Shown here: piece by piece, positions 1-64,000 of the stretch
How the letters are laid out: each line of letters begins with the position of its first letter
How positions within the stretch are numbered: the first letter of the stretch is position 1
Source of the DNA: Salinisphaera sp.
GTDB lineage: Bacteria > Pseudomonadota > Gammaproteobacteria > Nevskiales > Salinisphaeraceae
Direction of reading: 5' to 3'
Length of the DNA stretch: 64,000 bases
NCBI GenBank assembly: GCA_027858915.1
Contig: JAQIBT010000120.1
Location: 62,001 to 126,000, forward strand
Program-made: the position numbers and the translations under genes
Notes under the pieces: model-generated
What the model was told of the DNA's origin: nothing
Databases searched by the model: none
The model's input: only the letters and a program-made list of their open reading frames with translations

Positions 1-110
1 CGATGAGCCGAGCTATCGTCGAAGCCCATGGTGGGCGTATCTGGGCCGACTCAAGACTGGATCACGGCGCCACATTTGTGATCGAGTTACCCGGTAAAAC
101 CGCCAGCTAG
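1..110 (+). CDS. Sensor histidine kinase, C-terminal fragment
   Basis: This is the last 35 codons of a sensor kinase whose start lies left of the window; the reading frame begins at base 3. The residues include an EAHGGRIWADS stretch and a final GATFVIELP strand, which are the G2 box and last strand of the HATPase_c ATP-binding domain. It probably phosphorylates a response regulator; the FixJ-like genes just downstream are obvious candidates, but this is inference from position. The stop codon TAG at 108-110 lies within the repeat tip CTAGGGCCTGTTGCC (107-121) that recurs through this window. Confidence 0.85.
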   Translation, partial: MSRAIVEAHGGRIWADSRLDHGATFVIELPGKTAS

Positions 111-126
111 GGCCTGTTGCCCGGAT

Positions 127-756
127 TCAGCTATCGGCGCCCGGCAGCGTGGATTCGATTGCGACGTACCCACGCACCAGTTCGGCCAGCGAACCGGCGT
201 GCATCTTCTGCATGACGTTGGCGCGGTGTAATTCCACGGTCTTGGGGCTGATGCCCAGTTCGCGGGCTACCTGCCTGTTCGAGTCGCCGGCGGCGATGCG
301 CGCGAGCACCTGACGCTCGCGTTCGCTGAGAAGATCGTAGCGGGCGCGACTGGTCGCGCGCTGATTGTCGGCGACCTGCTCCATGCGGTTCTTCTCTACC
401 GCGTTGCGCACCGCTTGAAGCAGACGCTCGTCGTTCACCGGTTTCATCAGGAACTCGTCGGCTCCCTGGCGCATCGCCCGAACCGAGACTTCCACATCGG
501 CATAACCGGTCAGGAAGATGATTGGCTTGCGGTGCGGACGCTCGGCGCAGAGCGTCTGCAGTTCCAGACCGCTCATGTCGGGCATACGCAGATCCAGCAA
601 GATGCACCCTGGGCGCATGGTATCGGATGTCTCAAGGAACGCCTGCGCGCTGGCATAGCTTGCTGTCTCGATATCGACGGTCGATAACAGCAACTCAACC
701 GAGTCTCTTATGGCTGGATCGTCGTCGACGATGTGTACCAACGCCTTGACTGTCAC
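127..756 (-). CDS. FixJ-family response regulator (receiver + LuxR HTH)
   Basis: A two-domain transcriptional regulator. Residues about 6-118 form a receiver domain with the acidic pocket VDDD, phospho-acceptor Asp in ILLDLRMPDMSG (about D55), the switch Thr in FLTGYAD and the Lys in LMKPV. Residues about 145-200 form a LuxR/GerE helix-turn-helix (LSERERQVL...GISPKTVELHRANVMQKM). This is the FixJ/TodT layout. No ATG is available at the N-terminus; I chose GTG at 756 because it places Asp55 at the family position, and the TTG at 789 would add 11 unneeded residues. It converges on the kinase fragment, its likely partner. The target genes are unknown. Confidence 0.88.
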   Translation of the reverse strand: MTVKALVHIVDDDPAIRDSVELLLSTVDIETASYASAQAFLETSDTMRPGCILLDLRMPDMSGLELQTLCAERPHRKPIIFLTGYADVEVSVRAMRQGADEFLMKPVNDERLLQAVRNAVEKNRMEQVADNQRATSRARYDLLSERERQVLARIAAGDSNRQVARELGISPKTVELHRANVMQKMHAGSLAELVRGYVAIESTLPGADS

Positions 757-1148
757 AAATGACCTCGGTGCGCATGGGGATAACCCCAAGTTACCAGCTT
801 ATAGGGCCGGCCGATGCGGGCAGTTCTCAGCCCACGCCGTCTGCTCCCGATCCACAACCCCATGCAGTTGACTATTGCCGCGCAAACGGCAGGGCCGCAT
901 CCACGCCATGCGGGACATCGGCCCCGCCGTTGTGGGGGCCTCGACGCTATCCGCATCATTGCGGATAGCGTTCTGCGGCCGGCGGGCTCAGGGTACAGAT
1001 AATGACCCGGGTCGAACACGACTGGCCTTGCCTGCGTCGTCGGGTATCACAGCGTCTCGATGCAATGCATTGATACCGCGCGGGCTCATGCATCGTGATG
1101 AACGGCCGATACTTAACGCACACGGCTTAGCGCTATTTGAGTCGCCTT
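757..1148. other. Intergenic region with one clear inverted repeat
   Basis: This 392-base gap lies between the divergently transcribed FixJ-like regulator and the receiver-only gene and must hold both promoters. No convincing ORF was found. The only clear structure is the inverted repeat at 944-971, listed separately. Confidence 0.6.
944..971. promoter_or_regulatory. Perfect 12-bp inverted repeat, candidate operator
   Basis: ACGCTATCCGCA and its exact complement TGCGGATAGCGT are separated by four bases (TCAT). It sits between divergent regulator genes and has no T-run after it, so a binding site is more likely than a terminator. The binding protein is unknown; the adjacent FixJ-like regulator is one candidate. 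Confidence 0.5.
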
Positions 1149-1541
1149 ATGTTTGATCCTCGGCAGGCTACTGTAATCATCATCGACGACGATGCCGCGC
1201 AGCGGGCGTCGCTGGAGTTATTGCTCGCCACCGCCGATTATCGATGCCGATGCTATGCATGCGCCGAGGATTATCTGGACCAGGCCCAACCACAGACGCC
1301 TAGCTGCCTGTTGCTCGATATGCATCTGCCAGGCATGAGCGGGATCGAGCTTCAACAAAGACTCGGTGGTCGCCGGCCGTGCCTGCCGGTGATCTTTCTC
1401 AGCGGCGATGCCAATGCCGAAGACATCAAGCGAGCCGATGCCGCCGGCGCCGTGGATTTTCTTCGCAAGCCGTTCGAGGCTTGCCGCCTCCTGGACAGCA
1501 TCGAGCTGGGCCTGAAGCGCAGCCTTCATCTGGCCGACTGA
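1149..1541 (+). CDS. Receiver-only response regulator, FixJ-like
   Basis: A 130-residue single receiver domain with no output domain. It shows the acidic pocket IIDDD, the acceptor Asp in CLLLDMHLPGMSG (about D57), Ser in the switch position (FLSGD, where Thr is usual) and the conserved Lys in FLRKPFEA. Its sequence is closest in style to the FixJ receiver at 127-756. I chose the ATG at 1149 rather than the in-frame TTG at 1137, since MFDPRQ leads directly into the first strand. It may be a phosphate sink or a CheY-like adaptor for the neighbouring kinase; the function is not visible in the sequence. Confidence 0.8.
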   Translation: MFDPRQATVIIIDDDAAQRASLELLLATADYRCRCYACAEDYLDQAQPQTPSCLLLDMHLPGMSGIELQQRLGGRRPCLPVIFLSGDANAEDIKRADAAGAVDFLRKPFEACRLLDSIELGLKRSLHLAD

Positions 1542-1547
1542 CGAATT

Positions 1548-1563
1548 GAATACGCGCGTATTC
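1548..1563. promoter_or_regulatory. 16-bp perfect palindrome upstream of uppP
   Basis: GAATACGCGCGTATTC is a perfect palindrome lying 7 bases after the receiver gene and about 70 bases before uppP. It lacks a spacer loop and a T-run, so a protein-binding site is more likely than a terminator. Confidence 0.4.
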
Positions 1564-1631
1564 GTTCACGATTCGTTATCGGCAGTCGCGCACGCTCAGG
1601 TAAGCTCATAGCCTTTTGAGGACACCTGCGC

Positions 1632-2426
1632 GTGAGCGATCTGTTCAATGTCGTGCTGCTCGGCATCATCGAAGGCATTACCGAATTCCTGCCGATCTCG
1701 AGCACCGGGCACCTGCTGATTGCCGAGCGCTGGCTGGGCCAGCGCTCGGATCTGTTCAACATCGTGATTCAGGCCGGCGCCATCCTGGCAGTCTGCCTGA
1801 TTTATCGCGCGCGTATCTGGGCTTTGCTGACCCAGTGGCGTGACCCCGAAAAGCGCGATTATCTGGCCAAGCTGATACTGGCCTTTCTGATTACGGCGGT
1901 ACTGGGCCTCGTGGCCGTCAAGATGGGCTTCAAGCTGCCGAAAGAACTTCACGGCATCGCCTGGGCATTGATCATTGGCGGTATCTGGATGATTGTGGCC
2001 GAGCAGATTGCGGCGCGGCGGCCGGAATCGTCTAAGATCACCTGGACCGTGGCTATTCTGGTCGGCATCGCGCAGATGGTCGCCGGGCTGTTCCCGGGCA
2101 CGTCGCGCTCGGCCTCGACTATCTTCATCGCTCTGCTGGCCGGCACCAATAACCGCGGAGCGGCCACCGAATTCGCCTTTCTGGTGGGCATTCCCACCAT
2201 GTTTGCGGCCAGTGGCTACGAGCTGCTGGACAAGATGCGCCACGGCCAGAGTATGCCAGTGGACTGGACGGCCGTGATCGTCGGCTTTGTTATCTCGACG
2301 GTCGTCGCCTTCGTTGCGGTGAAATGGCTGCTGACTTATATCCAGACCCATCGATTCACCGCCTTCGCCGTTTATCGCATCATTCTCGGCGTGCTCTTGC
2401 TGGCTCTGTTGCCCGCGGCAGGATGA
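1632..2426 (+). CDS. uppP: Undecaprenyl-diphosphatase UppP (BacA)
   Basis: An integral membrane phosphatase that recycles undecaprenyl pyrophosphate to the monophosphate carrier needed for peptidoglycan and surface polysaccharide synthesis; it also gives bacitracin tolerance. The 264 residues match the family length. The N-terminal signature GIIEGITEFLPISSTGHL and the second conserved block MVAGLFPGTSRSASTI are both present, followed by hydrophobic segments. The start is GTG at 1632 (VSDLFNVV), since there is no better in-frame ATG. It stands alone, with a long gap before tcuA. Confidence 0.95.
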   Translation: MSDLFNVVLLGIIEGITEFLPISSTGHLLIAERWLGQRSDLFNIVIQAGAILAVCLIYRARIWALLTQWRDPEKRDYLAKLILAFLITAVLGLVAVKMGFKLPKELHGIAWALIIGGIWMIVAEQIAARRPESSKITWTVAILVGIAQMVAGLFPGTSRSASTIFIALLAGTNNRGAATEFAFLVGIPTMFAASGYELLDKMRHGQSMPVDWTAVIVGFVISTVVAFVAVKWLLTYIQTHRFTAFAVYRIILGVLLLALLPAAG

Positions 2427-2546
2427 ACGGTCGACTCCGGCGACCGGCGCGCCGGGGTCTTCGCGCGGCTGCAACAAAAGCAGATGTATGCACAGCTGTC
2501 TGGCTGACGACTGTCGGCTGATGGGTTTTATTACGCCGGCGATTAA

Positions 2547-2557
2547 CTAGGGCCTAG
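2547..2557. repeat. CTAGGGCCTAG repeat joint
   Basis: This 11-base near-palindrome is identical to copies at 7405-7415 and, inverted, at 30040-30050. It looks like two tips of the CTAG-bounded repeat family (see 39794-39968) joined together. Here it lies in the gap between uppP and tcuA rather than at a stop codon. Confidence 0.5.
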
Positions 2558-2634
2558 CCAAATCCTTTGGCGTTATAACGCGAGCCGCTCCCGCTCGGGC
2601 GGGCGCGAGCAAAGCGGCTGCCGGCGCTTTGGCA

Positions 2635-2656
2635 ATTGTATATTTTTGTATACAAT
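2635..2656. promoter_or_regulatory. Candidate GntR/FCD operator upstream of tcuA
   Basis: ATTGTATA and TATACAAT form a perfect 8-bp inverted repeat with a 6-base AT-rich spacer, about 40 bases before the tcuA start. TTGTATACAA-like half-sites are typical of FCD-type GntR regulators, and one is encoded at 5573-6226. The AT-rich block probably overlaps the promoter. That this regulator binds here is inference. Confidence 0.55.
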
Positions 2657-2694
2657 CGAACCCGATTGCTAACCCCCCGAGGCTGGTCATCTGC

Positions 2695-4104
2695 ATGCGT
2701 GTTCCGGCTTTCGACTCATCGATCCCTGACGTACTGATTGCTGGCGGTGGCAACGCTGCCCTGTGCGCGGCTATCGTCGCGGCGCGCGCCGGGGCACAGG
2801 TACTCTTGGTCGAACGCGCCCCGAAGAGCTATCGCGGGGGCAATACGCGACATACCCGCAACATGCGGGTTGCCCATGACGCGGCTAACGAGATTCTCAC
2901 CGGTCCTTATCCGGTGGCCGAGTTCTGGGATGATCTGCTACGCGTCACCAAAGGCCGCACTAACGAAGAGCTGGCGCAGCTGACGCTCGAGCAATCAAGC
3001 GAGCTATGGGATTTTCTCTGGGCGCAGGGGGTGCGCTACCAGCCGTCACTGGGCGGCACCTTGTCGCTGGGACGGACCAACGCCTTTTTCCTGGGCGGTG
3101 GCCGGACGATGCTCAATGCGCTGTATCACACCGCCGAGGACCTGGGCGTGGCCATCCGCTACGACACCACGCTGGTCGACCTGGCGATCCACGACGGCCA
3201 TTTCGAGCACGCCGTGCTCGAACACGACGGCCAGCGCGAGACAGTCCCTGCGCAATCATTCATCGCGGCATCGGGCGGCTTTGAAGCCAACCTGGAATGG
3301 CTGATCGAAGCCTGGGGGCCAGCGGCCAGAAACTTCATCATCCGTGGCACGCCTTACAACCGCGGCGAAGTCCTGCGGTTGTTGCTGGATGCCGGCGTGG
3401 CCCAGGTCGCCGATGCGAAACAAGGGCATGCCGTGGCAATCGACGGTCGCGCGCCGAAATTCGACGGCGGTATCGTCACTCGGCTCGACTGTGTGCCGTT
3501 CGGAATCGTCCTGAACAACCATGCCGAGCGATTCTACGACGAAGGCGAGGATTTCTGGCCCAAGCGCTATGCCATCTGGGGTCGACTGGTCGCCGATCAG
3601 CCGGACCAGGTCGGCCATGTCATCATCGACGAGAAATCGATCCGCTTGTTCATGCCCTCGGTGTTCGATCCGGTCACAGCCGACACGATCGAGGAACTCG
3701 CAACCCAGATCGGGCTTGATCCGGAGGCCGTTCGGGCTTCGATCGATGCCTTTAATACGGCATGTCAACCCGGCCATTTCGATCATACGACGCACGACGA
3801 CTGCGCTACCGAGGGCCTGACCCCACCCAAATCGCACTGGGCACGGCCGATCGATACGCCGCCGTTCTATGCCTACACCCTGCGCCCTGGCATTACGTTC
3901 ACCTACCTCGGCGTTCAGGTGGATCGCCAGGCACGGATGCAGATGGCCAATGGCCAGCCTGCCGACAATCTCTATGCTGCCGGCGAGATCATGGCCGGCA
4001 ATGTGCTGGGCGAGGGCTATCTCGCCGGCATCGGCATGACCATCGGCAGCGTATTCGGCCGTCTGGCCGGCGCCAGCGCCGCCGAGCACCGGTCGCAGCG
4101 CTGA
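2695..4104 (+). CDS. tcuA: FAD-dependent tricarballylate dehydrogenase-like TcuA
   Basis: A flavoprotein of the fumarate reductase/succinate dehydrogenase superfamily. TcuA oxidises tricarballylate to cis-aconitate in the cytoplasm and passes electrons to TcuB. The FAD-binding motif VLIAGGGNAALC starts at about residue 13 and ends with an acidic residue (LLVE); the C-terminal FAD motif NLYAAGEIMAGNVLGEGYLAG is also present. The ATG at 2695 gives 469 residues, the family length; the longer ORF would start upstream of the operator at 2635. tcuB follows 60 bases downstream. The exact substrate could be another tricarboxylate or dicarboxylate. Confidence 0.88.
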   Translation: MRVPAFDSSIPDVLIAGGGNAALCAAIVAARAGAQVLLVERAPKSYRGGNTRHTRNMRVAHDAANEILTGPYPVAEFWDDLLRVTKGRTNEELAQLTLEQSSELWDFLWAQGVRYQPSLGGTLSLGRTNAFFLGGGRTMLNALYHTAEDLGVAIRYDTTLVDLAIHDGHFEHAVLEHDGQRETVPAQSFIAASGGFEANLEWLIEAWGPAARNFIIRGTPYNRGEVLRLLLDAGVAQVADAKQGHAVAIDGRAPKFDGGIVTRLDCVPFGIVLNNHAERFYDEGEDFWPKRYAIWGRLVADQPDQVGHVIIDEKSIRLFMPSVFDPVTADTIEELATQIGLDPEAVRASIDAFNTACQPGHFDHTTHDDCATEGLTPPKSHWARPIDTPPFYAYTLRPGITFTYLGVQVDRQARMQMANGQPADNLYAAGEIMAGNVLGEGYLAGIGMTIGSVFGRLAGASAAEHRSQR

Positions 4105-4164
4105 TCGCCAGCTACCCGACCGTTATCCGTCGTTTGTCATCGTTTTCCTCGCCCGAGCCCGCTC

Positions 4165-5295
4165 ATGAATGAACCCGACGTCCGCGACTTCAATCTGGTC
4201 GATCTGTTGAGTGCGCCACAGACAGAAGCGGCCCGCCAGATGCGTATCTGCAATGCCTGCCGCTACTGCGAAGGACTGTGTGCGGTGTTCCCGGCCATGG
4301 AGCAACGTCTTACGTTCGGCGGCGCCGATGTGGATTATCTGTCTAATCTCTGCCACAACTGCGGGGCCTGCTATCAGGCCTGTCAGTACGGCCCACCGCA
4401 CGAGTTTGCAATCAACGTACCGCAGGCAATGGCGGACTTGCGACAAGAGAGCTATGAGCGATATGTCTGGCCTGCGAGCTTTGCTGGACTGCTCGCACGC
4501 AACGGCTTGTGGCTTGGCATCGCCAGTGCACTGGCGACGGCGCTATTTCTCATCGGCCTGGTTATCTGGCACCAGCCGGGCGCCCTGTTTAGCGCCTATA
4601 CCGGCCCCGGTGCCTTCTACGATCTGATCCCACACGGCGTGCTGGTGATAATCTTCGGGCTCCTGCTGGGCTATGCGGTACTGGCCATGGGGCTGAGCGT
4701 GCGGCGATTCTGGCTGGCCTCGGCACGGATTCCCAAACTGGCCGCGGGCGCGGCCGGCCAGGCCATACACGATGCAGCAACTCTGAAATATCTCGACGGC
4801 GGCGGTCCCGGCTGCATGACCGAGGACGCGCGACCCGATGACAAGCGCCGGTTTTATCATCACGCCGCGGCCTACGGCTTTCTGCTCTGCCTGGCATCAA
4901 CCAGCCTGGCAACAATCTGTCATTATCTGGGCAGCGAAGCGCCCTACCCGGTCTGGCATCCGGTCGTCATCCTGGGTGTTGTCGGCGGCGTTGGCCTGAT
5001 CGTCGGCCCGCTGGGGCTGTTGATTGGCCGCGGCTGGCGTGCCAATGCACGACAAGCACAAGCCGGCAGCGATATCGGTCTGACATTCATCGTCATGTTG
5101 CTGGCGACCAGCACCAGCGGCCTGGCCCTGTTGGCACTGCGCTCAACCCCGGCGATGGGCACGGTCCTGGCTCTTCACCTGGGCATCGTCGCCGCACTGT
5201 TTGCGAGCATGCCGTACGGCAAGTTCGTACATGGACTGCACCGTCTGGCCACCCTACTGCGTCATGCCCACGAGCAACGCACGAAAATGGTTTAG
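4165..5295 (+). CDS. tcuB: Tricarballylate/citrate utilization protein TcuB
   Basis: A membrane-bound iron-sulfur electron carrier that reoxidises the flavin of TcuA and delivers electrons to the quinone pool. The N-terminus has two 4Fe-4S motifs: CNACRYCEGLC (C29, C32, C35, C39) and CHNCGACYQAC (C63, C66, C69, C73). These are followed by about six hydrophobic segments from residue 105 onward. At 376 residues it has the usual length. It forms an operon with tcuA. The stop TAG (5293-5295) begins a TAGGGCCTGGTGCCG copy of the recurrent repeat tip. Confidence 0.9.
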   Translation: MNEPDVRDFNLVDLLSAPQTEAARQMRICNACRYCEGLCAVFPAMEQRLTFGGADVDYLSNLCHNCGACYQACQYGPPHEFAINVPQAMADLRQESYERYVWPASFAGLLARNGLWLGIASALATALFLIGLVIWHQPGALFSAYTGPGAFYDLIPHGVLVIIFGLLLGYAVLAMGLSVRRFWLASARIPKLAAGAAGQAIHDAATLKYLDGGGPGCMTEDARPDDKRRFYHHAAAYGFLLCLASTSLATICHYLGSEAPYPVWHPVVILGVVGGVGLIVGPLGLLIGRGWRANARQAQAGSDIGLTFIVMLLATSTSGLALLALRSTPAMGTVLALHLGIVAALFASMPYGKFVHGLHRLATLLRHAHEQRTKMV

Positions 5296-5523
5296 GGCCT
5301 GGTGCCGCAACCGGCGGCAAAAAGACCGGCGATGCCCGGCGCCACATGACCGAAAGGGGCTATCCGCGATCCGAGCACGCCCAGCCGCATACCGGACATT
5401 GTCAGCGACTTTAGTAACAGACTCACTGAATAGTCGTGCAATCCGAACCATGGGTGTGCAAAGCTCTGCGGCTGGATTCGCTGCCAGCACGCGGTTGCGT
5501 TCGGCAAGGATATCGCTGCTTCA

Positions 5524-5549
5524 TTATGCAACGCCGCGATAATGCATAA
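5524..5549. promoter_or_regulatory. Candidate autoregulatory operator of the GntR gene
   Basis: TTATGCA (5524-5530) and TGCATAA (5543-5549) form an inverted repeat 12 bases apart, ending 23 bases before the GntR start codon. The half-site TGCATAAG recurs at 6246 and 6286 in front of the TRAP genes, suggesting one regulator acts on all of them. Confidence 0.45.
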
Positions 5550-5572
5550 GAAAAAATCACCACGGGGTCACG

Positions 5573-6226
5573 ATGACAGCACAGATTTCACGCGGTGAAG
5601 CCGCCTATCGGCAGCTGAAAGAGGCGATCCAGGCCGGCACCTTGCGACCGGGAACCCGCGTGCGCGAGGTGGAGATCGCCGAGCGCTTCGGCATCAGCCG
5701 GACACCGGCGCGCGAGGCGATCCGTCGGCTCGAAAGCAAAGGGCTGATCTCATTCGTACCGCACTACGGCGCGGTGATCTCGTCGCTGGATCATCAGGCA
5801 ACCATGGAGCTCTACGATCTACGCGAAATCCTGGAAGGTTCGGCCGCTGCTTTTGCGGCCCGCCACGCGTCGGCCGCCGAGGTCGAGGAGTTGGCCGAGC
5901 TGGTTGCAGCCGAGGTGCCACTGGCGAACGCGCCCGACAAGTTGGCCGATTTGAATCGCGTATTTCATGGATCGCTGTATCGCGCCGCCCACAATCGTTT
6001 TCTGGAACGGTCATTGATCAGCCTGCGCGATTCGATGGCGTTGCTTGGAGGCACCTCATTGCGGGTCGAGGGTCGTTATGAGAGCGCGCACAATGAACAC
6101 GAGCTGATTATGACCGGCCTGCGCGAACGAGACATCCAGGCAGCGGAGTCTGCCGCCAGAGCGCATATCCGTAATGCGCAACGGGCACGGCTGAAACTGA
6201 TGCGCGGTGAAATGCTTGGCAAGTAG
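5573..6226 (+). CDS. GntR-family regulator with FCD domain
   Basis: A 217-residue DNA-binding regulator. Residues about 10-70 form the winged helix-turn-helix (GTRVREVEIAERFGISRTPAREAIRRLE with the family RTPAREA signature). Residues about 85-205 form the all-helical FCD effector domain with conserved His/Asp/Arg positions that bind organic acids. It lies between tcuAB and the TRAP transporter genes and is the probable local regulator; in Salmonella tcu genes a LysR protein, TcuR, has this job, so this is a different arrangement. The stop TAG is the start of TAGGGCCTGTTGCCGG (6224 onward), another repeat tip. Confidence 0.9.
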   Translation: MTAQISRGEAAYRQLKEAIQAGTLRPGTRVREVEIAERFGISRTPAREAIRRLESKGLISFVPHYGAVISSLDHQATMELYDLREILEGSAAAFAARHASAAEVEELAELVAAEVPLANAPDKLADLNRVFHGSLYRAAHNRFLERSLISLRDSMALLGGTSLRVEGRYESAHNEHELIMTGLRERDIQAAESAARAHIRNAQRARLKLMRGEMLGK

Positions 6227-6245
6227 GGCCTGTTGCCGGAATAAC

Positions 6246-6293
6246 TGCATAAGACATAGGTCGTCTTTCACAGCGTAGATGCTTTTGCATAAG
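6246..6293. promoter_or_regulatory. Paired TGCATAAG sites upstream of the TRAP operon
   Basis: TGCATAAG occurs at 6246-6253 and 6286-6293, 40 bases apart (about four helical turns), and matches the half-site before the GntR gene at 5543. The second copy is part of ATGCTTTTGCAT, an imperfect palindrome. These are plausible binding sites for the adjacent GntR regulator. Confidence 0.4.
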
Positions 6294-6376
6294 CTGCTGT
6301 ACTTTTGGATGCTGGCCGTTGGGGCCCGCCTACTGCACGTTCATCCACGGCCGGCGCCACCGGCGGAGTAAAGACC

Positions 6377-7408
6377 ATGCCGTCAAATCCTTCTCGTTCC
6401 ATTCTCAGGACCCTCATCTCGGCCACGTTGATCGGCGTCGGAACGCTTGGCGCCGTCGCCAGCGCCACTGCAGCCGATCTGAATATCAGGATGGCCTGGT
6501 ATATGCCGCCGCATACGGCAGTCGACGCTCAGGGCAACGAAGTGGCCCAGCGCATCCAGTCGATGAGCCACGGCCAGATAAAGGTCCAGACCTATCCCTC
6601 GGGCTCTTTGCTCAAGGAATCCAATATCGGTCAGGGCGTGGCCAACAACACGGCCAATATGATCATCAGCGGCATGCACTGGTGGTCGAACCAGGCCCCG
6701 ATGCTTGAATGGGACACGATTCCTTTTCTGGTCGATGATGCCTCGCAGTTGCTGACCGCGCTCCACGGGCCGCTCGGCCAGGACGTCAACAAGGAGTTCA
6801 ATCGCTTTGGCGTCGAGATCATTGGCTGGAGCTTCTATGGCTACGCCAAGAGCTATGTCAACACCCAGCGTACGATCAAGGTACCGAGTGACCTGAAAGG
6901 CCTGAAGATGCGCTCGGAGGGCAAGCTGTCGGCACTGTTCCTCAAGCGCCAGGGCGCCACACCGGTGGCCATGGATTCCAGCGAAGTTTATACGGCGATG
7001 CAGCGCGGCACGCTGGATGGCGGCGTCTCGGGGCTTTCGTCGATCGTATCGCGCAAGTGGTATGAAGTCGGCAAGCACATCACCGCTATTCACTATGTGC
7101 CGCTGGTGTATCCGATCCAGGTCAACCGCCAATGGTGGATGGGCCTGACGAGCGAACAGCGCGATACCATTCAAAAAGCGGTCACGAGCACCGAATCCGA
7201 TGCGGTCGCGCGAATCGAGAAGGAATTCAAGAAAGACATTGCGGTCGCCAAGAAGCACGGCGACCAGGTTTATCGCCCGAGCAAGGCCGAACTCAAACAG
7301 TGGCAGCAGGCGACCGAAGCGTTGGCAAAGAAGAACTATCTGAAAGATGCCGGCCCGGACGGCCCGAAATTCCTGGAGGATGTATCCAAGGCATCCAGCA
7401 ACAACTAG
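6377..7408 (+). CDS. dctP: TRAP transporter substrate-binding protein DctP
   Basis: A periplasmic solute-binding protein of the TRAP family that captures an organic acid and delivers it to the DctQM permease. The first about 31 residues form a signal peptide (RSILRTLISATLIGVGTLG, then an ASATAA cleavage region). The mature part has DctP landmarks, including the conserved arginine region LKGLKMRSEG and the PVAMDSSEVYTAMQRGTLDGG block. ATG 6377 is chosen because GGAG lies about 9 bases before it; an upstream in-frame start at 6305 has no such site. The stop TAG lies in CTAGGGCCTAG (7405-7415). The ligand is probably a di/tricarboxylate, judged only from tcuAB. Confidence 0.92.
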   Translation: MPSNPSRSILRTLISATLIGVGTLGAVASATAADLNIRMAWYMPPHTAVDAQGNEVAQRIQSMSHGQIKVQTYPSGSLLKESNIGQGVANNTANMIISGMHWWSNQAPMLEWDTIPFLVDDASQLLTALHGPLGQDVNKEFNRFGVEIIGWSFYGYAKSYVNTQRTIKVPSDLKGLKMRSEGKLSALFLKRQGATPVAMDSSEVYTAMQRGTLDGGVSGLSSIVSRKWYEVGKHITAIHYVPLVYPIQVNRQWWMGLTSEQRDTIQKAVTSTESDAVARIEKEFKKDIAVAKKHGDQVYRPSKAELKQWQQATEALAKKNYLKDAGPDGPKFLEDVSKASSNN

Positions 7409-7415
7409 GGCCTAG
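7405..7415. repeat. CTAGGGCCTAG repeat joint at the dctP stop
   Basis: Identical to the 11-mer at 2547-2557. Its first TAG is the in-frame stop codon of dctP. It lies in the 19-base gap before dctQ. Confidence 0.5.
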
Positions 7416-7427
7416 AACCAGGACGTC

Positions 7428-7967
7428 ATGACCGGCTCATCGACTTCTGTCTCGTCGGCCCGCCGCGCGCTGAGCGGCGCGTGCCGGGCCTTCGGGCTGA
7501 TAGCGCAGGCGGCCGGTATTCTGGCCAGTGTGGTCCTGCTTGTGCTGGCGGCTTCGGTATTGCTGGGCATTCTGTTGCGCAGTATCAGCATCGACAATTC
7601 CTGGACCTACGACCTGGATACCTTCTGCCTGATCTGGCTGGCTTTCCTGGGTGCGGCCTATACCGGCTATCGCGCGGCGCACGTGACCTCCGGTATCTCG
7701 CTGGAACATATATTTGGCGGCGCGCTGGTGCTCACGCTGGTGCGGTTTATGATTGTGGCTGGCTTTCTGATCGTATTCGTACGGTCCGGCTACGCCCAGT
7801 GGCACAGCAGCTGGCTTTTCGGCGAGACGACCCTGGACGTCGTGCAATGGCCGGTCTGGGTGGCTAAGCTCGCCCTGCCGGTGGGCGGCGTTGCCTGGCT
7901 GGCCGGCGAGCTTCACAAGTTGCTCGCCGGTTTTCTGGGCAAGAAGCTCCCCAGCGCCGGGCACTGA
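7428..7967 (+). CDS. dctQ: TRAP transporter small permease DctQ
   Basis: The small integral membrane subunit of the TRAP transporter (179 residues, four hydrophobic segments), which sits beside the large permease and interacts with the loaded binding protein. Typical features include the FCLIWLAFLGAAYTGYRAAHV region in the second/third helices. It starts 19 bases after dctP and is followed by dctM after 53 bases, forming the usual P-Q-M order. Confidence 0.9.
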   Translation: MTGSSTSVSSARRALSGACRAFGLIAQAAGILASVVLLVLAASVLLGILLRSISIDNSWTYDLDTFCLIWLAFLGAAYTGYRAAHVTSGISLEHIFGGALVLTLVRFMIVAGFLIVFVRSGYAQWHSSWLFGETTLDVVQWPVWVAKLALPVGGVAWLAGELHKLLAGFLGKKLPSAGH

Positions 7968-8020
7968 TCCCGCCGGAGAATGCGAGGTGATGCGAATTCA
8001 CGCTCGCTTGAGACAAGCCT

Positions 8021-9337
8021 ATGCATTTCATCATCATGCTCGCCAGCCTGGGCGTTCTTCTGGTCTTGGGGATACCGATCGCGATTGCCCTGCTGATCAG
8101 CGGTGTGATCGGCTATGCACTGACAATCGGCGCGGGGCCGGGGATCACCGCCCTGGCCCAGATTTCGTTTTCGGACATCAATTCATTCGTGATCATTGCG
8201 ATCCCGCTGTATATCCTCATGGGCCAGATCATGCTCAAGGGAGAAGCCGGGCGGGATCTGTTCGACTTTGCCCAGCGCGTCACTTGTCGCTTGCCCGGTG
8301 GGCTCGTCATTGCCGCGATTCTGGCCAGCGCTATCTTTGCTGCGATTTCCGGGTCGTCAACGGCCACCGCGGCCACCATCGGCTCGATCAGCATTCCCGA
8401 GATGCTCAAGCGTGGCTACGACCGGCGCATGGCCGCGGGTGCGGTCGCCGTCGCGGGTAGCCTGGGTATCCTCATCCCGCCGAGTATTTCGTTCATCCTG
8501 TATTCGCTGGTCACCGGCGCGTCGGTGGGCAAGCTGTTCCTGGCGGGCATCCTGCCGGGCATCCTGCTGGCGTTCCTGTTTTCGTTGTATACCGTCGGCG
8601 CCTCGCTGCGCGGAACCCCAATGGCATCTGCGAGCGACGGCCACGCAGCGCTGCCGCAGTCGTCGGGGCCAGCCGAAGACATCCCGCCCATGACCTGGGG
8701 CATGATCGGCAGCCTGCTGATGATCATCGTCGTGCTGGGCAGCATCTATACGGGCCTGGCCACCCCCACCGAGGCAGCTGCCATAGGCGTCGCCTACGCG
8801 CTGCTGCTCACCGCATTCGTCAAACGCACCTTCGGCTGGCGAAAACTGGGCCGCTCGGCGCAGGACGCGGTGATGACCAGCGCCATGATCCTGATGCTGA
8901 TCGCAGGCGCATCCGTGTTCGGCAACACCTTGTCGCTGCTGCGCGTGCCGCAGGATGTGGCCAGCTGGCTGGATGCACTGAACCTGGCGCCATGGCAGTT
9001 TCTGATCGCGATTAATATCCTGTATCTGATCCTTGGCATGTTCATGGATGCCTCGGCGGCCATCCTGGTCACGGTGCCGATCCTGCTGCCAGCGCTTGAG
9101 GCACTGAACATCGATCTGATCTGGTTCGGCGTGATTCTGGTCATCAATATGGAGATCGGCGCGGTCACCCCGCCTGTCGGCATGAATCTGTTCGTGGTGA
9201 AATCACTGCACGACGACTACAGCATTGCCGATGTGCTGATCGGCTCCCTGCCCTATGCACTGATGGGGCTGATCGGCCTGGCGCTGGTGATCATCTTCCC
9301 GCAGATTGCCTTGTGGCTGCCATCTTTCATGCAATGA
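8021..9337 (+). CDS. dctM: TRAP transporter large permease DctM
   Basis: The sodium-coupled transport subunit of the TRAP system: 438 residues and about 12 hydrophobic segments, the family length. It carries typical DctM blocks such as AAISGSSTATAATIGSISIP, GILIPPSISFILY and the late MEIGAVTPPVGMNLFV motif. Together with DctP and DctQ it should import an organic acid that feeds TcuAB or the TCA cycle. Confidence 0.94.
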   Translation: MHFIIMLASLGVLLVLGIPIAIALLISGVIGYALTIGAGPGITALAQISFSDINSFVIIAIPLYILMGQIMLKGEAGRDLFDFAQRVTCRLPGGLVIAAILASAIFAAISGSSTATAATIGSISIPEMLKRGYDRRMAAGAVAVAGSLGILIPPSISFILYSLVTGASVGKLFLAGILPGILLAFLFSLYTVGASLRGTPMASASDGHAALPQSSGPAEDIPPMTWGMIGSLLMIIVVLGSIYTGLATPTEAAAIGVAYALLLTAFVKRTFGWRKLGRSAQDAVMTSAMILMLIAGASVFGNTLSLLRVPQDVASWLDALNLAPWQFLIAINILYLILGMFMDASAAILVTVPILLPALEALNIDLIWFGVILVINMEIGAVTPPVGMNLFVVKSLHDDYSIADVLIGSLPYALMGLIGLALVIIFPQIALWLPSFMQ

Positions 9338-9428
9338 CGACCCATCGCCCGATATTGCACTGGTGGCCAGCAGCACTGTGAGCCGCCGTGACGTGCGTCT
9401 TGCGATCGCCTCACCGGTGCGGCGCGAC

Positions 9429-10472
9429 ATGAAACGGCAAAAAACCCTGGCCTTGCTGCGCGCCATTGCCAGTGCGCTGGTCGGCGGCAGCCTGTTCTGG
9501 CTGGCTGGGCTGCCCATGCCCTGGCTGCTCGGTTCGATCGTCGGCACAGCCGGGCTGACCATGGCCGGCATTGACGCCCGAGTGCCGCGCATCGCACGCG
9601 ATCTTGTACTGATCGTGCTCGGGCTGATGATCGGTGCCACGCTCGAGCCTGCGATTTTGTCCAATGTCATACGCTGGCCGTTGTCATTGCTGGGCGTGAT
9701 CATCTACGTGATCTTGGTCACTGCCTCGCAGTATCTGTTCTTCCGCCGGGTGGGCGGCTACGACGCCCCTACGGCCTATTTCTCGGCCGCACCGGGCGGC
9801 TTCATGGCGATGACGGTAATCGGCGGCGAATACGGCGGCGCCGAGCGCGTGATTGCACTCATGCACGCGGTGCGCGTCGTGCTCGTGGTGTTCGCCATCG
9901 TGATCGGCTATCACCTGGTCGTCGGCGCACCTGCCGAAGATGCCAGCCACTACGTTGCCTTGTCGGCGATTTCGCCCGGCCATCTGCTCTTGCTCGGGGT
10001 AGTAGGAGCAGCCGGCGCACTGGTCTCCCGGCTATTGCGGCTGCCAGGCGGCTTCATGCTGGGACCGCTGATCGTGATGGGCCTGGTGCAGGTCAGCGGG
10101 CTGGTTCATGTCAGCGTGCCGAGCGGCCCGATTCTGGTTGCTGAAGTCGTTCTGGGCAGCTCGATCGGCGCCCAGTTCGCGGGCACTACCTGGGCCGAAT
10201 TGAGACGCGGATTCCTGTTGTCGCTGATCTCGACCATGGCCATGCTGGCGCTGTCTGCCATCTTCGGGCTCGCCGTGGGCTTTTTGACCGGCCTGCCGCT
10301 GGCGGCCCTGTTTCTGGCTTATTCACCCGGCGGCATGTCGGGCATCTCGCTGATCGCCCTGGCGCTGCATATCGAGCCGGCATTCGTCACGCTGCACAAC
10401 ATGCTGCGAGTGCTGATCATCCTGATCGCCGGGCCCGCACTGTTCCGCCTGCGCAGCCGACGCGACGACTGA
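9429..10472 (+). CDS. AbrB-family (duplicated) membrane protein
   Basis: A hydrophobic protein of about 347 residues with about ten membrane segments and an internal duplication: two similar halves with PMPWLLGSIVGTAGL in the first and LPGGFMLGPLIVMGL in the second, each followed by a conserved hydrophobic repeat. This matches the AbrB-type membrane family (unrelated to the Bacillus AbrB transcription factor), which often sits next to TRAP or TTT carboxylate transporters. The start is uncertain: ATG 9429 is chosen, with GTG 9378 possible. Transport of an organic acid or its regulation is suspected, not shown. Confidence 0.75.
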   Translation: MKRQKTLALLRAIASALVGGSLFWLAGLPMPWLLGSIVGTAGLTMAGIDARVPRIARDLVLIVLGLMIGATLEPAILSNVIRWPLSLLGVIIYVILVTASQYLFFRRVGGYDAPTAYFSAAPGGFMAMTVIGGEYGGAERVIALMHAVRVVLVVFAIVIGYHLVVGAPAEDASHYVALSAISPGHLLLLGVVGAAGALVSRLLRLPGGFMLGPLIVMGLVQVSGLVHVSVPSGPILVAEVVLGSSIGAQFAGTTWAELRRGFLLSLISTMAMLALSAIFGLAVGFLTGLPLAALFLAYSPGGMSGISLIALALHIEPAFVTLHNMLRVLIILIAGPALFRLRSRRDD

Positions 10473-10476
10473 GCGC

Positions 10477-10511
10477 AAAAAGCCGGGCATGCCTGGCGCA
10501 TCCCGGCTTTT
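10477..10511. terminator. Bidirectional rho-independent terminator
   Basis: AAAAAGCCGGG pairs with CCCGGCTTTT around a 14-base loop. The A-run on one side and T-run on the other make it usable from both directions, between the end of the AbrB-type gene and the end of the minus-strand binding-protein gene. Confidence 0.8.
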
Positions 10512-10568
10512 CATGATCTCGGATCGATCGAGCGCGCCGATCCGGGCGCGTTCAGCGATGAACTGTTA

Positions 10569-11513
10569 TCAGCCGCCCATGCTCTTCATGAGAGCGGCCA
10601 GCGCCGGTGCCGAACCATCCGCAGTCGTCACACCGTTCAGCCATTTGGCCACCGTACCCATATGGTTCTTGATCCACTGACCGGCGACCTTGTCGGCCGA
10701 CTGGTGCTTGTAGCCGTAGTCGTAGACCCAGCCACTCTGGATCTTGGACGAGACCACCATCTGCTTGAGAAAACGCGTGGCATTGGGGTTGTTTTTCTCG
10801 AACGCCGGGTTGATCGCCGTATAGACCGCGGAGCCGCCGCCCCATATCTGCTTGGGATCGTGCAGATACTTGAGGTTGTATTTGATGTTCATCCAGTGCG
10901 GCTTCCAGCCCAGGAAGACAATCCACTGTTTCTTGTCGATCTTGCGACCGGCCTCGGTGAGCATGACCGCGGTCGACGACGGACGCAGGTTCCAGTCGCC
11001 GAGATCATAGGTATTGTTCTTGATCGCATCGATCATGACCTGGTTGCCGTCGTTGCCGGCCTCGATTCCATAGATGCGATGATCGAACTTGTCGGCATGC
11101 TTGTTCAGATCGGCGATGCTGTGCACGCCAGCGTTCCAGACATAGTCCGGCACCACCACGTCGTACTGGGCGTCGGGCACGTTCTTGACCAGCAGCTTGA
11201 TCTTGCCGGACTTGACCATCGGCTCAACGGTCGATTTCTGGGTCGGCATCCAGATGCCCAGATCGGTGTCGATATCGCCGCGCGCCACGCCCTGCAGCGC
11301 AATCGTCCAGCTGGCGCTGGTCACCTTGGTATCGTAGCCGGCGGCTTCCAGGATCTTCTGGGCGACCTGGGTCTTGACCGTGACACCCGGCCACGGGGCA
11401 GCCGCGAACGTCACCCGGCTCGAGGCGTCGGCGGCCTGCGCCGAGGCGACCGTGGCAACGACCAGAACGGCCGCGGCGGTCAGATGCGCCACCCAGTTTT
11501 GAAAGCGATTCAT
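10569..11513 (-). CDS. Glycine betaine/proline-type ABC substrate-binding protein (ProX/OpuAC)
   Basis: A 314-residue periplasmic binding protein of the OpuAC family, which captures quaternary ammonium compatible solutes. The N-terminus is a signal peptide (LTAAAVLVVATVASAQA, cleavage near AQA-AD). The mature domain has the aromatic positions that form the cation box in this family, for example APWPG, DLGIWMP and FLGWKPHWMN. Start ATG 11513 follows from the signal peptide; the longer ORF adds 33 unrelated residues. No ABC permease or ATPase gene is adjacent, so it is an orphan binding protein. Choline, betaine or carnitine are possible ligands. Confidence 0.85.
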   Translation of the reverse strand: MNRFQNWVAHLTAAAVLVVATVASAQAADASSRVTFAAAPWPGVTVKTQVAQKILEAAGYDTKVTSASWTIALQGVARGDIDTDLGIWMPTQKSTVEPMVKSGKIKLLVKNVPDAQYDVVVPDYVWNAGVHSIADLNKHADKFDHRIYGIEAGNDGNQVMIDAIKNNTYDLGDWNLRPSSTAVMLTEAGRKIDKKQWIVFLGWKPHWMNIKYNLKYLHDPKQIWGGGSAVYTAINPAFEKNNPNATRFLKQMVVSSKIQSGWVYDYGYKHQSADKVAGQWIKNHMGTVAKWLNGVTTADGSAPALAALMKSMGG

Positions 11514-11629
11514 TGCACTGCCTCTATCAATAATCACGAGCGTAATCGCAGTGCGCCGACGGGCCGCACCATGCGGTATGCCATCGTAACCGAGCCAGTG
11601 TCCCGGCCTCAACGGTCAACGCGCGAGCG

Positions 11630-11956
11630 TTATATCATCAGCAATGCGATGGTAGTCAGGCCCAGCAGCAACGTGCCCCCGCCCAGCATCAGCAGCGGCA
11701 CGGGGTCGGCCAGCGCCTCCGGCAAGGGCCGTTGTTCCAGCACGCGCCGACGCCGCCGGGCCATCAGCAGCGTGAACACCAACAGCAGCGCCGCCAGCCC
11801 GGCCGCCCCGAAGTGCAGCCACGCGGGTCCGGGCACGTGATGGCGGACCAGCAGCAGACTGCCGTTGACCGCGAACGACAACGAAGTACGGGTCCAGGAC
11901 AGATCTGTACGCTCGGCCTGCAGACCGGCGCGTTCGGCTGGCGCCACCCAGTTCAT
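11630..11956 (-). CDS. DUF202 family membrane protein
   Basis: A 108-residue protein with the DUF202 signature ERTDLSWTRTSLSFAVNGSLL followed by two further hydrophobic helices. ATG 11956 overlaps the last bases of the upstream DUF202 gene (ATGA), showing translational coupling. The biochemical role of this family (YidH/YidG in E. coli) is unknown. The pair lies downstream of the molybdoenzyme operon and may be co-transcribed with it. Confidence 0.75.
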   Translation of the reverse strand: MNWVAPAERAGLQAERTDLSWTRTSLSFAVNGSLLLVRHHVPGPAWLHFGAAGLAALLLVFTLLMARRRRRVLEQRPLPEALADPVPLLMLGGGTLLLGLTTIALLMI

Positions 11957-12333
11957 TCGCTCACGCCGTAGATCACCGTCAGCGCCACCACGCAGCCGCC
12001 GACCACCATCAGACCCAGCGCCAACAGCCACGGCATGAGCGTAGACGGCAGCGGCGCGTCGCAGCGCATGGCTTTCTGCGACGCACGCCAGCGCAGGGCA
12101 CTGCCGGCCACCACCGCAACACTGACCACACCCAGTATCGCCGCAATCGCCTTCCGGCCTTCCGGAATACCGAATTCGGGCACCAGCTGCACGATCGCTA
12201 CGGATCCTGCCAGCAGCGCGAGAGCGGTCCGTATCCAAGCCAGGAACGTGCGCTCATTGGCGAGCGTGAAGCGATAGTCTGGCTCGTGTTCCTGTCCTTT
12301 CTCCTGGTCCGGCTTCCCTGTGTCGTCGCTCAT
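11953..12333 (-). CDS. DUF202 family membrane protein, YidH-like
   Basis: A 126-residue inner-membrane protein. After a charged, Glu/Asp/Lys-rich N-terminus of about 20 residues comes the DUF202 core (FTLANERTFLAWIRTALALL), a second helix pair and a C-terminal membrane segment. It precedes and overlaps a second DUF202 gene, the same tandem layout as yidH-yidG in enterobacteria. Function unknown. Confidence 0.78.
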   Translation of the reverse strand: MSDDTGKPDQEKGQEHEPDYRFTLANERTFLAWIRTALALLAGSVAIVQLVPEFGIPEGRKAIAAILGVVSVAVVAGSALRWRASQKAMRCDAPLPSTLMPWLLALGLMVVGGCVVALTVIYGVSE

Positions 12334-12399
12334 CGGCTGCCCATCATTAATGGATTACGCGCTGAATCATGGCCTGCATCCTCTGCCGATGACGGCCTA

Positions 12400-13323
12400 T
12401 TATGCGTGCAGCACGCCACGCGTCGTTGTGGCGGCCACATCGGCCATGGCGATCAGCCCCTGGTCGCTGGCTAGTGCCCGGTCTCTCCAGAAGCGGGCGA
12501 TATCGCCGAATACGTCCAACTCTACACTGCGCGCATCCGCCTGGCGTACGGCTTCGGCGGCAAGCCATTCCAGGGTTGCGGTCACGTCCTGATCAAACAA
12601 CGTACGCAGCATGAAGGCCCGGCTGCCGGGCACGGTCTGGCCGTCGATGCTCTTGGCTGCGCGCACGAGATCGGACCGGGTCAGCACCATACCGGTGGCT
12701 GCCGGCACAAACAGTGTCCGCGCAGCGACATCGCTCGAATCGGCGTCAGCGCCGACCGAACCCGCTGGCGCTTCGCGCAGATGCAAGGGGAGTTGAGCCG
12801 GCAGCCCCAGAGCGAGCGCATCGGCCCGCAGAACCTGGGCCAGCAGTGTGCCCCAGGCATCGAACGGCGACACTGCCGAGCGCATCAGCGCGTCACAAAA
12901 CGGCATCAACCAGCAGGCCAGATGTTCCCAGAAGAATGCCTTGCGGGCATGGCGCGCCCGTGGGTCGTCTGCCAGAGCAGCGAGTTCCGCATAGTCGGCG
13001 AGCAGATCGGGAAGATGATCCGGGACTACCTGTGTCTCAGTTCGGTCGGCGACCGAGCCCAGCAAGCGACGGAAGTCGGCCACCCGTGCCGCCGCCTCAC
13101 CGCCGATCGCGCCTTCGACGCCGACATAGATCGACGCATACGGCACGCACTGGGTAACGAAGGCTTGCGCATGCGCTGCGCGCAGTGCCTCGATATCACG
13201 CGGCGCATCCAGCCCGAGGGCGGCGAACATATCGGCATGGTCCGCGCCCGGCTCGCTAGCCGTCAGCGCCAGCAGCTGCCACAGATCGGCCGAGGCGCAC
13301 TCATCCAGATCCGTTGGCCTCAT
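12400..13323 (-). CDS. TorD/NarJ-like molybdoenzyme assembly chaperone
   Basis: A 307-residue, mostly helical cytoplasmic protein of the TorD/DmsD/NarJ type, which binds the apo-molybdoenzyme and aids cofactor insertion. The family landmark VVPDHLPDLLADYAELAALA (the P-D-H-x(n) helix), followed by HARKAFFWEHLACWLMPF, is clear. Its start ATG at 13323 overlaps the stop of the catalytic subunit gene (ATGA), which ties it to that enzyme. It is longer than TorD (about 200 residues); the last about 80 residues are not recognised and may be a client-specific extension. Confidence 0.8.
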   Translation of the reverse strand: MRPTDLDECASADLWQLLALTASEPGADHADMFAALGLDAPRDIEALRAAHAQAFVTQCVPYASIYVGVEGAIGGEAAARVADFRRLLGSVADRTETQVVPDHLPDLLADYAELAALADDPRARHARKAFFWEHLACWLMPFCDALMRSAVSPFDAWGTLLAQVLRADALALGLPAQLPLHLREAPAGSVGADADSSDVAARTLFVPAATGMVLTRSDLVRAAKSIDGQTVPGSRAFMLRTLFDQDVTATLEWLAAEAVRQADARSVELDVFGDIARFWRDRALASDQGLIAMADVAATTTRGVLHA

Positions 13324-16262
13324 GAGCCCTCCTTCGGCAGTTGGTAGGCATTGCCGCCGGGCTTCATCGGCCGCAGCATCCATTTCGGCCGACGATTGCC
13401 GTCCGGCGAAACCTGGCGCGCCGGACGGGTCCTGCTCATCCAGTCCTGGTAGATGGCATGGGATTTCTCCAGATCGACATGAATCTGGCCGGGCACATCG
13501 TCGGCCTGAGCAGCTTCCACGCGCACGCCCTGGTGCCAGCAGTGCTGACCCGAGACGGGGTCGGGATGTACACCAAAGGTCAGGTTCTGATGCACGCCAA
13601 CAGCGGTCCACCAGACCCGGTTGGCATCGCGCCCGCGCTTGGGCGCCATCGGGGACTCGCTGGCCACGGGCTTGAGCGACCACTGGCCGGGCGCGCTGTT
13701 CTCGATATCGGTCTGCATGACGCGCTGTTGCTGGTCGGCGGTGGCCGAGAACTGCCAGCGCCCCATATGATGGCTGCAGGCAATCACCCCGGGGCGGATG
13801 CCCTGGGTCACCCACGCTTCGGCCACGAAATATCCGAGATCGGCATGCACGCGGATACGTCCGCCGTCGACAATGCCCAGACGCTGCGCGTCGACCGGAT
13901 TCATCCATACCGGGTTGTTATGGGCCAGCTCGTTCAGCCATTTCGAATTAGCGCCACGGGTATGGACTTGCGTCGGCAGCCGGAAGGTCGGGATCAGCGG
14001 CATCTGATCGCTGTTCAGCTTTTCGCGATGGATATGACTCTTGATATAGGTCGGCAGCGCATATTCCGGCCAGCCCCACTGCGCCAGCGTCGACGAATAG
14101 AACTCGAGCCGACCACTGGGCGTCGGGAAGCCCTTGTGGATGGTCTCGCCGATCTTCACACCGACCGGCAAACGGCCTTGTGGATCCGCAGCCGGATTAA
14201 CTCTCTGACCGGAATCGGTCGGCTTATAGGTGAAGACCCGGCCCAGCGCATCGACGTTTTCGCCGTCGAGAGCGTCGGCGTCCATGGCCGTCTCGTAGTG
14301 TCCGCTGTAGGGCTTTCGCTCACCATTGCTGGACTGGCCAGCCTCCACCTCGAAATTACCGTAACGCCGCATGTAATCCAGCGGCGACAGCCCCTCGGCT
14401 TCAGCCGCCTCGGGCAGTCCCGGCACCGAATTTTCAAAGATCCATGCGTAGTACTCGTTCATGCCCATAGGGCGACCGGGTTCGATCCTGGACTCTACGT
14501 GTTGGCGGATACCGAGCGAGCCGTCGTGGTCAATCCGCCAGGTGAGATCGAACCAGAATTCGTTCTCTTCCCAGACCTCGCCCGGATTGGTCTCGCGGCT
14601 GTCGTTGATGGTCTCGCCCAGACGCTCGCGCGCGACTCGTGCCACCGGCTGGCGAAATGAGATCCAGCGCCCGTTATGGGTTTCCATCGATACCAGATCA
14701 TGGCGCTCGGAGGCATGCCCCATCGGCAACACCAGATCGGCGAAATGCGCGGTCTCGTTCCAGGTCGGCGTCATCGCCGCATGCAGACCGACCTTGGATT
14801 CGTCGGTCAGCACTTCCAGCCAGTCGAAGCCGCCGGGGTTAGTCCATACCGGGTTGTAGACGCGTGTAAAGTAGGTGTCGATCGTACCGCGCCCTTCCTT
14901 TAGAAAATGCGGCAACAAAAACGACATCTCGTTGACTGAGAGCGGGAATTCCTGAGGGAAAGTTATCTCGTTCCACCAGTTCGGATGTTTGGTATCCATC
15001 GGATTCTTGGGAACAAACTTGTTCCAGGCATTGGGGGCCGTGCCGCCTTCGGTACCGACCGCGCCCAGCAACGCGTTCAACAGGAACAAGGTGCGCGGTA
15101 CCTGCCAGCCCCCGAGGTTGCCGGCCGCAGCCGAACGCCAGTTCTGGGTACAGAGCCTGGTGCCCGAGCCCGCGATGATCTCGGCCACGGCCTTGATCTG
15201 GGCGATATCGACCTGTGACTCGGCCGCTGCATACTCGAACGTATAGTCGGCATAGACCTCGGCCAGGCGCGCCTCGAAGTTCTCGAAAGTGACTTCATCA
15301 TCGCCGTGCAGGGTTTCCATGAACTCCTGCCAGTTCCACCAACGACGCATGAACTCGCGGTTGTAGGCCTTCGTCTTGATGATGTGCCGGGCCACACACA
15401 GGAAGATGGCCGCTTCGCTGCCGGGATAAGGCGATACCCATTCATCGGCATGGGTCGACGTGTTGGACAGCCGCACATCGACCACGATCAGCCGTGCGCC
15501 GCGCTTCTTGGCTTCGATGATCCGCTGGGCATGCGGGTTGAAGTAATGTCCGGATTCCAGATGCGCGCTGGTCAGCAGGATCACTTCAGCGTTGGCGAAG
15601 TCGTTGCTCGGCCGGTCGAAGCCCATCCAGTACTGCAGCCCGGTCCGCCCGGCGGCCGAGCAGATGTTGGTATGGGTGTTGATGCAGTCCATGCCCCAGG
15701 CCTTGAATATCGACTCGGTAAAGCCGTCCTCCCCCTCGCGGCCGACGTGGTACATGATTTCCTCACGCCGATCCTCGAGCATGGCGTTGCGGATGCGCTC
15801 GGCCAGCGTATCCAGCGCTTCATCCCAGGAAATCCGGGCCCATTTGCCCTCGCCGCGTTCGCCGACCCGTTTCATCGGGTACAGGATGCGATCCGGATCG
15901 GTGATCTGGTTAAGTGTCGCCGGGCCCTTGGCACAGTTGCGGCCACGCGATGCCGCATGTTCCGGATTACCCTCGAACTTGCGCACCTCCATGCTGTCGC
16001 GATCCACATAGGCCATCAGGCCACAGGACGACTGGCAATTGAAGCAAGTCGTGGGCACCAGCATGTAGTGCGTCTCTTTTCGCTTGCCGGTGCCCTTGAT
16101 CGGCTCCAGCGAGATCCAGTCGTCCCAGTGCTCCTTGGGCGGGAAACCGGCCAGATTGATCCGGCTGGCGCCCTGATAGAACGTCTCGCCGCGTGCTTCG
16201 GTCTCGGAGCGGAGCGCCGAGATGCGCTCGTTGAGCGACTTGATCAGATTCTTCGGTTTCAT
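13320..16262 (-). CDS. Molybdopterin oxidoreductase catalytic subunit (SoeA/Pad-like CISM)
   Basis: A 980-residue DMSO-reductase-superfamily enzyme carrying a bis-MGD molybdenum cofactor. The 4Fe-4S cluster cysteines are C73, C76, C80 (CFNCQSSC) and C110 (RGRNCAKG). C201 in NICSAAGRTG is the likely molybdenum ligand. The N-terminus (MKPKNLIKSLNERISALRSE) has no twin-arginine motif, so the enzyme should stay in the cytoplasm, as sulfite dehydrogenase SoeA does. It is 21 bases downstream of the fused FeS/membrane subunit and overlaps the chaperone gene. Sulfite, phenylacetyl-CoA or another substrate cannot be decided from sequence alone. Confidence 0.85.
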   Translation of the reverse strand: MKPKNLIKSLNERISALRSETEARGETFYQGASRINLAGFPPKEHWDDWISLEPIKGTGKRKETHYMLVPTTCFNCQSSCGLMAYVDRDSMEVRKFEGNPEHAASRGRNCAKGPATLNQITDPDRILYPMKRVGERGEGKWARISWDEALDTLAERIRNAMLEDRREEIMYHVGREGEDGFTESIFKAWGMDCINTHTNICSAAGRTGLQYWMGFDRPSNDFANAEVILLTSAHLESGHYFNPHAQRIIEAKKRGARLIVVDVRLSNTSTHADEWVSPYPGSEAAIFLCVARHIIKTKAYNREFMRRWWNWQEFMETLHGDDEVTFENFEARLAEVYADYTFEYAAAESQVDIAQIKAVAEIIAGSGTRLCTQNWRSAAAGNLGGWQVPRTLFLLNALLGAVGTEGGTAPNAWNKFVPKNPMDTKHPNWWNEITFPQEFPLSVNEMSFLLPHFLKEGRGTIDTYFTRVYNPVWTNPGGFDWLEVLTDESKVGLHAAMTPTWNETAHFADLVLPMGHASERHDLVSMETHNGRWISFRQPVARVARERLGETINDSRETNPGEVWEENEFWFDLTWRIDHDGSLGIRQHVESRIEPGRPMGMNEYYAWIFENSVPGLPEAAEAEGLSPLDYMRRYGNFEVEAGQSSNGERKPYSGHYETAMDADALDGENVDALGRVFTYKPTDSGQRVNPAADPQGRLPVGVKIGETIHKGFPTPSGRLEFYSSTLAQWGWPEYALPTYIKSHIHREKLNSDQMPLIPTFRLPTQVHTRGANSKWLNELAHNNPVWMNPVDAQRLGIVDGGRIRVHADLGYFVAEAWVTQGIRPGVIACSHHMGRWQFSATADQQQRVMQTDIENSAPGQWSLKPVASESPMAPKRGRDANRVWWTAVGVHQNLTFGVHPDPVSGQHCWHQGVRVEAAQADDVPGQIHVDLEKSHAIYQDWMSRTRPARQVSPDGNRRPKWMLRPMKPGGNAYQLPKEGS

Positions 16263-16283
16263 GGTGATTCTCCTTAGAACCGA

Positions 16284-17849
16284 TCAGGCCAAGGGGACGG
16301 ACTGGCCGCCCTGGACAAACGCATGCTCGTAGGCCAACGGCCCAAGGAAAGCGAACAGACAGACCCAGACGCCGAGCCACGGTGCGGCCAGGCCGATCGC
16401 CGACAACACGACGCCGGCGGCAAAGAAGTGCCGGAAGCGGCCGCGCGTCATCTCGTGATGCGCCAGCCGGGCATGGGCGCTGGGTGTGGGCGAAGCGAAC
16501 TCGCTGGCCACGAACGCCAGATGTACGAGCGTGGCACCGGCGGTCCACCACAGTACGAAGTCGACCGTCTGCGGGGCGAAGAACATGGCGAACGGCACCA
16601 CCACCGCCGAGCCCGCGGCCATGGCCTGCACCAGCAGATGCGGGGCCAACAGCGGGTTCTGCCACAGATCGCGAGCCTTGGCCTGGCCGAACAACCAGGC
16701 GGTATAGATCGAGCTGGCGATCGCCAGCGGCGCACCGATCCACATCAGCCAGACGCTGATCCATGTGGCATCCATAATACTGGAGACGAAATGCACGGCC
16801 AGCACGGCGCTGTAGGACACCAGAATCACGCCTCCCTTGACCAGCCAGCTGCTCCAGTGGGGGCGCCAGAAGATCAGCCAGAACCGGAACGGATGGGCCA
16901 GATCGGCGACCAGCAGCAGGCAGGTGACGGCTACAAAGAACCCGCTGCCCACCGGGGCGACCCAGCGCCATAGCGGATTCTCTGGGCTCATCAGGCCGGT
17001 GGCCACCAGCATCAGGGTGATCAGATAAATGCCGCTGCCGACGTTCTTGGTCCAGGTATAGGCCGAAACGCGCCAGTCCCAGGGCCGATGATGCGGTTGA
17101 TCGTAGGACAGCTTGGCCGCGGCCGAGGAATTGGCGCTGCCCGCACTATTACCCAGGGGATTGCCGGAGGGCACAGTGCCGTCGTTGAACGACCCGCTGT
17201 TACGCGGCTGCTGGGCCCAGGCATAGTTGCCACCCGTCGGGCGGTCGGCCGCCAGCGGATCGAGGGTTGCCTGATGCGCGCCCTTGTAGAACATCTTCGG
17301 TCGGGTGCCCTTCTCCGGCTTGCGCACCGATACCGGCTCGCGGTTGACCATCTTCGCGACCCGCGAAGTGGGGTCGTTAAGATTGCCCACCATGATCGAC
17401 TGCGTCGGACACACCGAGACACAGGCTGGTTCCAGGCCCGAGTCAATTCGATGCGAACAGAAATTACACTTCTCCGCCGAATGGTCTTCGGGGTTGATGA
17501 AGATCGCATCGTACGGACAAGCCGCAATACAGGCCTTGCAGCCGATGCAGATATCCTTGTTGAAATCCACGATGCCGTCGGGCCGGGTATGCATGGCCTT
17601 GGTCGGACAGGCGGTAGTGCACGGTGAATCCGCGCACTGGTTGCAACGCGTGACCTGGAAGGCGCGGCGTGCATCCGGAAACACGCCGACGTCGACCGAC
17701 TTCACATAGGTACGCGACACGCCCACGGGCACATCGTTCTCGGCCTTGCAGGCCGTGGTGCAGGCATGACAACCAATGCAGGTCGTCTGGTCAATCACCT
17801 TGGCCCAGCGAGGCAACGGCTCGGTGGCGTGTGCTTCAGTCTGTGTCAT
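16284..17849 (-). CDS. Fused 4Fe-4S ferredoxin and NrfD-type membrane subunit
   Basis: A 521-residue fusion of two normally separate molybdoenzyme subunits. Residues about 15-165 hold four 4Fe-4S motifs: CIGCHACTTAC, CNQCADSPCTTAC, CIGCKACIAAC and CNFC...CVSVC. A Gly/Asn/Ser-rich linker (about 195-245) follows, then an NrfD/PsrC-like part with about eight hydrophobic helices. It would take electrons from the catalytic subunit and exchange them with quinone. Separate B and C subunits are the rule in PsrABC and SoeABC. It is the first gene of the operon; the promoter is in 17850-18017. Confidence 0.85.
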   Translation of the reverse strand: MTQTEAHATEPLPRWAKVIDQTTCIGCHACTTACKAENDVPVGVSRTYVKSVDVGVFPDARRAFQVTRCNQCADSPCTTACPTKAMHTRPDGIVDFNKDICIGCKACIAACPYDAIFINPEDHSAEKCNFCSHRIDSGLEPACVSVCPTQSIMVGNLNDPTSRVAKMVNREPVSVRKPEKGTRPKMFYKGAHQATLDPLAADRPTGGNYAWAQQPRNSGSFNDGTVPSGNPLGNSAGSANSSAAAKLSYDQPHHRPWDWRVSAYTWTKNVGSGIYLITLMLVATGLMSPENPLWRWVAPVGSGFFVAVTCLLLVADLAHPFRFWLIFWRPHWSSWLVKGGVILVSYSAVLAVHFVSSIMDATWISVWLMWIGAPLAIASSIYTAWLFGQAKARDLWQNPLLAPHLLVQAMAAGSAVVVPFAMFFAPQTVDFVLWWTAGATLVHLAFVASEFASPTPSAHARLAHHEMTRGRFRHFFAAGVVLSAIGLAAPWLGVWVCLFAFLGPLAYEHAFVQGGQSVPLA

Positions 17850-18017
17850 GAAAGCCCTGCGAGTTATTGCTCGATCAAATAACGATATAACTTTTTCGCA
17901 AAGCGTACGACACAGCGGCTAGTAGCAGTAGTTCATAAATAGCTTACGACCAATGCCGTTTGTATATACCTATCCAGTGGCTGCGCAAGCGAATCGGCCG
18001 ACGACGTATATCGCGAG

Positions 18018-18908
18018 TCAGTCCGCCGGCGTCTTGCCCGTCAGTGCAGCTATGAGCGCCTGCGCCGCTGGCGGCAGATAAGCCGAGGTACGGCGCACGA
18101 TGGCCAGCTCGCGCTGGATATGCAGACTCGCAAGCCCCAGCGGCACCAGCGCACCGCGGCCCAGTTCGTCGACCATGCTGATACGCGGCAGCCAGGCGAT
18201 ACCGCCGCCATGTATCGCTGCCTGCTTGAGTGCTTCGGTGTTGCCCAATTCCATCACTGGCGCCTGCCCCAGGTCGTGGGCCAGAATCAGACGATCGATC
18301 AGCTCGCGCGTGCCCGACCCGGCTTCGCGCAACAGCAAGGGTTGCTCGGCCAGATCAGTGATGCGGATACGCTTTCGCTCGGCCAGCTCGTGGTCAGCGG
18401 CGACCACGGGCAGAATCCCGTCTTCACGAAAGGTCTGCGTGGACAAGTCCGGCGTATGCAGCGGACCTTCGATGAAGCCCAGCAGAAACCGCATGTCGGC
18501 CACACCCTCGGCAACCTGTTCGGTATTGCCGACGAACAATGAGATCTGCACCTCCGGCCGTTGGCGCCGGAAACGCGCCAGAATCGGCGGCAGCACATAG
18601 GTCCCTACAGTGTTGCTGGCACCGATCGCAAATCGGCCGCGTCTGGCGCTGGCGACCGCTTCCATGGCGGCACTGGCCTCGGCTTCCAACGTAAACAACC
18701 GCCGAGCATAATCTGCCAAAAGCAACCCTGGCTCGGTGAGATGCATGCCGCGGGCGTGACGCTCGAACAGACACACCTGCAAGCGCTCTTCAAATGATTT
18801 CAGCTCGCGCGACAAGGCCGGCTGCGAGATATGCAGACGCTCGCTGGCGGCCGTGATGCTGCCGGTCTCGGCGATCGCCAGAAAGATCATCAGATGGTGC
18901 AGGTTCAT
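18018..18908 (-). CDS. LysR-family transcriptional regulator
   Basis: A 296-residue regulator. Residues 1-60 contain the LysR winged HTH (MNLHHLMIFLAIAETGSITA with SERLHISQPALSRELKSFEE), and residues about 90-290 the periplasmic-binding-protein-like effector domain. ATG 18908 gives the canonical N-terminus; the ORF upstream adds 68 unrelated residues. It lies upstream of the molybdoenzyme operon and divergent from cyoABCD, so it could control either; the CbbR/CysB-like style does not settle the ligand. Confidence 0.9.
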   Translation of the reverse strand: MNLHHLMIFLAIAETGSITAASERLHISQPALSRELKSFEERLQVCLFERHARGMHLTEPGLLLADYARRLFTLEAEASAAMEAVASARRGRFAIGASNTVGTYVLPPILARFRRQRPEVQISLFVGNTEQVAEGVADMRFLLGFIEGPLHTPDLSTQTFREDGILPVVAADHELAERKRIRITDLAEQPLLLREAGSGTRELIDRLILAHDLGQAPVMELGNTEALKQAAIHGGGIAWLPRISMVDELGRGALVPLGLASLHIQRELAIVRRTSAYLPPAAQALIAALTGKTPAD

Positions 18909-19313
18909 GCGCTGGCTTTGAGTGGCGAAGAGAGTTGGCACGGATAGCATGTAGCACGTTCGGAGGCACTGAGCATTGATTGCAGGCGACGATCTGATGC
19001 ACCCGCGCGATTTCAGGCGTCTGTGTTGCCGGTCAATTCTTCCGACCAATCGGTTCGATTTCAACTTTTCCCGGCTCGCTGATACGCTACCCGGAGTGGC
19101 GATGAAACACACGAATCGTCGCTGAGTGTCGCCTGAACGGTGCGCCAGCAGATAGACGTTTGCACTCCAACTGGTGCACGATAGTAATGTAATAGTGCAT
19201 CCGACGAACGTCTTATCCGCGTAATGAGCGTAGCGCGGGGCAAGCGCTGCCGCTTTGCGTGAGTTCGTTCGTCGCGCCGTGCCGACCGTCGCCCACCTTG
19301 GAACCGGTGTTCA
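18909..19313. other. Divergent promoter region between LysR gene and cyoA
   Basis: A 405-base gap with no supported gene. It must hold the promoters of the LysR gene and of cyoABCD. TGCAC/GTGCA half-sites recur around 19160-19200 (for example CTGGTGCACGATAG and AATAGTGCATCC), possibly a regulator-binding region. No terminator or RNA gene was seen. Confidence 0.5.
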
Positions 19314-20348
19314 ATGAAAACAACGACTATTCAACGTGGTATCGCAGCGCTGGCGCTCGCGATGCTCGTCCTGGCGCTCGCTGGCTGCAGCGGCAGTCCG
19401 GTACAGGACCCATTCTGGTTTCTGCATCCGAACGGGCCGATTGCACGCGCGTCGATCTTCTATCTGATCGTCGACGTTCTGCTGCTGCTGATCGTGATCG
19501 TACCTGCCACGGCCCTTGTGATCTGGACGTTTTTCCGCTATCGCAAGGGCGGAAAAGGGCGTTATGACCCGACCTACAACCACTCCGTTATCGTCGAGGT
19601 GGTGGTCTGGGGTGTGCCGCTGCTGCTCGTTGTCGTGTTGTCCTACTTCAGTTACCAGGGCGCGCGGGACGTCGCGCCTTTCAACCCGCAGGCGCTCAAA
19701 TCGGCGGTCGCCAAATCAGGCAACAAGAAACCTCTGCGTATCGATGTCATTTCTACCGACTGGCAGTGGCTGTTCATCTATCCGGATGAAGGCATCGCGA
19801 TGAGTAACCGTCTGGTGGTACCCACTGGACGCAAGATATCGATGAATCTGACCTCGGCTACCGTCACCAACGATTTCTATGTGCTCAAGCTCGTCAACCA
19901 GATCTACATGATGCCGGGCATGCGCACCAAGCAGCATTTCTTTGTTGAACGCACCGGAACCTACCAGGGGTTTTCAACCGAATTCAGCGGCCCGGGCTTT
20001 TCCTGGATGAACTATAAGGTGCTGGCTGTCACCCCTGGCAAGTTCGAGGACTGGGTCCAACGCGCCCGACAGTCCGGTAATCAGATGAACTGGCAGGATT
20101 TCGAGAAGTTCGCCCAGCCGACCATCAATACCGGCGACCGATGGTCGCTTTACAGTCAGGTTCAACCGAACCTCTTTTCGAAGCTGATCCACGAGGTCAA
20201 GGCGGGTGATATGAACATTGTCTGGCCCGCGCGTCTGTCGGAAAACATGACCACGCACGAATTTGATCGCAAGTTTGGCACGGGCAGCGCGAACAGCGAC
20301 AAGAACGGCACGACAGCTGACCATCCTTCACAGAGCAATTCCGACTGA
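19314..20348 (+). CDS. cyoA: Cytochrome bo3 ubiquinol oxidase subunit II CyoA
   Basis: Subunit II of the proton-pumping quinol oxidase. The N-terminus is a lipoprotein signal with lipobox LAGC (Cys25), followed by two membrane helices (about 45-68 and 85-107) and a periplasmic cupredoxin fold. The CuA ligands of cytochrome c oxidases are absent, as expected for quinol oxidases. Family landmarks include STDWQWLFIYPDEGIA, NDFYVLKLVNQIYMMPGM and a C-terminal CyoA extension. At 344 residues it is slightly longer than E. coli CyoA (315). First gene of cyoABCD. Confidence 0.95.
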   Translation: MKTTTIQRGIAALALAMLVLALAGCSGSPVQDPFWFLHPNGPIARASIFYLIVDVLLLLIVIVPATALVIWTFFRYRKGGKGRYDPTYNHSVIVEVVVWGVPLLLVVVLSYFSYQGARDVAPFNPQALKSAVAKSGNKKPLRIDVISTDWQWLFIYPDEGIAMSNRLVVPTGRKISMNLTSATVTNDFYVLKLVNQIYMMPGMRTKQHFFVERTGTYQGFSTEFSGPGFSWMNYKVLAVTPGKFEDWVQRARQSGNQMNWQDFEKFAQPTINTGDRWSLYSQVQPNLFSKLIHEVKAGDMNIVWPARLSENMTTHEFDRKFGTGSANSDKNGTTADHPSQSNSD

Positions 20349-20364
20349 ATAGGCGTCTGACACT

Positions 20365-22464
20365 ATGTTTATGAATCTGCAAGGGCCGTGGGACCCGCTG
20401 TTTGGGCGCCTTCCCATGCTGCTCGACCTGCAATACAACAACCCCTGGATCATGTTCGCCTTCGCGCTCGTGGTTCTCGGCGGCGGCACCGTGGTAGCAG
20501 CCCTGACCTACTACAAGCTCTGGGGCTGGCTCTGGAGAGACTGGCTAACCACCGTCGATCACAAGAAGATCGGCATCATGTACATCATCATCGGTCTGGT
20601 GATGCTGTTCCGTGGTTTTTTCGAAGCCGCCATGATCCGGACCCATCAAGCGATGGCCGTCGGGCCCGATTCGCCGGGTATTCTAGGTGCAGCGCACGGC
20701 TACCTGACACCGTTTCATATCAGCGAGATCTTCACCGTGCACGGCACGCTGATGATTCTGCTGGCCGTCACGCCGATCCTGGTTGGCTTCATGAACTTGA
20801 TCGTGCCGCTTCAGATCGGCGCGCGGGATATGGCCTATCCGTTCTTGAACGCGGTGGGCCTGTGGCTGACCGCGATGGCGGCCGGGCTGTGCATGGTGTC
20901 GTTGTTCGTCGGTTCGTTCTCGCACGCCGGCTGGGTGGGCCTGACGCCGCTCACGGAGCTTGATCACAGCCCCGGGGTGGGGGTGGACTACTGGATATGG
21001 ATACTTCAGATCAGTTCCATCGCCAGTACCGTGGGCGCGGTCAATCTGATTGCGACGATGCTCAAGATGCGTGCGCCCGGCATGTCGCTGATGCGCATGC
21101 CAATCTTCTCGTGGACCGCGATGGGCACCAACATCATCGCGCTCACCTCCTTCCCGCTGCTGACGGTCGCCATTGCGCTGTTGACGCTGGATCGCTATGT
21201 CGGTACGCACTTCTTCACCGCCGATGGCGGTGGCAACTTCATGATGTACACCAACCTGTTCTGGTTGTGGGGTCATCCGGAAGTGTATTTTGTGGTGCTG
21301 CCGGCCTTCGGCTTTATTTCCGAGATCATCCCGACATTCTCGGAGAAACCGCTGTTCAACCACACCAGCATGATCTTCGCGACCATGATGATTGCGGGCG
21401 TATCCTGGTTGGTGTGGCTGCATCATTTCTTCATCATGGGGTCCGGGCCGCAGGTCAATACGTTCTTCTCGATCGCGACCATGCTGGTCGGTATTCCTAC
21501 CGGTGTGAAGGTGTTCAACTGGGCGTTCACCATGTTTCGCGGGCGCGTGCGGCTGGAAACACCGATGCTCTGGGCGCTGGGCTCCGTACTGTTGCTGATT
21601 GGCGGCGGCATGACCGGCATGATGCTGGCTATTCCCGCCATCAACTATGTCTCGCATAACAGCGTGTTCGTGGTGGCCCATTTCCACAACATGTTCCTGA
21701 TCATCGCGTTTGCGATCTTCGGCGCTGTCACCTACTGGTGGCCGAAAGCCTTTGGTTTCTATCTGGATGAGAAACTCGGCAAGATATTCTTCTGGCTGTT
21801 CTGGGGCGGCTCGGTATTCGTGTTCGTACCCATGTATGCGCTGGGCTTCCTCGGCATGACTCGCCGCCTGGACTATATCGCGCACCCGTCTTGGTGGCCG
21901 TTGCTGATGCTGGAAGTGGTCGGTATTGCGCTGTATGCGGCGTCGGTCGCAGCGTTTGTGCTGCAGGTCTATGTCTCGATTCGGGATCGCGAGAAGAACC
22001 GGGTTCGTACATCCGATGCCTGGGAGACCTCGCGCAGCCTGGAATGGGCGACGCATTGTCCGCCGCCGTTCTATAATTTTGGTGCCACGCCGATCGTGCA
22101 CTCGAACGATGAATGGGCCTGGCGTCGCGAGCATCGCCTCACGACTCTCAAGCCAGAGAACTATAGTGATACGCATATGCCAAAAAATACGGCAGTACCT
22201 ATCGTGCTTGGGTTCTTTGTCGGCCTGTTCAGCATCGCCGCGGTCTGGCGTGTCTGGTGGGTCATGGGCCTGTGCGTGATCGGCATGATCGCGACGCTGA
22301 TCTTCCGTGCCTTCCAGAAGGATGTCGACTACGTGATTCCGGCAGACGAGATGGAAGCCATGGAGCGCGAGAAGCTTGACCAGATCGATCACCGGGCGCA
22401 GGACAGCGCGCAACAGACCGGCGAGATGGGCGAGCCCGAAATCGACGGCCACGCGCACGGTTGA
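20365..22464 (+). CDS. cyoB: Cytochrome bo3 ubiquinol oxidase subunit I CyoB
   Basis: The catalytic subunit carrying heme b, the heme o3-CuB centre and the proton channels. The protein has 699 residues and about 15 membrane helices. The heme-b ligand region (FTVHGTLMILL), the CuB/Tyr crosslink motif (WGHPEVYFVVLPAFG), the HH pair (WLHHFF) and the heme ligand region (NSVFVVAHFHNMF) are all present. It follows cyoA by 16 bases. Confidence 0.97.
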   Translation: MFMNLQGPWDPLFGRLPMLLDLQYNNPWIMFAFALVVLGGGTVVAALTYYKLWGWLWRDWLTTVDHKKIGIMYIIIGLVMLFRGFFEAAMIRTHQAMAVGPDSPGILGAAHGYLTPFHISEIFTVHGTLMILLAVTPILVGFMNLIVPLQIGARDMAYPFLNAVGLWLTAMAAGLCMVSLFVGSFSHAGWVGLTPLTELDHSPGVGVDYWIWILQISSIASTVGAVNLIATMLKMRAPGMSLMRMPIFSWTAMGTNIIALTSFPLLTVAIALLTLDRYVGTHFFTADGGGNFMMYTNLFWLWGHPEVYFVVLPAFGFISEIIPTFSEKPLFNHTSMIFATMMIAGVSWLVWLHHFFIMGSGPQVNTFFSIATMLVGIPTGVKVFNWAFTMFRGRVRLETPMLWALGSVLLLIGGGMTGMMLAIPAINYVSHNSVFVVAHFHNMFLIIAFAIFGAVTYWWPKAFGFYLDEKLGKIFFWLFWGGSVFVFVPMYALGFLGMTRRLDYIAHPSWWPLLMLEVVGIALYAASVAAFVLQVYVSIRDREKNRVRTSDAWETSRSLEWATHCPPPFYNFGATPIVHSNDEWAWRREHRLTTLKPENYSDTHMPKNTAVPIVLGFFVGLFSIAAVWRVWWVMGLCVIGMIATLIFRAFQKDVDYVIPADEMEAMEREKLDQIDHRAQDSAQQTGEMGEPEIDGHAHG

Positions 22465-22491
22465 ACCGAGCGTCTACGGAGTTGAAAAACC

Positions 22492-23124
22492 ATGTCTACT
22501 GATTTGAGCCGGGTCGCCGACCCGGGTTCCATCAAGCTCTACACGACCGAGCCGGATCACCACGATCCGATCACTCTGCGCTCGATTGGCTTCTGGCTCT
22601 ACATGATGAGCGACATCATGATCTTCGCCGGGCTGTTCGCCGCGCACGGCGTGTATGGCGATGCCTATGGCACCAGCAAGATCACCGCGGCCCAGGTGAT
22701 CGATCCGATCAGCGCGCTGTTTCCAACGCTGTTCCTGTTTTCCAGCGTGCTGTTCTTCGGCCTGGCCGGGGTCGCGTTAAAGAACAACGATCGCAAGGAA
22801 GTGCTGCGCTGGATGACGGCCGCGTTCGTCGTCGGCCTGGTCTTCGTACTGCAGGAGATATGGGAGTTCGTGAAACTCGCTCAGGAAGGGGCCGTGCCCC
22901 AGGCCAGCGCGTTCCTGTCGGATTTCTGGACCATCGTATGGGCTCACGGTCTGCACGTGATCGTCGGCCTGATCTGGATGGCCGTGGTGCTGATCCAGGT
23001 CCTGCGTGACGGATTCACCGAGGCGGTCGTTGGACGTTTTCTCAACCTGCGTATCTTCTGGTTCTTCCAGGCCGTGGTTTGGGTTTTTGTCTATACCTTC
23101 GTCTATCTGATGGGAGTCAGCTGA
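22492..23124 (+). CDS. cyoC: Cytochrome bo3 ubiquinol oxidase subunit III CyoC
   Basis: A 210-residue membrane subunit with five helices, a stabilising part of the quinol oxidase. The N-terminal SIGFWLYMMSDIMIFAGLFA and the HGLHVIVGLIWMAVV helix are typical. Its stop overlaps the start of cyoD (TGATG), which indicates coupling. Confidence 0.95.
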   Translation: MSTDLSRVADPGSIKLYTTEPDHHDPITLRSIGFWLYMMSDIMIFAGLFAAHGVYGDAYGTSKITAAQVIDPISALFPTLFLFSSVLFFGLAGVALKNNDRKEVLRWMTAAFVVGLVFVLQEIWEFVKLAQEGAVPQASAFLSDFWTIVWAHGLHVIVGLIWMAVVLIQVLRDGFTEAVVGRFLNLRIFWFFQAVVWVFVYTFVYLMGVS

Positions 23125-23471
23125 TGGCACATCACCAAAGCAGTCCGATCGATCATCCAGAAATTCAATCCGCCAGCACACTGCAATACGTGTCCGCCTT
23201 TGTGCTAGGCCTGGCGCTGATGATTGTGTCCTGCATCATCACTCTCGGCGGTGGACTGTCACAGAGCAGCACGCTGACCTGGATCGGTATTCTCGCGCTG
23301 ATCGCGGTGGTTGGACAGCTCTACCTGTTGTTCAAGCTCGACCTGTCGAAAACCATGATCTGGCATACGGTATCGGCGGTGCTCACGATACCGCTGGTAT
23401 TCATCTCCATCGTGGTGACCATGTGGATGTTCCAGTATCTCGAGATGCGGGTCATGGTCGGCGGTAGCTGA
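23124..23471 (+). CDS. cyoD: Cytochrome bo3 ubiquinol oxidase subunit IV CyoD
   Basis: A 115-residue protein with three membrane helices, the small assembly subunit of the oxidase. ATG 23124 is chosen because it overlaps the cyoC stop and gives the usual His-rich N-terminus (MAHHQSS). The helix-2/3 region QLYLLFKLDLSKTMIWHT is characteristic. No cyoE (heme O synthase) follows; a terminator comes directly after. Confidence 0.93.
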   Translation: MAHHQSSPIDHPEIQSASTLQYVSAFVLGLALMIVSCIITLGGGLSQSSTLTWIGILALIAVVGQLYLLFKLDLSKTMIWHTVSAVLTIPLVFISIVVTMWMFQYLEMRVMVGGS

Positions 23472-23524
23472 ACGATGTCCAGACGGTCAGCATCGCACTG
23501 TCGTTAGACCGAACGATAAGACCA

Positions 23525-23559
23525 GAAAAAGACTCGGCGATAAGACCGGGTCTTTTTTT
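23525..23559 (+). terminator. Rho-independent terminator of cyoABCD
   Basis: AAGACTCGG pairs with CCGGGTCTT (one G-T wobble) around a 7-base loop, followed by a run of seven T. It lies about 55 bases after cyoD. Confidence 0.85.
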
Positions 23560-23573
23560 ATTATTTCTTGTGT

Positions 23574-23610
23574 CAGGGCGTGTTGCCGTGTCATACGGCG
23601 ACACGCCCTG
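23574..23610. repeat. Strong hairpin related to the CTAG repeat family
   Basis: CAGGGCGTGTTGCCGT pairs with ACGGCGACACGCCCTG around a 5-base loop (16 pairs including one wobble). The arm resembles the AGGGCCTGTTGCCGT tip seen elsewhere, with matching changes in the opposite arm. It lies 16 bases beyond the glcB stop and may serve as a transcription end for the minus strand, although no T-run follows. Confidence 0.55.
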
Positions 23611-23625
23611 AACGTGACCAGCCGG

Positions 23626-25794
23626 TCAACCGGCGAGCCGGGCCTTCAGGCGGCGCCGATGGGCATGCAGTAGCGGTTCGGTATAGCCCGATGGCTGCTC
23701 CCGGCCCTTGAAGATCAGGTCGCTGGCTGCCTCGAACGCGATGGACCGGTCGAAGTCGGCCGACATCGGCTGATAGTTTGCATCGGCCTCGTTCTGGCGA
23801 TCGACGACCTTGGCCATGCGCTTGAGCGCCTCGCGGACCTCGTTTTCATTGGTGATGCCGTGATGCAGCCAGTTAGCTACATGCTGCGATGAAATCCGGC
23901 AGGTCGCGCGGTCTTCCATCAGCTGGGTATCGTGGATGTCGGGCACCTTGGAACAGCCGACCCCCTGATCGATCCAACGCACAACATAGCCCAGGATGCC
24001 CTGGCAGTTGTTGTCGAGTTCCTGCTGAATTTCGTCGGCCGACAGTTCACGGTTCAACAGCGGGATCGTCAGCAGATCGTTGATATAGTCCTCGCGACGG
24101 GATTCCAGCTCGCCCTGGCGGGCCAGTACGTCACAGCGATGATAGTGAATCGCATGCAGCGTGGCCGCGGTGGGCGACGGCACCCAGGCACAGTTGGCCC
24201 CAGCCTTCGGATGCCCGATCTTGGCGTCCATCATGTCGGCCATGTTGTCCGGTGCCGGCCACATGCCCTTGCCGATCTGTGCCTTGCCGCGCAGGCCGCA
24301 GGCCAGGCCTGTATCCACATTGTTGTCTTCGTAGGCTTTCAGCCAGGGCTGAGTCTTCATCTCGCCCTTGGGCAGCATCGGGCCGGCTTCCATCGAGGTA
24401 TGCATCTCGTCGCCGGTACGATCGAGAAAGCCGGTATTGATGAAGATGGTGCGCTCGCGCGCTGCGCGGATGCATTCCTTGAGGTTGATGGAAGTCCGCC
24501 GTTCTTCGTCCATGATGCCGACCTTGAGGGTGTTCGGCGCCATGCCGACGGCTTTCTCGATGCGCTCGAACAGGGCGACGGTGAAGTTGACCTCGGCCGG
24601 GCCGTGCATCTTGGGCTTGACGATATAGACACTGCCGGCGCGACTGTTGGTATGCGGACCGTTGCCTTTCAGGTCGTGCAAGGCAATGACGCCGGTACAC
24701 AGCGCATCCAGAATGCCTTCGGGAATCTCTTCGCCGTCGGAATCGAGCACGGCGGGCGTCGTCATCAGATGGCCGACGTTGCGGACCAGCATGAGGCTGC
24801 GTCCGGGCAAGGTCAGCTCGGCGCCGTCGGGGGCGGTATAGAGGCGATCGTCGTTGAGCTTGCGGGTAATCGTCTTGCCGCCTTTCTCCAGGGTTTCCTG
24901 AAGATCGCCTTTCATCAGGCCAAGCCAGTTGCCATAGACCCGAGCCTTGTCTTCGGCATCGACCGCGGCGACCGAGTCCTCGCAGTCCTGGATCGCGGTG
25001 ATGGCGGCTTCCATCAGGACGTCCTTCACGCCGGCCGCATGATCCTTGCCGATCGGCGCGTTCTTGTCGATCTGGATCTCGGCGTGCAGGGCATTGTGGA
25101 CCAGCAGCACAGCGGTGGGCGCGCTGGCCTCACCACGGTAGCCGGCCAGCTGGTCGGCATCGGCCAGGCCAACGTGGTGGCCGTCGCACTCCACGCTCAA
25201 CGTGCCGTTATCGATGCGATAGGCCTGGGCGTCGGCGTGACTGCCGGATGCCAGCGGGAAGCTGTCGTCGAGAAACTGTGCGGCCCAGGCGACAACTTTA
25301 GCGCCGCGCATCGGGTTGTAACTTGTGCCTTTCTCGGCGCCATCGCGCTCGGGAATAATATCCGCCCCGTAGAGAGCGTCGTAGAGACTGCCCCAGCGCG
25401 CGTTGGCGGCATTGAGCGAGAAACGGGCGTTGTTGATCGGCACCACCAGCTGCGGGCCGGGGATGCTGGCGATCTCGGGGTCAACGTGATCGGTCGAGAC
25501 CTGGAAGTTATCGCCGGCCGGCACGATGTAGTCGAGCTCTTCCAACAGCTTGCGATAATCGACGAAATCGAAGGCGTCGCCGCGATGTTCCTGATGCCAT
25601 TTGTCCAGGGTGTCCTGGATATCCTGGCGATGGCGCAGCAGTGCGGCGTTCTTCGGGCCGAATTCGGCCACCAGATCCGACAGCGCCTGCCAGAACGTGG
25701 CGCTGTCTACGCCGGTGCCCGGTAATGCGGTCTCGATCAGGTCATGAAGCGGCTCGCCTATCTGCAGGCCGGCTTTTTCTATTCGCTGGGTCAT
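23626..25794 (-). CDS. glcB: Malate synthase G
   Basis: Condenses glyoxylate with acetyl-CoA to malate in the cytoplasm, the second step of the glyoxylate shunt and of glycolate use. ATG 25794 gives 722 residues, the family length (723 in E. coli). Landmarks include the [20 protein letters not shown] block, the [14 protein letters not shown] active-site stretch, [13 protein letters not shown], and the [16 protein letters not shown] block with the catalytic acid/base region. It is a monocistronic gene; isocitrate lyase is not in the window. Confidence 0.97.
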
Positions 25795-25902
25795 GGTTTG
25801 TCTCTGGTTTGAATGCCGGAAGCGGGAACGCACGATCGCAGACATCCGGTCCACGACTCGTTTTAAGCGATGGTCGATCATAACAAAGCCCGGACGATCG
25901 GC

Positions 25903-25927
25903 GGGCCTGTTGCTATCTCACTAGGGC
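25903..25927. repeat. CTAG-family repeat tip pair at a gene end
   Basis: GGGCCTGTTGC (25903-25913) is followed after seven bases by CTAGGGC (25921-25927). On the minus strand the CTAG provides the TAG stop of the oxidoreductase gene at 25921. Both parts match tips of the family listed at 39794-39968. Confidence 0.45.
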
Positions 25928-26913
25928 ACGGTCACCACGATCTTGCCGAACTGTTGATTGGATTCCATATACCGATGCGCATCGATCATGTCTGCAAACG
26001 CAAACGTACGCGAAATTATCGGCGAGAAGTCGCCGGATTCCAGCCCGCGGGTCACGAAGGTCTTGCCGTGCTCGAAGCGTTCGGCGCTGCCCAGCACTTC
26101 GAACAGCGTATAGCCACGCACGCTCAAGCCTTTGCCGAGGGCAGTCATCAGCGGAAACGGTGTGGCCTCGCCTGCCAGCGCGCCGTAGACGAAGAGCGTG
26201 CCGCCCGGGGCCATCGCCTCGGCGAGGGCGTCGAGGCCAGGGCCGGCAACCGGATCGAATACCAGCCGCGCACCCACGTTATCGGTAATGCGCATCACCT
26301 CGGCGGCGATATCCTGTTCCTGGGTCGCGATAACATGCGCAGCGCCGGCTTTTTTCAGCTCATCGGCCTTGGCCGAGGTCCGGGTTGCAGCGATCGAGAC
26401 CGCACCGACGCTGTTGGCGATCTGAATGGCAGCCAGACCCACGCTGCTGGAAGCCGCGGTAATGATGACGGCATCGCCCTGGCCAAGCTCGCCGATTTCG
26501 ATCAGCGCGCCGTAGGCGGTTAGAAACGGCATCCATACCGCGGAGGCCTGGACTGCGTCCAGACCCTGGGGGCGCGGCGTGACGGCATGCGCCGGTACTA
26601 TTGCTTGTTCGGCATAGAGCGAATAATCATTCATTGAAAACGCGGGAATCACCGATACGGCATCGCCTTCGCGAAGGCACTCGACCCCCTCGCCCACGGC
26701 TTCGATGATGCCTGCCCCCTCGTAGCCAATACCGGCCGGCAGTTTCGGATCTTCCAGATACTGGCCCTCGCGGAACATCACTTCTGCCCGGTTCAGCCCG
26801 ATCGCCTCAACCTTGATGCGGACTTCGCCGGGGCCCGGATGGCCAACGTCGATGTCTTCGTACTTGAGAACCTCAGGGCCGCCGGTCTCATGAAAACGGA
26901 TAGCTTGCGTCAT
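25921..26913 (-). CDS. NADPH:quinone reductase-like MDR oxidoreductase
   Basis: A 330-residue medium-chain dehydrogenase/reductase. It has the N-terminal GroES-like fold (FHETGGPEVLKYEDI) and a Rossmann domain with the NADPH-binding stretch VIITAASSSVGLAAIQIA. No catalytic or structural zinc cysteines are visible, which fits the zeta-crystallin/quinone oxidoreductase branch. ATG 26913 follows from family alignment (MTQAIRF); the longer ORF adds 10 residues. The stop lies in a CTAG repeat tip. Its substrate is unknown; it may reduce quinones or enones under stress. Confidence 0.85.
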   Translation of the reverse strand: MTQAIRFHETGGPEVLKYEDIDVGHPGPGEVRIKVEAIGLNRAEVMFREGQYLEDPKLPAGIGYEGAGIIEAVGEGVECLREGDAVSVIPAFSMNDYSLYAEQAIVPAHAVTPRPQGLDAVQASAVWMPFLTAYGALIEIGELGQGDAVIITAASSSVGLAAIQIANSVGAVSIAATRTSAKADELKKAGAAHVIATQEQDIAAEVMRITDNVGARLVFDPVAGPGLDALAEAMAPGGTLFVYGALAGEATPFPLMTALGKGLSVRGYTLFEVLGSAERFEHGKTFVTRGLESGDFSPIISRTFAFADMIDAHRYMESNQQFGKIVVTVP

Positions 26914-27181
26914 GGTCTTATCTCCGATGAATATGATTTGCACGGCGAGAACAGGGTCAGGACCATCAGTATTCTCACTGCGTTCTCCCGCATGTATAAG
27001 GAGTGGTAGCGGTCGGCTCGACGATCAAGCCCATTCCCATCGACAGCCGCTGCTACAAAGTTAGGCTGCTGGCTGGCACCTGCGAAAAACGGTCTATATC
27101 TATGTTGCCAAGTACAACACACTGCTGCCGCCTGTTGTATATCTGTCAGTCCTGCCATGCCACAGGCCAGCCGCCACGCCA

Positions 27182-28660
27182 TCACCTGAGGCGTGTGCGC
27201 GATCGCGTACGCTGTTCCAGGCGACGAAGAAATTCGGCCATTATGGTTTCATACAACGCTGAGCCCAGCACGGCGTCTTCTATTCCGGCATCGATCGACG
27301 GGTTGTCGTTGATCTCGATCACTTTCAGACCGTCGGCGGTAGACTTGATATCGACGCCATACAGGCCGTCGCCAATCAGATTGGCAGCCTGGACAGCGAC
27401 GCTTACGACATCGGCCGGTGCGTCGGCCACGGCCAAGGTGCGCGAATCGCCCTCGGCTGTGCCGCCGGCAGCGGCGTAATCGACAATCTGCCAATGCCCG
27501 CCTGCCATCAGGTACTGACAGACGTACAGCGGCTTGCCCCCCAGCACACCAACCCGCCAGTCGAATTCGGTCGGCATGAACTCCTGAGCCAGCGCCAGTT
27601 CTGAATCATCAAGCAGACGAGCGGCGATCTCGGCCAGCTCGGCCTCGTCATCGGCCTTGAAAACGCCTTTGGAGAACGCGCCTTCCGGTGCCTTGAGCAC
27701 CATCGGAAAACCCAGCAAATCGGGCAGGCGACTGACCTCGGCCTCGCCGAAGATCTGTGCCCTGGGCGCGCCAACCTTGTGCCGCGTCAGCAATTCGGCG
27801 AGATACACCTTGTTGGTACAGCGCAGGATAGAGGTCGGATCGTCCATTACGACCAGCCCTTCCTGTTCGGCGCGGCGCGAAAACGCATAGGTGTGATGAT
27901 TGAGCCGCGTGGTCTCGCGGATGAACAAGGCATCGAACTCGGCAAGACGCGATATATCCCGCTTGGTGATTTCCTCGATTTCCAGACCAAGTCTGCGCCC
28001 GGCGGCGACGAACGCATCGATTGCGCCGCGATTGGACGGCGGCTGCTCTTCTTCCGGATCCACCAGAATCGCCAGATCAAAACGGGCTCGCGGGCGTTTG
28101 CGCGCGGTCCGCCAGCCGCGGGTCACAAAACGCGCCACGGCCTCGGCCAGAAACGTGGACTCCTCCGCGGACAGCGCACGCAGATTCGTGGACTTCAGCT
28201 CACCAACCCGCAACCCGCCGTCACGCGGTACCAGCGACACATCGAGCAGCGGCACCGCGAACTGCTCGAACAGCTTGCGCGCCAGTGGCGCCAGCGACGG
28301 CACACGGCTGCGTCCCAGAAACACGCGGAAGCTGGCCGGCAATCGGGCACGAGTTGTCTCGTCGAGCCGGTCGAGATCGCGCGCCAGCGCTGGGATCTCG
28401 GCGCCGTAGAGGATTTTGCGGCTCAAATCCTGCAATGTCGCCACCGACGGCACCACGCGATGGCCGCGCGCCTCGGCCAGGAGCGATACGTAGTAGCCCA
28501 GACTTTGATAACGCGTCGAGCGACAAAGGTTGATGACCCGCAGTCCGGTTTCAGCGAATTCAGAATCGGCAAGATAATCGTCGGCCAACACGCAGCGCAG
28601 CGGCGACGATTCGGATTTCCAGTCTCGCAACGATTCCAGAACGATAATTGGCTCGGCCAT
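27182..28660 (-). CDS. RimK-like ATP-grasp ligase
   Basis: A 492-residue protein. The N-terminal half (about 1-200) matches the accessory domain found in front of some RimK-like enzymes. The C-terminal ATP-grasp domain (about 285-480) shows the ATP-binding FPMVLKAPEGAFSKGVFKA strand-loop, the EFMPTEFDWRVGVLGGKPLY block and the Mg-binding VIEINDNPSIDAGIED end. Such enzymes join amino acids to a carboxylate using ATP. A GNAT acetyltransferase gene lies 133 bases upstream on the same strand, a pairing known for this subfamily. The real substrate is not known. Confidence 0.85.
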   Translation of the reverse strand: MAEPIIVLESLRDWKSESSPLRCVLADDYLADSEFAETGLRVINLCRSTRYQSLGYYVSLLAEARGHRVVPSVATLQDLSRKILYGAEIPALARDLDRLDETTRARLPASFRVFLGRSRVPSLAPLARKLFEQFAVPLLDVSLVPRDGGLRVGELKSTNLRALSAEESTFLAEAVARFVTRGWRTARKRPRARFDLAILVDPEEEQPPSNRGAIDAFVAAGRRLGLEIEEITKRDISRLAEFDALFIRETTRLNHHTYAFSRRAEQEGLVVMDDPTSILRCTNKVYLAELLTRHKVGAPRAQIFGEAEVSRLPDLLGFPMVLKAPEGAFSKGVFKADDEAELAEIAARLLDDSELALAQEFMPTEFDWRVGVLGGKPLYVCQYLMAGGHWQIVDYAAAGGTAEGDSRTLAVADAPADVVSVAVQAANLIGDGLYGVDIKSTADGLKVIEINDNPSIDAGIEDAVLGSALYETIMAEFLRRLEQRTRSRTRLR

Positions 28661-28793
28661 CTAACACTCCAACAGGCAGGCTTGTCCAAAGATAGAAACG
28701 CGCACAGAGCGCGCTCTGAGTGAGCAGCGTGCGTTCCGATTCCTACCGGCGCGCCACCAATGACCGTCATGACGCACGCTCGACGTTGATCGC

Positions 28794-29255
28794 TCATACG
28801 AGCGATTTCTCCAGCCGCACGCCGTCTTCGCCGCCCGCATAGTAACCGGGCAGTGCGCCGATCTCGCGGTAACCGGCTGCCGCGAACAGCGCGCGCGACC
28901 CGCGATTACTCTGGCGTGCTTCGGCACGAATGATCGTCGCGCCCCGGGCACCCGCGCTGGTCTCTGCGTGGATCAGCAAACGCGCAGCCAGGCCTTGTCC
29001 GCGGGCCGTCGCGGCCACCGCAATGGAGTACACGCGGGCGACTCGGCTGTTGCGACGATAGAGCAGCATGACGTAGGCCAGAATCACTTCACCGTCGCCA
29101 ATCACATACGTGTCGGCATTCGCCCGCGACAGCAGATAGGCCAGGCTGTTGCGCGATTGCGCGTCCACTTCGAAACATTCGCGCTCGAGCGCCAGCAATG
29201 CGTCAATATCGATCGGCATCGCGGTACGGATAGCAGGGACAGGGTCGCTGGGCAT
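28794..29255 (-). CDS. GNAT family N-acetyltransferase
   Basis: A 153-residue GCN5-type acetyltransferase. The acetyl-CoA-binding motif A is visible as RVYSIAVAATARGQGLAARLL, followed by NRGSRALFAAAGYREIGALPGYY (motif B). It resembles RimI-like enzymes. It precedes the RimK-like gene; in related bacteria the GNAT part of this pair is often fused to a papain-like C39 domain, which is absent here. The substrate is unknown. Confidence 0.85.
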   Translation of the reverse strand: MPSDPVPAIRTAMPIDIDALLALERECFEVDAQSRNSLAYLLSRANADTYVIGDGEVILAYVMLLYRRNSRVARVYSIAVAATARGQGLAARLLIHAETSAGARGATIIRAEARQSNRGSRALFAAAGYREIGALPGYYAGGEDGVRLEKSLV

Positions 29256-29596
29256 GCGGCAATCATACGCGGGGAGCGTGCCGTTCGGCTGCGTGACGCC
29301 CGACGGATTTCCAGCCAGCTATCGTCGGCATCTCGCACCGACATTGCCGGCGGTTGGGCCGCGCCGATCAGGGCGCAACCCCGGCCCTACGCAGGCCCGG
29401 GTCCGGGCGGCGGCGATATTCAGTTCGGACGCCAGGTCCCGGGCATAGTCATGCTCGATCTCGCTGCCGGTAGGACAACGCAACCGATGATTCTTGAGAT
29501 CTTAGCGGGCAAAGCGATTGGACAACGAGCCACATTCGCGCGTCCAGGCGTTATCCTGTACTGGCAAGTTCGCCTGTTTCACCGGACGCCGACTGC
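29256..29596. other. Intergenic region, no supported gene
   Basis: A 341-base GC-rich gap between the divergent GNAT and lipoprotein genes. Open frames here have no recognisable protein features, and no hairpin terminator, repeat copy or RNA gene was seen. It presumably holds both promoters. Confidence 0.5.
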
Positions 29597-30043
29597 ATGA
29601 TCGTTCGCGCTGCCTTGTTCGCCTTGTCGAGTGCCCTACTCGTGGCCTGTGCTAGCCAGACTGCGACTGAGCACGTCGAGCGCCCCGGCAGCGCCGACCG
29701 CCAGGCGTTGACCATTTTCGTACCGGCGCGGCAGACACCGCTGGCGACAAGGATTCGTGCGTTGCTGTCAGCTCACGGCTGGCAGCCGGTGGCGTATACC
29801 GCCGGCGCGGGCATTAGCTCGGCCGACGCACAAGCGATGTCGATCCAGGGGCGCTACCGTCTAACGCTCGATGCCCGACCGGCCGGAAAATGTCGCAACG
29901 ACGGGCCCGGCTATGCATATCAGCTTTCGATTATCGAAAACAGGACGGGGACGGTGCCATTGACGCTGTCAGGCGCCGACTGTCTCGATGCCATCGTGTC
30001 GCAGTTTCAACAGACAATGGTCGCCGATGGATTGCTGCGCTAG
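29597..30043 (+). CDS. Hypothetical lipoprotein
   Basis: A 148-residue protein with a lipoprotein signal peptide: hydrophobic FALSSALLVAC with Cys18 in the lipobox. The mature part holds two further cysteines (C98, C125) that may form a disulfide, and a pattern of short strands. I do not recognise the family. The stop TAG at 30041-30043 lies in the 11-mer CTAGGCCCTAG, which also supplies the stop of the converging SDR gene. Confidence 0.6.
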   Translation: MIVRAALFALSSALLVACASQTATEHVERPGSADRQALTIFVPARQTPLATRIRALLSAHGWQPVAYTAGAGISSADAQAMSIQGRYRLTLDARPAGKCRNDGPGYAYQLSIIENRTGTVPLTLSGADCLDAIVSQFQQTMVADGLLR

Positions 30044-30050
30044 GCCCTAG
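30040..30050. repeat. CTAGGCCCTAG joint giving stops to two converging genes
   Basis: This is the reverse complement of the 11-mer at 2547 and 7405. Its TAG on the plus strand (30041-30043) ends the lipoprotein gene, and the TAG on the minus strand (30049-30047) ends the SDR gene, leaving three bases between the two stop codons. Confidence 0.6.
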
Positions 30051-30928
30051 TCAGCGGATTCGGCTTTAAGACTGGCTGCCAAGCCCTCGCGGAAATCACA
30101 GAATATTGATTCGAAGCCCGTGTCTACCAGCCGTCGATTGGATAGTCGGCGCGACTCGCGCAGGAACGACAATCGCATGGCCGAAAACCGGCTTTCGGCT
30201 TCGGCCCAACTGATTCGGGGGACCGGTTCGACGCCGAGTAGTTCGGCGAGCGCGTCGTAATAGGTCGACAGGCGAGTGGGCAGGCCGTCGCAGGCGTTGT
30301 AGATCGAATGCGGCCAGCGTTCGGTGCCGGCGCGATAGGCGATGGTCGCCAGATCGTCGATATGGATACGATTAGACCAGCCGCCCTCCGCATCATCCAG
30401 GATCGGTTCTCGGTCGAGCACGCGCGACACCGGCAAGCGATTGGGTCCGTATATCCCCGGCGCCCGCAGGATCACGGCATGTGGCGCATAATCCGCAATC
30501 TGGCGTTCCGCGTCGGCTCGACGTTGGCCTCGCTCGCTCTGCGGATCGACAGGCCGCGTCTCGTCGACCCAATCACCCTGGCAATCGCCGTACACGCCAC
30601 TAGTGCTGATATACACAAGCTGCGTCGGCACTCTGGGCAGCCGGGCCAGCACATCGCCCATACGGTAGTCGGCATGCCCGGCACGCCCCGGCGGCGCGAA
30701 ATAGAGCAGCCGATCGCAATCAGGCAGCTTCTCCGTGCCCAATTGATCGAGATCGCGCCGGATAGCGCGCGCGCCAATTGACCGAACGCGCGCCGCCGAG
30801 GCCTGACTGCGCACGAGACCGGTAACCAGCTCTGCGCTGGCCACCAGCCGGGCAGCGACTCGTACGCCGGTATCACCGCAACCGATGATCAAGGTGTGCC
30901 GAATCGGCCCGGCAACTGATGCGGGCAT
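30047..30928 (-). CDS. NAD(P)-dependent epimerase/SDR, YeeZ-like
   Basis: A 293-residue extended short-chain dehydrogenase-like protein. It has a nucleotide-binding start (HTLIIGCGDTGVRVAARLV), a YISTSGVYGDCQGDWVDET stretch and ILRAPGIYGPNRLP, all typical of the YeeZ branch. The usual catalytic YxxxK is not obvious: the expected position reads QRRADAERQI, so activity is uncertain. It lies 5 bases after hemY and could be the last gene of that operon's transcript. Confidence 0.75.
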   Translation of the reverse strand: MPASVAGPIRHTLIIGCGDTGVRVAARLVASAELVTGLVRSQASAARVRSIGARAIRRDLDQLGTEKLPDCDRLLYFAPPGRAGHADYRMGDVLARLPRVPTQLVYISTSGVYGDCQGDWVDETRPVDPQSERGQRRADAERQIADYAPHAVILRAPGIYGPNRLPVSRVLDREPILDDAEGGWSNRIHIDDLATIAYRAGTERWPHSIYNACDGLPTRLSTYYDALAELLGVEPVPRISWAEAESRFSAMRLSFLRESRRLSNRRLVDTGFESIFCDFREGLAASLKAESAD

Positions 30929-30933
30929 CCCGC

Positions 30934-32175
30934 CTACACCCGGGCGGCAGCACTCACTGGGGCCGATGGCCCCTCGACTCGACCGACCAGCTGTTGCGAG
31001 TCTGCAACCCGTATTTCCAATCCCTTGCGATAGGCCTGACGGGCTTCTTCCTTGTCATTGATCTGTTCGAACAGATGGCCCAGTTCCAGCAGCGCATCCG
31101 GCCGCGACTGATTTTTCTGACCGGCTTCAAAATAGCTGCGGGCTCGGCCCCACAACTGACTGCGCAGGCACAATCGCCCGGCAACCAGCAACAACTCCGG
31201 CTTTTCCCCGTACTGCTTGAGCCAGCCTTCGACGGTAGCCAGCTGATCGGTACGGTGATCCGACCTGAGGTCCCCAAACAGCAGTACCAGTTGCGGATCC
31301 CACTGCTGCTTGAGAACGTTGCGGATCACGTTGGCCGCCTCGTTCTCCTCGTGAATACTCTTCAAGCACTCCGCATAATGCTTCGCAACCGCGGGGTTAT
31401 TGCGAAGCCGCTTGGGAACCTTGCGCCAGGCGCCGGTGAGCTGACCCACATCGCGATGCTGAGAGAGTTCGTCAGTCCAGGCGGCAATCGCCATCTCCTC
31501 GATACGCTCGGCGTCCATCTTCGAATGCTTGTGCAGGCTGTCGAGCAATTTGCGCAACTGCTTGTAATCGCCATTCTCCATCGCCTGTTCGGCCGACATG
31601 CGCAAGACCAGAGGATGCCGGGGCTCCATCTCATAGAGCCGCGTCAGTGTGGCGCTGGCTTCGGCGGTCTGTCCGGCCATGCGCTGCAGCTCGGCCTGCG
31701 TTAGCAGCACAGCCAGCTCGCTGCTGCCCCGGCTGCTGGCTGCTTTTTCCAGATAGCGATCGCGCTCTCGGACGTGACCCTGGAACTGTGCAGCACGCGC
31801 GGCATACAGATAATTCAATCCTGGAGCGTCATGCACATCTGCCAGACGCTTTAACTCGGATTCGGCGGTAGACCAGCGCCCTTCGGCCATATGCTCAAGA
31901 CCGGAATACAGCGAGCGACGGGCTTTTCTGGTTTTTCGGCGGCTGAAAAATCCGCGTACGGAACTCGGCGTCGTCACAACGGCCACCAGAATCCGCCAAA
32001 TGACCGCTAATACCCATATACCAACCAGCAATGCGGCCAGCGCAAACAGCAGGGAGGTCTCGATCTGCCAACCGTTGAAGGAGAGCAGCAGATAGCCCTG
32101 ATGATTGCGAAACACCAATGACAGGACGATCCCGAAAACAATAAATACGAAGACAGCGAGTAGAAGACGACGCAT
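30934..32175 (-). CDS. hemY: HemY, heme-biosynthesis-associated TPR membrane protein
   Basis: A 413-residue inner-membrane protein of the proteobacterial HemY family (not the protoporphyrinogen oxidase of the same name). Two N-terminal hydrophobic segments (about 4-22 and 40-66) are followed by TPR-like helical repeats (AERSLYSGLEHMAEGRW type, continuing to residue 390). It is thought to assist late heme synthesis. Its start overlaps the hemX stop (TAATG). Confidence 0.9.
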   Translation of the reverse strand: MRRLLLAVFVFIVFGIVLSLVFRNHQGYLLLSFNGWQIETSLLFALAALLVGIWVLAVIWRILVAVVTTPSSVRGFFSRRKTRKARRSLYSGLEHMAEGRWSTAESELKRLADVHDAPGLNYLYAARAAQFQGHVRERDRYLEKAASSRGSSELAVLLTQAELQRMAGQTAEASATLTRLYEMEPRHPLVLRMSAEQAMENGDYKQLRKLLDSLHKHSKMDAERIEEMAIAAWTDELSQHRDVGQLTGAWRKVPKRLRNNPAVAKHYAECLKSIHEENEAANVIRNVLKQQWDPQLVLLFGDLRSDHRTDQLATVEGWLKQYGEKPELLLVAGRLCLRSQLWGRARSYFEAGQKNQSRPDALLELGHLFEQINDKEEARQAYRKGLEIRVADSQQLVGRVEGPSAPVSAAARV

Positions 32176-34079
32176 TATTGTTCGCTCCCGCTGTTGCCGT
32201 TGCTTTTGCCGTCACTGTTACCGTTGCTGCTGTTGTCGCCGTTGCCGCTCTGATCGGCGGCAGAGCCACCGGCTGAACTCGACATGATCTGGCGCAGCTT
32301 GGCAAGGCTGGCGGTGATATCCGGTGCCCTCCAGTCAAGCTTGACGCTGGATAGATCGTTGAGCGTATCCAACGCTGCCTGAACCGCTGAATCGCCGGTC
32401 GAATAGTATTTCTTGATCCAATCCTTCGCAGATGAGAGGTTTTGGTGGTAAGTCTGCGTATCCTTGTTCAAAAGCGCCAGCTGGGCACCGCGCAACTGCA
32501 GCTGCAAATTCTGCGTGAGGAAATAAGACTGATCGGGCGCCATCAGCGCCGGGGCGTTCTCTGTTCCATTGGCACGGCGCACCGTGACCATCTGCGACAA
32601 GGCATTGCTGACCGAATCCACGAAATGATGCCAACCGGCCGAAACATCAATTGAAGTCAGCCGATCAGCAAGACTCTGGGATGTCTGATCCTTGCCGGAC
32701 TGACCGCTTTGGTTATCGCTGTTCTGCTGACCCTGACCCTGGCTGTTGCCCGAATACTCCGAAGGCACATTGGTCTCCAGCGGCAGCTTAGGCACCTGGC
32801 TGATGAGATTCGACAGTTTGAGCGACAATCCCTCTGTGTCCGCGTCGGGGAGCGCCTTGATCGACGCAATCTCGTTGGCAATATCCTTGCGGACCGGGAA
32901 CAGACGCGGATCGCCTGCCTGCTTGATGGCGGTGTCGGCCAGCTTGAGCGCCTGCATCGACGCTTTCGTATCCTTGTAGATGGTCAGGCGCTGATTAGCG
33001 GCCTGGAGCAGCGACTCGACGCGCTGTTCTACGAAACGGGCATGCGTACCATCCAGACGATCAGCGAGCTTGGCATTCTGGGACTGCAGACTCTTGATCG
33101 ACTGTTGCAGCTGAGTGATCTGTTGCTTGCCTTGATCCTGCTGACTCGACAGATCGCCGACCTTGGACGACAACGACTGTATCTGGCCGTCCATCTTCGA
33201 TAGACGCGGCTTGACCACTTTCTGCACGTTGGCCTGCATGCCCTGCTCGACCGTATTCACGCGCGAATTCATATTGGCCAGCTGCGACTGACCGCGGTAC
33301 CACAGCCAGCCGGCGCCAGCCGCTGCCGCGATCGCCAGAAGCAGCGCAATCACCGCGACCACCAGCGCCACATTCGACGATTTTCTGCCCGATACGCTCG
33401 ATCCACCCGAGCGATGGCTGGGAGGACTTGCGCCGCTACCGGCACGGCCACCGGCGCCTGCAGAGGTCCCCGATGCGCTACTGCCGGAGGACCTGCTTGA
33501 CGTCGCTGGCCGCTGGGTCGACTCGGTCTTGCCCGATTTACCCTGGGCCCCCTGCTCCTGGGCAGTCTGGAACTTCGCGACCCGGTCCTTGGCGGCCTGA
33601 TCTCTGGCGGCCTGATCCTTGACCCGCTGCTCTATGGCGCGCTGATCTCTAGCTACCTTGTCGCTAGCGCTCTTGTCTGCCGAAGCCTGATCAGGCGTTG
33701 GCTGTTTGCCTGCAGCGGGCATCTTCGCCGCGTTGTCTGATTGGCTTGCCGTCGCAGCGGACGCCTTGCTGGATGGCTGTCTGCTTTCGGCAGACTTGTG
33801 CGAGCCGGCCCGCGGTTGCGACGCACGCGACTTGTCGACCGAGCTCTGGTCGGCGTTTTTCGCCGCTGGCTCGCTACTACCCGACTTGCCACCGCCTGAT
33901 TTACTGGCGGGCGGGGACGAGCCGCTGGCGGCCGGATTCTTGCGACCCGATGAATCCGATGATTTGCTGGCACTGTCGGCGCTCTGACTTGCAGGGCTGG
34001 CGGCAGCCGACGACTTGTTCGGCTTCGCTGACGTATCCGGCTTGCTCTTGGCGCCGTCTTTATTCTGTTCTTCGCTCAT
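32175..34079 (-). CDS. hemX: HemX-like protein with a long low-complexity N-terminus
   Basis: A 634-residue member of the HemX family, encoded between hemD and hemY as usual. Residues 1-230 are a Ser/Ala/Lys/Gln-rich disordered region, including a charged repeat stretch at about 140-175 (RDQRAIEQRVKDQAARDQ). One membrane helix follows at about 237-261, then a coiled coil (about 268-350) and the conserved periplasmic HemX domain. Family members are usually 350-450 residues, so the extension is large. The proposed uroporphyrinogen methyltransferase role is doubtful; a scaffold role is more likely. A Gly/Asn/Ser-rich tail closes the protein. Confidence 0.88.
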   Translation of the reverse strand: MSEEQNKDGAKSKPDTSAKPNKSSAAASPASQSADSASKSSDSSGRKNPAASGSSPPASKSGGGKSGSSEPAAKNADQSSVDKSRASQPRAGSHKSAESRQPSSKASAATASQSDNAAKMPAAGKQPTPDQASADKSASDKVARDQRAIEQRVKDQAARDQAAKDRVAKFQTAQEQGAQGKSGKTESTQRPATSSRSSGSSASGTSAGAGGRAGSGASPPSHRSGGSSVSGRKSSNVALVVAVIALLLAIAAAAGAGWLWYRGQSQLANMNSRVNTVEQGMQANVQKVVKPRLSKMDGQIQSLSSKVGDLSSQQDQGKQQITQLQQSIKSLQSQNAKLADRLDGTHARFVEQRVESLLQAANQRLTIYKDTKASMQALKLADTAIKQAGDPRLFPVRKDIANEIASIKALPDADTEGLSLKLSNLISQVPKLPLETNVPSEYSGNSQGQGQQNSDNQSGQSGKDQTSQSLADRLTSIDVSAGWHHFVDSVSNALSQMVTVRRANGTENAPALMAPDQSYFLTQNLQLQLRGAQLALLNKDTQTYHQNLSSAKDWIKKYYSTGDSAVQAALDTLNDLSSVKLDWRAPDITASLAKLRQIMSSSAGGSAADQSGNGDNSSNGNSDGKSNGNSGSEQ

Positions 34080-34112
34080 TTGGAAGCGGTTTCCCCCAGT
34101 TTCAAATAGCCA

Positions 34113-34883
34113 CTATTGTCTGCGGCGCGGCCAGGCATGCGCAACAGCACTCGCGATGTGGGCGGCACCCATGCGCACGAGAGGCACTGGCGGAGCGGCC
34201 CAGCGTAATTGTTGACCTGACTGTTGTACCACACGCTGGCTTGGCGCCACCAACCCGTGACCCGACAGATCAAGGCGACTCACCCGCGCCAGATCCAACA
34301 GATGGGCCAGCGCTTCACCGCTGGTCACCACAATCACGTCGCATTCGCCGGCGAGTTCGATCAGCCGAGTCTTTTCGATCGATACCGGCAATCTCTGATA
34401 CAGCGCGATCTTGGTAACGTGGGCACCGCGCGCCGATAACCTGTCCACCAGCAGTGAGCGCCCACCGGCGCCCCCCAGAATGGCGATCCTGCGCTGTTCA
34501 CAGCCAACCAGTTCCGGCATCAAGAGCAGGCCTTCGCTGGTGCTCGCATCGTTCGCCGGTGCGCGCGCCGGCCTGCCGGCGGCCTGCGTCAGATCGCGCG
34601 CGGTCGCCGCGCCCACGCCGATCAGATGCCCATGCGGCGCAAACGCCGGCCGCAACCGCCAGGCGCCGGCCACGGCGTTGGTCGAGGTCGCAATCACGAT
34701 ATCCGCGGTCTCGGCCGCGGCCAATGCTGCGCGCGCGGCGCTGGCGTCCGGAGCGGATCCGATCTCGAGCAACGGTTGCTCGATCACGGTGGCGCCTGCC
34801 GCCTGCAACGCCTCGCGCCACGAACGCCCCTGGCCAGCCGGCCGGGTAAGCCAGACGCGCACGCCCTTCAGCTGATCGTTCAT
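34113..34883 (-). CDS. hemD: Uroporphyrinogen-III synthase
   Basis: A 256-residue cytoplasmic enzyme that closes hydroxymethylbilane to uroporphyrinogen III with inversion of ring D. The two-lobed HemD fold is recognised by VRVWLTRPAGQGRSWREALQ at the start, IATSTNAVAGAWRL, and VVTSGEALAHLLDL in the second half. Sequence conservation in this family is low, but the position between hemC and hemX is decisive. It starts 53 bases after hemC. Confidence 0.9.
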   Translation of the reverse strand: MNDQLKGVRVWLTRPAGQGRSWREALQAAGATVIEQPLLEIGSAPDASAARAALAAAETADIVIATSTNAVAGAWRLRPAFAPHGHLIGVGAATARDLTQAAGRPARAPANDASTSEGLLLMPELVGCEQRRIAILGGAGGRSLLVDRLSARGAHVTKIALYQRLPVSIEKTRLIELAGECDVIVVTSGEALAHLLDLARVSRLDLSGHGLVAPSQRVVQQSGQQLRWAAPPVPLVRMGAAHIASAVAHAWPRRRQ

Positions 34884-34936
34884 GGCGTTCGGTTCGGCCT
34901 GGGAGCGCGGTCAGAGTCGGACCAATGCACGGCCTT

Positions 34937-35860
34937 CTATGCCGACAGGTCGGCCAGAATCCGATCGGCTCCGGCGGCCAGCAGGCGATCGGCCAGCTGG
35001 TGACCCAGCGCCGCTGCCTGGTCGGCCGGGCCGGTCACCGCGTCGCGCACCATGATCGAGCCATCCGGCTTGCCGACACAGGCCCGTAGATACAGCTCCT
35101 TGCCATCGTGGGTCGCAAAAGCGGCGATCGGTAGATGACAGCTGCCCTCCAGGCGTGAATTGACTGCGCGTTCGGCGTCGATGCGAATATGCGTGTATTC
35201 GTCGTCGAGGGCCGCAATACGCGCGGCGTTGAGTTCGTCATCGGCGCGCAGTTCGATGCCGAGTACGCCTTGGCCAATAGCCGGCATGCTCTCTTCCGGC
35301 GATAGTTCGTAGCGGATACGACTGGCGAGCTCCAGCCGTTCAAGGCCGGCGCAGGCCAGCAGAATCGCGTCGTATTCACCGGCGTCCAATCGGGACAGGC
35401 GCGTCTGTACGTTGCCGCGCAACGATTCGATACGCAGATCCGGCCGCAGATTTTTCATCATCGCCGCCCGCCGCAGACTCGACGTGCCGATCAGCGCGCC
35501 GTCGGGCAGCTGGTGCGGATCGTCGTAGTGATTGGATACGAAGGCATCCAGCGGACTGCCCGGCGCGAGCACCACGGGCAAGACCATACCCGCAGGCAGC
35601 TCGGCTGGCACGTCTTTCATCGAGTGCACTGCGATGTCTGCCTCGCCGGCCGCCAGCGCGGCCTCCAGCTCCTTGAGAAACAATCCTTTGCCGCCAATCT
35701 GCGACAGCGGCCGATCCACCACCCGATCGCCCTCGGTGCGGATAGGCAACAGCACCACATCCACTTCGGGCAATGCAGTCTGCAGGCGAACCTGGACGTG
35801 ACGAGCCTGCCAGAGCGCGAGCTTGGACTGGCGAGTGGCGATACGCAGCGTGTCGGTCAT
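34937..35860 (-). CDS. hemC: Porphobilinogen deaminase (hydroxymethylbilane synthase)
   Basis: Polymerises four porphobilinogens into hydroxymethylbilane on a dipyrromethane cofactor. ATG 35860 (MTDTLRIATRQSKLALWQA) gives 307 residues, the family length. The catalytic Asp region HSMKDVPAELP, the LRRAAMMKNLRPDL substrate-binding arginines and the cofactor-attachment Cys in SRLEGSCHLPIAAFA are all present. First heme gene after algR, 17 bases downstream of it. Confidence 0.97.
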   Translation of the reverse strand: MTDTLRIATRQSKLALWQARHVQVRLQTALPEVDVVLLPIRTEGDRVVDRPLSQIGGKGLFLKELEAALAAGEADIAVHSMKDVPAELPAGMVLPVVLAPGSPLDAFVSNHYDDPHQLPDGALIGTSSLRRAAMMKNLRPDLRIESLRGNVQTRLSRLDAGEYDAILLACAGLERLELASRIRYELSPEESMPAIGQGVLGIELRADDELNAARIAALDDEYTHIRIDAERAVNSRLEGSCHLPIAAFATHDGKELYLRACVGKPDGSIMVRDAVTGPADQAAALGHQLADRLLAAGADRILADLSA

Positions 35861-35877
35861 ATATTCAATAATCCTTT

Positions 35878-36609
35878 TCAAGCACCCAGCAGTGCCCTTA
35901 CGTCGGGCAGACGACGGCGACTGACCGGCACGCCAACGTCGACGTAGCGTAGCGTCAGATACGCCCCGCCATCGTCGTCGTAGCGCAGGCCGGTCACCTG
36001 GGCACGCGCGACCAGGGCCTTGCGATGGACACGCAGAAAAACCTCGCCCAGCGATTGTTCGAGGGTAGCCAGCGATTGTTCTATCAACAGCTCGCCCTGC
36101 AGGTGAAACGCCGACGTATACTTCTGGTCGGCCCAGAAGTAGAGGATATCGCGGATTGCCACGCGTTCGATGCCGTCGCGTGTCCGCGCACTGACGTAAC
36201 CCATGGCGCTGTCGGCGATCGATTGGCCGGCCAGAGCAGCGTACTGGGCCTGGCTGGGCCGGCGCGCGCGTGCCAGGGCCGCCATGAGATCCTCGCGACG
36301 CACCGGTTTGAGCAGATAACCCGCGGGCTGGCTGCTGTGGGCCGACAAGGCATGCTCGCTGTGCGCGGTGGTAAAGATCACCGCCGGCGGAAGCTCGCTG
36401 TCAGCCAGCTCGCCTGCGACCTGCAAACCGTCCATACCGGGCATGTGCAGGTCCAGCAGCACGGCATCCGGCCGCAGTCGGCCGACGCAATCCAATGCCT
36501 TGTCTCCATCGTCTGCCTCGGCCACGACCTGGTAGCCGGGAAACTCCTCGATCATGCGCCGCAGACGCTCTCGAGCCAAGGGTTCGTCGTCCACGATCAA
36601 TACCTTCAT
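35878..36609 (-). CDS. algR: AlgR-type response regulator (receiver + LytTR)
   Basis: A 243-residue DNA-binding regulator. Residues 1-118 are a receiver with VDDEP, the acceptor Asp in VLLDLHMPGMDG and the Lys in LLKPVRRE; residues about 140-240 are a LytTR DNA-binding domain (FLRVHRKALVARAQVTGL). ATG 36609 matches the family start. Its start overlaps the sensor gene by four bases. In Pseudomonas the same pair, algZ-algR, sits before hemC-hemD and controls alginate and motility; here the targets are unknown. Confidence 0.9.
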   Translation of the reverse strand: MKVLIVDDEPLARERLRRMIEEFPGYQVVAEADDGDKALDCVGRLRPDAVLLDLHMPGMDGLQVAGELADSELPPAVIFTTAHSEHALSAHSSQPAGYLLKPVRREDLMAALARARRPSQAQYAALAGQSIADSAMGYVSARTRDGIERVAIRDILYFWADQKYTSAFHLQGELLIEQSLATLEQSLGEVFLRVHRKALVARAQVTGLRYDDDGGAYLTLRYVDVGVPVSRRRLPDVRALLGA

Positions 36610-37718
36610 GACGAAGCGGAAATCGAGCGCGGCAAGGATTGCGGTAAAATCATGTGCACGGTGAACCACGTGTCGTCTTGAGTGAAACGCAACCGGGCGG
36701 CGTCTTCGTAGCGTAACGCGAGCCGCCGTTCAATGTTCGACAACGCCTGCCGGTTGCCCGGGGCAGCCGGTGTCTGGGTAGCGACCGGATTACGCACCAA
36801 GATATGCAGTTGGCTGGCCTCCATCCAGCCGCGCACGCTCACCGCGCCACCGCCGGGAAGGCGAGCTACGCCGTGGCCGATGGCGTTCTCGACCAACGGC
36901 TGCAGACACAGTACCGGCAGCAATCCACGGGCGGCTGCCGGGCTGATATCCACATCCATGATCAGGCGCTCTCGCAGGCGCAGCGTCTCGATACGCACAT
37001 AGGCATCCACCAGCAACATCTCATCGGTCAGTGTGGTCAGGCTTGGGGCATCGGAGGCCAGCCGCGCCCGCAGCAGTACCGCGAGATCCTCGAGCGCGGT
37101 CTCGGCGTCGCGCGGGCGCGGCTCGATCAGCGCGGCCACGCTGTTGAGCGTATTGAACAGAAAATGCGGTTCGATACGCGCCTGCAGCGCCTCGAGCCGC
37201 GCGCGCATTTCGAGCTCGGCGTGCTGCTGCCAGGCCGCGCGCAGCCAGAAGTAGCGCAGCGACAGCGCCGATACGACCGCGCATATGCCCAGGCTGCGCA
37301 GGACAAATCCGCCGTGGCTGTTATCTTCCAGCAGCAGACCGAAACCAGTATAACGCCCCGCCGCAAACGTGATCTCGGTAATCACCAGGGTGACGGCCAG
37401 CAGCGACAGATAACAAAGCACCGCCAGCCAATGCCTGCGCCAGTCGCCGGCGTGGCGCCGCAGCAGACATAGCGCAGCAGCACTGCAGATACCAATCCAC
37501 TGCAGGTAGACCGATAACAAAAACAACCGTCGCCACAGATCGTCAGTCAGCGACCCGCCGAGCGTCAGCACAACCGCGACGGCTTCGCATACCAGCAGCA
37601 CCCGCAGCACTCGGGCACCGGTACAGAAATCCGGCAGGATGTCAGCAGCTTCGGTGGCAGCGGCCATCCAGCCAGTCTTTGGCGCTCGCCGCCATCGCGT
37701 CAAGCTGGGAGGCCGCAT
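36606..37718 (-). CDS. algZ: AlgZ/LytS-type sensor histidine kinase
   Basis: A 370-residue membrane sensor. An N-terminal block of four to five hydrophobic helices (about 40-150) is followed by the HisKA_7TM-type kinase core: the phospho-acceptor His in [19 protein letters not shown] and an ATP-binding lobe with [13 protein letters not shown] and a late [13 protein letters not shown]. The start is ATG 37718, because AAGGAG lies at the correct distance upstream; ATG 37667 has no such site. It overlaps algR and is divergent from argH, with only 47 bases between the two starts. Confidence 0.88.
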
Positions 37719-37765
37719 TGCTATACTCCTTTTCCAATTTCTGCCAACCACGCCCACAGGCCGCC

Positions 37766-39166
37766 ATGAGCACCACCTCCAGCCATCAGACATGGGGCGG
37801 ACGTTTTTCCGAAGGCCCGAATGCCCGCGTTGCTGCGTTTACGGAGTCCATCTCGTTCGAGACACGGCTGGCACCCTACGATATCCGCGGTTCGATCGCC
37901 CATGCCCGTATGCTCTCGACCGTTGGCGTGCTTGACGCCGACGAATTCAAGCAGATAGAGGCCGGTCTGACAGCGATCGAAGGTCGCATCGAGGCCGGCA
38001 ATTTCCCCTGGGACCCGGCGCTTGAAGACGTCCACATGAACATCGAAGCACGGCTTACCGAGGATATCGGCGCGCTGGGCAAGAAACTGCATACTGCCCG
38101 ATCGCGCAACGATCAGGTGGCGACCGACGTACGTCTCTGGTTGCGCGATACGCTGGACTCGCTGGAGGTCGAAGTTGATCGCCTGCGCCACGGCTTGATC
38201 GGACTGGCCGAGCGCGAAGCCGACACCATCATGCCCGGCTTCACCCACATGCAGGTCGCCCAGCCGGTGACATTCGGTCATCACATGCTGGCCTGGCAGG
38301 CCATGCTGGCGCGCGACGCCGAGCGCCTGCGCGAGATCCGCCAACGCGTCAATCGTTTGCCACTGGGCGCGGCCGCGCTGGCCGGCACGACATTCCCGAT
38401 CGACCGCGAGATGGTCGCGCGCGAACTGGACTTCGACAGCGTGATCGACAATTCGCTGGATGCGGTCTCCGACCGCGACTTCGCAATCGAATTCGTGTCG
38501 GCGGCTGCGCTGATCATGACCCATCTGTCCCGCGCTTCCGAAGAACTGATTCTCTGGATGAGCCCGGCGTTTGGATTCATCGATCTGCCGGATCGCTACT
38601 GCACCGGCAGCTCGATCATGCCGCAGAAGAAAAACCCGGACGTCGCCGAGTTGACCCGCGGCAAGACCGCGCGCGTCACCGGCCATCTGGTGGCGCTGTT
38701 TACGCTGATGAAGGGCCAGCCGCTGGCCTACAATCGCGACAACCAAGAAGACAAGATCCCGATGTTCGACGCCGCTGATACGGTCGCTGCCTGCGTCAGC
38801 CTGTTCGCCGACATGGTGCCGCACATCCAGGTGCACGCCGATGCCTGTCGCGAGGCTGCCCGGCGTGGCTTCGCCACCGCCACCGACCTGGCCGATTATC
38901 TGGTCCGCAAAGGGGTCGCTTTCCGCGATGCCCACGAGATCGTTGGCAACTGTGTACAGCATGCGATTGCCCAGACCTGCGATCTGGCCGACTTGCCTCT
39001 CGACGCGCTGCGCCGGTTCTCGGACGCCATTGGCGACGACGTCTATGAAGTGCTCACGCTGGAAGGATCGGTAGCGGCCCGCAATCATATTGGCGGCACC
39101 GCCCCTGATCAGGTACGAGCCGCAGCAGCGCGCGCGCGCCACGCCCTCGGGACACAGGCCGGCTGA
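37766..39166 (+). CDS. argH: Argininosuccinate lyase
   Basis: Splits argininosuccinate into arginine and fumarate, the last step of arginine synthesis. The 466 residues match the family. N-terminal [10 protein letters not shown], the [17 protein letters not shown] stretch, the fumarase-superfamily signature [16 protein letters not shown] and [11 protein letters not shown] are present. ATG 37766 starts at [14 protein letters not shown]. argG is elsewhere in the window (51870-53081). Confidence 0.97.
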
Positions 39167-39294
39167 GCGCTGTCGGTCGTATTAAATCAACTGTACGCAC
39201 TGTTGCCAGGTATGCCGATTGCCTCGCCCTCTGGCCCGTAGCTGCAGACTACCGTCATCTTGAAGGTTTCGAGGCCCATCTCGTTCATCGGATC

Positions 39295-39672
39295 CTATGG
39301 ATCGTGGCTCAGATCGTGCTGCTGCGCCGCTTGGCGGATGAGGGTACGGAATGTCCCCAGATTCATGTACTCGCCCGACCCGAGGGGGCCTTGACGGGTA
39401 ATCTCACCGGGCGTGTTCTGGCTGTTCCAGGGTTCGGCATCGTCGAAGTCGGTAACCGAACTTCGATATTTGCCGTCTCGGGTTCTGAGACTGATGAAAA
39501 TACACTGGATATAAACCGGCTCGTGACTCATATTGCTGGCTAGGCATACCGAGTTGACCTGATAACCCCAGCCTTGATTCACGAGGATTCGTGCCTGCCG
39601 CTGACGACGAAATCCTGCCAACAGCAAATGCGCATAAAAGATCCAGACCAGCATCGTTCCGATTGCCGTCAT
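39295..39672 (-). CDS. Hypothetical membrane-anchored protein
   Basis: A 125-residue protein with one N-terminal membrane helix (TAIGTMLVWIFYAHLLLAGF) followed by a basic turn and a soluble domain with SNMSHEPVYIQCIFIS and LGSGEYMNLGTFRTLIRQAA. The composition looks like a real cytoplasm-facing domain. I do not know its function. ATG 39672 is chosen over TTG 39681. Confidence 0.6.
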   Translation of the reverse strand: MTAIGTMLVWIFYAHLLLAGFRRQRQARILVNQGWGYQVNSVCLASNMSHEPVYIQCIFISLRTRDGKYRSSVTDFDDAEPWNSQNTPGEITRQGPLGSGEYMNLGTFRTLIRQAAQQHDLSHDP

Positions 39673-39793
39673 GACATTCAAGGCGCCTGAGTTCTTCCCG
39701 ATCCATTCCCAAATCGTTCATTATCACCAGCTATTGAGCGAATTTAGAATTCCCAACTCAGGCGGGGGCCTCCTTGATGCGCTTACTGGCCTG

Positions 39794-39968
39794 CTAGGGC
39801 TTGTTGCCGTTTCGTCCGAGCGCCGCGTTGGAGTCCTCAAATCGCCTCAGGCAAGGCGCGAGTCGCCGGTCGTGGCGTGCCACGACCCAGACTTGCCACG
39901 CCGCCTGGGGCGATTTGAGGCCCAACCCTTCGGGACAAGGGCTCGTACGAAACGGCAACAGGCGCTAG
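39794..39968. mobile_element. 175-bp CTAG-bounded MITE-like palindromic element
   Basis: Both ends read CTAG followed by matching arms: CTAGGGCTTGTTGCCGTTTC on the left, and the right arm reads CTAGCGCCTGTTGCCGTTTC on the opposite strand. Inner arms also pair (CCTCAAATCGCC with GGCGATTTGAGG), and the centre is GTCGTGGCGTGCCACGAC. The whole element can fold into one long hairpin. It encodes no protein. CTAG at both ends could be a target duplication. It is the only complete copy of this family in the window. Confidence 0.75.
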
Positions 39969-40025
39969 TGGAAAATCTGCGGGCAAATGCCTTCTATCCT
40001 GCCCGCGCGGAACCGCCGACGAGCG

Positions 40026-41117
40026 TCAGTTGCTCTCGACCTTGATATTCGGGAATTTGCTGGCGTAGTCTTTTTTCTGGCGGGCCAGCCGTGCGCTGGT
40101 GTGACGAGCGATATCGAAATACGCCGCTGCAATCAGCGATTCCGGTTCGGCTACGACGGTCGGCGTGCCGGCATCGGCATATTCGCGAATCGAGATATCC
40201 AGCGGCAGTTCGCCGAGCAGGTCGACATCGTATTCGTCGGCCAGCGTCTGGCCGCCGTGGGCACCGAAGATCGCTTCCTGATGGCCGCATTTGGAACAGA
40301 CATGCGTGCTCATGTTCTCAACGATGCCCAGAACCGGCACGTTGACCTTCTTGAACATCTCAATGCCCTTGCGCGCATCGATCAACGACAGATCCTGTGG
40401 GGTGGTAACAACCACCGCGCCCGAGACGGGGATCTTCTGGGCCAGGGTCAGCTGGATATCGCCAGTACCGGGCGGCAGATCGATGACCAGATAATCAAGC
40501 TCGCCCCAGGCGCTCTGGAACAGCATCTGCTGTAGCGCCGAGGTGACCATCGGTCCGCGCAGAATGGCCGGCGATTCCTTGTCGATCAGATAACCGATCG
40601 ACATCGTCTGCAGGCCGTGTGCCTCGACCGGCAACAGCGTGTTCTCACCGGCGGCCTTGGCCTTGACGTCCATGCCCATCAAGCGCGGCTGGCTCGGGCC
40701 GTAGATATCGGCGTCCAACAAACCCACCTTGGCACCATCGGCCTTGAGCGCCAGTGCCAGATTGGCGGCCACGGTGGATTTGCCGACACCGCCCTTGGCC
40801 GAGGCGACGGCAATGATATTAGCCACGCCGTCTACCCGTTTCAGCGATTGCTGCACCGCGCGTGCGGCGACCGAAAAGCCCACGGTCACGTCGGCCTGCT
40901 CGACGCCGTCCAGGGCCTGGAGTTTTTCGCGTACGCGCTCGGCCAGCTCCTGGCCGTAGCGGCCGCAGGGAAAGCCCAGATCCAGTTCGAGCGTGACCCG
41001 GGCCCCGTCGATCGTCAGCGAACGTACCGTGCGCGCGCTTTTCAGATCGTTGCCGAGGTAGGCCTCGTGAAAACGGCCGAGTTCGGCTTCAACAGCCTGC
41101 TTGAGAGAGTCGCTCAT
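40026..41117 (-). CDS. apbC: Mrp/ApbC iron-sulfur cluster carrier ATPase
   Basis: A 363-residue cytoplasmic P-loop ATPase that carries and delivers 4Fe-4S clusters. Residues about 1-85 form the DUF59 (MIP18-like) domain; the deviant Walker A is [20 protein letters not shown], followed by [14 protein letters not shown] and the Walker B region [13 protein letters not shown]. The cluster-bridging CxxC is [11 protein letters not shown] 41117 gives the family N-terminus. It is divergent from metG, a common arrangement in Gammaproteobacteria. Confidence 0.95.
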
Positions 41118-41242
41118 GCGTGATCCGCGTGGTTGGAAGAATAAATGATCAGGCCCCGGATGATAGCAATTCGAGACCGGGCCACGGAGGCCCTGTGGCA
41201 TACTGGCCGGCTTTCAAACGCGATCAGAAGCCGGGACTATTC

Positions 41243-43321
41243 ATGGCGCGCGATATCCTCGTTACCTCCGCCCTGCCGTATGCCAACGGCTCGATTCATC
41301 TGGGGCATATGCTCGAGCACATCCAGACCGATATCTGGGTACGCTTTCAGAAATTGCGAGGCCACAACTGCATCGCCGTCTGTGCCGACGATGCCCACGG
41401 CACGCCGATCATGCTCAAGGCCCGCGACCAGGGCATCACCCCGGAAGCGCTGATTGCCGGTGTGGCCATCGAGCATCAACGCGACTTTTCCGACTTCCTG
41501 GTCGACTACGACAACTATCACTCGACCCATTCGGACGAGAATCGCGAGTTGTCCGAGCAGATCTATATCAAGCTGCGCGAAGCCGGGCATATCGCCAGCC
41601 GCACTATCTCGCAGGCCTATGATCCGGAAAAACAGATGTTCCTGCCGGATCGCTTCATCCGCGGCGAATGTCCCAACTGTGGATCGGCCGATCAGTACGG
41701 CGATGCCTGCGAGGTCTGCGGCTCGACCTATCAGCCGACCGATCTCAAGAACGCCGTCTCGGTACTATCGGGTGCCACGCCGGTAGAGCGCGAGTCCGAA
41801 CATTATTTCTTCCAGCTCGCCGATTTCGAGGCGTTCCTGCACGACTGGACACGCAGTGATCATCTGCAGGACACCGTTACCCGCAAGCTGGATGAATGGT
41901 TCACGGCCGGCCTGAAGGACTGGGATATCTCGCGCGATGCGCCCTACTTCGGCTTCAAGATTCCGGGCACCGACGACAAATATTTCTATGTCTGGCTGGA
42001 CGCGCCAATTGGCTATATGGCGAGCTTTGCCAATCTGTGTGCGCGCCGCCAGAAAGAAGGCGACAACCTGGATTTCGATGCGTTCTGGGGCGCGGACTCG
42101 AGCGCCGAGCTGTATCACTTCATCGGCAAGGACATCGTCTACTTCCACGCCTTGTTCTGGCCGGCGATGCTCGAGGGCGCGGGCTTTCGCACGCCGACAG
42201 CGATTCATGCCCACGGTTTTGTCACCGTCAACGGCGAGAAGATGAGCAAGTCGCGCGGCACTTTCATCAAGGCGCGTACCTGGCTCAACCACATGCCGGC
42301 CGAGTTCCTGCGCTATTACTTTGCGGCCAAGTTGTCGCATCGTGTTGAGGACCTCGATCTCAACTTCGATGACTTCCTGGCACGGATCAATTCCGATCTG
42401 GTCGGCAAATACGTGAATATCGCCAGCCGCTGTGCCAACTTCATCACCAAGCGTTTCGACGGCCAGCTGGCCGCGCAACTCGACCGGCCCGAGCTGTTCG
42501 ATCGATTTGCCACTGCCGGCGACGAGATCGCCGAGCACTTCGAACAGCGGCGCTTTGGCCAGGCTGTTCGCCAGATCATGAACCTGGCCGATGAAGCCAA
42601 CGCCTACGTCGCCGAGCGCGCACCTTGGCAGATCGCCAAGGAAGACGGCCGCGACGTCGAGCTTCAGGAGGTCTGCAGCACTGCGCTCAATCTATTCCGC
42701 CAGCTCACCATCTATCTCAAGCCGATCCTGCCAGAGACCGCCGGCCGAGCCGAAGCCTTCCTGCAGGTTGATCCGCTCACCTGGGCCGATCTCGGCACAC
42801 CGGTCACCGATCACGCGATCGCGAAGTTCAAGCCGCTGCTGCGACGCGTCGAACAGCCGGCGATCGACAAGATGATCGAGGCCAGCAAGGAAGATCTGGC
42901 CGCGGCCGCTGCGCCGGCGGCTGCTGAACCCAGCACGGAAAACACCAACACAGCCGCTGCGAAGCAGAACACGCCCAAGATGGAGTCGGCCGACGACAAC
43001 GGCACAATCCAGATCGACGACTTCGCCAAGATCGATCTGCGCGTCGCCCGCGTAGTGGCCGCCGAGCACGTCGAAGGCGCCGACAAACTGCTGCGCCTGA
43101 CGCTCGACGTGGGCGAACTCGGCCAGCGTCAGGTGTTCGCCGGTATCAAGTCGGCCTATGACCCAGCCGCGCTGGAAGGCCGGCTGGTGGCGCTGGTCGC
43201 CAATCTGGCACCGCGCAAGATGCGCTTCGGCGTATCCGAAGGCATGGTACTGGCCGCCGGCGAATCACCGCACGTGTTGTCGCCGGACGACGGCACGCAA
43301 CCGGGCGAAAAGATCAAGTAA
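41243..43321 (+). CDS. metG: Methionyl-tRNA synthetase
   Basis: Charges tRNA-Met with methionine. The 692 residues include the class I HIGH-type motif ([20 protein letters not shown]), the zinc-knuckle cysteines ([18 protein letters not shown]), the KMSKS loop ([14 protein letters not shown]), the anticodon-binding helices and, after an Ala/Pro/Asn-rich linker at about 550-590, the C-terminal tRNA-binding domain ([20 protein letters not shown]) that dimerises the enzyme. ATG 41243 starts at the canonical [16 protein letters not shown]. Confidence 0.98.
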
Positions 43322-43441
43322 TCGACGGTTGGAGAATATACTCAATGCGTATACTATTTGCATTGATAGAAGAAGTGACCGCGCCGTTCGTACCTGATTC
43401 AAGCGCACTTCGGTGCCACGAGCAGTTAGCGGTCCATTTTT

Positions 43442-44170
43442 ATGCCTGATCGTTATGCACTGATTTGATGGACGGCGGCTTCGTCATCAAGAAGCTGCAC
43501 AAAAGCTTGGGCCGCTTCCCAAGCGCGGAAGATATTGAATCCGCTTCCCAGCGCCTTTGCGATCACCCGTTGTTTATCGATCAATCGCTTCTCAGGATCT
43601 ACTTCTATCACGCCCCGCCTGCGCAAGACGTTCTTCTCAATCCAATTAGGGCCTGTTGCCGTTTCGTGCGCGCGCCGCGTTGGAGTCCTCAAATGGTCTC
43701 AGGCAAGGCGCGAGTCGCCGGTCGTGGCTGGCCACGATCAAGACTTGCCACGCCGTCTGAGGCAGACCCAGGTTTTTCGACAGCATCGGAGCCTCCTCGA
43801 TCGTCTGGAGATGTTGCCGAATTTCGCGCTGCGCATGGGAGAGACCATGACGCACGACTGGAAAATAGGTAGCTCAGCTATGCGATCCCTTACGAAAGGC
43901 GAAGCTCGCCCGCTTCGGGCAAGTGACCTGGTGCCCAACACGTCTCAGAAAGGCGTTGATCTTCGTATCGGCCTGGATATCGTTCGACTTTCGTTGCGCC
44001 GTTTTGTAGATACGATTGTAGTCGCGACTGGCGACAGCGATCTTGTACCGGCATTTAGACTTGCTCGGCGCGAGGGTATTCGCATATATCTAGACCACAT
44101 GAATCACAACGTTCGTCGCGAACTAAAAGCTGACACAGATGCCATGCTGGATGTGCCGATCAACTCGTGA
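43442..44170 (+). pseudogene. NYN/DUF88-domain protein, disrupted
   Basis: Two pieces of one protein lie in different frames. The first reads MPDRYALI and then, after a one-base shift near 43465, MDGGFVIKKLHKSLGRFP and on to AQDVLLNPI (43647). The second begins near 43764 with QTQVFRQHRSLLDRLEMLPN and runs to the stop at 44170, with the NYN landmarks DLRIGLDIVRLS, VATGDSDLVPAFRLAR and IRIYLDHMNHNVRREL. NYN domains are PIN-like RNases (LabA type). A truncated copy of the CTAG repeat (43646-43763) separates the halves, so the gene is inactive unless the pieces act alone. Confidence 0.8.
43646..43763. mobile_element. Truncated CTAG-family element inside the NYN gene
   Basis: TTAGGGCCTGTTGCCGTTTC starts the left arm, which then matches the 39794 element through GTTGGAGTCCTCAAAT, GGCAAGGCGCGAGTCGCC and the central GTCGTGGC/GCCACGAT pair to CACGCCGTCTGAGGC. 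The outer part of the right arm, including its CTAG tip, is missing; NYN-gene sequence resumes directly. Confidence 0.75.
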
Positions 44171-44823
44171 TGGCGAGTGACGCAACAGCCATCGACGCCC
44201 TGCTGCCGCAGACCCAGTGCCGGCGCTGCGGCTACGATGGCTGTCGGCCCTACGCCGAGGCGATTGCGGCCGGCGAGACTGATATCAATCGCTGCCCGCC
44301 GGGCGGCCAGGCCACCGTTGCCAGCCTGGCGGTATTGACTGGCCGGGCCGAAAAGCCGCTGGACCCCGAATGCGGCGACGCCAGCGTGTCCCGTGTTGCT
44401 GTCATTCGAGAGGCCGAATGCATCGGCTGTACGCGCTGCATCCAGGTTTGCCCGACCGACGCGATTATCGGCGCGGCCAAGCAGATGCATACGGTTATCG
44501 CCGCCGACTGCACCGGCTGTGAACTCTGCGTACCAGCCTGCCCGGTAGACTGTATCGATATGCCAGTGTCTACACGCGATACCGGCCAGCCGCTATGGCC
44601 GGCACCGCGGCTGGTAGATGAGGCGCGCGCAGCCCGTGCCCGTCGTCTGTTTGAAGCACGCCAGAAACGACTGAACCGCAAGACGACACGCCGCCGGCGC
44701 AAGAGCCGCCATGACGCAACGATCGATGCGCGCGAAGACGCCGCGGCCGGCTCGGCCGCCAAGAAATCGACCATTGTGGATGCAATCGCCCGTGCCAAGG
44801 CCAGGCGTGCGGAACGTGAATAG
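44170..44823 (+). CDS. rnfB: RnfB-like ferredoxin, soluble
   Basis: A 217-residue iron-sulfur protein of the RnfB/RsxB family. Residues about 5-45 hold the 4Fe-4S domain cysteines ([14 protein letters not shown]...NRCPPGG), and residues about 85-135 two ferredoxin-type clusters ([12 protein letters not shown] and [12 protein letters not shown]). The N-terminal membrane helix of full RnfB is absent, and the C-terminal about 60 residues are basic and Ala/Arg-rich. No other rnf genes are near, only nth downstream, as at the end of many rnf operons. ATG 44170 overlaps the NYN stop by one base. Confidence 0.85.
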
Positions 44824-44838
44824 CATGCAGCAACCGTC

Positions 44839-45456
44839 GTGACGTCGACTCGCCTGACCTCGACACTTGCCTGGTGGCTATCGGCCGCTGCGCTGCCGGT
44901 GGTCGCTGTTCAAGGAAAGAGACTGCGTAAGACCGTGCCCCGGTTGCCAGAGGCCGCTGGTGCCGACCGCGGCGTAGTAGCCGGCTCCAGCCAGCCGCTG
45001 GCGATCACCGTGATTGGCGAATCGACTGTGGCGGGCGTCGGCGTAGCCGATCACAGCCAGGGCATTGCCTGCCGACTGGCAGAACAGCTACGGGAGAACT
45101 CAGGGCGCGAAACAGCCTGGCAGAAAGAGATCGCAAGGCTGATCGAAGCCATCCGGGCACGTGGGGCGCAGCGTATTGAATTTACCGCTGTGCCCCCGCT
45201 GCACATCTTCCCGGCCCTGCCGCAGCCAATGAAGACCGTGCTGGGTACCCGATCGAGATTGCGGGACTGGTTTTTGCGCGATGCAGTGTCGAGTGCGGCC
45301 AACGTGGACTATCTCGCCGTTGCTTTTCCAACACAGCCTGATTAAATGGCGATTGATGGCTTTCATCCTTCTGCGCTGGGCTACGACCAGTGGGCCGCGC
45401 AGATCGCCAGGCATATCAGCGGGCATCTATCGGGCCACCGCACGACCAGCCGATGA
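44839..45456 (+). pseudogene. SGNH/GDSL hydrolase, decayed
   Basis: A reading frame starting at GTG 44839 shows the SGNH block I (ITVIGESTVAGVG) with upstream hydrophobic sequence, then jumps after SGRETAW straight to KEIARLIEAIRARGAQRIEF. The middle part with the Gly and Asn (GxND) blocks is missing, consistent with an internal deletion. A TAA at 45343 interrupts the frame just before the block V remnant MAIDGFHPSALGYDQWA, which continues in the same frame to the TGA at 45454. Loss of catalytic blocks and the internal stop argue for a pseudogene. It overlaps nth by four bases. Confidence 0.75.
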
Positions 45457-46106
45457 ACAAAACCAAACGCATCGAAATCTTCGAACGGCTCAAGGCAGCC
45501 AATCCGGCCCCCACCACCGAGCTGGAATATGGATCGGTATTCGAACTGCTGGTCGCCGTGATTCTCTCCGCCCAGGCCACCGACGTCGGCGTGAACAAGG
45601 CCACCCGCCGGCTGTTCCCATTGGCCAATACGCCGCAGGCGATCTGGGATCTGGGCGAGGACGGCCTGAAAAACCATATAAGGACCATCGGCCTGTTCAA
45701 CAGCAAGGCCGCTAACATCATCAAGACCTGTCGCGCGCTACTCGATCGACACGACGGCGAGGTGCCGTCGACGCGCGAGGAACTCGTAGCCCTGCCAGGC
45801 GTGGGCCGCAAGACAGCGAACGTCGTACTCAATACTGCCTTCGGCCAGGCCGCCATGGCGGTCGATACGCATATCTTCCGAGTAGCCAATCGGACCGGCA
45901 TCGCCCCCGGCAAGACCGTGCGCGCGGTCGAGGATCGGCTGATGCGACTGGTCCCCAGGGACTATCTCCAGGACGCTCACCACTGGCTGATCCTGCACGG
46001 GCGTTATGTATGCAAGGCGCGCGCTCCGGATTGCGCCGGATGCTCTATCTTGGACCTGTGTGAATACCGCCAGAAGAACCTACCAGAACAAGGAACCGCA
46101 CCATGA
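45453..46106 (+). CDS. nth: Endonuclease III (DNA glycosylase/AP lyase)
   Basis: Removes oxidised pyrimidines from DNA and cleaves the abasic site. The 217-residue protein starts at ATG 45453. The helix-hairpin-helix (LPGVGRKTANVVL) carries catalytic Lys120, Asp138 lies in AVDTHIFRVANR (both numbers match E. coli), and the C-terminal 4Fe-4S loop is CKARAPDCAGCSILDLC. It overlaps the downstream FAH gene by four bases. Confidence 0.97.
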   Translation: MNKTKRIEIFERLKAANPAPTTELEYGSVFELLVAVILSAQATDVGVNKATRRLFPLANTPQAIWDLGEDGLKNHIRTIGLFNSKAANIIKTCRALLDRHDGEVPSTREELVALPGVGRKTANVVLNTAFGQAAMAVDTHIFRVANRTGIAPGKTVRAVEDRLMRLVPRDYLQDAHHWLILHGRYVCKARAPDCAGCSILDLCEYRQKNLPEQGTAP

Positions 46107-46762
46107 GCCAGTCACGCCCTGCCGATGCCTTTCGCCATCGCAGCACGCCCCGCATCTTCTGTATTGGCCGCAACTATGCCAAACACATTGAAGAGCTGAA
46201 CAGCAGCCTGCCCGGCGCAGAGTGCGTCATCTTCATGAAACCGGCAAGCAGCCTGGTAGCGCCCGAGGAAGCCATCACGCTGCCGACCAATCTCGGCGAA
46301 ATACACCACGAAGCCGAACTGGTGATCGAGATGGGTCATGGCGGCCGCGATATCCGGGCCGAAGTCACGCGCGAACATATTTCTGCGGTCGGCCTCGGGC
46401 TGGATTTGACCCTGCGCGGCGTCCAGACCGAGCTGAAGAACAGCGGCGAGCCCTGGGAACGGGCCAAGGCCTTCGATCATAGCGCGCCGCTCGCGCCCCT
46501 GGTGGCGCTGACGCCCGACATCGACCTGTCCGATCTGCATTTTCAGCTGACGGTCGACGGCCAGGTACGCCAGGCCGGCCACACCAGTCACATGCTCGTC
46601 GACGTGGAGTCGCTGATCGCAGTCGTCAGCCAGACCTGGCATCTGCTGCCGGGCGATCTGATCTTTACCGGCACACCGGAAGGTGTTGGCCCTATCGAGC
46701 CCGGCCAACATCTTGCGCTGTCCGGCGCTGGCCTGGCCGCCGCCGAGTGGACAATTGCCTGA
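46103..46762 (+). CDS. Fumarylacetoacetate hydrolase family protein (YcgM-like)
   Basis: A 219-residue metal-dependent hydrolase or decarboxylase of the FAH fold. The signature IFCIGRNYAKHIEELNS, FMKPASSLVAPEE, the acidic metal ligands in EIHHEAELVIEMG and the FTGTPEGVGPI loop are present. Small members of this type (YcgM/FAHD1) act as acylpyruvase or oxaloacetate decarboxylase. The start codon overlaps the nth stop, so the two are co-translated. Confidence 0.88.
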   Translation: MSQSRPADAFRHRSTPRIFCIGRNYAKHIEELNSSLPGAECVIFMKPASSLVAPEEAITLPTNLGEIHHEAELVIEMGHGGRDIRAEVTREHISAVGLGLDLTLRGVQTELKNSGEPWERAKAFDHSAPLAPLVALTPDIDLSDLHFQLTVDGQVRQAGHTSHMLVDVESLIAVVSQTWHLLPGDLIFTGTPEGVGPIEPGQHLALSGAGLAAAEWTIA

Positions 46763-47013
46763 GCAATCCGGGCATGAATCCTCGCGGCTTGCATTTGGCA
46801 TAGCAGGATTTTCGGTCGCAACGCGGCGTCGTATGAAATAGCAACACGACTTGGACACAGCAGAAGCGACGCACATGGAACAGGCGTTTCGGAACGTATT
46901 TCTCATGCCAGCGCGACCCGGATTATCGATGGTCTAATGGACGATGCCCGAATCCCTCGCGTACCGAGTACTAGGAATGCCAATCACATTGATCGTCGAC
47001 GAAGGAATACCCC

Positions 47014-48663
47014 ATGGATCTGCAGGCAGACCTGAAACAACTTTTTGGCCTGGTCGGCATCGACTATCGACACAACCTCGATAGAGAGGCGCTGTTTGCC
47101 GCAGCGATTGCCAACGATCGCGGGCGCATATGTGCGAACGGTCCTGACAACGACCCCAAGGCCTACGCCACGGCGCTGGGCAACCAGGGGCCGCTGATCT
47201 ACTACTCGGACCCCAGTTGCACGGGCCGACCGGTGCAGGATACGTTCGCGGTCGCCTGGCCGGATCTGGAAGACCAGCTGTGGTGGAAATCGGATTTCCA
47301 GCGGTTTGATCCCGAGCATCTGGCACCGCTGATGGAACGCGTGGCGGCTCATCTCAACGAGCGTGACAGCCCGCTGTTCGTTCAGGACACCTACTGCGGC
47401 TGGGACCCGGCCTACGCCGTACCGTATCGCCTGATCAGCGAGTACGCGACCCATGCGCTGTTTGCCAGCCACATGTTTGCCGACCGGGTCGCAGTGGACG
47501 ATCCGGAAAGTCGGCGCTGGACCCTGCTGAACGTGCCGAGTTTTCATTGCGAACCCGAGCGGGACGGCACTCTGAGCGCGCGCGCAGTGATCGTGGATAT
47601 CCGCCACCGCGTAGCCCTGGTGCTCGGCCGCGCCGATTATTGCGGCGTGGTCAAGAAAACGCTGTTCACGGTCATGAATTATCTGTTGCCCGCAAACGGC
47701 GATCTGCCCATGCATTGCTCGGCCAACGTCGGGCCGCACGGCGACAGCGCGATTCTCTTCGGGCTGTCAGGCACCGGCAAGACCACCCTGTCGGCCGACC
47801 CGGAGCGGCAACTGATCGGCGACGATGAGCATGCGTGGACCGCCGACGGCGTCTCCAACTTCGAGGGCGGTTGCTACGCCAAGCTGATCGACCTCGACAA
47901 GCGCGCCGAGCCCGTGATTGCGGCAGCACTGTCGATGCCTTGCTGCGTCATCGAGAACGTACCGCCGCTGCCAGACCGGCCGCTTTCCCAGACCGATCCC
48001 CAGGACCTGGACCTGAGCGACAATTCGATCACCGACAACACCCGTCTGTCCTACCCACTGGCGGCCAACCCCAACGTCGCCGACGGCGCGCGGGGCCCGC
48101 ATCCGCAGACTCTCGTGCTGCTCACGGCCGATGCATTCGGCGTGCTGCCGCCGATATCGATACTCGACGAGAAAGACGTGATGTATCACTTCGTGTCGGG
48201 GTTCACCTCCCGGCTCGCTGGCACGGAAGTCGGTGTGACCGAGCCGCAGGGCGTCTTCTCGGCTTGTTTTGGCGCGCCTTTCATGGCACGTCCGCCATCG
48301 GTCTATGCAAAGATTCTAGCAGCCAGAATGACCCGTCATCACACCCGCTGCGTCTTGCTCAATACCGGCTGGACCGGCGGGCCCCACGGTGTCGGCCAGC
48401 GCATCTCCATCGCCCATACCCGCGCCCTGCTCGATGCCGCGCTGGCCGGAGATCTCGACGATATAGAGTGCGATACGCATCCGATATTCAATCTGGCCAT
48501 CCCACGCCACTGTCCCGGGGTACCGTCGGAGCTGCTCGATCCGCGCAGCACCTGGGATGATCCGCAGGCCTACGATACACAGGCACAGAAGCTGCGCGAT
48601 ATGTTCCGCGCCAACTATCGCGACAAGAACTTCGCCGCACTGGGTATAGACGCCGTCATGTAG
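47014..48663 (+). CDS. pckA: Phosphoenolpyruvate carboxykinase (ATP)
   Basis: Converts oxaloacetate and ATP to PEP, CO2 and ADP, the entry step of gluconeogenesis. The 549 residues match the ATP-dependent family. Markers are the kinase-1 P-loop GLSGTGKTTLSADP, the FEGGCYAKLIDL metal site and LLNTGWTGGPHGVGQRI. A GAAGGA ribosome site precedes ATG 47014. It fits growth on organic or fatty acids, with glcB in the same window. Confidence 0.97.
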   Translation: MDLQADLKQLFGLVGIDYRHNLDREALFAAAIANDRGRICANGPDNDPKAYATALGNQGPLIYYSDPSCTGRPVQDTFAVAWPDLEDQLWWKSDFQRFDPEHLAPLMERVAAHLNERDSPLFVQDTYCGWDPAYAVPYRLISEYATHALFASHMFADRVAVDDPESRRWTLLNVPSFHCEPERDGTLSARAVIVDIRHRVALVLGRADYCGVVKKTLFTVMNYLLPANGDLPMHCSANVGPHGDSAILFGLSGTGKTTLSADPERQLIGDDEHAWTADGVSNFEGGCYAKLIDLDKRAEPVIAAALSMPCCVIENVPPLPDRPLSQTDPQDLDLSDNSITDNTRLSYPLAANPNVADGARGPHPQTLVLLTADAFGVLPPISILDEKDVMYHFVSGFTSRLAGTEVGVTEPQGVFSACFGAPFMARPPSVYAKILAARMTRHHTRCVLLNTGWTGGPHGVGQRISIAHTRALLDAALAGDLDDIECDTHPIFNLAIPRHCPGVPSELLDPRSTWDDPQAYDTQAQKLRDMFRANYRDKNFAALGIDAVM

Positions 48664-48690
48664 GACTGCCGGTCGGTATCGCCGTCCAAG

Positions 48691-48722
48691 AAAAAGCCGC
48701 CGGTGGAACCCCGGCGGCTTTC
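48691..48722. terminator. Bidirectional terminator after pckA
   Basis: AAAGCCGCCGG pairs with CCGGCGGCTTT around a short loop; the A-run before and T-run after let it serve both pckA and the converging FKBP gene. Confidence 0.85.
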
Positions 48723-48742
48723 GATCAGCGCAGCACCAGGGC

Positions 48743-49942
48743 CTACTGACCGCTGGCGTTGCCACTACCTTGATCAGCATCGTCGGCGCTGCCGGGCTGG
48801 CCAGCGCCCTGAGCCTTGGATTGGCCGGCGCTATCGGACTGATCAGCGCCCTGTTTTGCGGTTTGGCCAGCGCTGTTGGACTGGTCGGTCCCTTGATCGG
48901 CATCGCCAGCGCTATCATCGGACTGGTCGGCGCCTTGAACAGCGCTCTGGTCGCTCGACTGGCTGGCGTCGTCGCCGCTACTACCAGTGCTATCACCGGC
49001 ACTGCCGGCCTTGTCTGCGCCCGTGCCCTTGTTCTTATCGACGCTGATCAGCTTCACGTCGAAGATCAGGGTCTCGTTCGGGCCAATCTGAGAACCGGCG
49101 CCGCGTTCGCCATAAGCTAGAGCCGGCGGGATGAACAGCTTGTATTCGCCACCCGGCTTCATCAGCTGCAGGGCCTGGGTCCAGCCCGGAATCACGGCGT
49201 TAACCGGAAAGGTGACGGGCTTGCCCCGTTTTTCCGAACTGTCGAATACCGTGCCGTCGATCAGCGTGCCGGTGTAGTCGACCGTCACACTGTCGTTGGC
49301 ATCCGGCGACTGGCCCTTGCCTGGCTTGATGACCTTGTACTGCAGACCGTCATCCAGCGTCTTGACGCCGTCCTTGGTCTTGTTATTGGCCAAAAACTGC
49401 TGACCCTTGTCCAGATTGGCTTTGGACTGTTTTTCCTGCTTCTGCTTCTGGGCAGCTTCCATATCGGACACGACGCCCTGCATCACGCCCTGCAGCTGTT
49501 TCTTGGTCAGCTTGGTCTTGTCACCGTTGACCACGTCCTTGACGCCCTGATTAAGCTGGCCCAGATCGATATCGATCGGCAGGTCCTTGAGCGAGTTGCC
49601 GATATCCATGCCCAGCGCATAGCTACGCTTGGCGTTATCGTTGGCAAACCCGTTGCTGTTGTCAGTCGAGCTATTGTCATTCGAACTGGCCGAGTCGGTG
49701 CTGCTCGAGTTGTCCGACTGGTCGTTGCCAGCCTGGTCAGCGCTGGACTGATCGTTATCGGTCTGGGTGTTGCTGGCTTGCGAATCGCTGGCCTGCTGGC
49801 TGCTGGTCTGGTCAGTGCTCGACTGGTCGTTAGCCGACTGATCGTTGGCTGACTGATCGTTGGCTGACTGATCCGAGCTGGACTGATTACCGCACGCCGA
49901 CAGGGCGAAGGCACAGGCGAGCAGTGCTACATATCGTTTCAT
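48743..49942 (-). CDS. FKBP-type peptidyl-prolyl isomerase, low-complexity lipoprotein
   Basis: A 399-residue envelope protein. The signal peptide ends in lipobox LSAC (Cys17). Residues about 20-98 are an Asp/Gln/Ser/Asn repeat region (SANDQSANDQSANDQ, with tandem DNA copies). Residues about 104-190 form the FKBP_N helical dimerisation domain and about 196-302 the FKBP catalytic domain (VTVDYTGTLIDGTVFDSS, IPGWTQALQLMKPGG, YGERGAG). Residues 303-399 form a second Gly/Asp/Gln/Ser-rich tail. It resembles MIP/FkpA but is about 150 residues longer. The stop codon TAG forms part of TAGGCCCTGGTGC, a repeat tip. Confidence 0.9.
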   Translation of the reverse strand: MKRYVALLACAFALSACGNQSSSDQSANDQSANDQSANDQSSTDQTSSQQASDSQASNTQTDNDQSSADQAGNDQSDNSSSTDSASSNDNSSTDNSNGFANDNAKRSYALGMDIGNSLKDLPIDIDLGQLNQGVKDVVNGDKTKLTKKQLQGVMQGVVSDMEAAQKQKQEKQSKANLDKGQQFLANNKTKDGVKTLDDGLQYKVIKPGKGQSPDANDSVTVDYTGTLIDGTVFDSSEKRGKPVTFPVNAVIPGWTQALQLMKPGGEYKLFIPPALAYGERGAGSQIGPNETLIFDVKLISVDKNKGTGADKAGSAGDSTGSSGDDASQSSDQSAVQGADQSDDSAGDADQGTDQSNSAGQTAKQGADQSDSAGQSKAQGAGQPGSADDADQGSGNASGQ

Positions 49943-50121
49943 TGACGTCATCCGTATCCCGTGTTGGAGCCGGTGAGCCTACGCGAAACCCAGGGGGAGA
50001 AAAAGCATCGGGCACGCAGCCGGACGACGATCTAAAAAATCTCGGAACCTGCGGGACTGAGGGGTTGGTAGCGAGCGTGACGAGACAGTGGGCAGAAGTT
50101 TTCACGATTTTGGGGCGCATA

Positions 50122-50160
50122 TCAGGGCCGGTTGCCGTTTCATTCGACAGCAGGCCCTAG
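50122..50160. repeat. Compact copy of the CTAG repeat family
   Basis: TCAGGGCCGGTTGCCGTTTC on the left and CAGCAGGCCCTAG on the right are both tips of the 39794 family, separated by only a few bases. The right CTAG is shared with the left end of the neighbouring 50157-50445 element. Confidence 0.5.
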
Positions 50161-50445
50161 TGTCCTGTCACGCGTATTTTGTCGCGTTCAGCGAGGCGGC
50201 ACGCGTGCGTGGCAAGGCGCGGTGCGCAGGCAATGGCCATAGCCCTTGGCAAGCCGCCGCAACGCAGACCACGGGCGCGCGCCGCCTCGCCCAATGTTTA
50301 ATGATCAGGGCCGCGGGAACGCCTGTGCGCGCCAATCACGGCGTTACACTCACTTGCCATAGCGAGCTATGACGCGCTCGCGTGCCTTGTGCTTGACGCG
50401 CACAGGCGTTCTGAACACGGCAAAATACGCGTGACAGGACACTAG
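50157..50445. mobile_element. 289-bp MITE-like element with 35-bp terminal inverted repeats
   Basis: The left end CTAGTGTCCTGTCACGCGTA and the right end, read on the other strand, agree over 35 bases with two mismatches (the left continues TTTTGTCGCGTTCAG, the right TTTTGCCGTGTTCAG). CTAG flanks both ends and may be a target duplication. The inside has further palindromic parts (GGCCATAGCC) but no ORF of note. Its tips differ from those of the 39794 family, so it is a second repeat family. Confidence 0.75.
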
Positions 50446-50469
50446 CCAGAATCGATTCGTTCCAGGCGA

Positions 50470-51777
50470 TCAGGATAACGGACTGGACGGCGGCAGTTCC
50501 GCGTCGGCGTGCGCGCTCGCCGGCTGTTCCGGCTCGCTCGCGAGCTCCGGCATCCGAGGGTCGAGATCGAGCAATGCAGATACCGCCTGACTGGCGTTAA
50601 TGGTGACGTAGCGTGTCTGATCGGCAACCGGCAGCGATGCAGTGGTCGCGCCGCGCACCATAACGAACATCGCATAGAGCGCAAACAGCAAGCCCATAAA
50701 CCAGAACAGGCCAGCTGGGCCAATCGACTGCATGACCTGGGACGACAGCAGTGGGCCTATGCAGGTGCCCAGGCCGTAGGCCAGCAACAATCCGGCGCTG
50801 GCGGCCATCGGACCGTCGGCGATGTCCATATGATCGTTGAGCAATGCCAGGCTCACCGGATACAGACAGCCCGCCAGACCGAAGAACAGCGCTGTGCCGG
50901 CATAAAGCACCCACGGCATATGGGTGCCCAACACCGCCGCCAATAGCGCCCCTGCGGTAGCGATCACGCTGATCGCCGCCAGTGTCCAGCGCCGATCGAC
51001 GTGATCCGACAGTCGTCCCACCGGCCATTGCAACAGCATCGTCGCGATCACTGCCAGCGCCATATAGTGAGAGACATCGGTCAGCGACATGCCGATCCGT
51101 GTCGCATACACCGGCGCCATCGACAGAAACGCCGAGACAATCACCCCGCCGGCGATACCGCCCATCAGGCCACTGGGCGAGAGTCGATACAAGGCCGCAA
51201 AGCCGAGCCGGCTGCCCACGCGGATCGTCGGCGCCTCGGCACGGGTCAGCGCCATGGGCACGATCGACAGCACTAGCAGTATGGCGACTACGCTGAAGAC
51301 TGGAAACGCAGCATCAGCAGTGAAGGCGACCAGATACTGGCCCACTGCGGCGGCAAAGAAATACACCACCTGATAGATGCCCAGCAGCGCACCGCGCGTC
51401 GCATTGGTCGCCCGCGCCGAGATCCAGCTCTCGAGCACCATGATCAGCCCGGCGGCACAGAACCCCACCAGGCCGCGCAGCGCAGCCCACAGCCAGGCAT
51501 CTACCCACATCGGATGAATAAGAGCAGCCGCACAGCCGATGGCCGCAAACGCTGCGAACGAGCGCACCTGCCCGACCCGCCGTATCACCCCGGTTGAAAG
51601 CCGCGAGCCCACCACGAAACCGATCGAATGACACACCAGCACCAGTCCGACCACGCCGGACGAGTAATGCCGCCCCGCCAATCCCAGCGCGAGTGCAGTG
51701 CCCAGCAGCGCCGTGCCGGCCACATAGAAAGCCAGCGACGCAAACATCGCGGCAAGCGAGAACATGACCTGGCGCAC
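50470..51777 (-). CDS. Major facilitator superfamily transporter, YcaD-like
   Basis: A 435-residue membrane protein with 12 hydrophobic segments in two halves; the loop motif LSTGVIRRVGQVRSFAAFA and, in the second half, WPVGRLSDHVDRRWTLAA are MFS motif-A sites. The YcaD/sugar-efflux branch is closest in style (RGLVGFCAAGLIMVLESWI). GTG 51777 is preceded by GGAA; ATG 51765 (four codons later) is also possible. A Pro/Ser/Glu-rich cytoplasmic tail follows. The substrate is unknown. Confidence 0.85.
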   Translation of the reverse strand: MRQVMFSLAAMFASLAFYVAGTALLGTALALGLAGRHYSSGVVGLVLVCHSIGFVVGSRLSTGVIRRVGQVRSFAAFAAIGCAAALIHPMWVDAWLWAALRGLVGFCAAGLIMVLESWISARATNATRGALLGIYQVVYFFAAAVGQYLVAFTADAAFPVFSVVAILLVLSIVPMALTRAEAPTIRVGSRLGFAALYRLSPSGLMGGIAGGVIVSAFLSMAPVYATRIGMSLTDVSHYMALAVIATMLLQWPVGRLSDHVDRRWTLAAISVIATAGALLAAVLGTHMPWVLYAGTALFFGLAGCLYPVSLALLNDHMDIADGPMAASAGLLLAYGLGTCIGPLLSSQVMQSIGPAGLFWFMGLLFALYAMFVMVRGATTASLPVADQTRYVTINASQAVSALLDLDPRMPELASEPEQPASAHADAELPPSSPLS

Positions 51778-51869
51778 GAGGTTCCGTCAGTTAAGAGATA
51801 CGTTCGCCGTTATCGGCAGCTACTGGCGCCAACTGCAGGCCCGCCCCGCTCATCCAACCCATCATGGCT

Positions 51870-53081
51870 TTAGCGCTGACGACTACCCAGGCGCAGACGC
51901 AGTGCGTTGAGGCGGATGAAGCCCGCCGCGTCTTTCTGGTCATAGGCGCCGCGGTCGTCCTCGAAGGTGGCGATCGCCGCATCGAACAGGCTGTCCTTTT
52001 CAGACGAACGACCAACCACGCTCACGGCGCCCTTGTAGAGCTTGACCCGCACCGTGCCGTTGACGTGGGCCTGCGACTGGTCGATAGCGGCCTGCAGCAT
52101 TTCGCGCTCCGGCGAGAACCAGTACCCGTTGTAGATCAGCTTGGCGTAGCGCGGCATCAGCTCGTCCTTGAGATGGGCGGCTTCACGATCCAGCGTGATC
52201 GATTCGATCGCCCGGTGCGCACGCTGCATCACCGTGCCGCCCGGCGTTTCATAACAGCCACGGGATTTCATGCCGACATAGCGGTTCTCGACGATGTCAA
52301 TACGTCCGATACCGTGCGCACCTGCCAGTTCGTTGAGTTTGGCGAGCACCTGATAAGGCGTCAGCGATTCACCGTTGATGGCCACGATATCGCCGCGCTC
52401 GTAGCTGATATCAATTTCCTGCGGGGCGTCCGGTGCGTCTTCGGGGGAGACACTCCATTCCCACATCGAATCCTCGGCCGGCGTCCAGGGGTCTTCCAGC
52501 ACGCCGCCTTCGTAAGAGATATGCAGAGCGTTGGCATCGGTAGAGTACGGCGAGCCGCCGTCGGCCTTCTTGCGAATATCGATGCCGTTTTCCTCGGCAT
52601 AGGCCAGCAGCTTCTCGCGCGAGTTGAGATTCCACTCGCGCCACGGTGCGATCACCTGAATACCTGGCATGAGCGCATAGGCCGACAATTCAAACCGCAC
52701 CTGATCGTTACCCTTGCCGGTCGCGCCGTGGGCGATCGCATCCGCGCCGGTCTCGCGTGCGATCTCGACCAGACGCTTGGATATCAACGGCCGCGCAATC
52801 GAAGTGCCCAGCAGATATTCGCCTTCGTAGATGGCGTTGGCACGGAACATCGGATACACGAAGTCGCGTACGAATTCCTCGCGCAGATCGTCGATGAACA
52901 CCTGCTTCACGCCCAGCGCCTCGGCCTTGGGCCGCACGGCGTCGAGTTCTTCGCCCTGGCCGATATCGGCAGTGAAGGTGACTACCTCGCAGCCATAGGT
53001 ATCCTGCAGCCACTTGAGGATGACCGAGGTATCCAGGCCGCCCGAATAGGCCAGCACTACTTTCTTGATGTCGCTGCTCAT
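51870..53081 (-). CDS. argG: Argininosuccinate synthase
   Basis: Joins citrulline and aspartate with ATP to give argininosuccinate. The 403 residues match the family. The PP-loop is [17 protein letters not shown]; the [14 protein letters not shown] citrulline/aspartate site and [17 protein letters not shown] block are intact. The 230-base region upstream, shared with divergent rnt, holds the promoter. argH is elsewhere (37766-39166). Confidence 0.98.
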
Positions 53082-53315
53082 GGCTCGATGCGCTCTCGCT
53101 GCGGAAACGGTTCAACTCTTAATGAGCGCGAAAGTATACAGAATTGGCACTCGAAGACGGCCTGACCGTGGTCGCCGGGTAGCCGGCAACATCCGACGGA
53201 TGGGTCGATCCATGATGTCGAGGTTGCGGTGGCAGAAAGTTCCGTGACAGGTAGACAACGTATATATCCCTGCCGGCCAGTCTGATTCCGGCCCACAAAC
53301 TGCTACTATCCGCGC

Positions 53316-53972
53316 ATGACAGATATTGATAACGCAAGTGAATTGCCGCCGCTGATGTCGCATCGATTCCGCGGTTTCCTACCGGTTGTGATCGATGTCG
53401 AGACCGGCGGCTTCAACTCGGCGACCGACGCCCTGCTGGAAATTGCCGCAGTGACCGTCGATTTCGATACCGAGGGACAGCTGGGCCTGCGCCAGTCGGC
53501 GGCCTACCACGTCGCGCCTTTCGACGGTGCCAACATCGAGCGGGCCTCGCTGGAAGTTAACGGCATCGATCCGCATCATCCGCTGCGCCCGGCCATCCCG
53601 GAGCGTGACGCGCTCGGGCGTATCTTTCGGGTGGTGCGCGAGCAAATGAAGATCTCCTGCTGCAAGCGAGCAGTGCTGGTTGGGCACAACGCGCATTTCG
53701 ATCTGGGCTTTCTCAATGCCGCGATCGCGCGCACCGGCATCAAGCGCAGCCCGTTCCACCCGTTCTCCTGCTTCGATACCGCCACGCTCGCAGGCGTATC
53801 GTTCGGACAGACGGTGCTACGTCGTGCGGCAACCGCGGCCGGCATGGACTGGGACGACGAGGCCGCGCATTCAGCGCGCTATGACACCGAGCGCACTGCG
53901 GAGCTGTTCTGCACCATCGTCAATCGCTTCAAGCCGATCTACGACAGCGTGCCTCCGCTTCCACAGAATTAG
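53316..53972 (+). CDS. rnt: Ribonuclease T
   Basis: A 3'-5' exoribonuclease of the DEDDh family that trims the 3' ends of tRNA and stable RNAs. The 218-residue protein carries Exo[12 protein letters not shown], Exo[14 protein letters not shown] and Exo[19 protein letters not shown], with the catalytic His in HSARYD. The length matches RNase T (215 in E. coli). It is followed by an acyltransferase gene on the same strand. Confidence 0.95.
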
Positions 53973-54025
53973 CTATTCGACGGGTCTGCAGCCACGCACC
54001 CAGCCACTATCGCAACTTGATTCCT

Positions 54026-54844
54026 ATGTCCGCGACTTCTTCTCATATTGACACAGATCACCCGCTGCTCGGCAGAGTCGGCCTATGGTTGAAAGCGCTG
54101 CGTTTCGCGGGCGTTTTGTTATTGGGCACCGTACTTCTGCCGGTGGTACCCCTGCTTGGCCAGCGCAGCAAGCATCTGGTCAACTGGTGGCTGGGACGCA
54201 TGCTCAACGCGCTGCATATCCGCCTGGATATCGATGGCACACCGCCATCGGGGGCAGCTCTGGTGGTCTCCAATCATTGTTCCTGGCTGGATATTCTCGT
54301 ACTTGGGCGCGTATTCAATACCGCGTTCGTGTCCAAGGCCGAAATCGGTGGCTGGCCGCTGGTCGGATCGTTTGCGCGTGCCGGTGGCACCGTATTCATT
54401 CATCGCGGCTCTGGCAAGACCGGCGAGACCAGTGCGCAGATACGGGCCAATCTGGATGCCGGACGCTCGGTCCTCTTCTTCCCGGAAGGCACAACGACGT
54501 CGGACCCCAATCCAAGACATTTCCACGCCCGCCTGTTCGCGGCGGCCATCGACGGCGACCACCCCGTATTGCCGGTGAGCCTGCGTTACTGCGACGCCAC
54601 CACCCCACCGGGCATGCACCACGCCTTGGCGCCGTGGGTCAACGAGGCTGCCCTCTGGCCGCATTTCCGCGATCTGTTCAAGCTGCGCGAGATGCACGCC
54701 GAGATTCGGATCTGTGCCCTGCTGGATCCGCGGGGCTACGACCGCCGCAGCCTGGCCGAAGCCAGCCGCAACGCCGTGGCACATCGCCAAGCCGTAGCCG
54801 CCAGCCGTCCACGTGCGGTTATTCAGCCAGCGTCCGCGGAATAA
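54026..54844 (+). CDS. plsC: 1-acyl-glycerol-3-phosphate acyltransferase (PlsC family)
   Basis: A 272-residue membrane-associated acyltransferase for phospholipid or ornithine-lipid synthesis. The N-terminus has a hydrophobic helix; the catalytic NHCSWLD (HX4D) motif, the FVSKAEIGGWPLVGSFARAG block and FPEGTTTSDP are all present. ATG 54026 is chosen over TTG 54017. The last 26 bases overlap the converging hydrolase gene. The exact acceptor lipid is not determined. Confidence 0.88.
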   Translation: MSATSSHIDTDHPLLGRVGLWLKALRFAGVLLLGTVLLPVVPLLGQRSKHLVNWWLGRMLNALHIRLDIDGTPPSGAALVVSNHCSWLDILVLGRVFNTAFVSKAEIGGWPLVGSFARAGGTVFIHRGSGKTGETSAQIRANLDAGRSVLFFPEGTTTSDPNPRHFHARLFAAAIDGDHPVLPVSLRYCDATTPPGMHHALAPWVNEAALWPHFRDLFKLREMHAEIRICALLDPRGYDRRSLAEASRNAVAHRQAVAASRPRAVIQPASAE

Positions 54845-55802
54845 GCGCGCCGTCCGGCGGCAGATTGCGGGCTGCAAAATAATCCTGGCCGTCGGTGCCG
54901 TCGTAACGGCGCTCATTGATAAAACGCTTGATCACCGCGGCACTCTCATTGGCTCGGATCAGCAGAAACAGATGGCCGCCACCGCGAACCACGTGCAGAT
55001 AGGATTTCGGGATCAACCAGTAAAGCAGTCGGATATTGACCAGCGGCGTCACCGGGTCGTCGTCGCCGCCCATGATCAAGGTAGGACAACGCAGGCCGTG
55101 CAGCCGATGCACACTCGTCCAGGCAATCCCACTCAGTAGTTGGTTGATATAGCCACGGGTGCTGGGGCCGATGGCTTCCTCGCCGCGACGTTCGATCAGC
55201 TCAGGGCGTTGCCTCATCAGGCCACCGTATAGGGCAGGAACTCGCTCGATCAGGGTATCGCGACGCCGGTAGCGCCGCGCGGTCTGCAATCGGCGCCACG
55301 GGCTGTGGCGTCCTGGCATGGACGCGATACCGGTCGAGGTTGCCGCCAGCACGAGCCGATTGACGCGCTGTGGATAATCCAGCGCGAACTGCTGCGCCAA
55401 CAGACCGCCCCAGGCCATACCCGTGACGTTGATTGGTTCATCGTAGCCAAGACGATCCAGCATCGTGACGATCAGCCATGCATGCCACTTGAAGCCCCGG
55501 GGAATGGACAGCGACGGTGAATGGCCGGCACCGGGCACATCAAGCGTAATCAATTCGATGCCGTCCAGCGCATTGACCAGCGGCAGCAGCATATCCATAT
55601 TGCCACCGATGGTATTGAGCAACAGCATCGGTCGCCCGCGCCCGCGACGTAAGCCATAACGTATTCGAACGCCGTCCACGTCGAGCCAGTCGATCTGCAT
55701 CCGCAGACGACGACCCAGCACCGACACAGCGGCCGGCAAGCGCCGCTTGGCGGGGCGGGATTCAAGTGAGGCTATGCTTGGATTGGCCATGTCGTCAGGC
55801 AT
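54819..55802 (-). CDS. PhaZ-like alpha/beta hydrolase lacking the catalytic serine (B)
   Basis: A 327-residue alpha/beta-hydrolase most like the intracellular medium-chain PHA depolymerase PhaZ (LLLNTIGGNMDMLLPLVNAL, ITLDVPGAGHS, LVLAATSTG). The nucleophile elbow reads GMAWGG: Ala130 (codon GCC) stands where PhaZ has Ser. The Asp (GGDDDP, about D248) and His (GGGH, H276) of the triad are retained. It is the third gene of the minus-strand run phaC - hydrolase A - hydrolase B. Hydrolysis looks impossible by the usual mechanism; binding of polymer or oligomer, or regulation, are alternatives. Confidence 0.85.
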   Translation of the reverse strand: MPDDMANPSIASLESRPAKRRLPAAVSVLGRRLRMQIDWLDVDGVRIRYGLRRGRGRPMLLLNTIGGNMDMLLPLVNALDGIELITLDVPGAGHSPSLSIPRGFKWHAWLIVTMLDRLGYDEPINVTGMAWGGLLAQQFALDYPQRVNRLVLAATSTGIASMPGRHSPWRRLQTARRYRRRDTLIERVPALYGGLMRQRPELIERRGEEAIGPSTRGYINQLLSGIAWTSVHRLHGLRCPTLIMGGDDDPVTPLVNIRLLYWLIPKSYLHVVRGGGHLFLLIRANESAAVIKRFINERRYDGTDGQDYFAARNLPPDGALIPRTLAE

Positions 55803-55856
55803 CTGCGTTTAGACTGCTGCGCGCCGCGCCGGATCCGGCATGTCCAATGTAAGGCG

Positions 55857-56699
55857 TCATCGTTGTTCGATATCCGGTTCAACCAGGAGTCGTCCCGAGG
55901 CGAGAAACTCCTCAATACGACGCGCGGCTTCGTCAGTACGCTCGAGCAACAACCAGTGTCCCGCTCCGCGCATCACTGACAAGGTGGATCGCGGGATCAG
56001 AAGCGAAAGCACGCGGGCATTCACCATCGGCACGATCGGGTCGTCATCGCCAGCCAGAATCAGCGTCGGCACGGACAATCGATGCAGCCAGGCCAGACTC
56101 GTGGCGCCTGACAGGGCATAGATCTGTGCGCCGTAGCCGCGTCGCGTCGGCGTGCCGGCTCGTTTTAATGCCTCGACAATATCAGAACACTCATCGATTC
56201 GGCGTCCGCCGAACAGCTCGCGTGCGTCGCGGCCGTCGACGGCAAGCGTAGACAAGCCGCGCGGCAGCGCCAGTCGGCGCAGACTGCTCACGCGCCCGGG
56301 GAACATCAGCGGCCCGGCCGAGGTAGCAATTAGCACAAGCCGCCGTACACGAGCGCCATAGTCGCGAACATAGCGCTGCGCCAGCAGCCCACCCCAGCCA
56401 ATGCCCATCAGATCGATTTCGGGGTAGTCGAACTCGCCGATCAGCTGTTCGAGCAGTCTCGCCAGCGCTGGCATGCGGCGCATGCGCCCGACGTCGTCCG
56501 AGCCGCCGATTCCCGGCATGTCGAAACACAGCGTCGGCGGCGTCAACGCCGTGCAAACACCCGCCAGAACATCCAGATTGGCGAGGAAATTATTGCAGAT
56601 CACCAGCGGCCTGCCCTGGCCTTCGGTGACCGCCACCTGCAAACATTCGCCATCGACCACGACCCGATACAGCGCGGCTTTCTCAGCGCTGGCGGACAT
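55857..56699 (-). CDS. PhaZ-like alpha/beta hydrolase lacking the catalytic serine (A)
   Basis: A 280-residue PhaZ-like protein, close to the usual depolymerase length of 283. The expected nucleophile is Gly101 in GIGWGG (codon GGC), while the acidic residues (LAGDDDP, about D220) and H248 (GAGHW) sit at the depolymerase positions. It is a paralogue of the gene at 54819-55802, from which it is 54 bases away. ATG 56699 overlaps the phaC end by 17 bases; ATG 56744 is possible but lies deeper inside phaC and gives an atypical N-terminus. Confidence 0.85.
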   Translation of the reverse strand: MSASAEKAALYRVVVDGECLQVAVTEGQGRPLVICNNFLANLDVLAGVCTALTPPTLCFDMPGIGGSDDVGRMRRMPALARLLEQLIGEFDYPEIDLMGIGWGGLLAQRYVRDYGARVRRLVLIATSAGPLMFPGRVSSLRRLALPRGLSTLAVDGRDARELFGGRRIDECSDIVEALKRAGTPTRRGYGAQIYALSGATSLAWLHRLSVPTLILAGDDDPIVPMVNARVLSLLIPRSTLSVMRGAGHWLLLERTDEAARRIEEFLASGRLLVEPDIEQR

Positions 56700-58371
56700 A
56701 GCGCCCGGGGGCTGCCTCGATTGGTTCAAAATCGTCGTTGCCATAAGAGTCAGGCGCCACCCGCGTGTCGCCGCCGTGCGCCTGACTCCAGCGCACCCAG
56801 GCTGGCCACCACGAATCGTCCTGCTGTTTGGCTGCTTTGCGCCATGCCTCAGGGGTCAACGCATAATCGTCGTGAATGAAGAATCGCGCGTGGCCACTGC
56901 CAGGCGGGCAGACGATTGACTGTACGTGTCCGGCACCTCCCAGCACGAAACGCGTATTGGCGCGAAACATCTGCATGGAGCGAAAACAGGATTGCCAGGG
57001 CGTGATGTGATCGCGTTCGCCTGCGACCACGAACACGTCGCGATCGATCTTCGACAGATCGATCGGGACGTCATCAACCGTCAATCCCCCGTCTTCGTGC
57101 AAGGCGTTATCGCGATAGATCGCCAGCAGATCAGCGTGCAGCCGGGCCGGCAGCCGCGTGGTATCGCTATTCCAGTACAGCACGTCGAAAGCGGGCGGCT
57201 CGCGGCCAAGCACGTAGTTATTGGTCACGAAATGCCAGATCAGGTCATCGGGCCGAAGCCAGGCGAAAGCTCTTGCCATATCGGCGCCGTCCAGCACGCC
57301 GGCAGTACTTGAACGAGCCAGCGCAGCTCGGATCGCGGCTCGGTCGGCGGATCGGTCGGCGCTGTCGGCACGCGGCGATTCCAGCATGGTCACAAACAAC
57401 GACAGGCAGGCGATGCGTTCCTGCTGACCGCGGGCGGCGAGCACGGCGAGGGCGAGAGTTGCGGTCAGACCGCCAGCACAGGCGCCCATCAGCTTGACCG
57501 GCGCCCCTGCACCGACGGCCTGCACCACCTCGATCGCTTCGATGACTGCCTGTACGTATTCTGCCAGCCCCCAGCCTCGCTGAGCGGCCGTCGGATTGCG
57601 CCACGACAGGCTAAAAAACTGCTGCCCCGCATCGAGCGCATGCCGGATGAAACTCTTATCCGGCGATAGATCGACCACGTAGTACTTATTAATCTGTGGC
57701 GGCACGAACAGCACCGGTCGGCCGTCTACCTGCGGGGTGCGCGGGCTGTACTGAATCAGCTCGCAGATCTCGTTGCGAAATATCACCGCGCCCTCGGTCG
57801 CCGCGATATTGCGTCCCAGGCGAAACGCGGTGGTATCGACCTGGCGCGGCAGACCGTGGTTGTAGCGCAGGTCTTCGGCGATATGACGCAGCCCAGTCAC
57901 GACCGAAAGCCCACGGCTGGTCACGGCGTTTCGGTAGAATTCAGGGTGGGTCACAAACAGGTTGCTGGGCGCACCCGCAGCTATCAGATGTCGGGCAGCA
58001 AACAACAATCGCCGGCGGCGACCGGCCGACAGCTGCAGCGAGTCAAGCAACTCGAGCAGTGCCTGCGACCAGGCCAGATAGCCCTGTAGGACGCGCCGGA
58101 ACAACGGATTTGTCTGCCAGGCTTCATGTTCAAAACGACGATCATCCGGATCGGGCGCCAGCTGCGACCAGCCCAGCGCAATACGCGCCATTTCAATCGC
58201 CAGCCCGGCCTCCACACGCGCCAGGATGATCGGATGACTCAGAAATACACCGACAAGCTCACGCGAACCTGCACGCATATCGGACCAGCGGCTGTCGATG
58301 GCCGGATAAGCGCCGCTCAGGTCCCGTTCGACACGCAGGCGCGTAAACGGCTCGGCTCGGCTCGCATTCAT
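56683..58371 (-). CDS. phaC: Poly(3-hydroxyalkanoate) synthase, class II-like
   Basis: Polymerises hydroxyacyl-CoA into intracellular polyester granules. The 562 residues match class II PhaC. The lipase-like box is GACAGG with Cys298, and the general-base/acid residues are Asp454 with His455 (AGERDHITPW) and His482 (GGAGHVQS), near the known positions of Pseudomonas PhaC1. The typical PPQINKYYVVDLSPDKSFI block is intact, so this enzyme should be active. ATG 58371 is preferred; GTG 58377 is two codons upstream. Two PhaZ-like genes follow in the same direction. Confidence 0.93.
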   Translation of the reverse strand: MNASRAEPFTRLRVERDLSGAYPAIDSRWSDMRAGSRELVGVFLSHPIILARVEAGLAIEMARIALGWSQLAPDPDDRRFEHEAWQTNPLFRRVLQGYLAWSQALLELLDSLQLSAGRRRRLLFAARHLIAAGAPSNLFVTHPEFYRNAVTSRGLSVVTGLRHIAEDLRYNHGLPRQVDTTAFRLGRNIAATEGAVIFRNEICELIQYSPRTPQVDGRPVLFVPPQINKYYVVDLSPDKSFIRHALDAGQQFFSLSWRNPTAAQRGWGLAEYVQAVIEAIEVVQAVGAGAPVKLMGACAGGLTATLALAVLAARGQQERIACLSLFVTMLESPRADSADRSADRAAIRAALARSSTAGVLDGADMARAFAWLRPDDLIWHFVTNNYVLGREPPAFDVLYWNSDTTRLPARLHADLLAIYRDNALHEDGGLTVDDVPIDLSKIDRDVFVVAGERDHITPWQSCFRSMQMFRANTRFVLGGAGHVQSIVCPPGSGHARFFIHDDYALTPEAWRKAAKQQDDSWWPAWVRWSQAHGGDTRVAPDSYGNDDFEPIEAAPGRYVRQR

Positions 58372-58378
58372 GGGCACG

Positions 58379-58420
58379 TCAGAAGGCCATCGAAATCAAG
58401 GTCAGCTTATCTTCACTCAT
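58379..58420 (-). CDS. Possible 13-residue leader peptide before phaC
   Basis: An ATG at 58420 preceded by a purine-rich AGAGAGA stretch starts MSEDKLTLISMAF, with a TGA at 58379-58381 only eight bases before the phaC ATG. It could couple translation of phaC or act as a regulatory leader. It is short enough to be chance, so confidence is low. Confidence 0.3.
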   Translation of the reverse strand: MSEDKLTLISMAF

Positions 58421-58595
58421 TTTTCTATCTCTCTCGCTACGATCGTTCGAGCCCGACGGCTTCGCATGGCTCGCCTGCCAAAGAGTACCGATCGAATCGA
58501 CGCGACCGCGGCAATTCGAAAAGCAGGTTCTGCGAGTCTCGTCCTCCCCCCGATGGTTACAATAGCCTGACCTAGTAAGCAAGCGGGGAGAGACT

Positions 58596-59957
58596 ATGCT
58601 TGGGGCAATCGGCGATCGCTATGATCGCTGGGTATGGCAGCCAGACCTGGAACACATCAGCGGTCCACGACGATGGTTACTGATTGCCGCACGCATCGTC
58701 GCCGCTCTGATCAGCGATATCCAGGCCGGCGATATCACTATGCGCGCGATGGGGCTGGTGTATACGTCGCTCGTATCGCTGGTACCGATGCTGGCGCTGG
58801 CCTTCTCTCTGCTCAAGGCATTCGGTGTCAATAATGCGCTGCGCCCGGTGCTGCAGAGGTTTCTGTCGCCGCTCGGTCCGCAGAGTGCCCAGATCATCGA
58901 CAAGATCGTGGATTTCGTGCAGAACGTCCAGGTCGGGGTTCTGGGTGCGATCGGCATGGTCGCGCTGATCTGGTCGGTGCTCAGCCTGATTCAGAAGGTC
59001 GAAGCCGGCTGCAACTATATCTGGCACGTCCGCGCGGCCCGATCACTCGGGCGCCGCGTCACGGAATATCTCAGCGTGTTGATTGCCGGCCCGCTGGTGA
59101 TACTCGCGGCTACCAGCATGACTGCCTCGGTGACCAGCAACGCAGCCGTCGGCTATCTGTATTCGGTAGAACCCTTTGGCGAGGCCTTGTATATCGCCGG
59201 CCGCCTGGTGCCCTATCTGCTCTACAGCATCGGTTTCACGCTGTTGTTTGCCTTCATGCCAAACACCAGGGTCCGCCTGCTGCCGGCAATCGGCGGCGGC
59301 ATATTCGCCGGCGTGCTCTGGCAGACCGCGACCTTCGCCTTTGCGCTGTTCGCCAGCAACGCAGGCAACGTCAATGCGATCTATTCGAGCTTCGCCATCC
59401 TGATCCTGCTGCTGATCTGGCTGTATGTCTCCTGGATGATCGTGCTCACCGGCTGTCGCGTCGCGTTTCTGCTGCAACACAATGAACGCCTGACCCGTGG
59501 GCCCTATCCGCCACATCTGGGCGAAGACGCGCGTGAACGGCTCGCGCTCATGATTCTGGGCCTTGTCGCCAGGCGTTTTCTGGACGGCGCGAAACCATGG
59601 CAGGCAGATCATCTGGCGAGTGCCCTGCGCGTTGCACCGGACCACGTGAATGCGCTAGTAGATGACATGGTTGCCGCCGGGCTGATCATGGAAACCGGCG
59701 ACGAGCGGTCCAGTCTGATGCCACGTCGGGATATCGAACAGGTACAGCTCAACGATGCGCTGGACACCATCCGCCGCGGCGACCCTGCGGCGTGTCCCCG
59801 CCCCCGTTCCAATGTGCCGGTTTCCCCGATCGAGGCCTGGCACGCCGCCGGCGAACGTGCGCGGCGCGATGTATTCCGTGGACTCACACTGCGCGAGCTG
59901 GCTTTGAGCCTGGACGAAAGCAGCAGCAAAGCGCCGATAGACAATACAAGCCGCTGA
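58596..59957 (+). CDS. YihY/UPF0761 family membrane protein
   Basis: A 453-residue membrane protein of the YihY (BrkB-like, formerly RNase BN) family. Residues about 25-300 contain six hydrophobic helices with the family signature GLVYTSLVSLVPMLALAFSL and LLIWLYVSWMIVLTG. The C-terminal about 150 residues are a soluble winged-helix-like extension (EDARERLALMILGLVARRFL, then VNALVDDMVAAGLIM), longer than E. coli YihY (290). The old assignment as a tRNA-processing nuclease was withdrawn; the function is unknown. Confidence 0.85.
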   Translation: MLGAIGDRYDRWVWQPDLEHISGPRRWLLIAARIVAALISDIQAGDITMRAMGLVYTSLVSLVPMLALAFSLLKAFGVNNALRPVLQRFLSPLGPQSAQIIDKIVDFVQNVQVGVLGAIGMVALIWSVLSLIQKVEAGCNYIWHVRAARSLGRRVTEYLSVLIAGPLVILAATSMTASVTSNAAVGYLYSVEPFGEALYIAGRLVPYLLYSIGFTLLFAFMPNTRVRLLPAIGGGIFAGVLWQTATFAFALFASNAGNVNAIYSSFAILILLLIWLYVSWMIVLTGCRVAFLLQHNERLTRGPYPPHLGEDARERLALMILGLVARRFLDGAKPWQADHLASALRVAPDHVNALVDDMVAAGLIMETGDERSSLMPRRDIEQVQLNDALDTIRRGDPAACPRPRSNVPVSPIEAWHAAGERARRDVFRGLTLRELALSLDESSSKAPIDNTSR

Positions 59958-60098
59958 TTCGCATATTTTACCCAAGACTGCGATCGTCCCTCGTTCTGTC
60001 GCAGACTGAGCTCGCGCGCACGACTGATATACTCGAAAACAATAGATCGACGACACGATTCGTCGCGATACGCACTTCTGTGCCAGAGGGAGAATTCC

Positions 60099-61760
60099 GT
60101 GCAAAAGCATTGGCTGGAGCAATATCCGCAAGGCGTGAACGCCGAGATCGACCTCAGTGCAGATCGGTCTCTTGTAGATCTGTTCGATGAGGGATTCAAG
60201 GAGTTCGGAAAAAGTCCGGCGTTCTCGAACATGGACGTCGACATGAGCTACGCCGAACTGGATGCACGTTCCCAGGATTTTGCCGCCTATCTGCAGCACG
60301 AACTCGGTTTCGCCAAGGGCGATCGCGTGGCGATCATGATGCCCAACCTGCTCCAGTATCCGATTGCGCTGTTCGGTATTCTGCGTGCCGGCATGGTAGC
60401 GGTGAACGTCAACCCGCTCTACACCGCGCGTGAGCTGGAACACCAGTTGTCAGACGCCGGCGCGCGAGCGATCGTCATCGTAGAGAACTTTGCCTCGACG
60501 CTCGAGAAAGTGCTCGACAAGGTCGCGGTCGAGGCCGTCATCACCACCCAGATCGGTGATTGCCTGCCCACCGTCAAGCGCACCGTGGTGAATTTCGCGG
60601 TCAAGCACGTCAAACGCATGGTGCCGACCTTCAAGCTGCCGAGTGCGATCGGTTTCAACACCGCCCTCGCTGACGGTGCGAAACACAAGATGACGTCGGT
60701 TCAGGTCAACGGCGACGATATTGCTTTCCTGCAATACACCGGCGGCACCACCGGTCTGGCCAAGGGCGCCATCATTTTGCATCGCAACATGGTAGCCAAC
60801 ATCGCCCAGGCGCAGGAATGGCTCGGCCCCTGGACCGAAAAAGGCCGCGAACTGATCATCACGCCGTTGCCGCTTTATCATATCTTTGCGCTAACGGCGA
60901 ACTGCCTGGTCTTCTTTCAGCAGGGCGGCAAGAACGTGCTGATTACCAACCCGCGCGATATTCCGGCGCTGGTCAAGGAGTTCGGCAAACACAAACCGAC
61001 GGCTTTCACCGGCGTGAACACCCTGTTCAACGCGCTGGTGAGCGACGAGAATTTTGCCAAGCTTGATTTTTCACGACTGAAGTTCACGCTTGGCGGCGGC
61101 GCGGCGGTTCAGAAAGCCGTTGCCGAGAAATGGCATGCGATTACCGGCTTACCGTTGATCGAGGCCTACGGTCTGACCGAAGCCTCGCCTGCGGTCGCTA
61201 TCAATCCGCTCAATCTCGACTCATACAACGGTTCAATCGGCATACCGATACCTTCGACGGACGTATCGATTCGCGACGAGCAGGGCAACGAAGTCGCACA
61301 AGGCGAGCCCGGCGAGCTGTGTGTCAAAGGGCCGCAGGTCATGCCGGGCTATTGGAACAAGCCGGAGGAGAACGACAAGACGTTCTTCCCCGACGGTTAC
61401 CTGCGCACTGGCGACATCGCGCGTTTCGACACGCGCGGCTATCTGTATATCGTAGACCGCAAGAAAGACATGATTCTGGTGTCCGGCTTCAATGTCTATC
61501 CGAACGAAATCGAGGACGTCGTCGCCCAACACCCAAAAGTGATGGAAGCGGCCTGTATTGGCGTACCGAACGAAAAATCCGGCGAAGCGGTCAAGATCTT
61601 CGTAGTCAAGAGAGACGAGAGCCTGAGCGAGAAGGAGTTGACCGATTTCTGTCGCGAGGAACTGACCGGTTACAAGGTGCCCAAGCACATTGTCTTCCTG
61701 AATGAACTGCCGAAATCCAACGTCGGCAAGATCCTGCGCAAGGACCTGCGCGACCAGTGA
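60099..61760 (+). CDS. fadD: Long-chain fatty acid-CoA ligase FadD
   Basis: Activates long-chain fatty acids to acyl-CoA with ATP at the inner face of the membrane. The 553-residue protein has the AMP-binding P-loop [12 protein letters not shown], the [15 protein letters not shown] stretch and the FACS motif [20 protein letters not shown], plus the terminal Lys region ([13 protein letters not shown]). GTG 60099 has a good GAGGGAG site ahead. It can feed acyl-CoA to beta-oxidation and, with phaC upstream, to PHA synthesis. Confidence 0.95.
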
Positions 61761-61787
61761 TCCCCGGATTCAGCGCCGATCCGCCAA

Positions 61788-61816
61788 AACCGGGTGCCTC
61801 GCATCCGGCTTTTTCA
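61788..61816 (+). terminator. Rho-independent terminator of fadD
   Basis: CCGGGTGC pairs with GCATCCGG (one G-T pair) around CTC, followed by CTTTTT. An A-run precedes it. It lies about 30 bases after the fadD stop. Confidence 0.7.
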
Positions 61817-61876
61817 TGTTCGCTGGACGGGATGTTTATCCGCAGATCTGCGCACGTCTGCGGACAAATTACCAAG

Positions 61877-61987
61877 CTATGCCAGCAGATACAGACAAGC
61901 CGACAGGGTGATCAGCGAGCCGATCGTGGACAGCAGAATCGTCCATATAACGCCAGCGATCTCGCGCTGATAGAACTCGGGCAGCAT
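61877..61987 (-). CDS. Small single-helix membrane ORF or gene remnant
   Basis: A 36-residue frame (MLPEFYQREIAGVIWTILLS, then a hydrophobic run ending ACLYLLA) encodes one likely transmembrane segment. It has no clear ribosome site and the open frame extends only ten codons further upstream to a stop. It may be the C-terminal end of a larger membrane protein whose front part was lost next to the transposase gene, or a small membrane protein. I cannot tell which. Confidence 0.35.
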   Translation of the reverse strand: MLPEFYQREIAGVIWTILLSTIGSLITLSACLYLLA

Positions 61988-62063
61988 ATAAGGCCCGAGC
62001 GTTACGGTGACACGCTACTATTTACAAAATTTACAAAATTAATGGGCTGGCTATTATCGACTC

Positions 62064-62564
62064 ATGGCCTGCTTACCTCGAATCACCGTGCCTGGCGTCG
62101 CCCATCACGTTACGCAACGAGGCAATCGTCGGCGGACGGTATTTTGGCAAGCAGACGACTATGCGCTGTATCGAGACCTGCTCGCTGACCAATGCTCAGT
62201 CAACGGGTTGGCGGTCTGGGCCTGTTGTCTGATGCCAAACTACGTTCATTTTATACTGGTGCCTTGCAACGAGGATGCTCTGTCACGGGCTATTGGCGAG
62301 ACACACCGCCGCTACACTGGGTATATCAACGCCCGTCTCCGGATGACTGGCCATCTCTTTCACGGGCGTTTTGGCTCGATCGCCATGAATCCCGTCAAGG
62401 CGCAGTTGATCCGGCAGGCGAGCGACTGGCCATGGGCCAGCCCACAGGCACATCTGGCGGCTCGCGAAGACAAACTGGTCAGCGTCCAGCGGCAGCCATC
62501 TCTCGGCCCACCCTGCAATAAAGCCGTTCCCAGCTCTCTCGATCTGTCGCATGAGTGCTGGTAG
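62064..62564 (+). pseudogene. REP-associated tyrosine transposase (Y1/IS200-like), decayed
   Basis: The frame begins with the typical RayT start (MACLPRITVPGVAHHVTQRG) and the YRDLLADQCSVNG helix, but the metal-binding HUH motif reads NYVHF, so the first His (at residue 60) is Tyr. After HLFHGRFGSIAM the sequence jumps to NPVKAQLIRQASDWPWAS, dropping the roughly 18-residue helix that carries the catalytic Tyr (usually in RYVELNPV). The C-terminus is out of frame with the family. It is therefore very likely inactive. No REP hairpins were seen beside it. Confidence 0.75.
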
Positions 62565-62619
62565 CGGCAATCGCAGACACCGGGGCGTCCTCTGGATGTT
62601 GTTTACCCGAAGATCTCCT

Positions 62620-63672
62620 CTACGTTCGATTATGCGGCCGCACCAGACGCGCAAGCCAACGTATCTTGCCCTGTGCGATCGCCCCAGAGACCAATACCCC
62701 GATGACTATGGCGCCTTGCGCCGCTTGGTACAGAAACTGATTGAGTTCCAACGCCACGAACCCTGCCTTGATCATATTCAAGACAAACGCAGCCAACAAA
62801 ACACCCACAACAGTCCCGAAGCCACCCGCGGGGTTTACACCGGCTAATACCGTGATGACCACGGCAAGTAGAACGTAGGAACCCGCACCGAAGTTTGGGG
62901 TGGCGCCCGCGGTACGACCAATGAAAATCATGCCGGCGACAGCGGCCAACATCCCGCTGACCGTATAAATAACCAATTGCACACGTGGTTCTCGAATGCC
63001 TGATAACGTTGCTGCGCGAAGATTTGCGCCAACCAGGGTGGCTCGGATACCGAAACGGCTGCCATTAAGCAGCAAAGCGACAAGCAGTGCGCAGGCGAGA
63101 AGAATGATCGTTGGCATAGGAATGCCGCCCGGACTCAGGTTGCCGATGGCCAGAATCGGCGGTGGTACACCGAGCAGCGTAGTCCCCCCAGTCCAAGCCA
63201 TGGCCAACCCACTGTACAGTTCCATCGTCGCCAGGGTCGCGAGGATCGCGGTAACACGCAGCCTACCGATGATCAGGCCATTGATAGCGCCGCAAACCGC
63301 ACCGACTGCGAGCGCAATCACGACACCGGTCGCAATCACCAACGGTCCACCATCTCCCGGATGCGCTGCGCCAACGAAGGTGAAGAACTGAACCATTGCC
63401 ACGCTGGATAGGTCCGCAATCGCCACGACTGAAAGGTCGATGCCGGCAACGACCATCGACAGCATCACCCCCATCGCGAGCAGAGCCGTCTCTGGCACCT
63501 GAAAACCAATCGATGTCATATTTGCGACAGTCGCAAACCTGCCCGGCGCCAACACCGTGAAGAGCACAAACACCAAGACCGTCACGCCAAGAATCCTTGC
63601 TGAGCTATGCTCGTGGCGCAGCGCCATAACTGTGCGAGCTAGTGTTCGGCTCGCGGCAGAGTTTCCCTTCAT
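62620..63672 (-). CDS. ABC transporter permease, RbsC/sugar type
   Basis: A 350-residue permease of the BPD_transp_2 family with about ten hydrophobic segments. The conserved VAGIDLSVVAIADLSSVAM and the late GSYVLLAVVITVLAGVNPAGGFG motif, typical for ribose/galactose/AI-2-type systems, are both present. It overlaps the upstream permease gene by four bases. The binding protein and ATPase are outside the window. The sugar is unknown. Confidence 0.88.
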   Translation of the reverse strand: MKGNSAASRTLARTVMALRHEHSSARILGVTVLVFVLFTVLAPGRFATVANMTSIGFQVPETALLAMGVMLSMVVAGIDLSVVAIADLSSVAMVQFFTFVGAAHPGDGGPLVIATGVVIALAVGAVCGAINGLIIGRLRVTAILATLATMELYSGLAMAWTGGTTLLGVPPPILAIGNLSPGGIPMPTIILLACALLVALLLNGSRFGIRATLVGANLRAATLSGIREPRVQLVIYTVSGMLAAVAGMIFIGRTAGATPNFGAGSYVLLAVVITVLAGVNPAGGFGTVVGVLLAAFVLNMIKAGFVALELNQFLYQAAQGAIVIGVLVSGAIAQGKIRWLARLVRPHNRT

Positions 63673-64000
63673 GAACGGACTCTGCGCATTGTGAAGCCTT
63701 TGAAGAACAGTTTGACTAAACCGCTAGTTCCAGGGAAATACCCAACCTGCAGAACGATGCCTATAAACAGAAGAATGCCAATCGCCGCGTCGTCCCAAGA
63801 ACTCTGCACACCAAGGATAATCAGGCTGTACTGGATCAACTCGATGAGCAGTACGCCGAGGACGGTGCCCGTAACACTCCCCCGACCGCCAAAAATCGAA
63901 GCCCCTCCCAAAACCACCGCAGCGATAACTATTAGCTCGTCGCCGACAAGATCCTGTGGGTTTGCAAAGCCGATGAGGCTGACATGCACCATCCCAGCGG
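63669..64000 (-). CDS. ABC transporter permease, RbsC/sugar type (partial)
   Basis: The C-terminal about 110 residues of a second sugar-type permease; its start lies beyond the right edge, and the frame is open to base 64000. The late family motif is visible (ELIVIAAVVLGGASIFGGRGSV, shared with the downstream permease as VLAGVNPAGGFGTV). Two permeases in a row suggest a heteromeric transporter, as in the LsrC/LsrD or XylH-like systems. Confidence 0.85.
   Translation of the reverse strand, partial: AGMVHVSLIGFANPQDLVGDELIVIAAVVLGGASIFGGRGSVTGTVLGVLLIELIQYSLIILGVQSSWDDAAIGILLFIGIVLQVGYFPGTSGLVKLFFKGFTMRRVRS

Follow-up and report, generated by a model that had tools for sequence, protein, structure and literature searches.

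The intracellular PHA depolymerases (PhaZ) are the closest described relatives of the two proteins analysed here. The mcl-PHA depolymerase PhaZ of P. putida has an alpha/beta fold with a lid and the catalytic residues Ser102, Asp221 and His248, and its activity is abolished by deletion of the FNGIG segment (34-38) or by mutation of Asn35 (PMC12504323). Reuse of the hydrolase fold for binding after the loss of catalytic residues is documented in the NDRG family and in the neuroligins (PMC7022630). In the literature searched, which is part of the whole, we found no natural Ser-less PhaZ and nothing relevant on Salinisphaera PHA or on inactive PhaZ. We have analysed a 64,000-nucleotide stretch of DNA from Salinisphaera sp. 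(assembly GCA_027858915.1, contig JAQIBT010000120.1, positions 62,001 to 126,000), hereafter the window, which encodes two tandem PhaZ-like proteins, named A and B, both lacking the nucleophilic Ser.

The phaC-B-A locus

The genes are encoded on the minus strand in the order phaC, B and A, with plsC convergent to them, and their features in the window are as follows:

56683..58377, minus strand: phaC, PHA synthase, class II-like, first in the cluster (TIGR01839, 594.8 bits; PhaC_N PF07167)
55857..56744, minus strand: B, PhaZ-like protein and candidate pseudo-depolymerase, 295 aa (TIGR02240, E 1.6e-49)
56386..56403, minus strand: B nucleophile elbow, GGCATTGGCTGGGGTGGG, GIGWGG (from residue numbers 114-119, approximate to a codon)
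54819..55802, minus strand: A, PhaZ orthologue with Ser replaced by Ala in the window, 327 aa (TIGR02240, E 3.1e-66)
55411..55428, minus strand: A nucleophile elbow, GGTATGGCCTGGGGCGGT, GMAWGG (from residue numbers 125-131, approximate to a codon)
54822..54917 (approximate), minus strand: A C-terminal tail, FINERRYDGTDGQDYFAARNLPPDGALIPRTLAE, beginning with NERRYDGTDGQDY, invariant in the Salinisphaeraceae A proteins

An in-frame ATG at about 56699, the end coordinate used in the preliminary description, is an alternative start for B, and the start chosen decides whether B overlaps the end of phaC by 17 bases or by 62. We searched 85 genomes of the order and then read the loci. The phaC-B-A arrangement occurs in 13 Salinisphaera genomes, counting that of the window, and in G069, a genome from a sister genus, which makes 14 loci with complete synteny in the 13 relatives; the flanking argG, rnt, plsC and yihY genes keep the same order wherever contig and genus permit. 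Named relatives in the survey include S. halophila, S. orenii, S. shabanensis and S. hydrothermalis. A record titled Endozoicomonas sp. G2_2 (NZ_JAGHQU010000004.1) carries a Salinisphaera locus at 70% identity that groups inside the genus, and the name on this record is probably wrong. In one further Salinisphaera genome, 85% complete (G078), phaC, A and B are all missing together, possibly by loss of PHA storage as one unit; a weak Phasin_2 match is still present in that genome.

In other members of the order phaC also directly precedes phaZ, most of the PhaZ examined adjoining a phaC, which indicates that the linkage is ancestral and that B holds the ancestral phaZ slot.

Family assignment and structure of A and B

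The best NCBIfam match of both proteins was TIGR02240 (PHA_depoly_arom), at 3e-66 for A and 2e-49 for B, with scores of 223.6 and 168.8 bits that both lie below the curated cut-off of 250.6; the Ser-bearing A orthologue of G080 scored 276.7 bits, above this cut-off. A Pfam scan of A and B returned Abhydrolase families only, with neither Phasin nor Phasin_2. Modelled with AlphaFold2 (pLDDT 80, pTM 0.82), B showed an alpha/beta hydrolase fold with a less certain lid, and the top Foldseek match of the model was the B. thuringiensis PhaZ (8ynv/8ynw, E 6.5e-18, TM about 0.7). The model of A was weak (pLDDT 65) and was left out of the interpretation. The C-terminal tail of A (NERRYDGTD..DY) is common to all A proteins, Ser-bearing or Ser-less, and absent from other PhaZ; it matched nothing in Pfam or the PDB, and a search of the genome turned up no further copy. 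That the Ser-less A proteins still carry it suggests a role for the tail other than cutting.

Loss of the nucleophile and conservation of the Asp-His pair

The preliminary description had reported that both hydrolases lack the Ser of the GxSxG elbow normal for PhaZ-type depolymerases and keep the Asp and His of the triad, and all of this was confirmed. The elbow of A reads G128-M-A130-W-G-G, with GCC as the Ala codon, and that of B reads G114-I-G116-W-G-G, with GGC as the Gly codon; Asp249 and His277 in A and Asp235 and His263 in B stand at the catalytic positions, and these two residues do not vary in A, in B or in any PhaZ aligned. Outside the family, PhaZ-type proteins carried the Ser in 48 of 48 cases sampled order-, class- and phylum-wide (44 in one alignment and four more). 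Within the family, all 14 B proteins (13 Salinisphaera and the sister genus) have Gly in place of the nucleophile. A has Ser in nine loci (G084, G083, G075, G074, G076, G080, G072, G081 and G069), where it resembles an ordinary PhaZ, and lacks it in five, with Ala in the window and G082 and Gly in G073, G079 and G077. Set against the 48 outside proteins, these absences show that the replacement is not chance variation. A Ser in close relatives, which the preliminary description regarded as evidence against its reading, is thus found for A (9/14) and not for B (0/14).

We considered whether the Ala codon of the window A could be a base-calling or assembly error, with TCC read as GCC: the two codons differ by one base, TCC is that of most relatives, and the species is represented by one assembly. 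This explanation is very improbable, for G082 (Salinisphaera sp. Q1T1-3) has the same GCC by an independent change, three more species carry Gly at this position, and it could not account for B.

The 52 Ser-bearing PhaZ share 23 invariant positions, of which the window A keeps 22, with only the Ser changed, the A of G082 keeps 20, those of G073 and G077 keep 18, and the B proteins keep 16-20. The changes in B cluster at the nucleophile and at the oxyanion loop. This loop is near-universally NGIGAN in the Ser-type PhaZ and becomes N/S/G-[D/E]-[F/Y] in B, and the residue following the Asn35 position, Gly in Ser-type PhaZ, is acidic (Asp or Glu) in 13 of the 14 B proteins and Asn in the window B. 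In the window the loop reads NTIGGN in A, with the Asn kept, and NNFLAN in B. Taken with the P. putida PhaZ mutants, the altered loop leads us to expect no PhaZ-like hydrolysis from B.

A different chemistry was weighed as the main alternative for B, and perhaps for the Ser-less A, in which the Asp-His dyad would activate water or abstract a proton, with participation of the acidic residue of the former oxyanion loop and with space for water or a ligand where the Gly stands. Some alpha/beta hydrolases are known to work with a His-Asp base and to skip the covalent Ser step, the Asp and His are invariant in 14/14 B proteins and in all Ser-less A, and an acidic loop residue occupies in 13 of the 14 B proteins the place of the Gly of Ser-type PhaZ. 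That residue is nevertheless Asn in the window B, the Asp and His loops could be retained for folding, and neither a substrate nor a relative with this chemistry came to light, so that we consider an enzyme of this kind unlikely. The invariant dyad exceeds what a pure scaffold needs, which fits residual or altered catalysis, and together with the new acidic residue it gives scope for altered chemistry.

A Cys in the lid of B (DEC motif) was also tried as a new nucleophile and rejected, being present in nearly all Salinisphaera B and absent from the sister-genus B.

Origin and number of the losses

In the family tree, B forms one clade (support 100) on a long branch, with the PhaZ of the order's other families next to it (support 92); the A proteins form a clade apart, which excludes a recent tandem duplication. 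The Ser of B was lost once, before the split of Salinisphaera and the sister genus. For A, the trees of the flanking genes, of the flanking genes with phaC and of A itself all place the window before the Ser-bearing pair G072 and G081, and in the same three trees this pair is sister to the Ser-less clade of G082 with G073, G079 and G077 (supports 97-100). By parsimony, two losses in A cost the same number of steps as one loss and a regain in G072 and G081; the regain of a working Ser is less likely than two losses, and most simply the sequences would imply one loss in the window species and one in the four-species clade. The phaC tree places the window elsewhere, and that placement also needs two losses in A. 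Two independent losses had been proposed for the tandem pair in the preliminary description; they are indeed separate in the two genes, but they are not equivalent, the loss in B being fixed family-wide and A keeping its Ser in most loci.

Selection after the loss

Selection was estimated with a GY94-type codon model (F3x4, fixed species topology) written for this analysis. The overall omega was 0.073 for A, 0.136 for B and 0.088 for phaC. On the A branches strictly after the loss, within G073, G079 and G077, omega was 0.070 compared to 0.074 elsewhere (p = 0.77), and on the branches of the same three species in B it was 0.134 compared to 0.137 elsewhere; omega = 1 was rejected for the after-loss branches with an LRT above 200. 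Pairwise estimates agree with the model, with an A dN/dS of 0.07-0.08 for the close Ser-less pair G073 and G079; dS is saturated for deeper pairs, whose pairwise values were not relied on. Since omega after the loss matches that of the rest, the loss of the Ser is not decay.

Decay of both genes as pseudogenes would accord with a nucleophile lost in both and with a B that evolves about twice as fast as A. The frames are nonetheless open in 14/14 loci and omega after the loss is 0.07-0.15, far from the value near 1 that the preliminary description had named as the mark of pseudogenes. These estimates reject decay for B and for the A of G073, G079 and G077, and leave it next to no probability for the pair as a whole. 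The earlier preference for a selected role without a Ser nucleophile over random decay is borne out by this strong purifying selection. The nucleophile lost, the fold kept and purifying selection after the loss are features expected of an alpha/beta-hydrolase pseudoenzyme.

In a wider Ser-less set, the omega of A was 0.10 compared to 0.063 (p = 0.0035), and that of phaC was also higher in the same species (0.113 compared to 0.079), so the rise is not specific to A. The terminal branch of the window A had an omega of 0.13 against 0.07 elsewhere (p = 0.09), distinct from 1 at p = 7e-4; as this branch spans the time before and after the loss, the window A taken alone is not proven to have been constrained since it lost its Ser. 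An A at an early stage of loss in the window species, where PHA would no longer be mobilised via PhaZ and the Ser-to-Ala change would be recent or mildly constrained, agrees with this higher omega and with the single difference, the Ser itself, from the 52 Ser-type PhaZ at their 23 invariant positions. We hold it to be improbable, for the omega of this branch is still far below 1, the other Ser-less clade was constrained long after its loss, and the tail and fold are kept.

The rest of the PHA system

An apparently intact class II synthase had been described ahead of the pair. The Cys of the GACAGG motif, the Asp and the His are present in the window PhaC and all three are conserved in 14/14 loci, the Cys being residue 300 from the GTG start and 298 from an ATG two codons later; class II is only the best-matching synthase class, its 594.8 bits lying below the cut-off of 855.4, and the class I match reached 488.8 bits for a cut-off of 622.65. 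A Phasin_2 match was found in every Salinisphaera genome searched, above the cut-off in 13/14, and PF05597 was absent. Because of the Phasin_2 matches B is rejected as a stand-in for a missing phasin, and there is no gap among the phasins for the phasin-like role first proposed for A and B to fill.

The Phasin_2 protein of the window genome is unlinked to the cluster (locus L110, contig C162:10500-13500, match C162:11766-12047) and ends in a long C-terminal tail rich in Lys, Ala, Ser and Thr that resembles the histone-like tail of PhaF. Its gene adjoins a fadJ-like gene, and the same neighbourhood is seen in G083 (locus L111).

A TIGR02240 search of the window genome found no Ser-type PhaZ and nothing above the cut-off, and a search for a substitute depolymerase across the genus with TIGR01849, NF050089 and TIGR01840 gave weak matches only, none above the cut-off. 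The inventory of the window species is then a synthase, a phasin, two Ser-less PhaZ and no recognised depolymerase.

Proposed role of B and of the Ser-less A

We favour, at a probability of roughly 55%, that B is a pseudo-depolymerase which selection has maintained in the phaC-B-A cluster as an accessory without hydrolytic activity, and that in some species A is also Ser-less and binding-only. B would be a PhaZ copy that lost its Ser before the split of the genera and was then retained by selection, keeping the PhaZ fold, the lid and the substrate pocket, and from its altered elbow and loop we infer that it does not hydrolyse PHA. It may sit on the PHA granule, or bind 3-hydroxyacyl ends or neighbouring enzymes, and would thereby modulate the active PhaZ (A), PhaC or both. 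In most species A would serve as the catalytic PhaZ. The Ser-less A of the window species and of the clade formed by G082, G073, G079 and G077 may have taken on a role like that of B, so that a working synthase would stand next to two proteins that only bind; A hydrolysis cannot be the regulatory target of B in these species, since A is Ser-less there. A broader view, which we advance tentatively, is that an ancient pseudo-depolymerase is standard in the Salinisphaeraceae PHA cluster as a regulator or granule receptor alongside PhaZ, and that some species converted the remaining PhaZ to the same non-cutting state, two Ser-less depolymerase folds then managing PHA there in the absence of any recognised depolymerase.

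Should B prove to be a regulator or receptor, PHA storage would acquire a class of control proteins derived from the very enzyme that degrades the polymer, and the A orthologues with and without Ser offer a natural series for testing this. The species without a Ser-type PhaZ raise the question of how, or whether, the stored carbon is recovered.

Comparison with known systems

Phasins (Phasin_2, PhaF/PhaI) are non-catalytic granule proteins, but A and B share no sequence or fold relation with them, and a separate Phasin_2 gene is present in each genome searched. NDRG and neuroligins are eukaryotic and functionally unrelated to PHA storage, and in NDRG3 the whole triad is lost and the pocket blocked, whereas the Asp and His are invariant in A and B. 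Among proteins of known structure, the PHB depolymerase PhaZ of B. thuringiensis (8ynv, wild type) gave the best fold match of the B model, and its S102A form (8ynw) is a laboratory analogue of the natural change; this PhaZ is, however, a Ser-bearing scl-PHA enzyme with 17% identity. The nearest likeness is with the intracellular PhaZ: A and B share with the P. putida enzyme the alpha/beta fold with a lid and the Asp and His, and with intracellular PhaZ in general the gene position directly behind phaC and the best family match, TIGR02240. The A of G080 is about 50% identical to the PhaZ of a family, probably that of Pseudomonas, in which the genes run phaC-phaZ-phaC. In contrast to these PhaZ, both window proteins are without the Ser, B has an altered oxyanion loop and A carries an extra conserved C-terminal tail; A and B are a new variant within the known PhaZ family.
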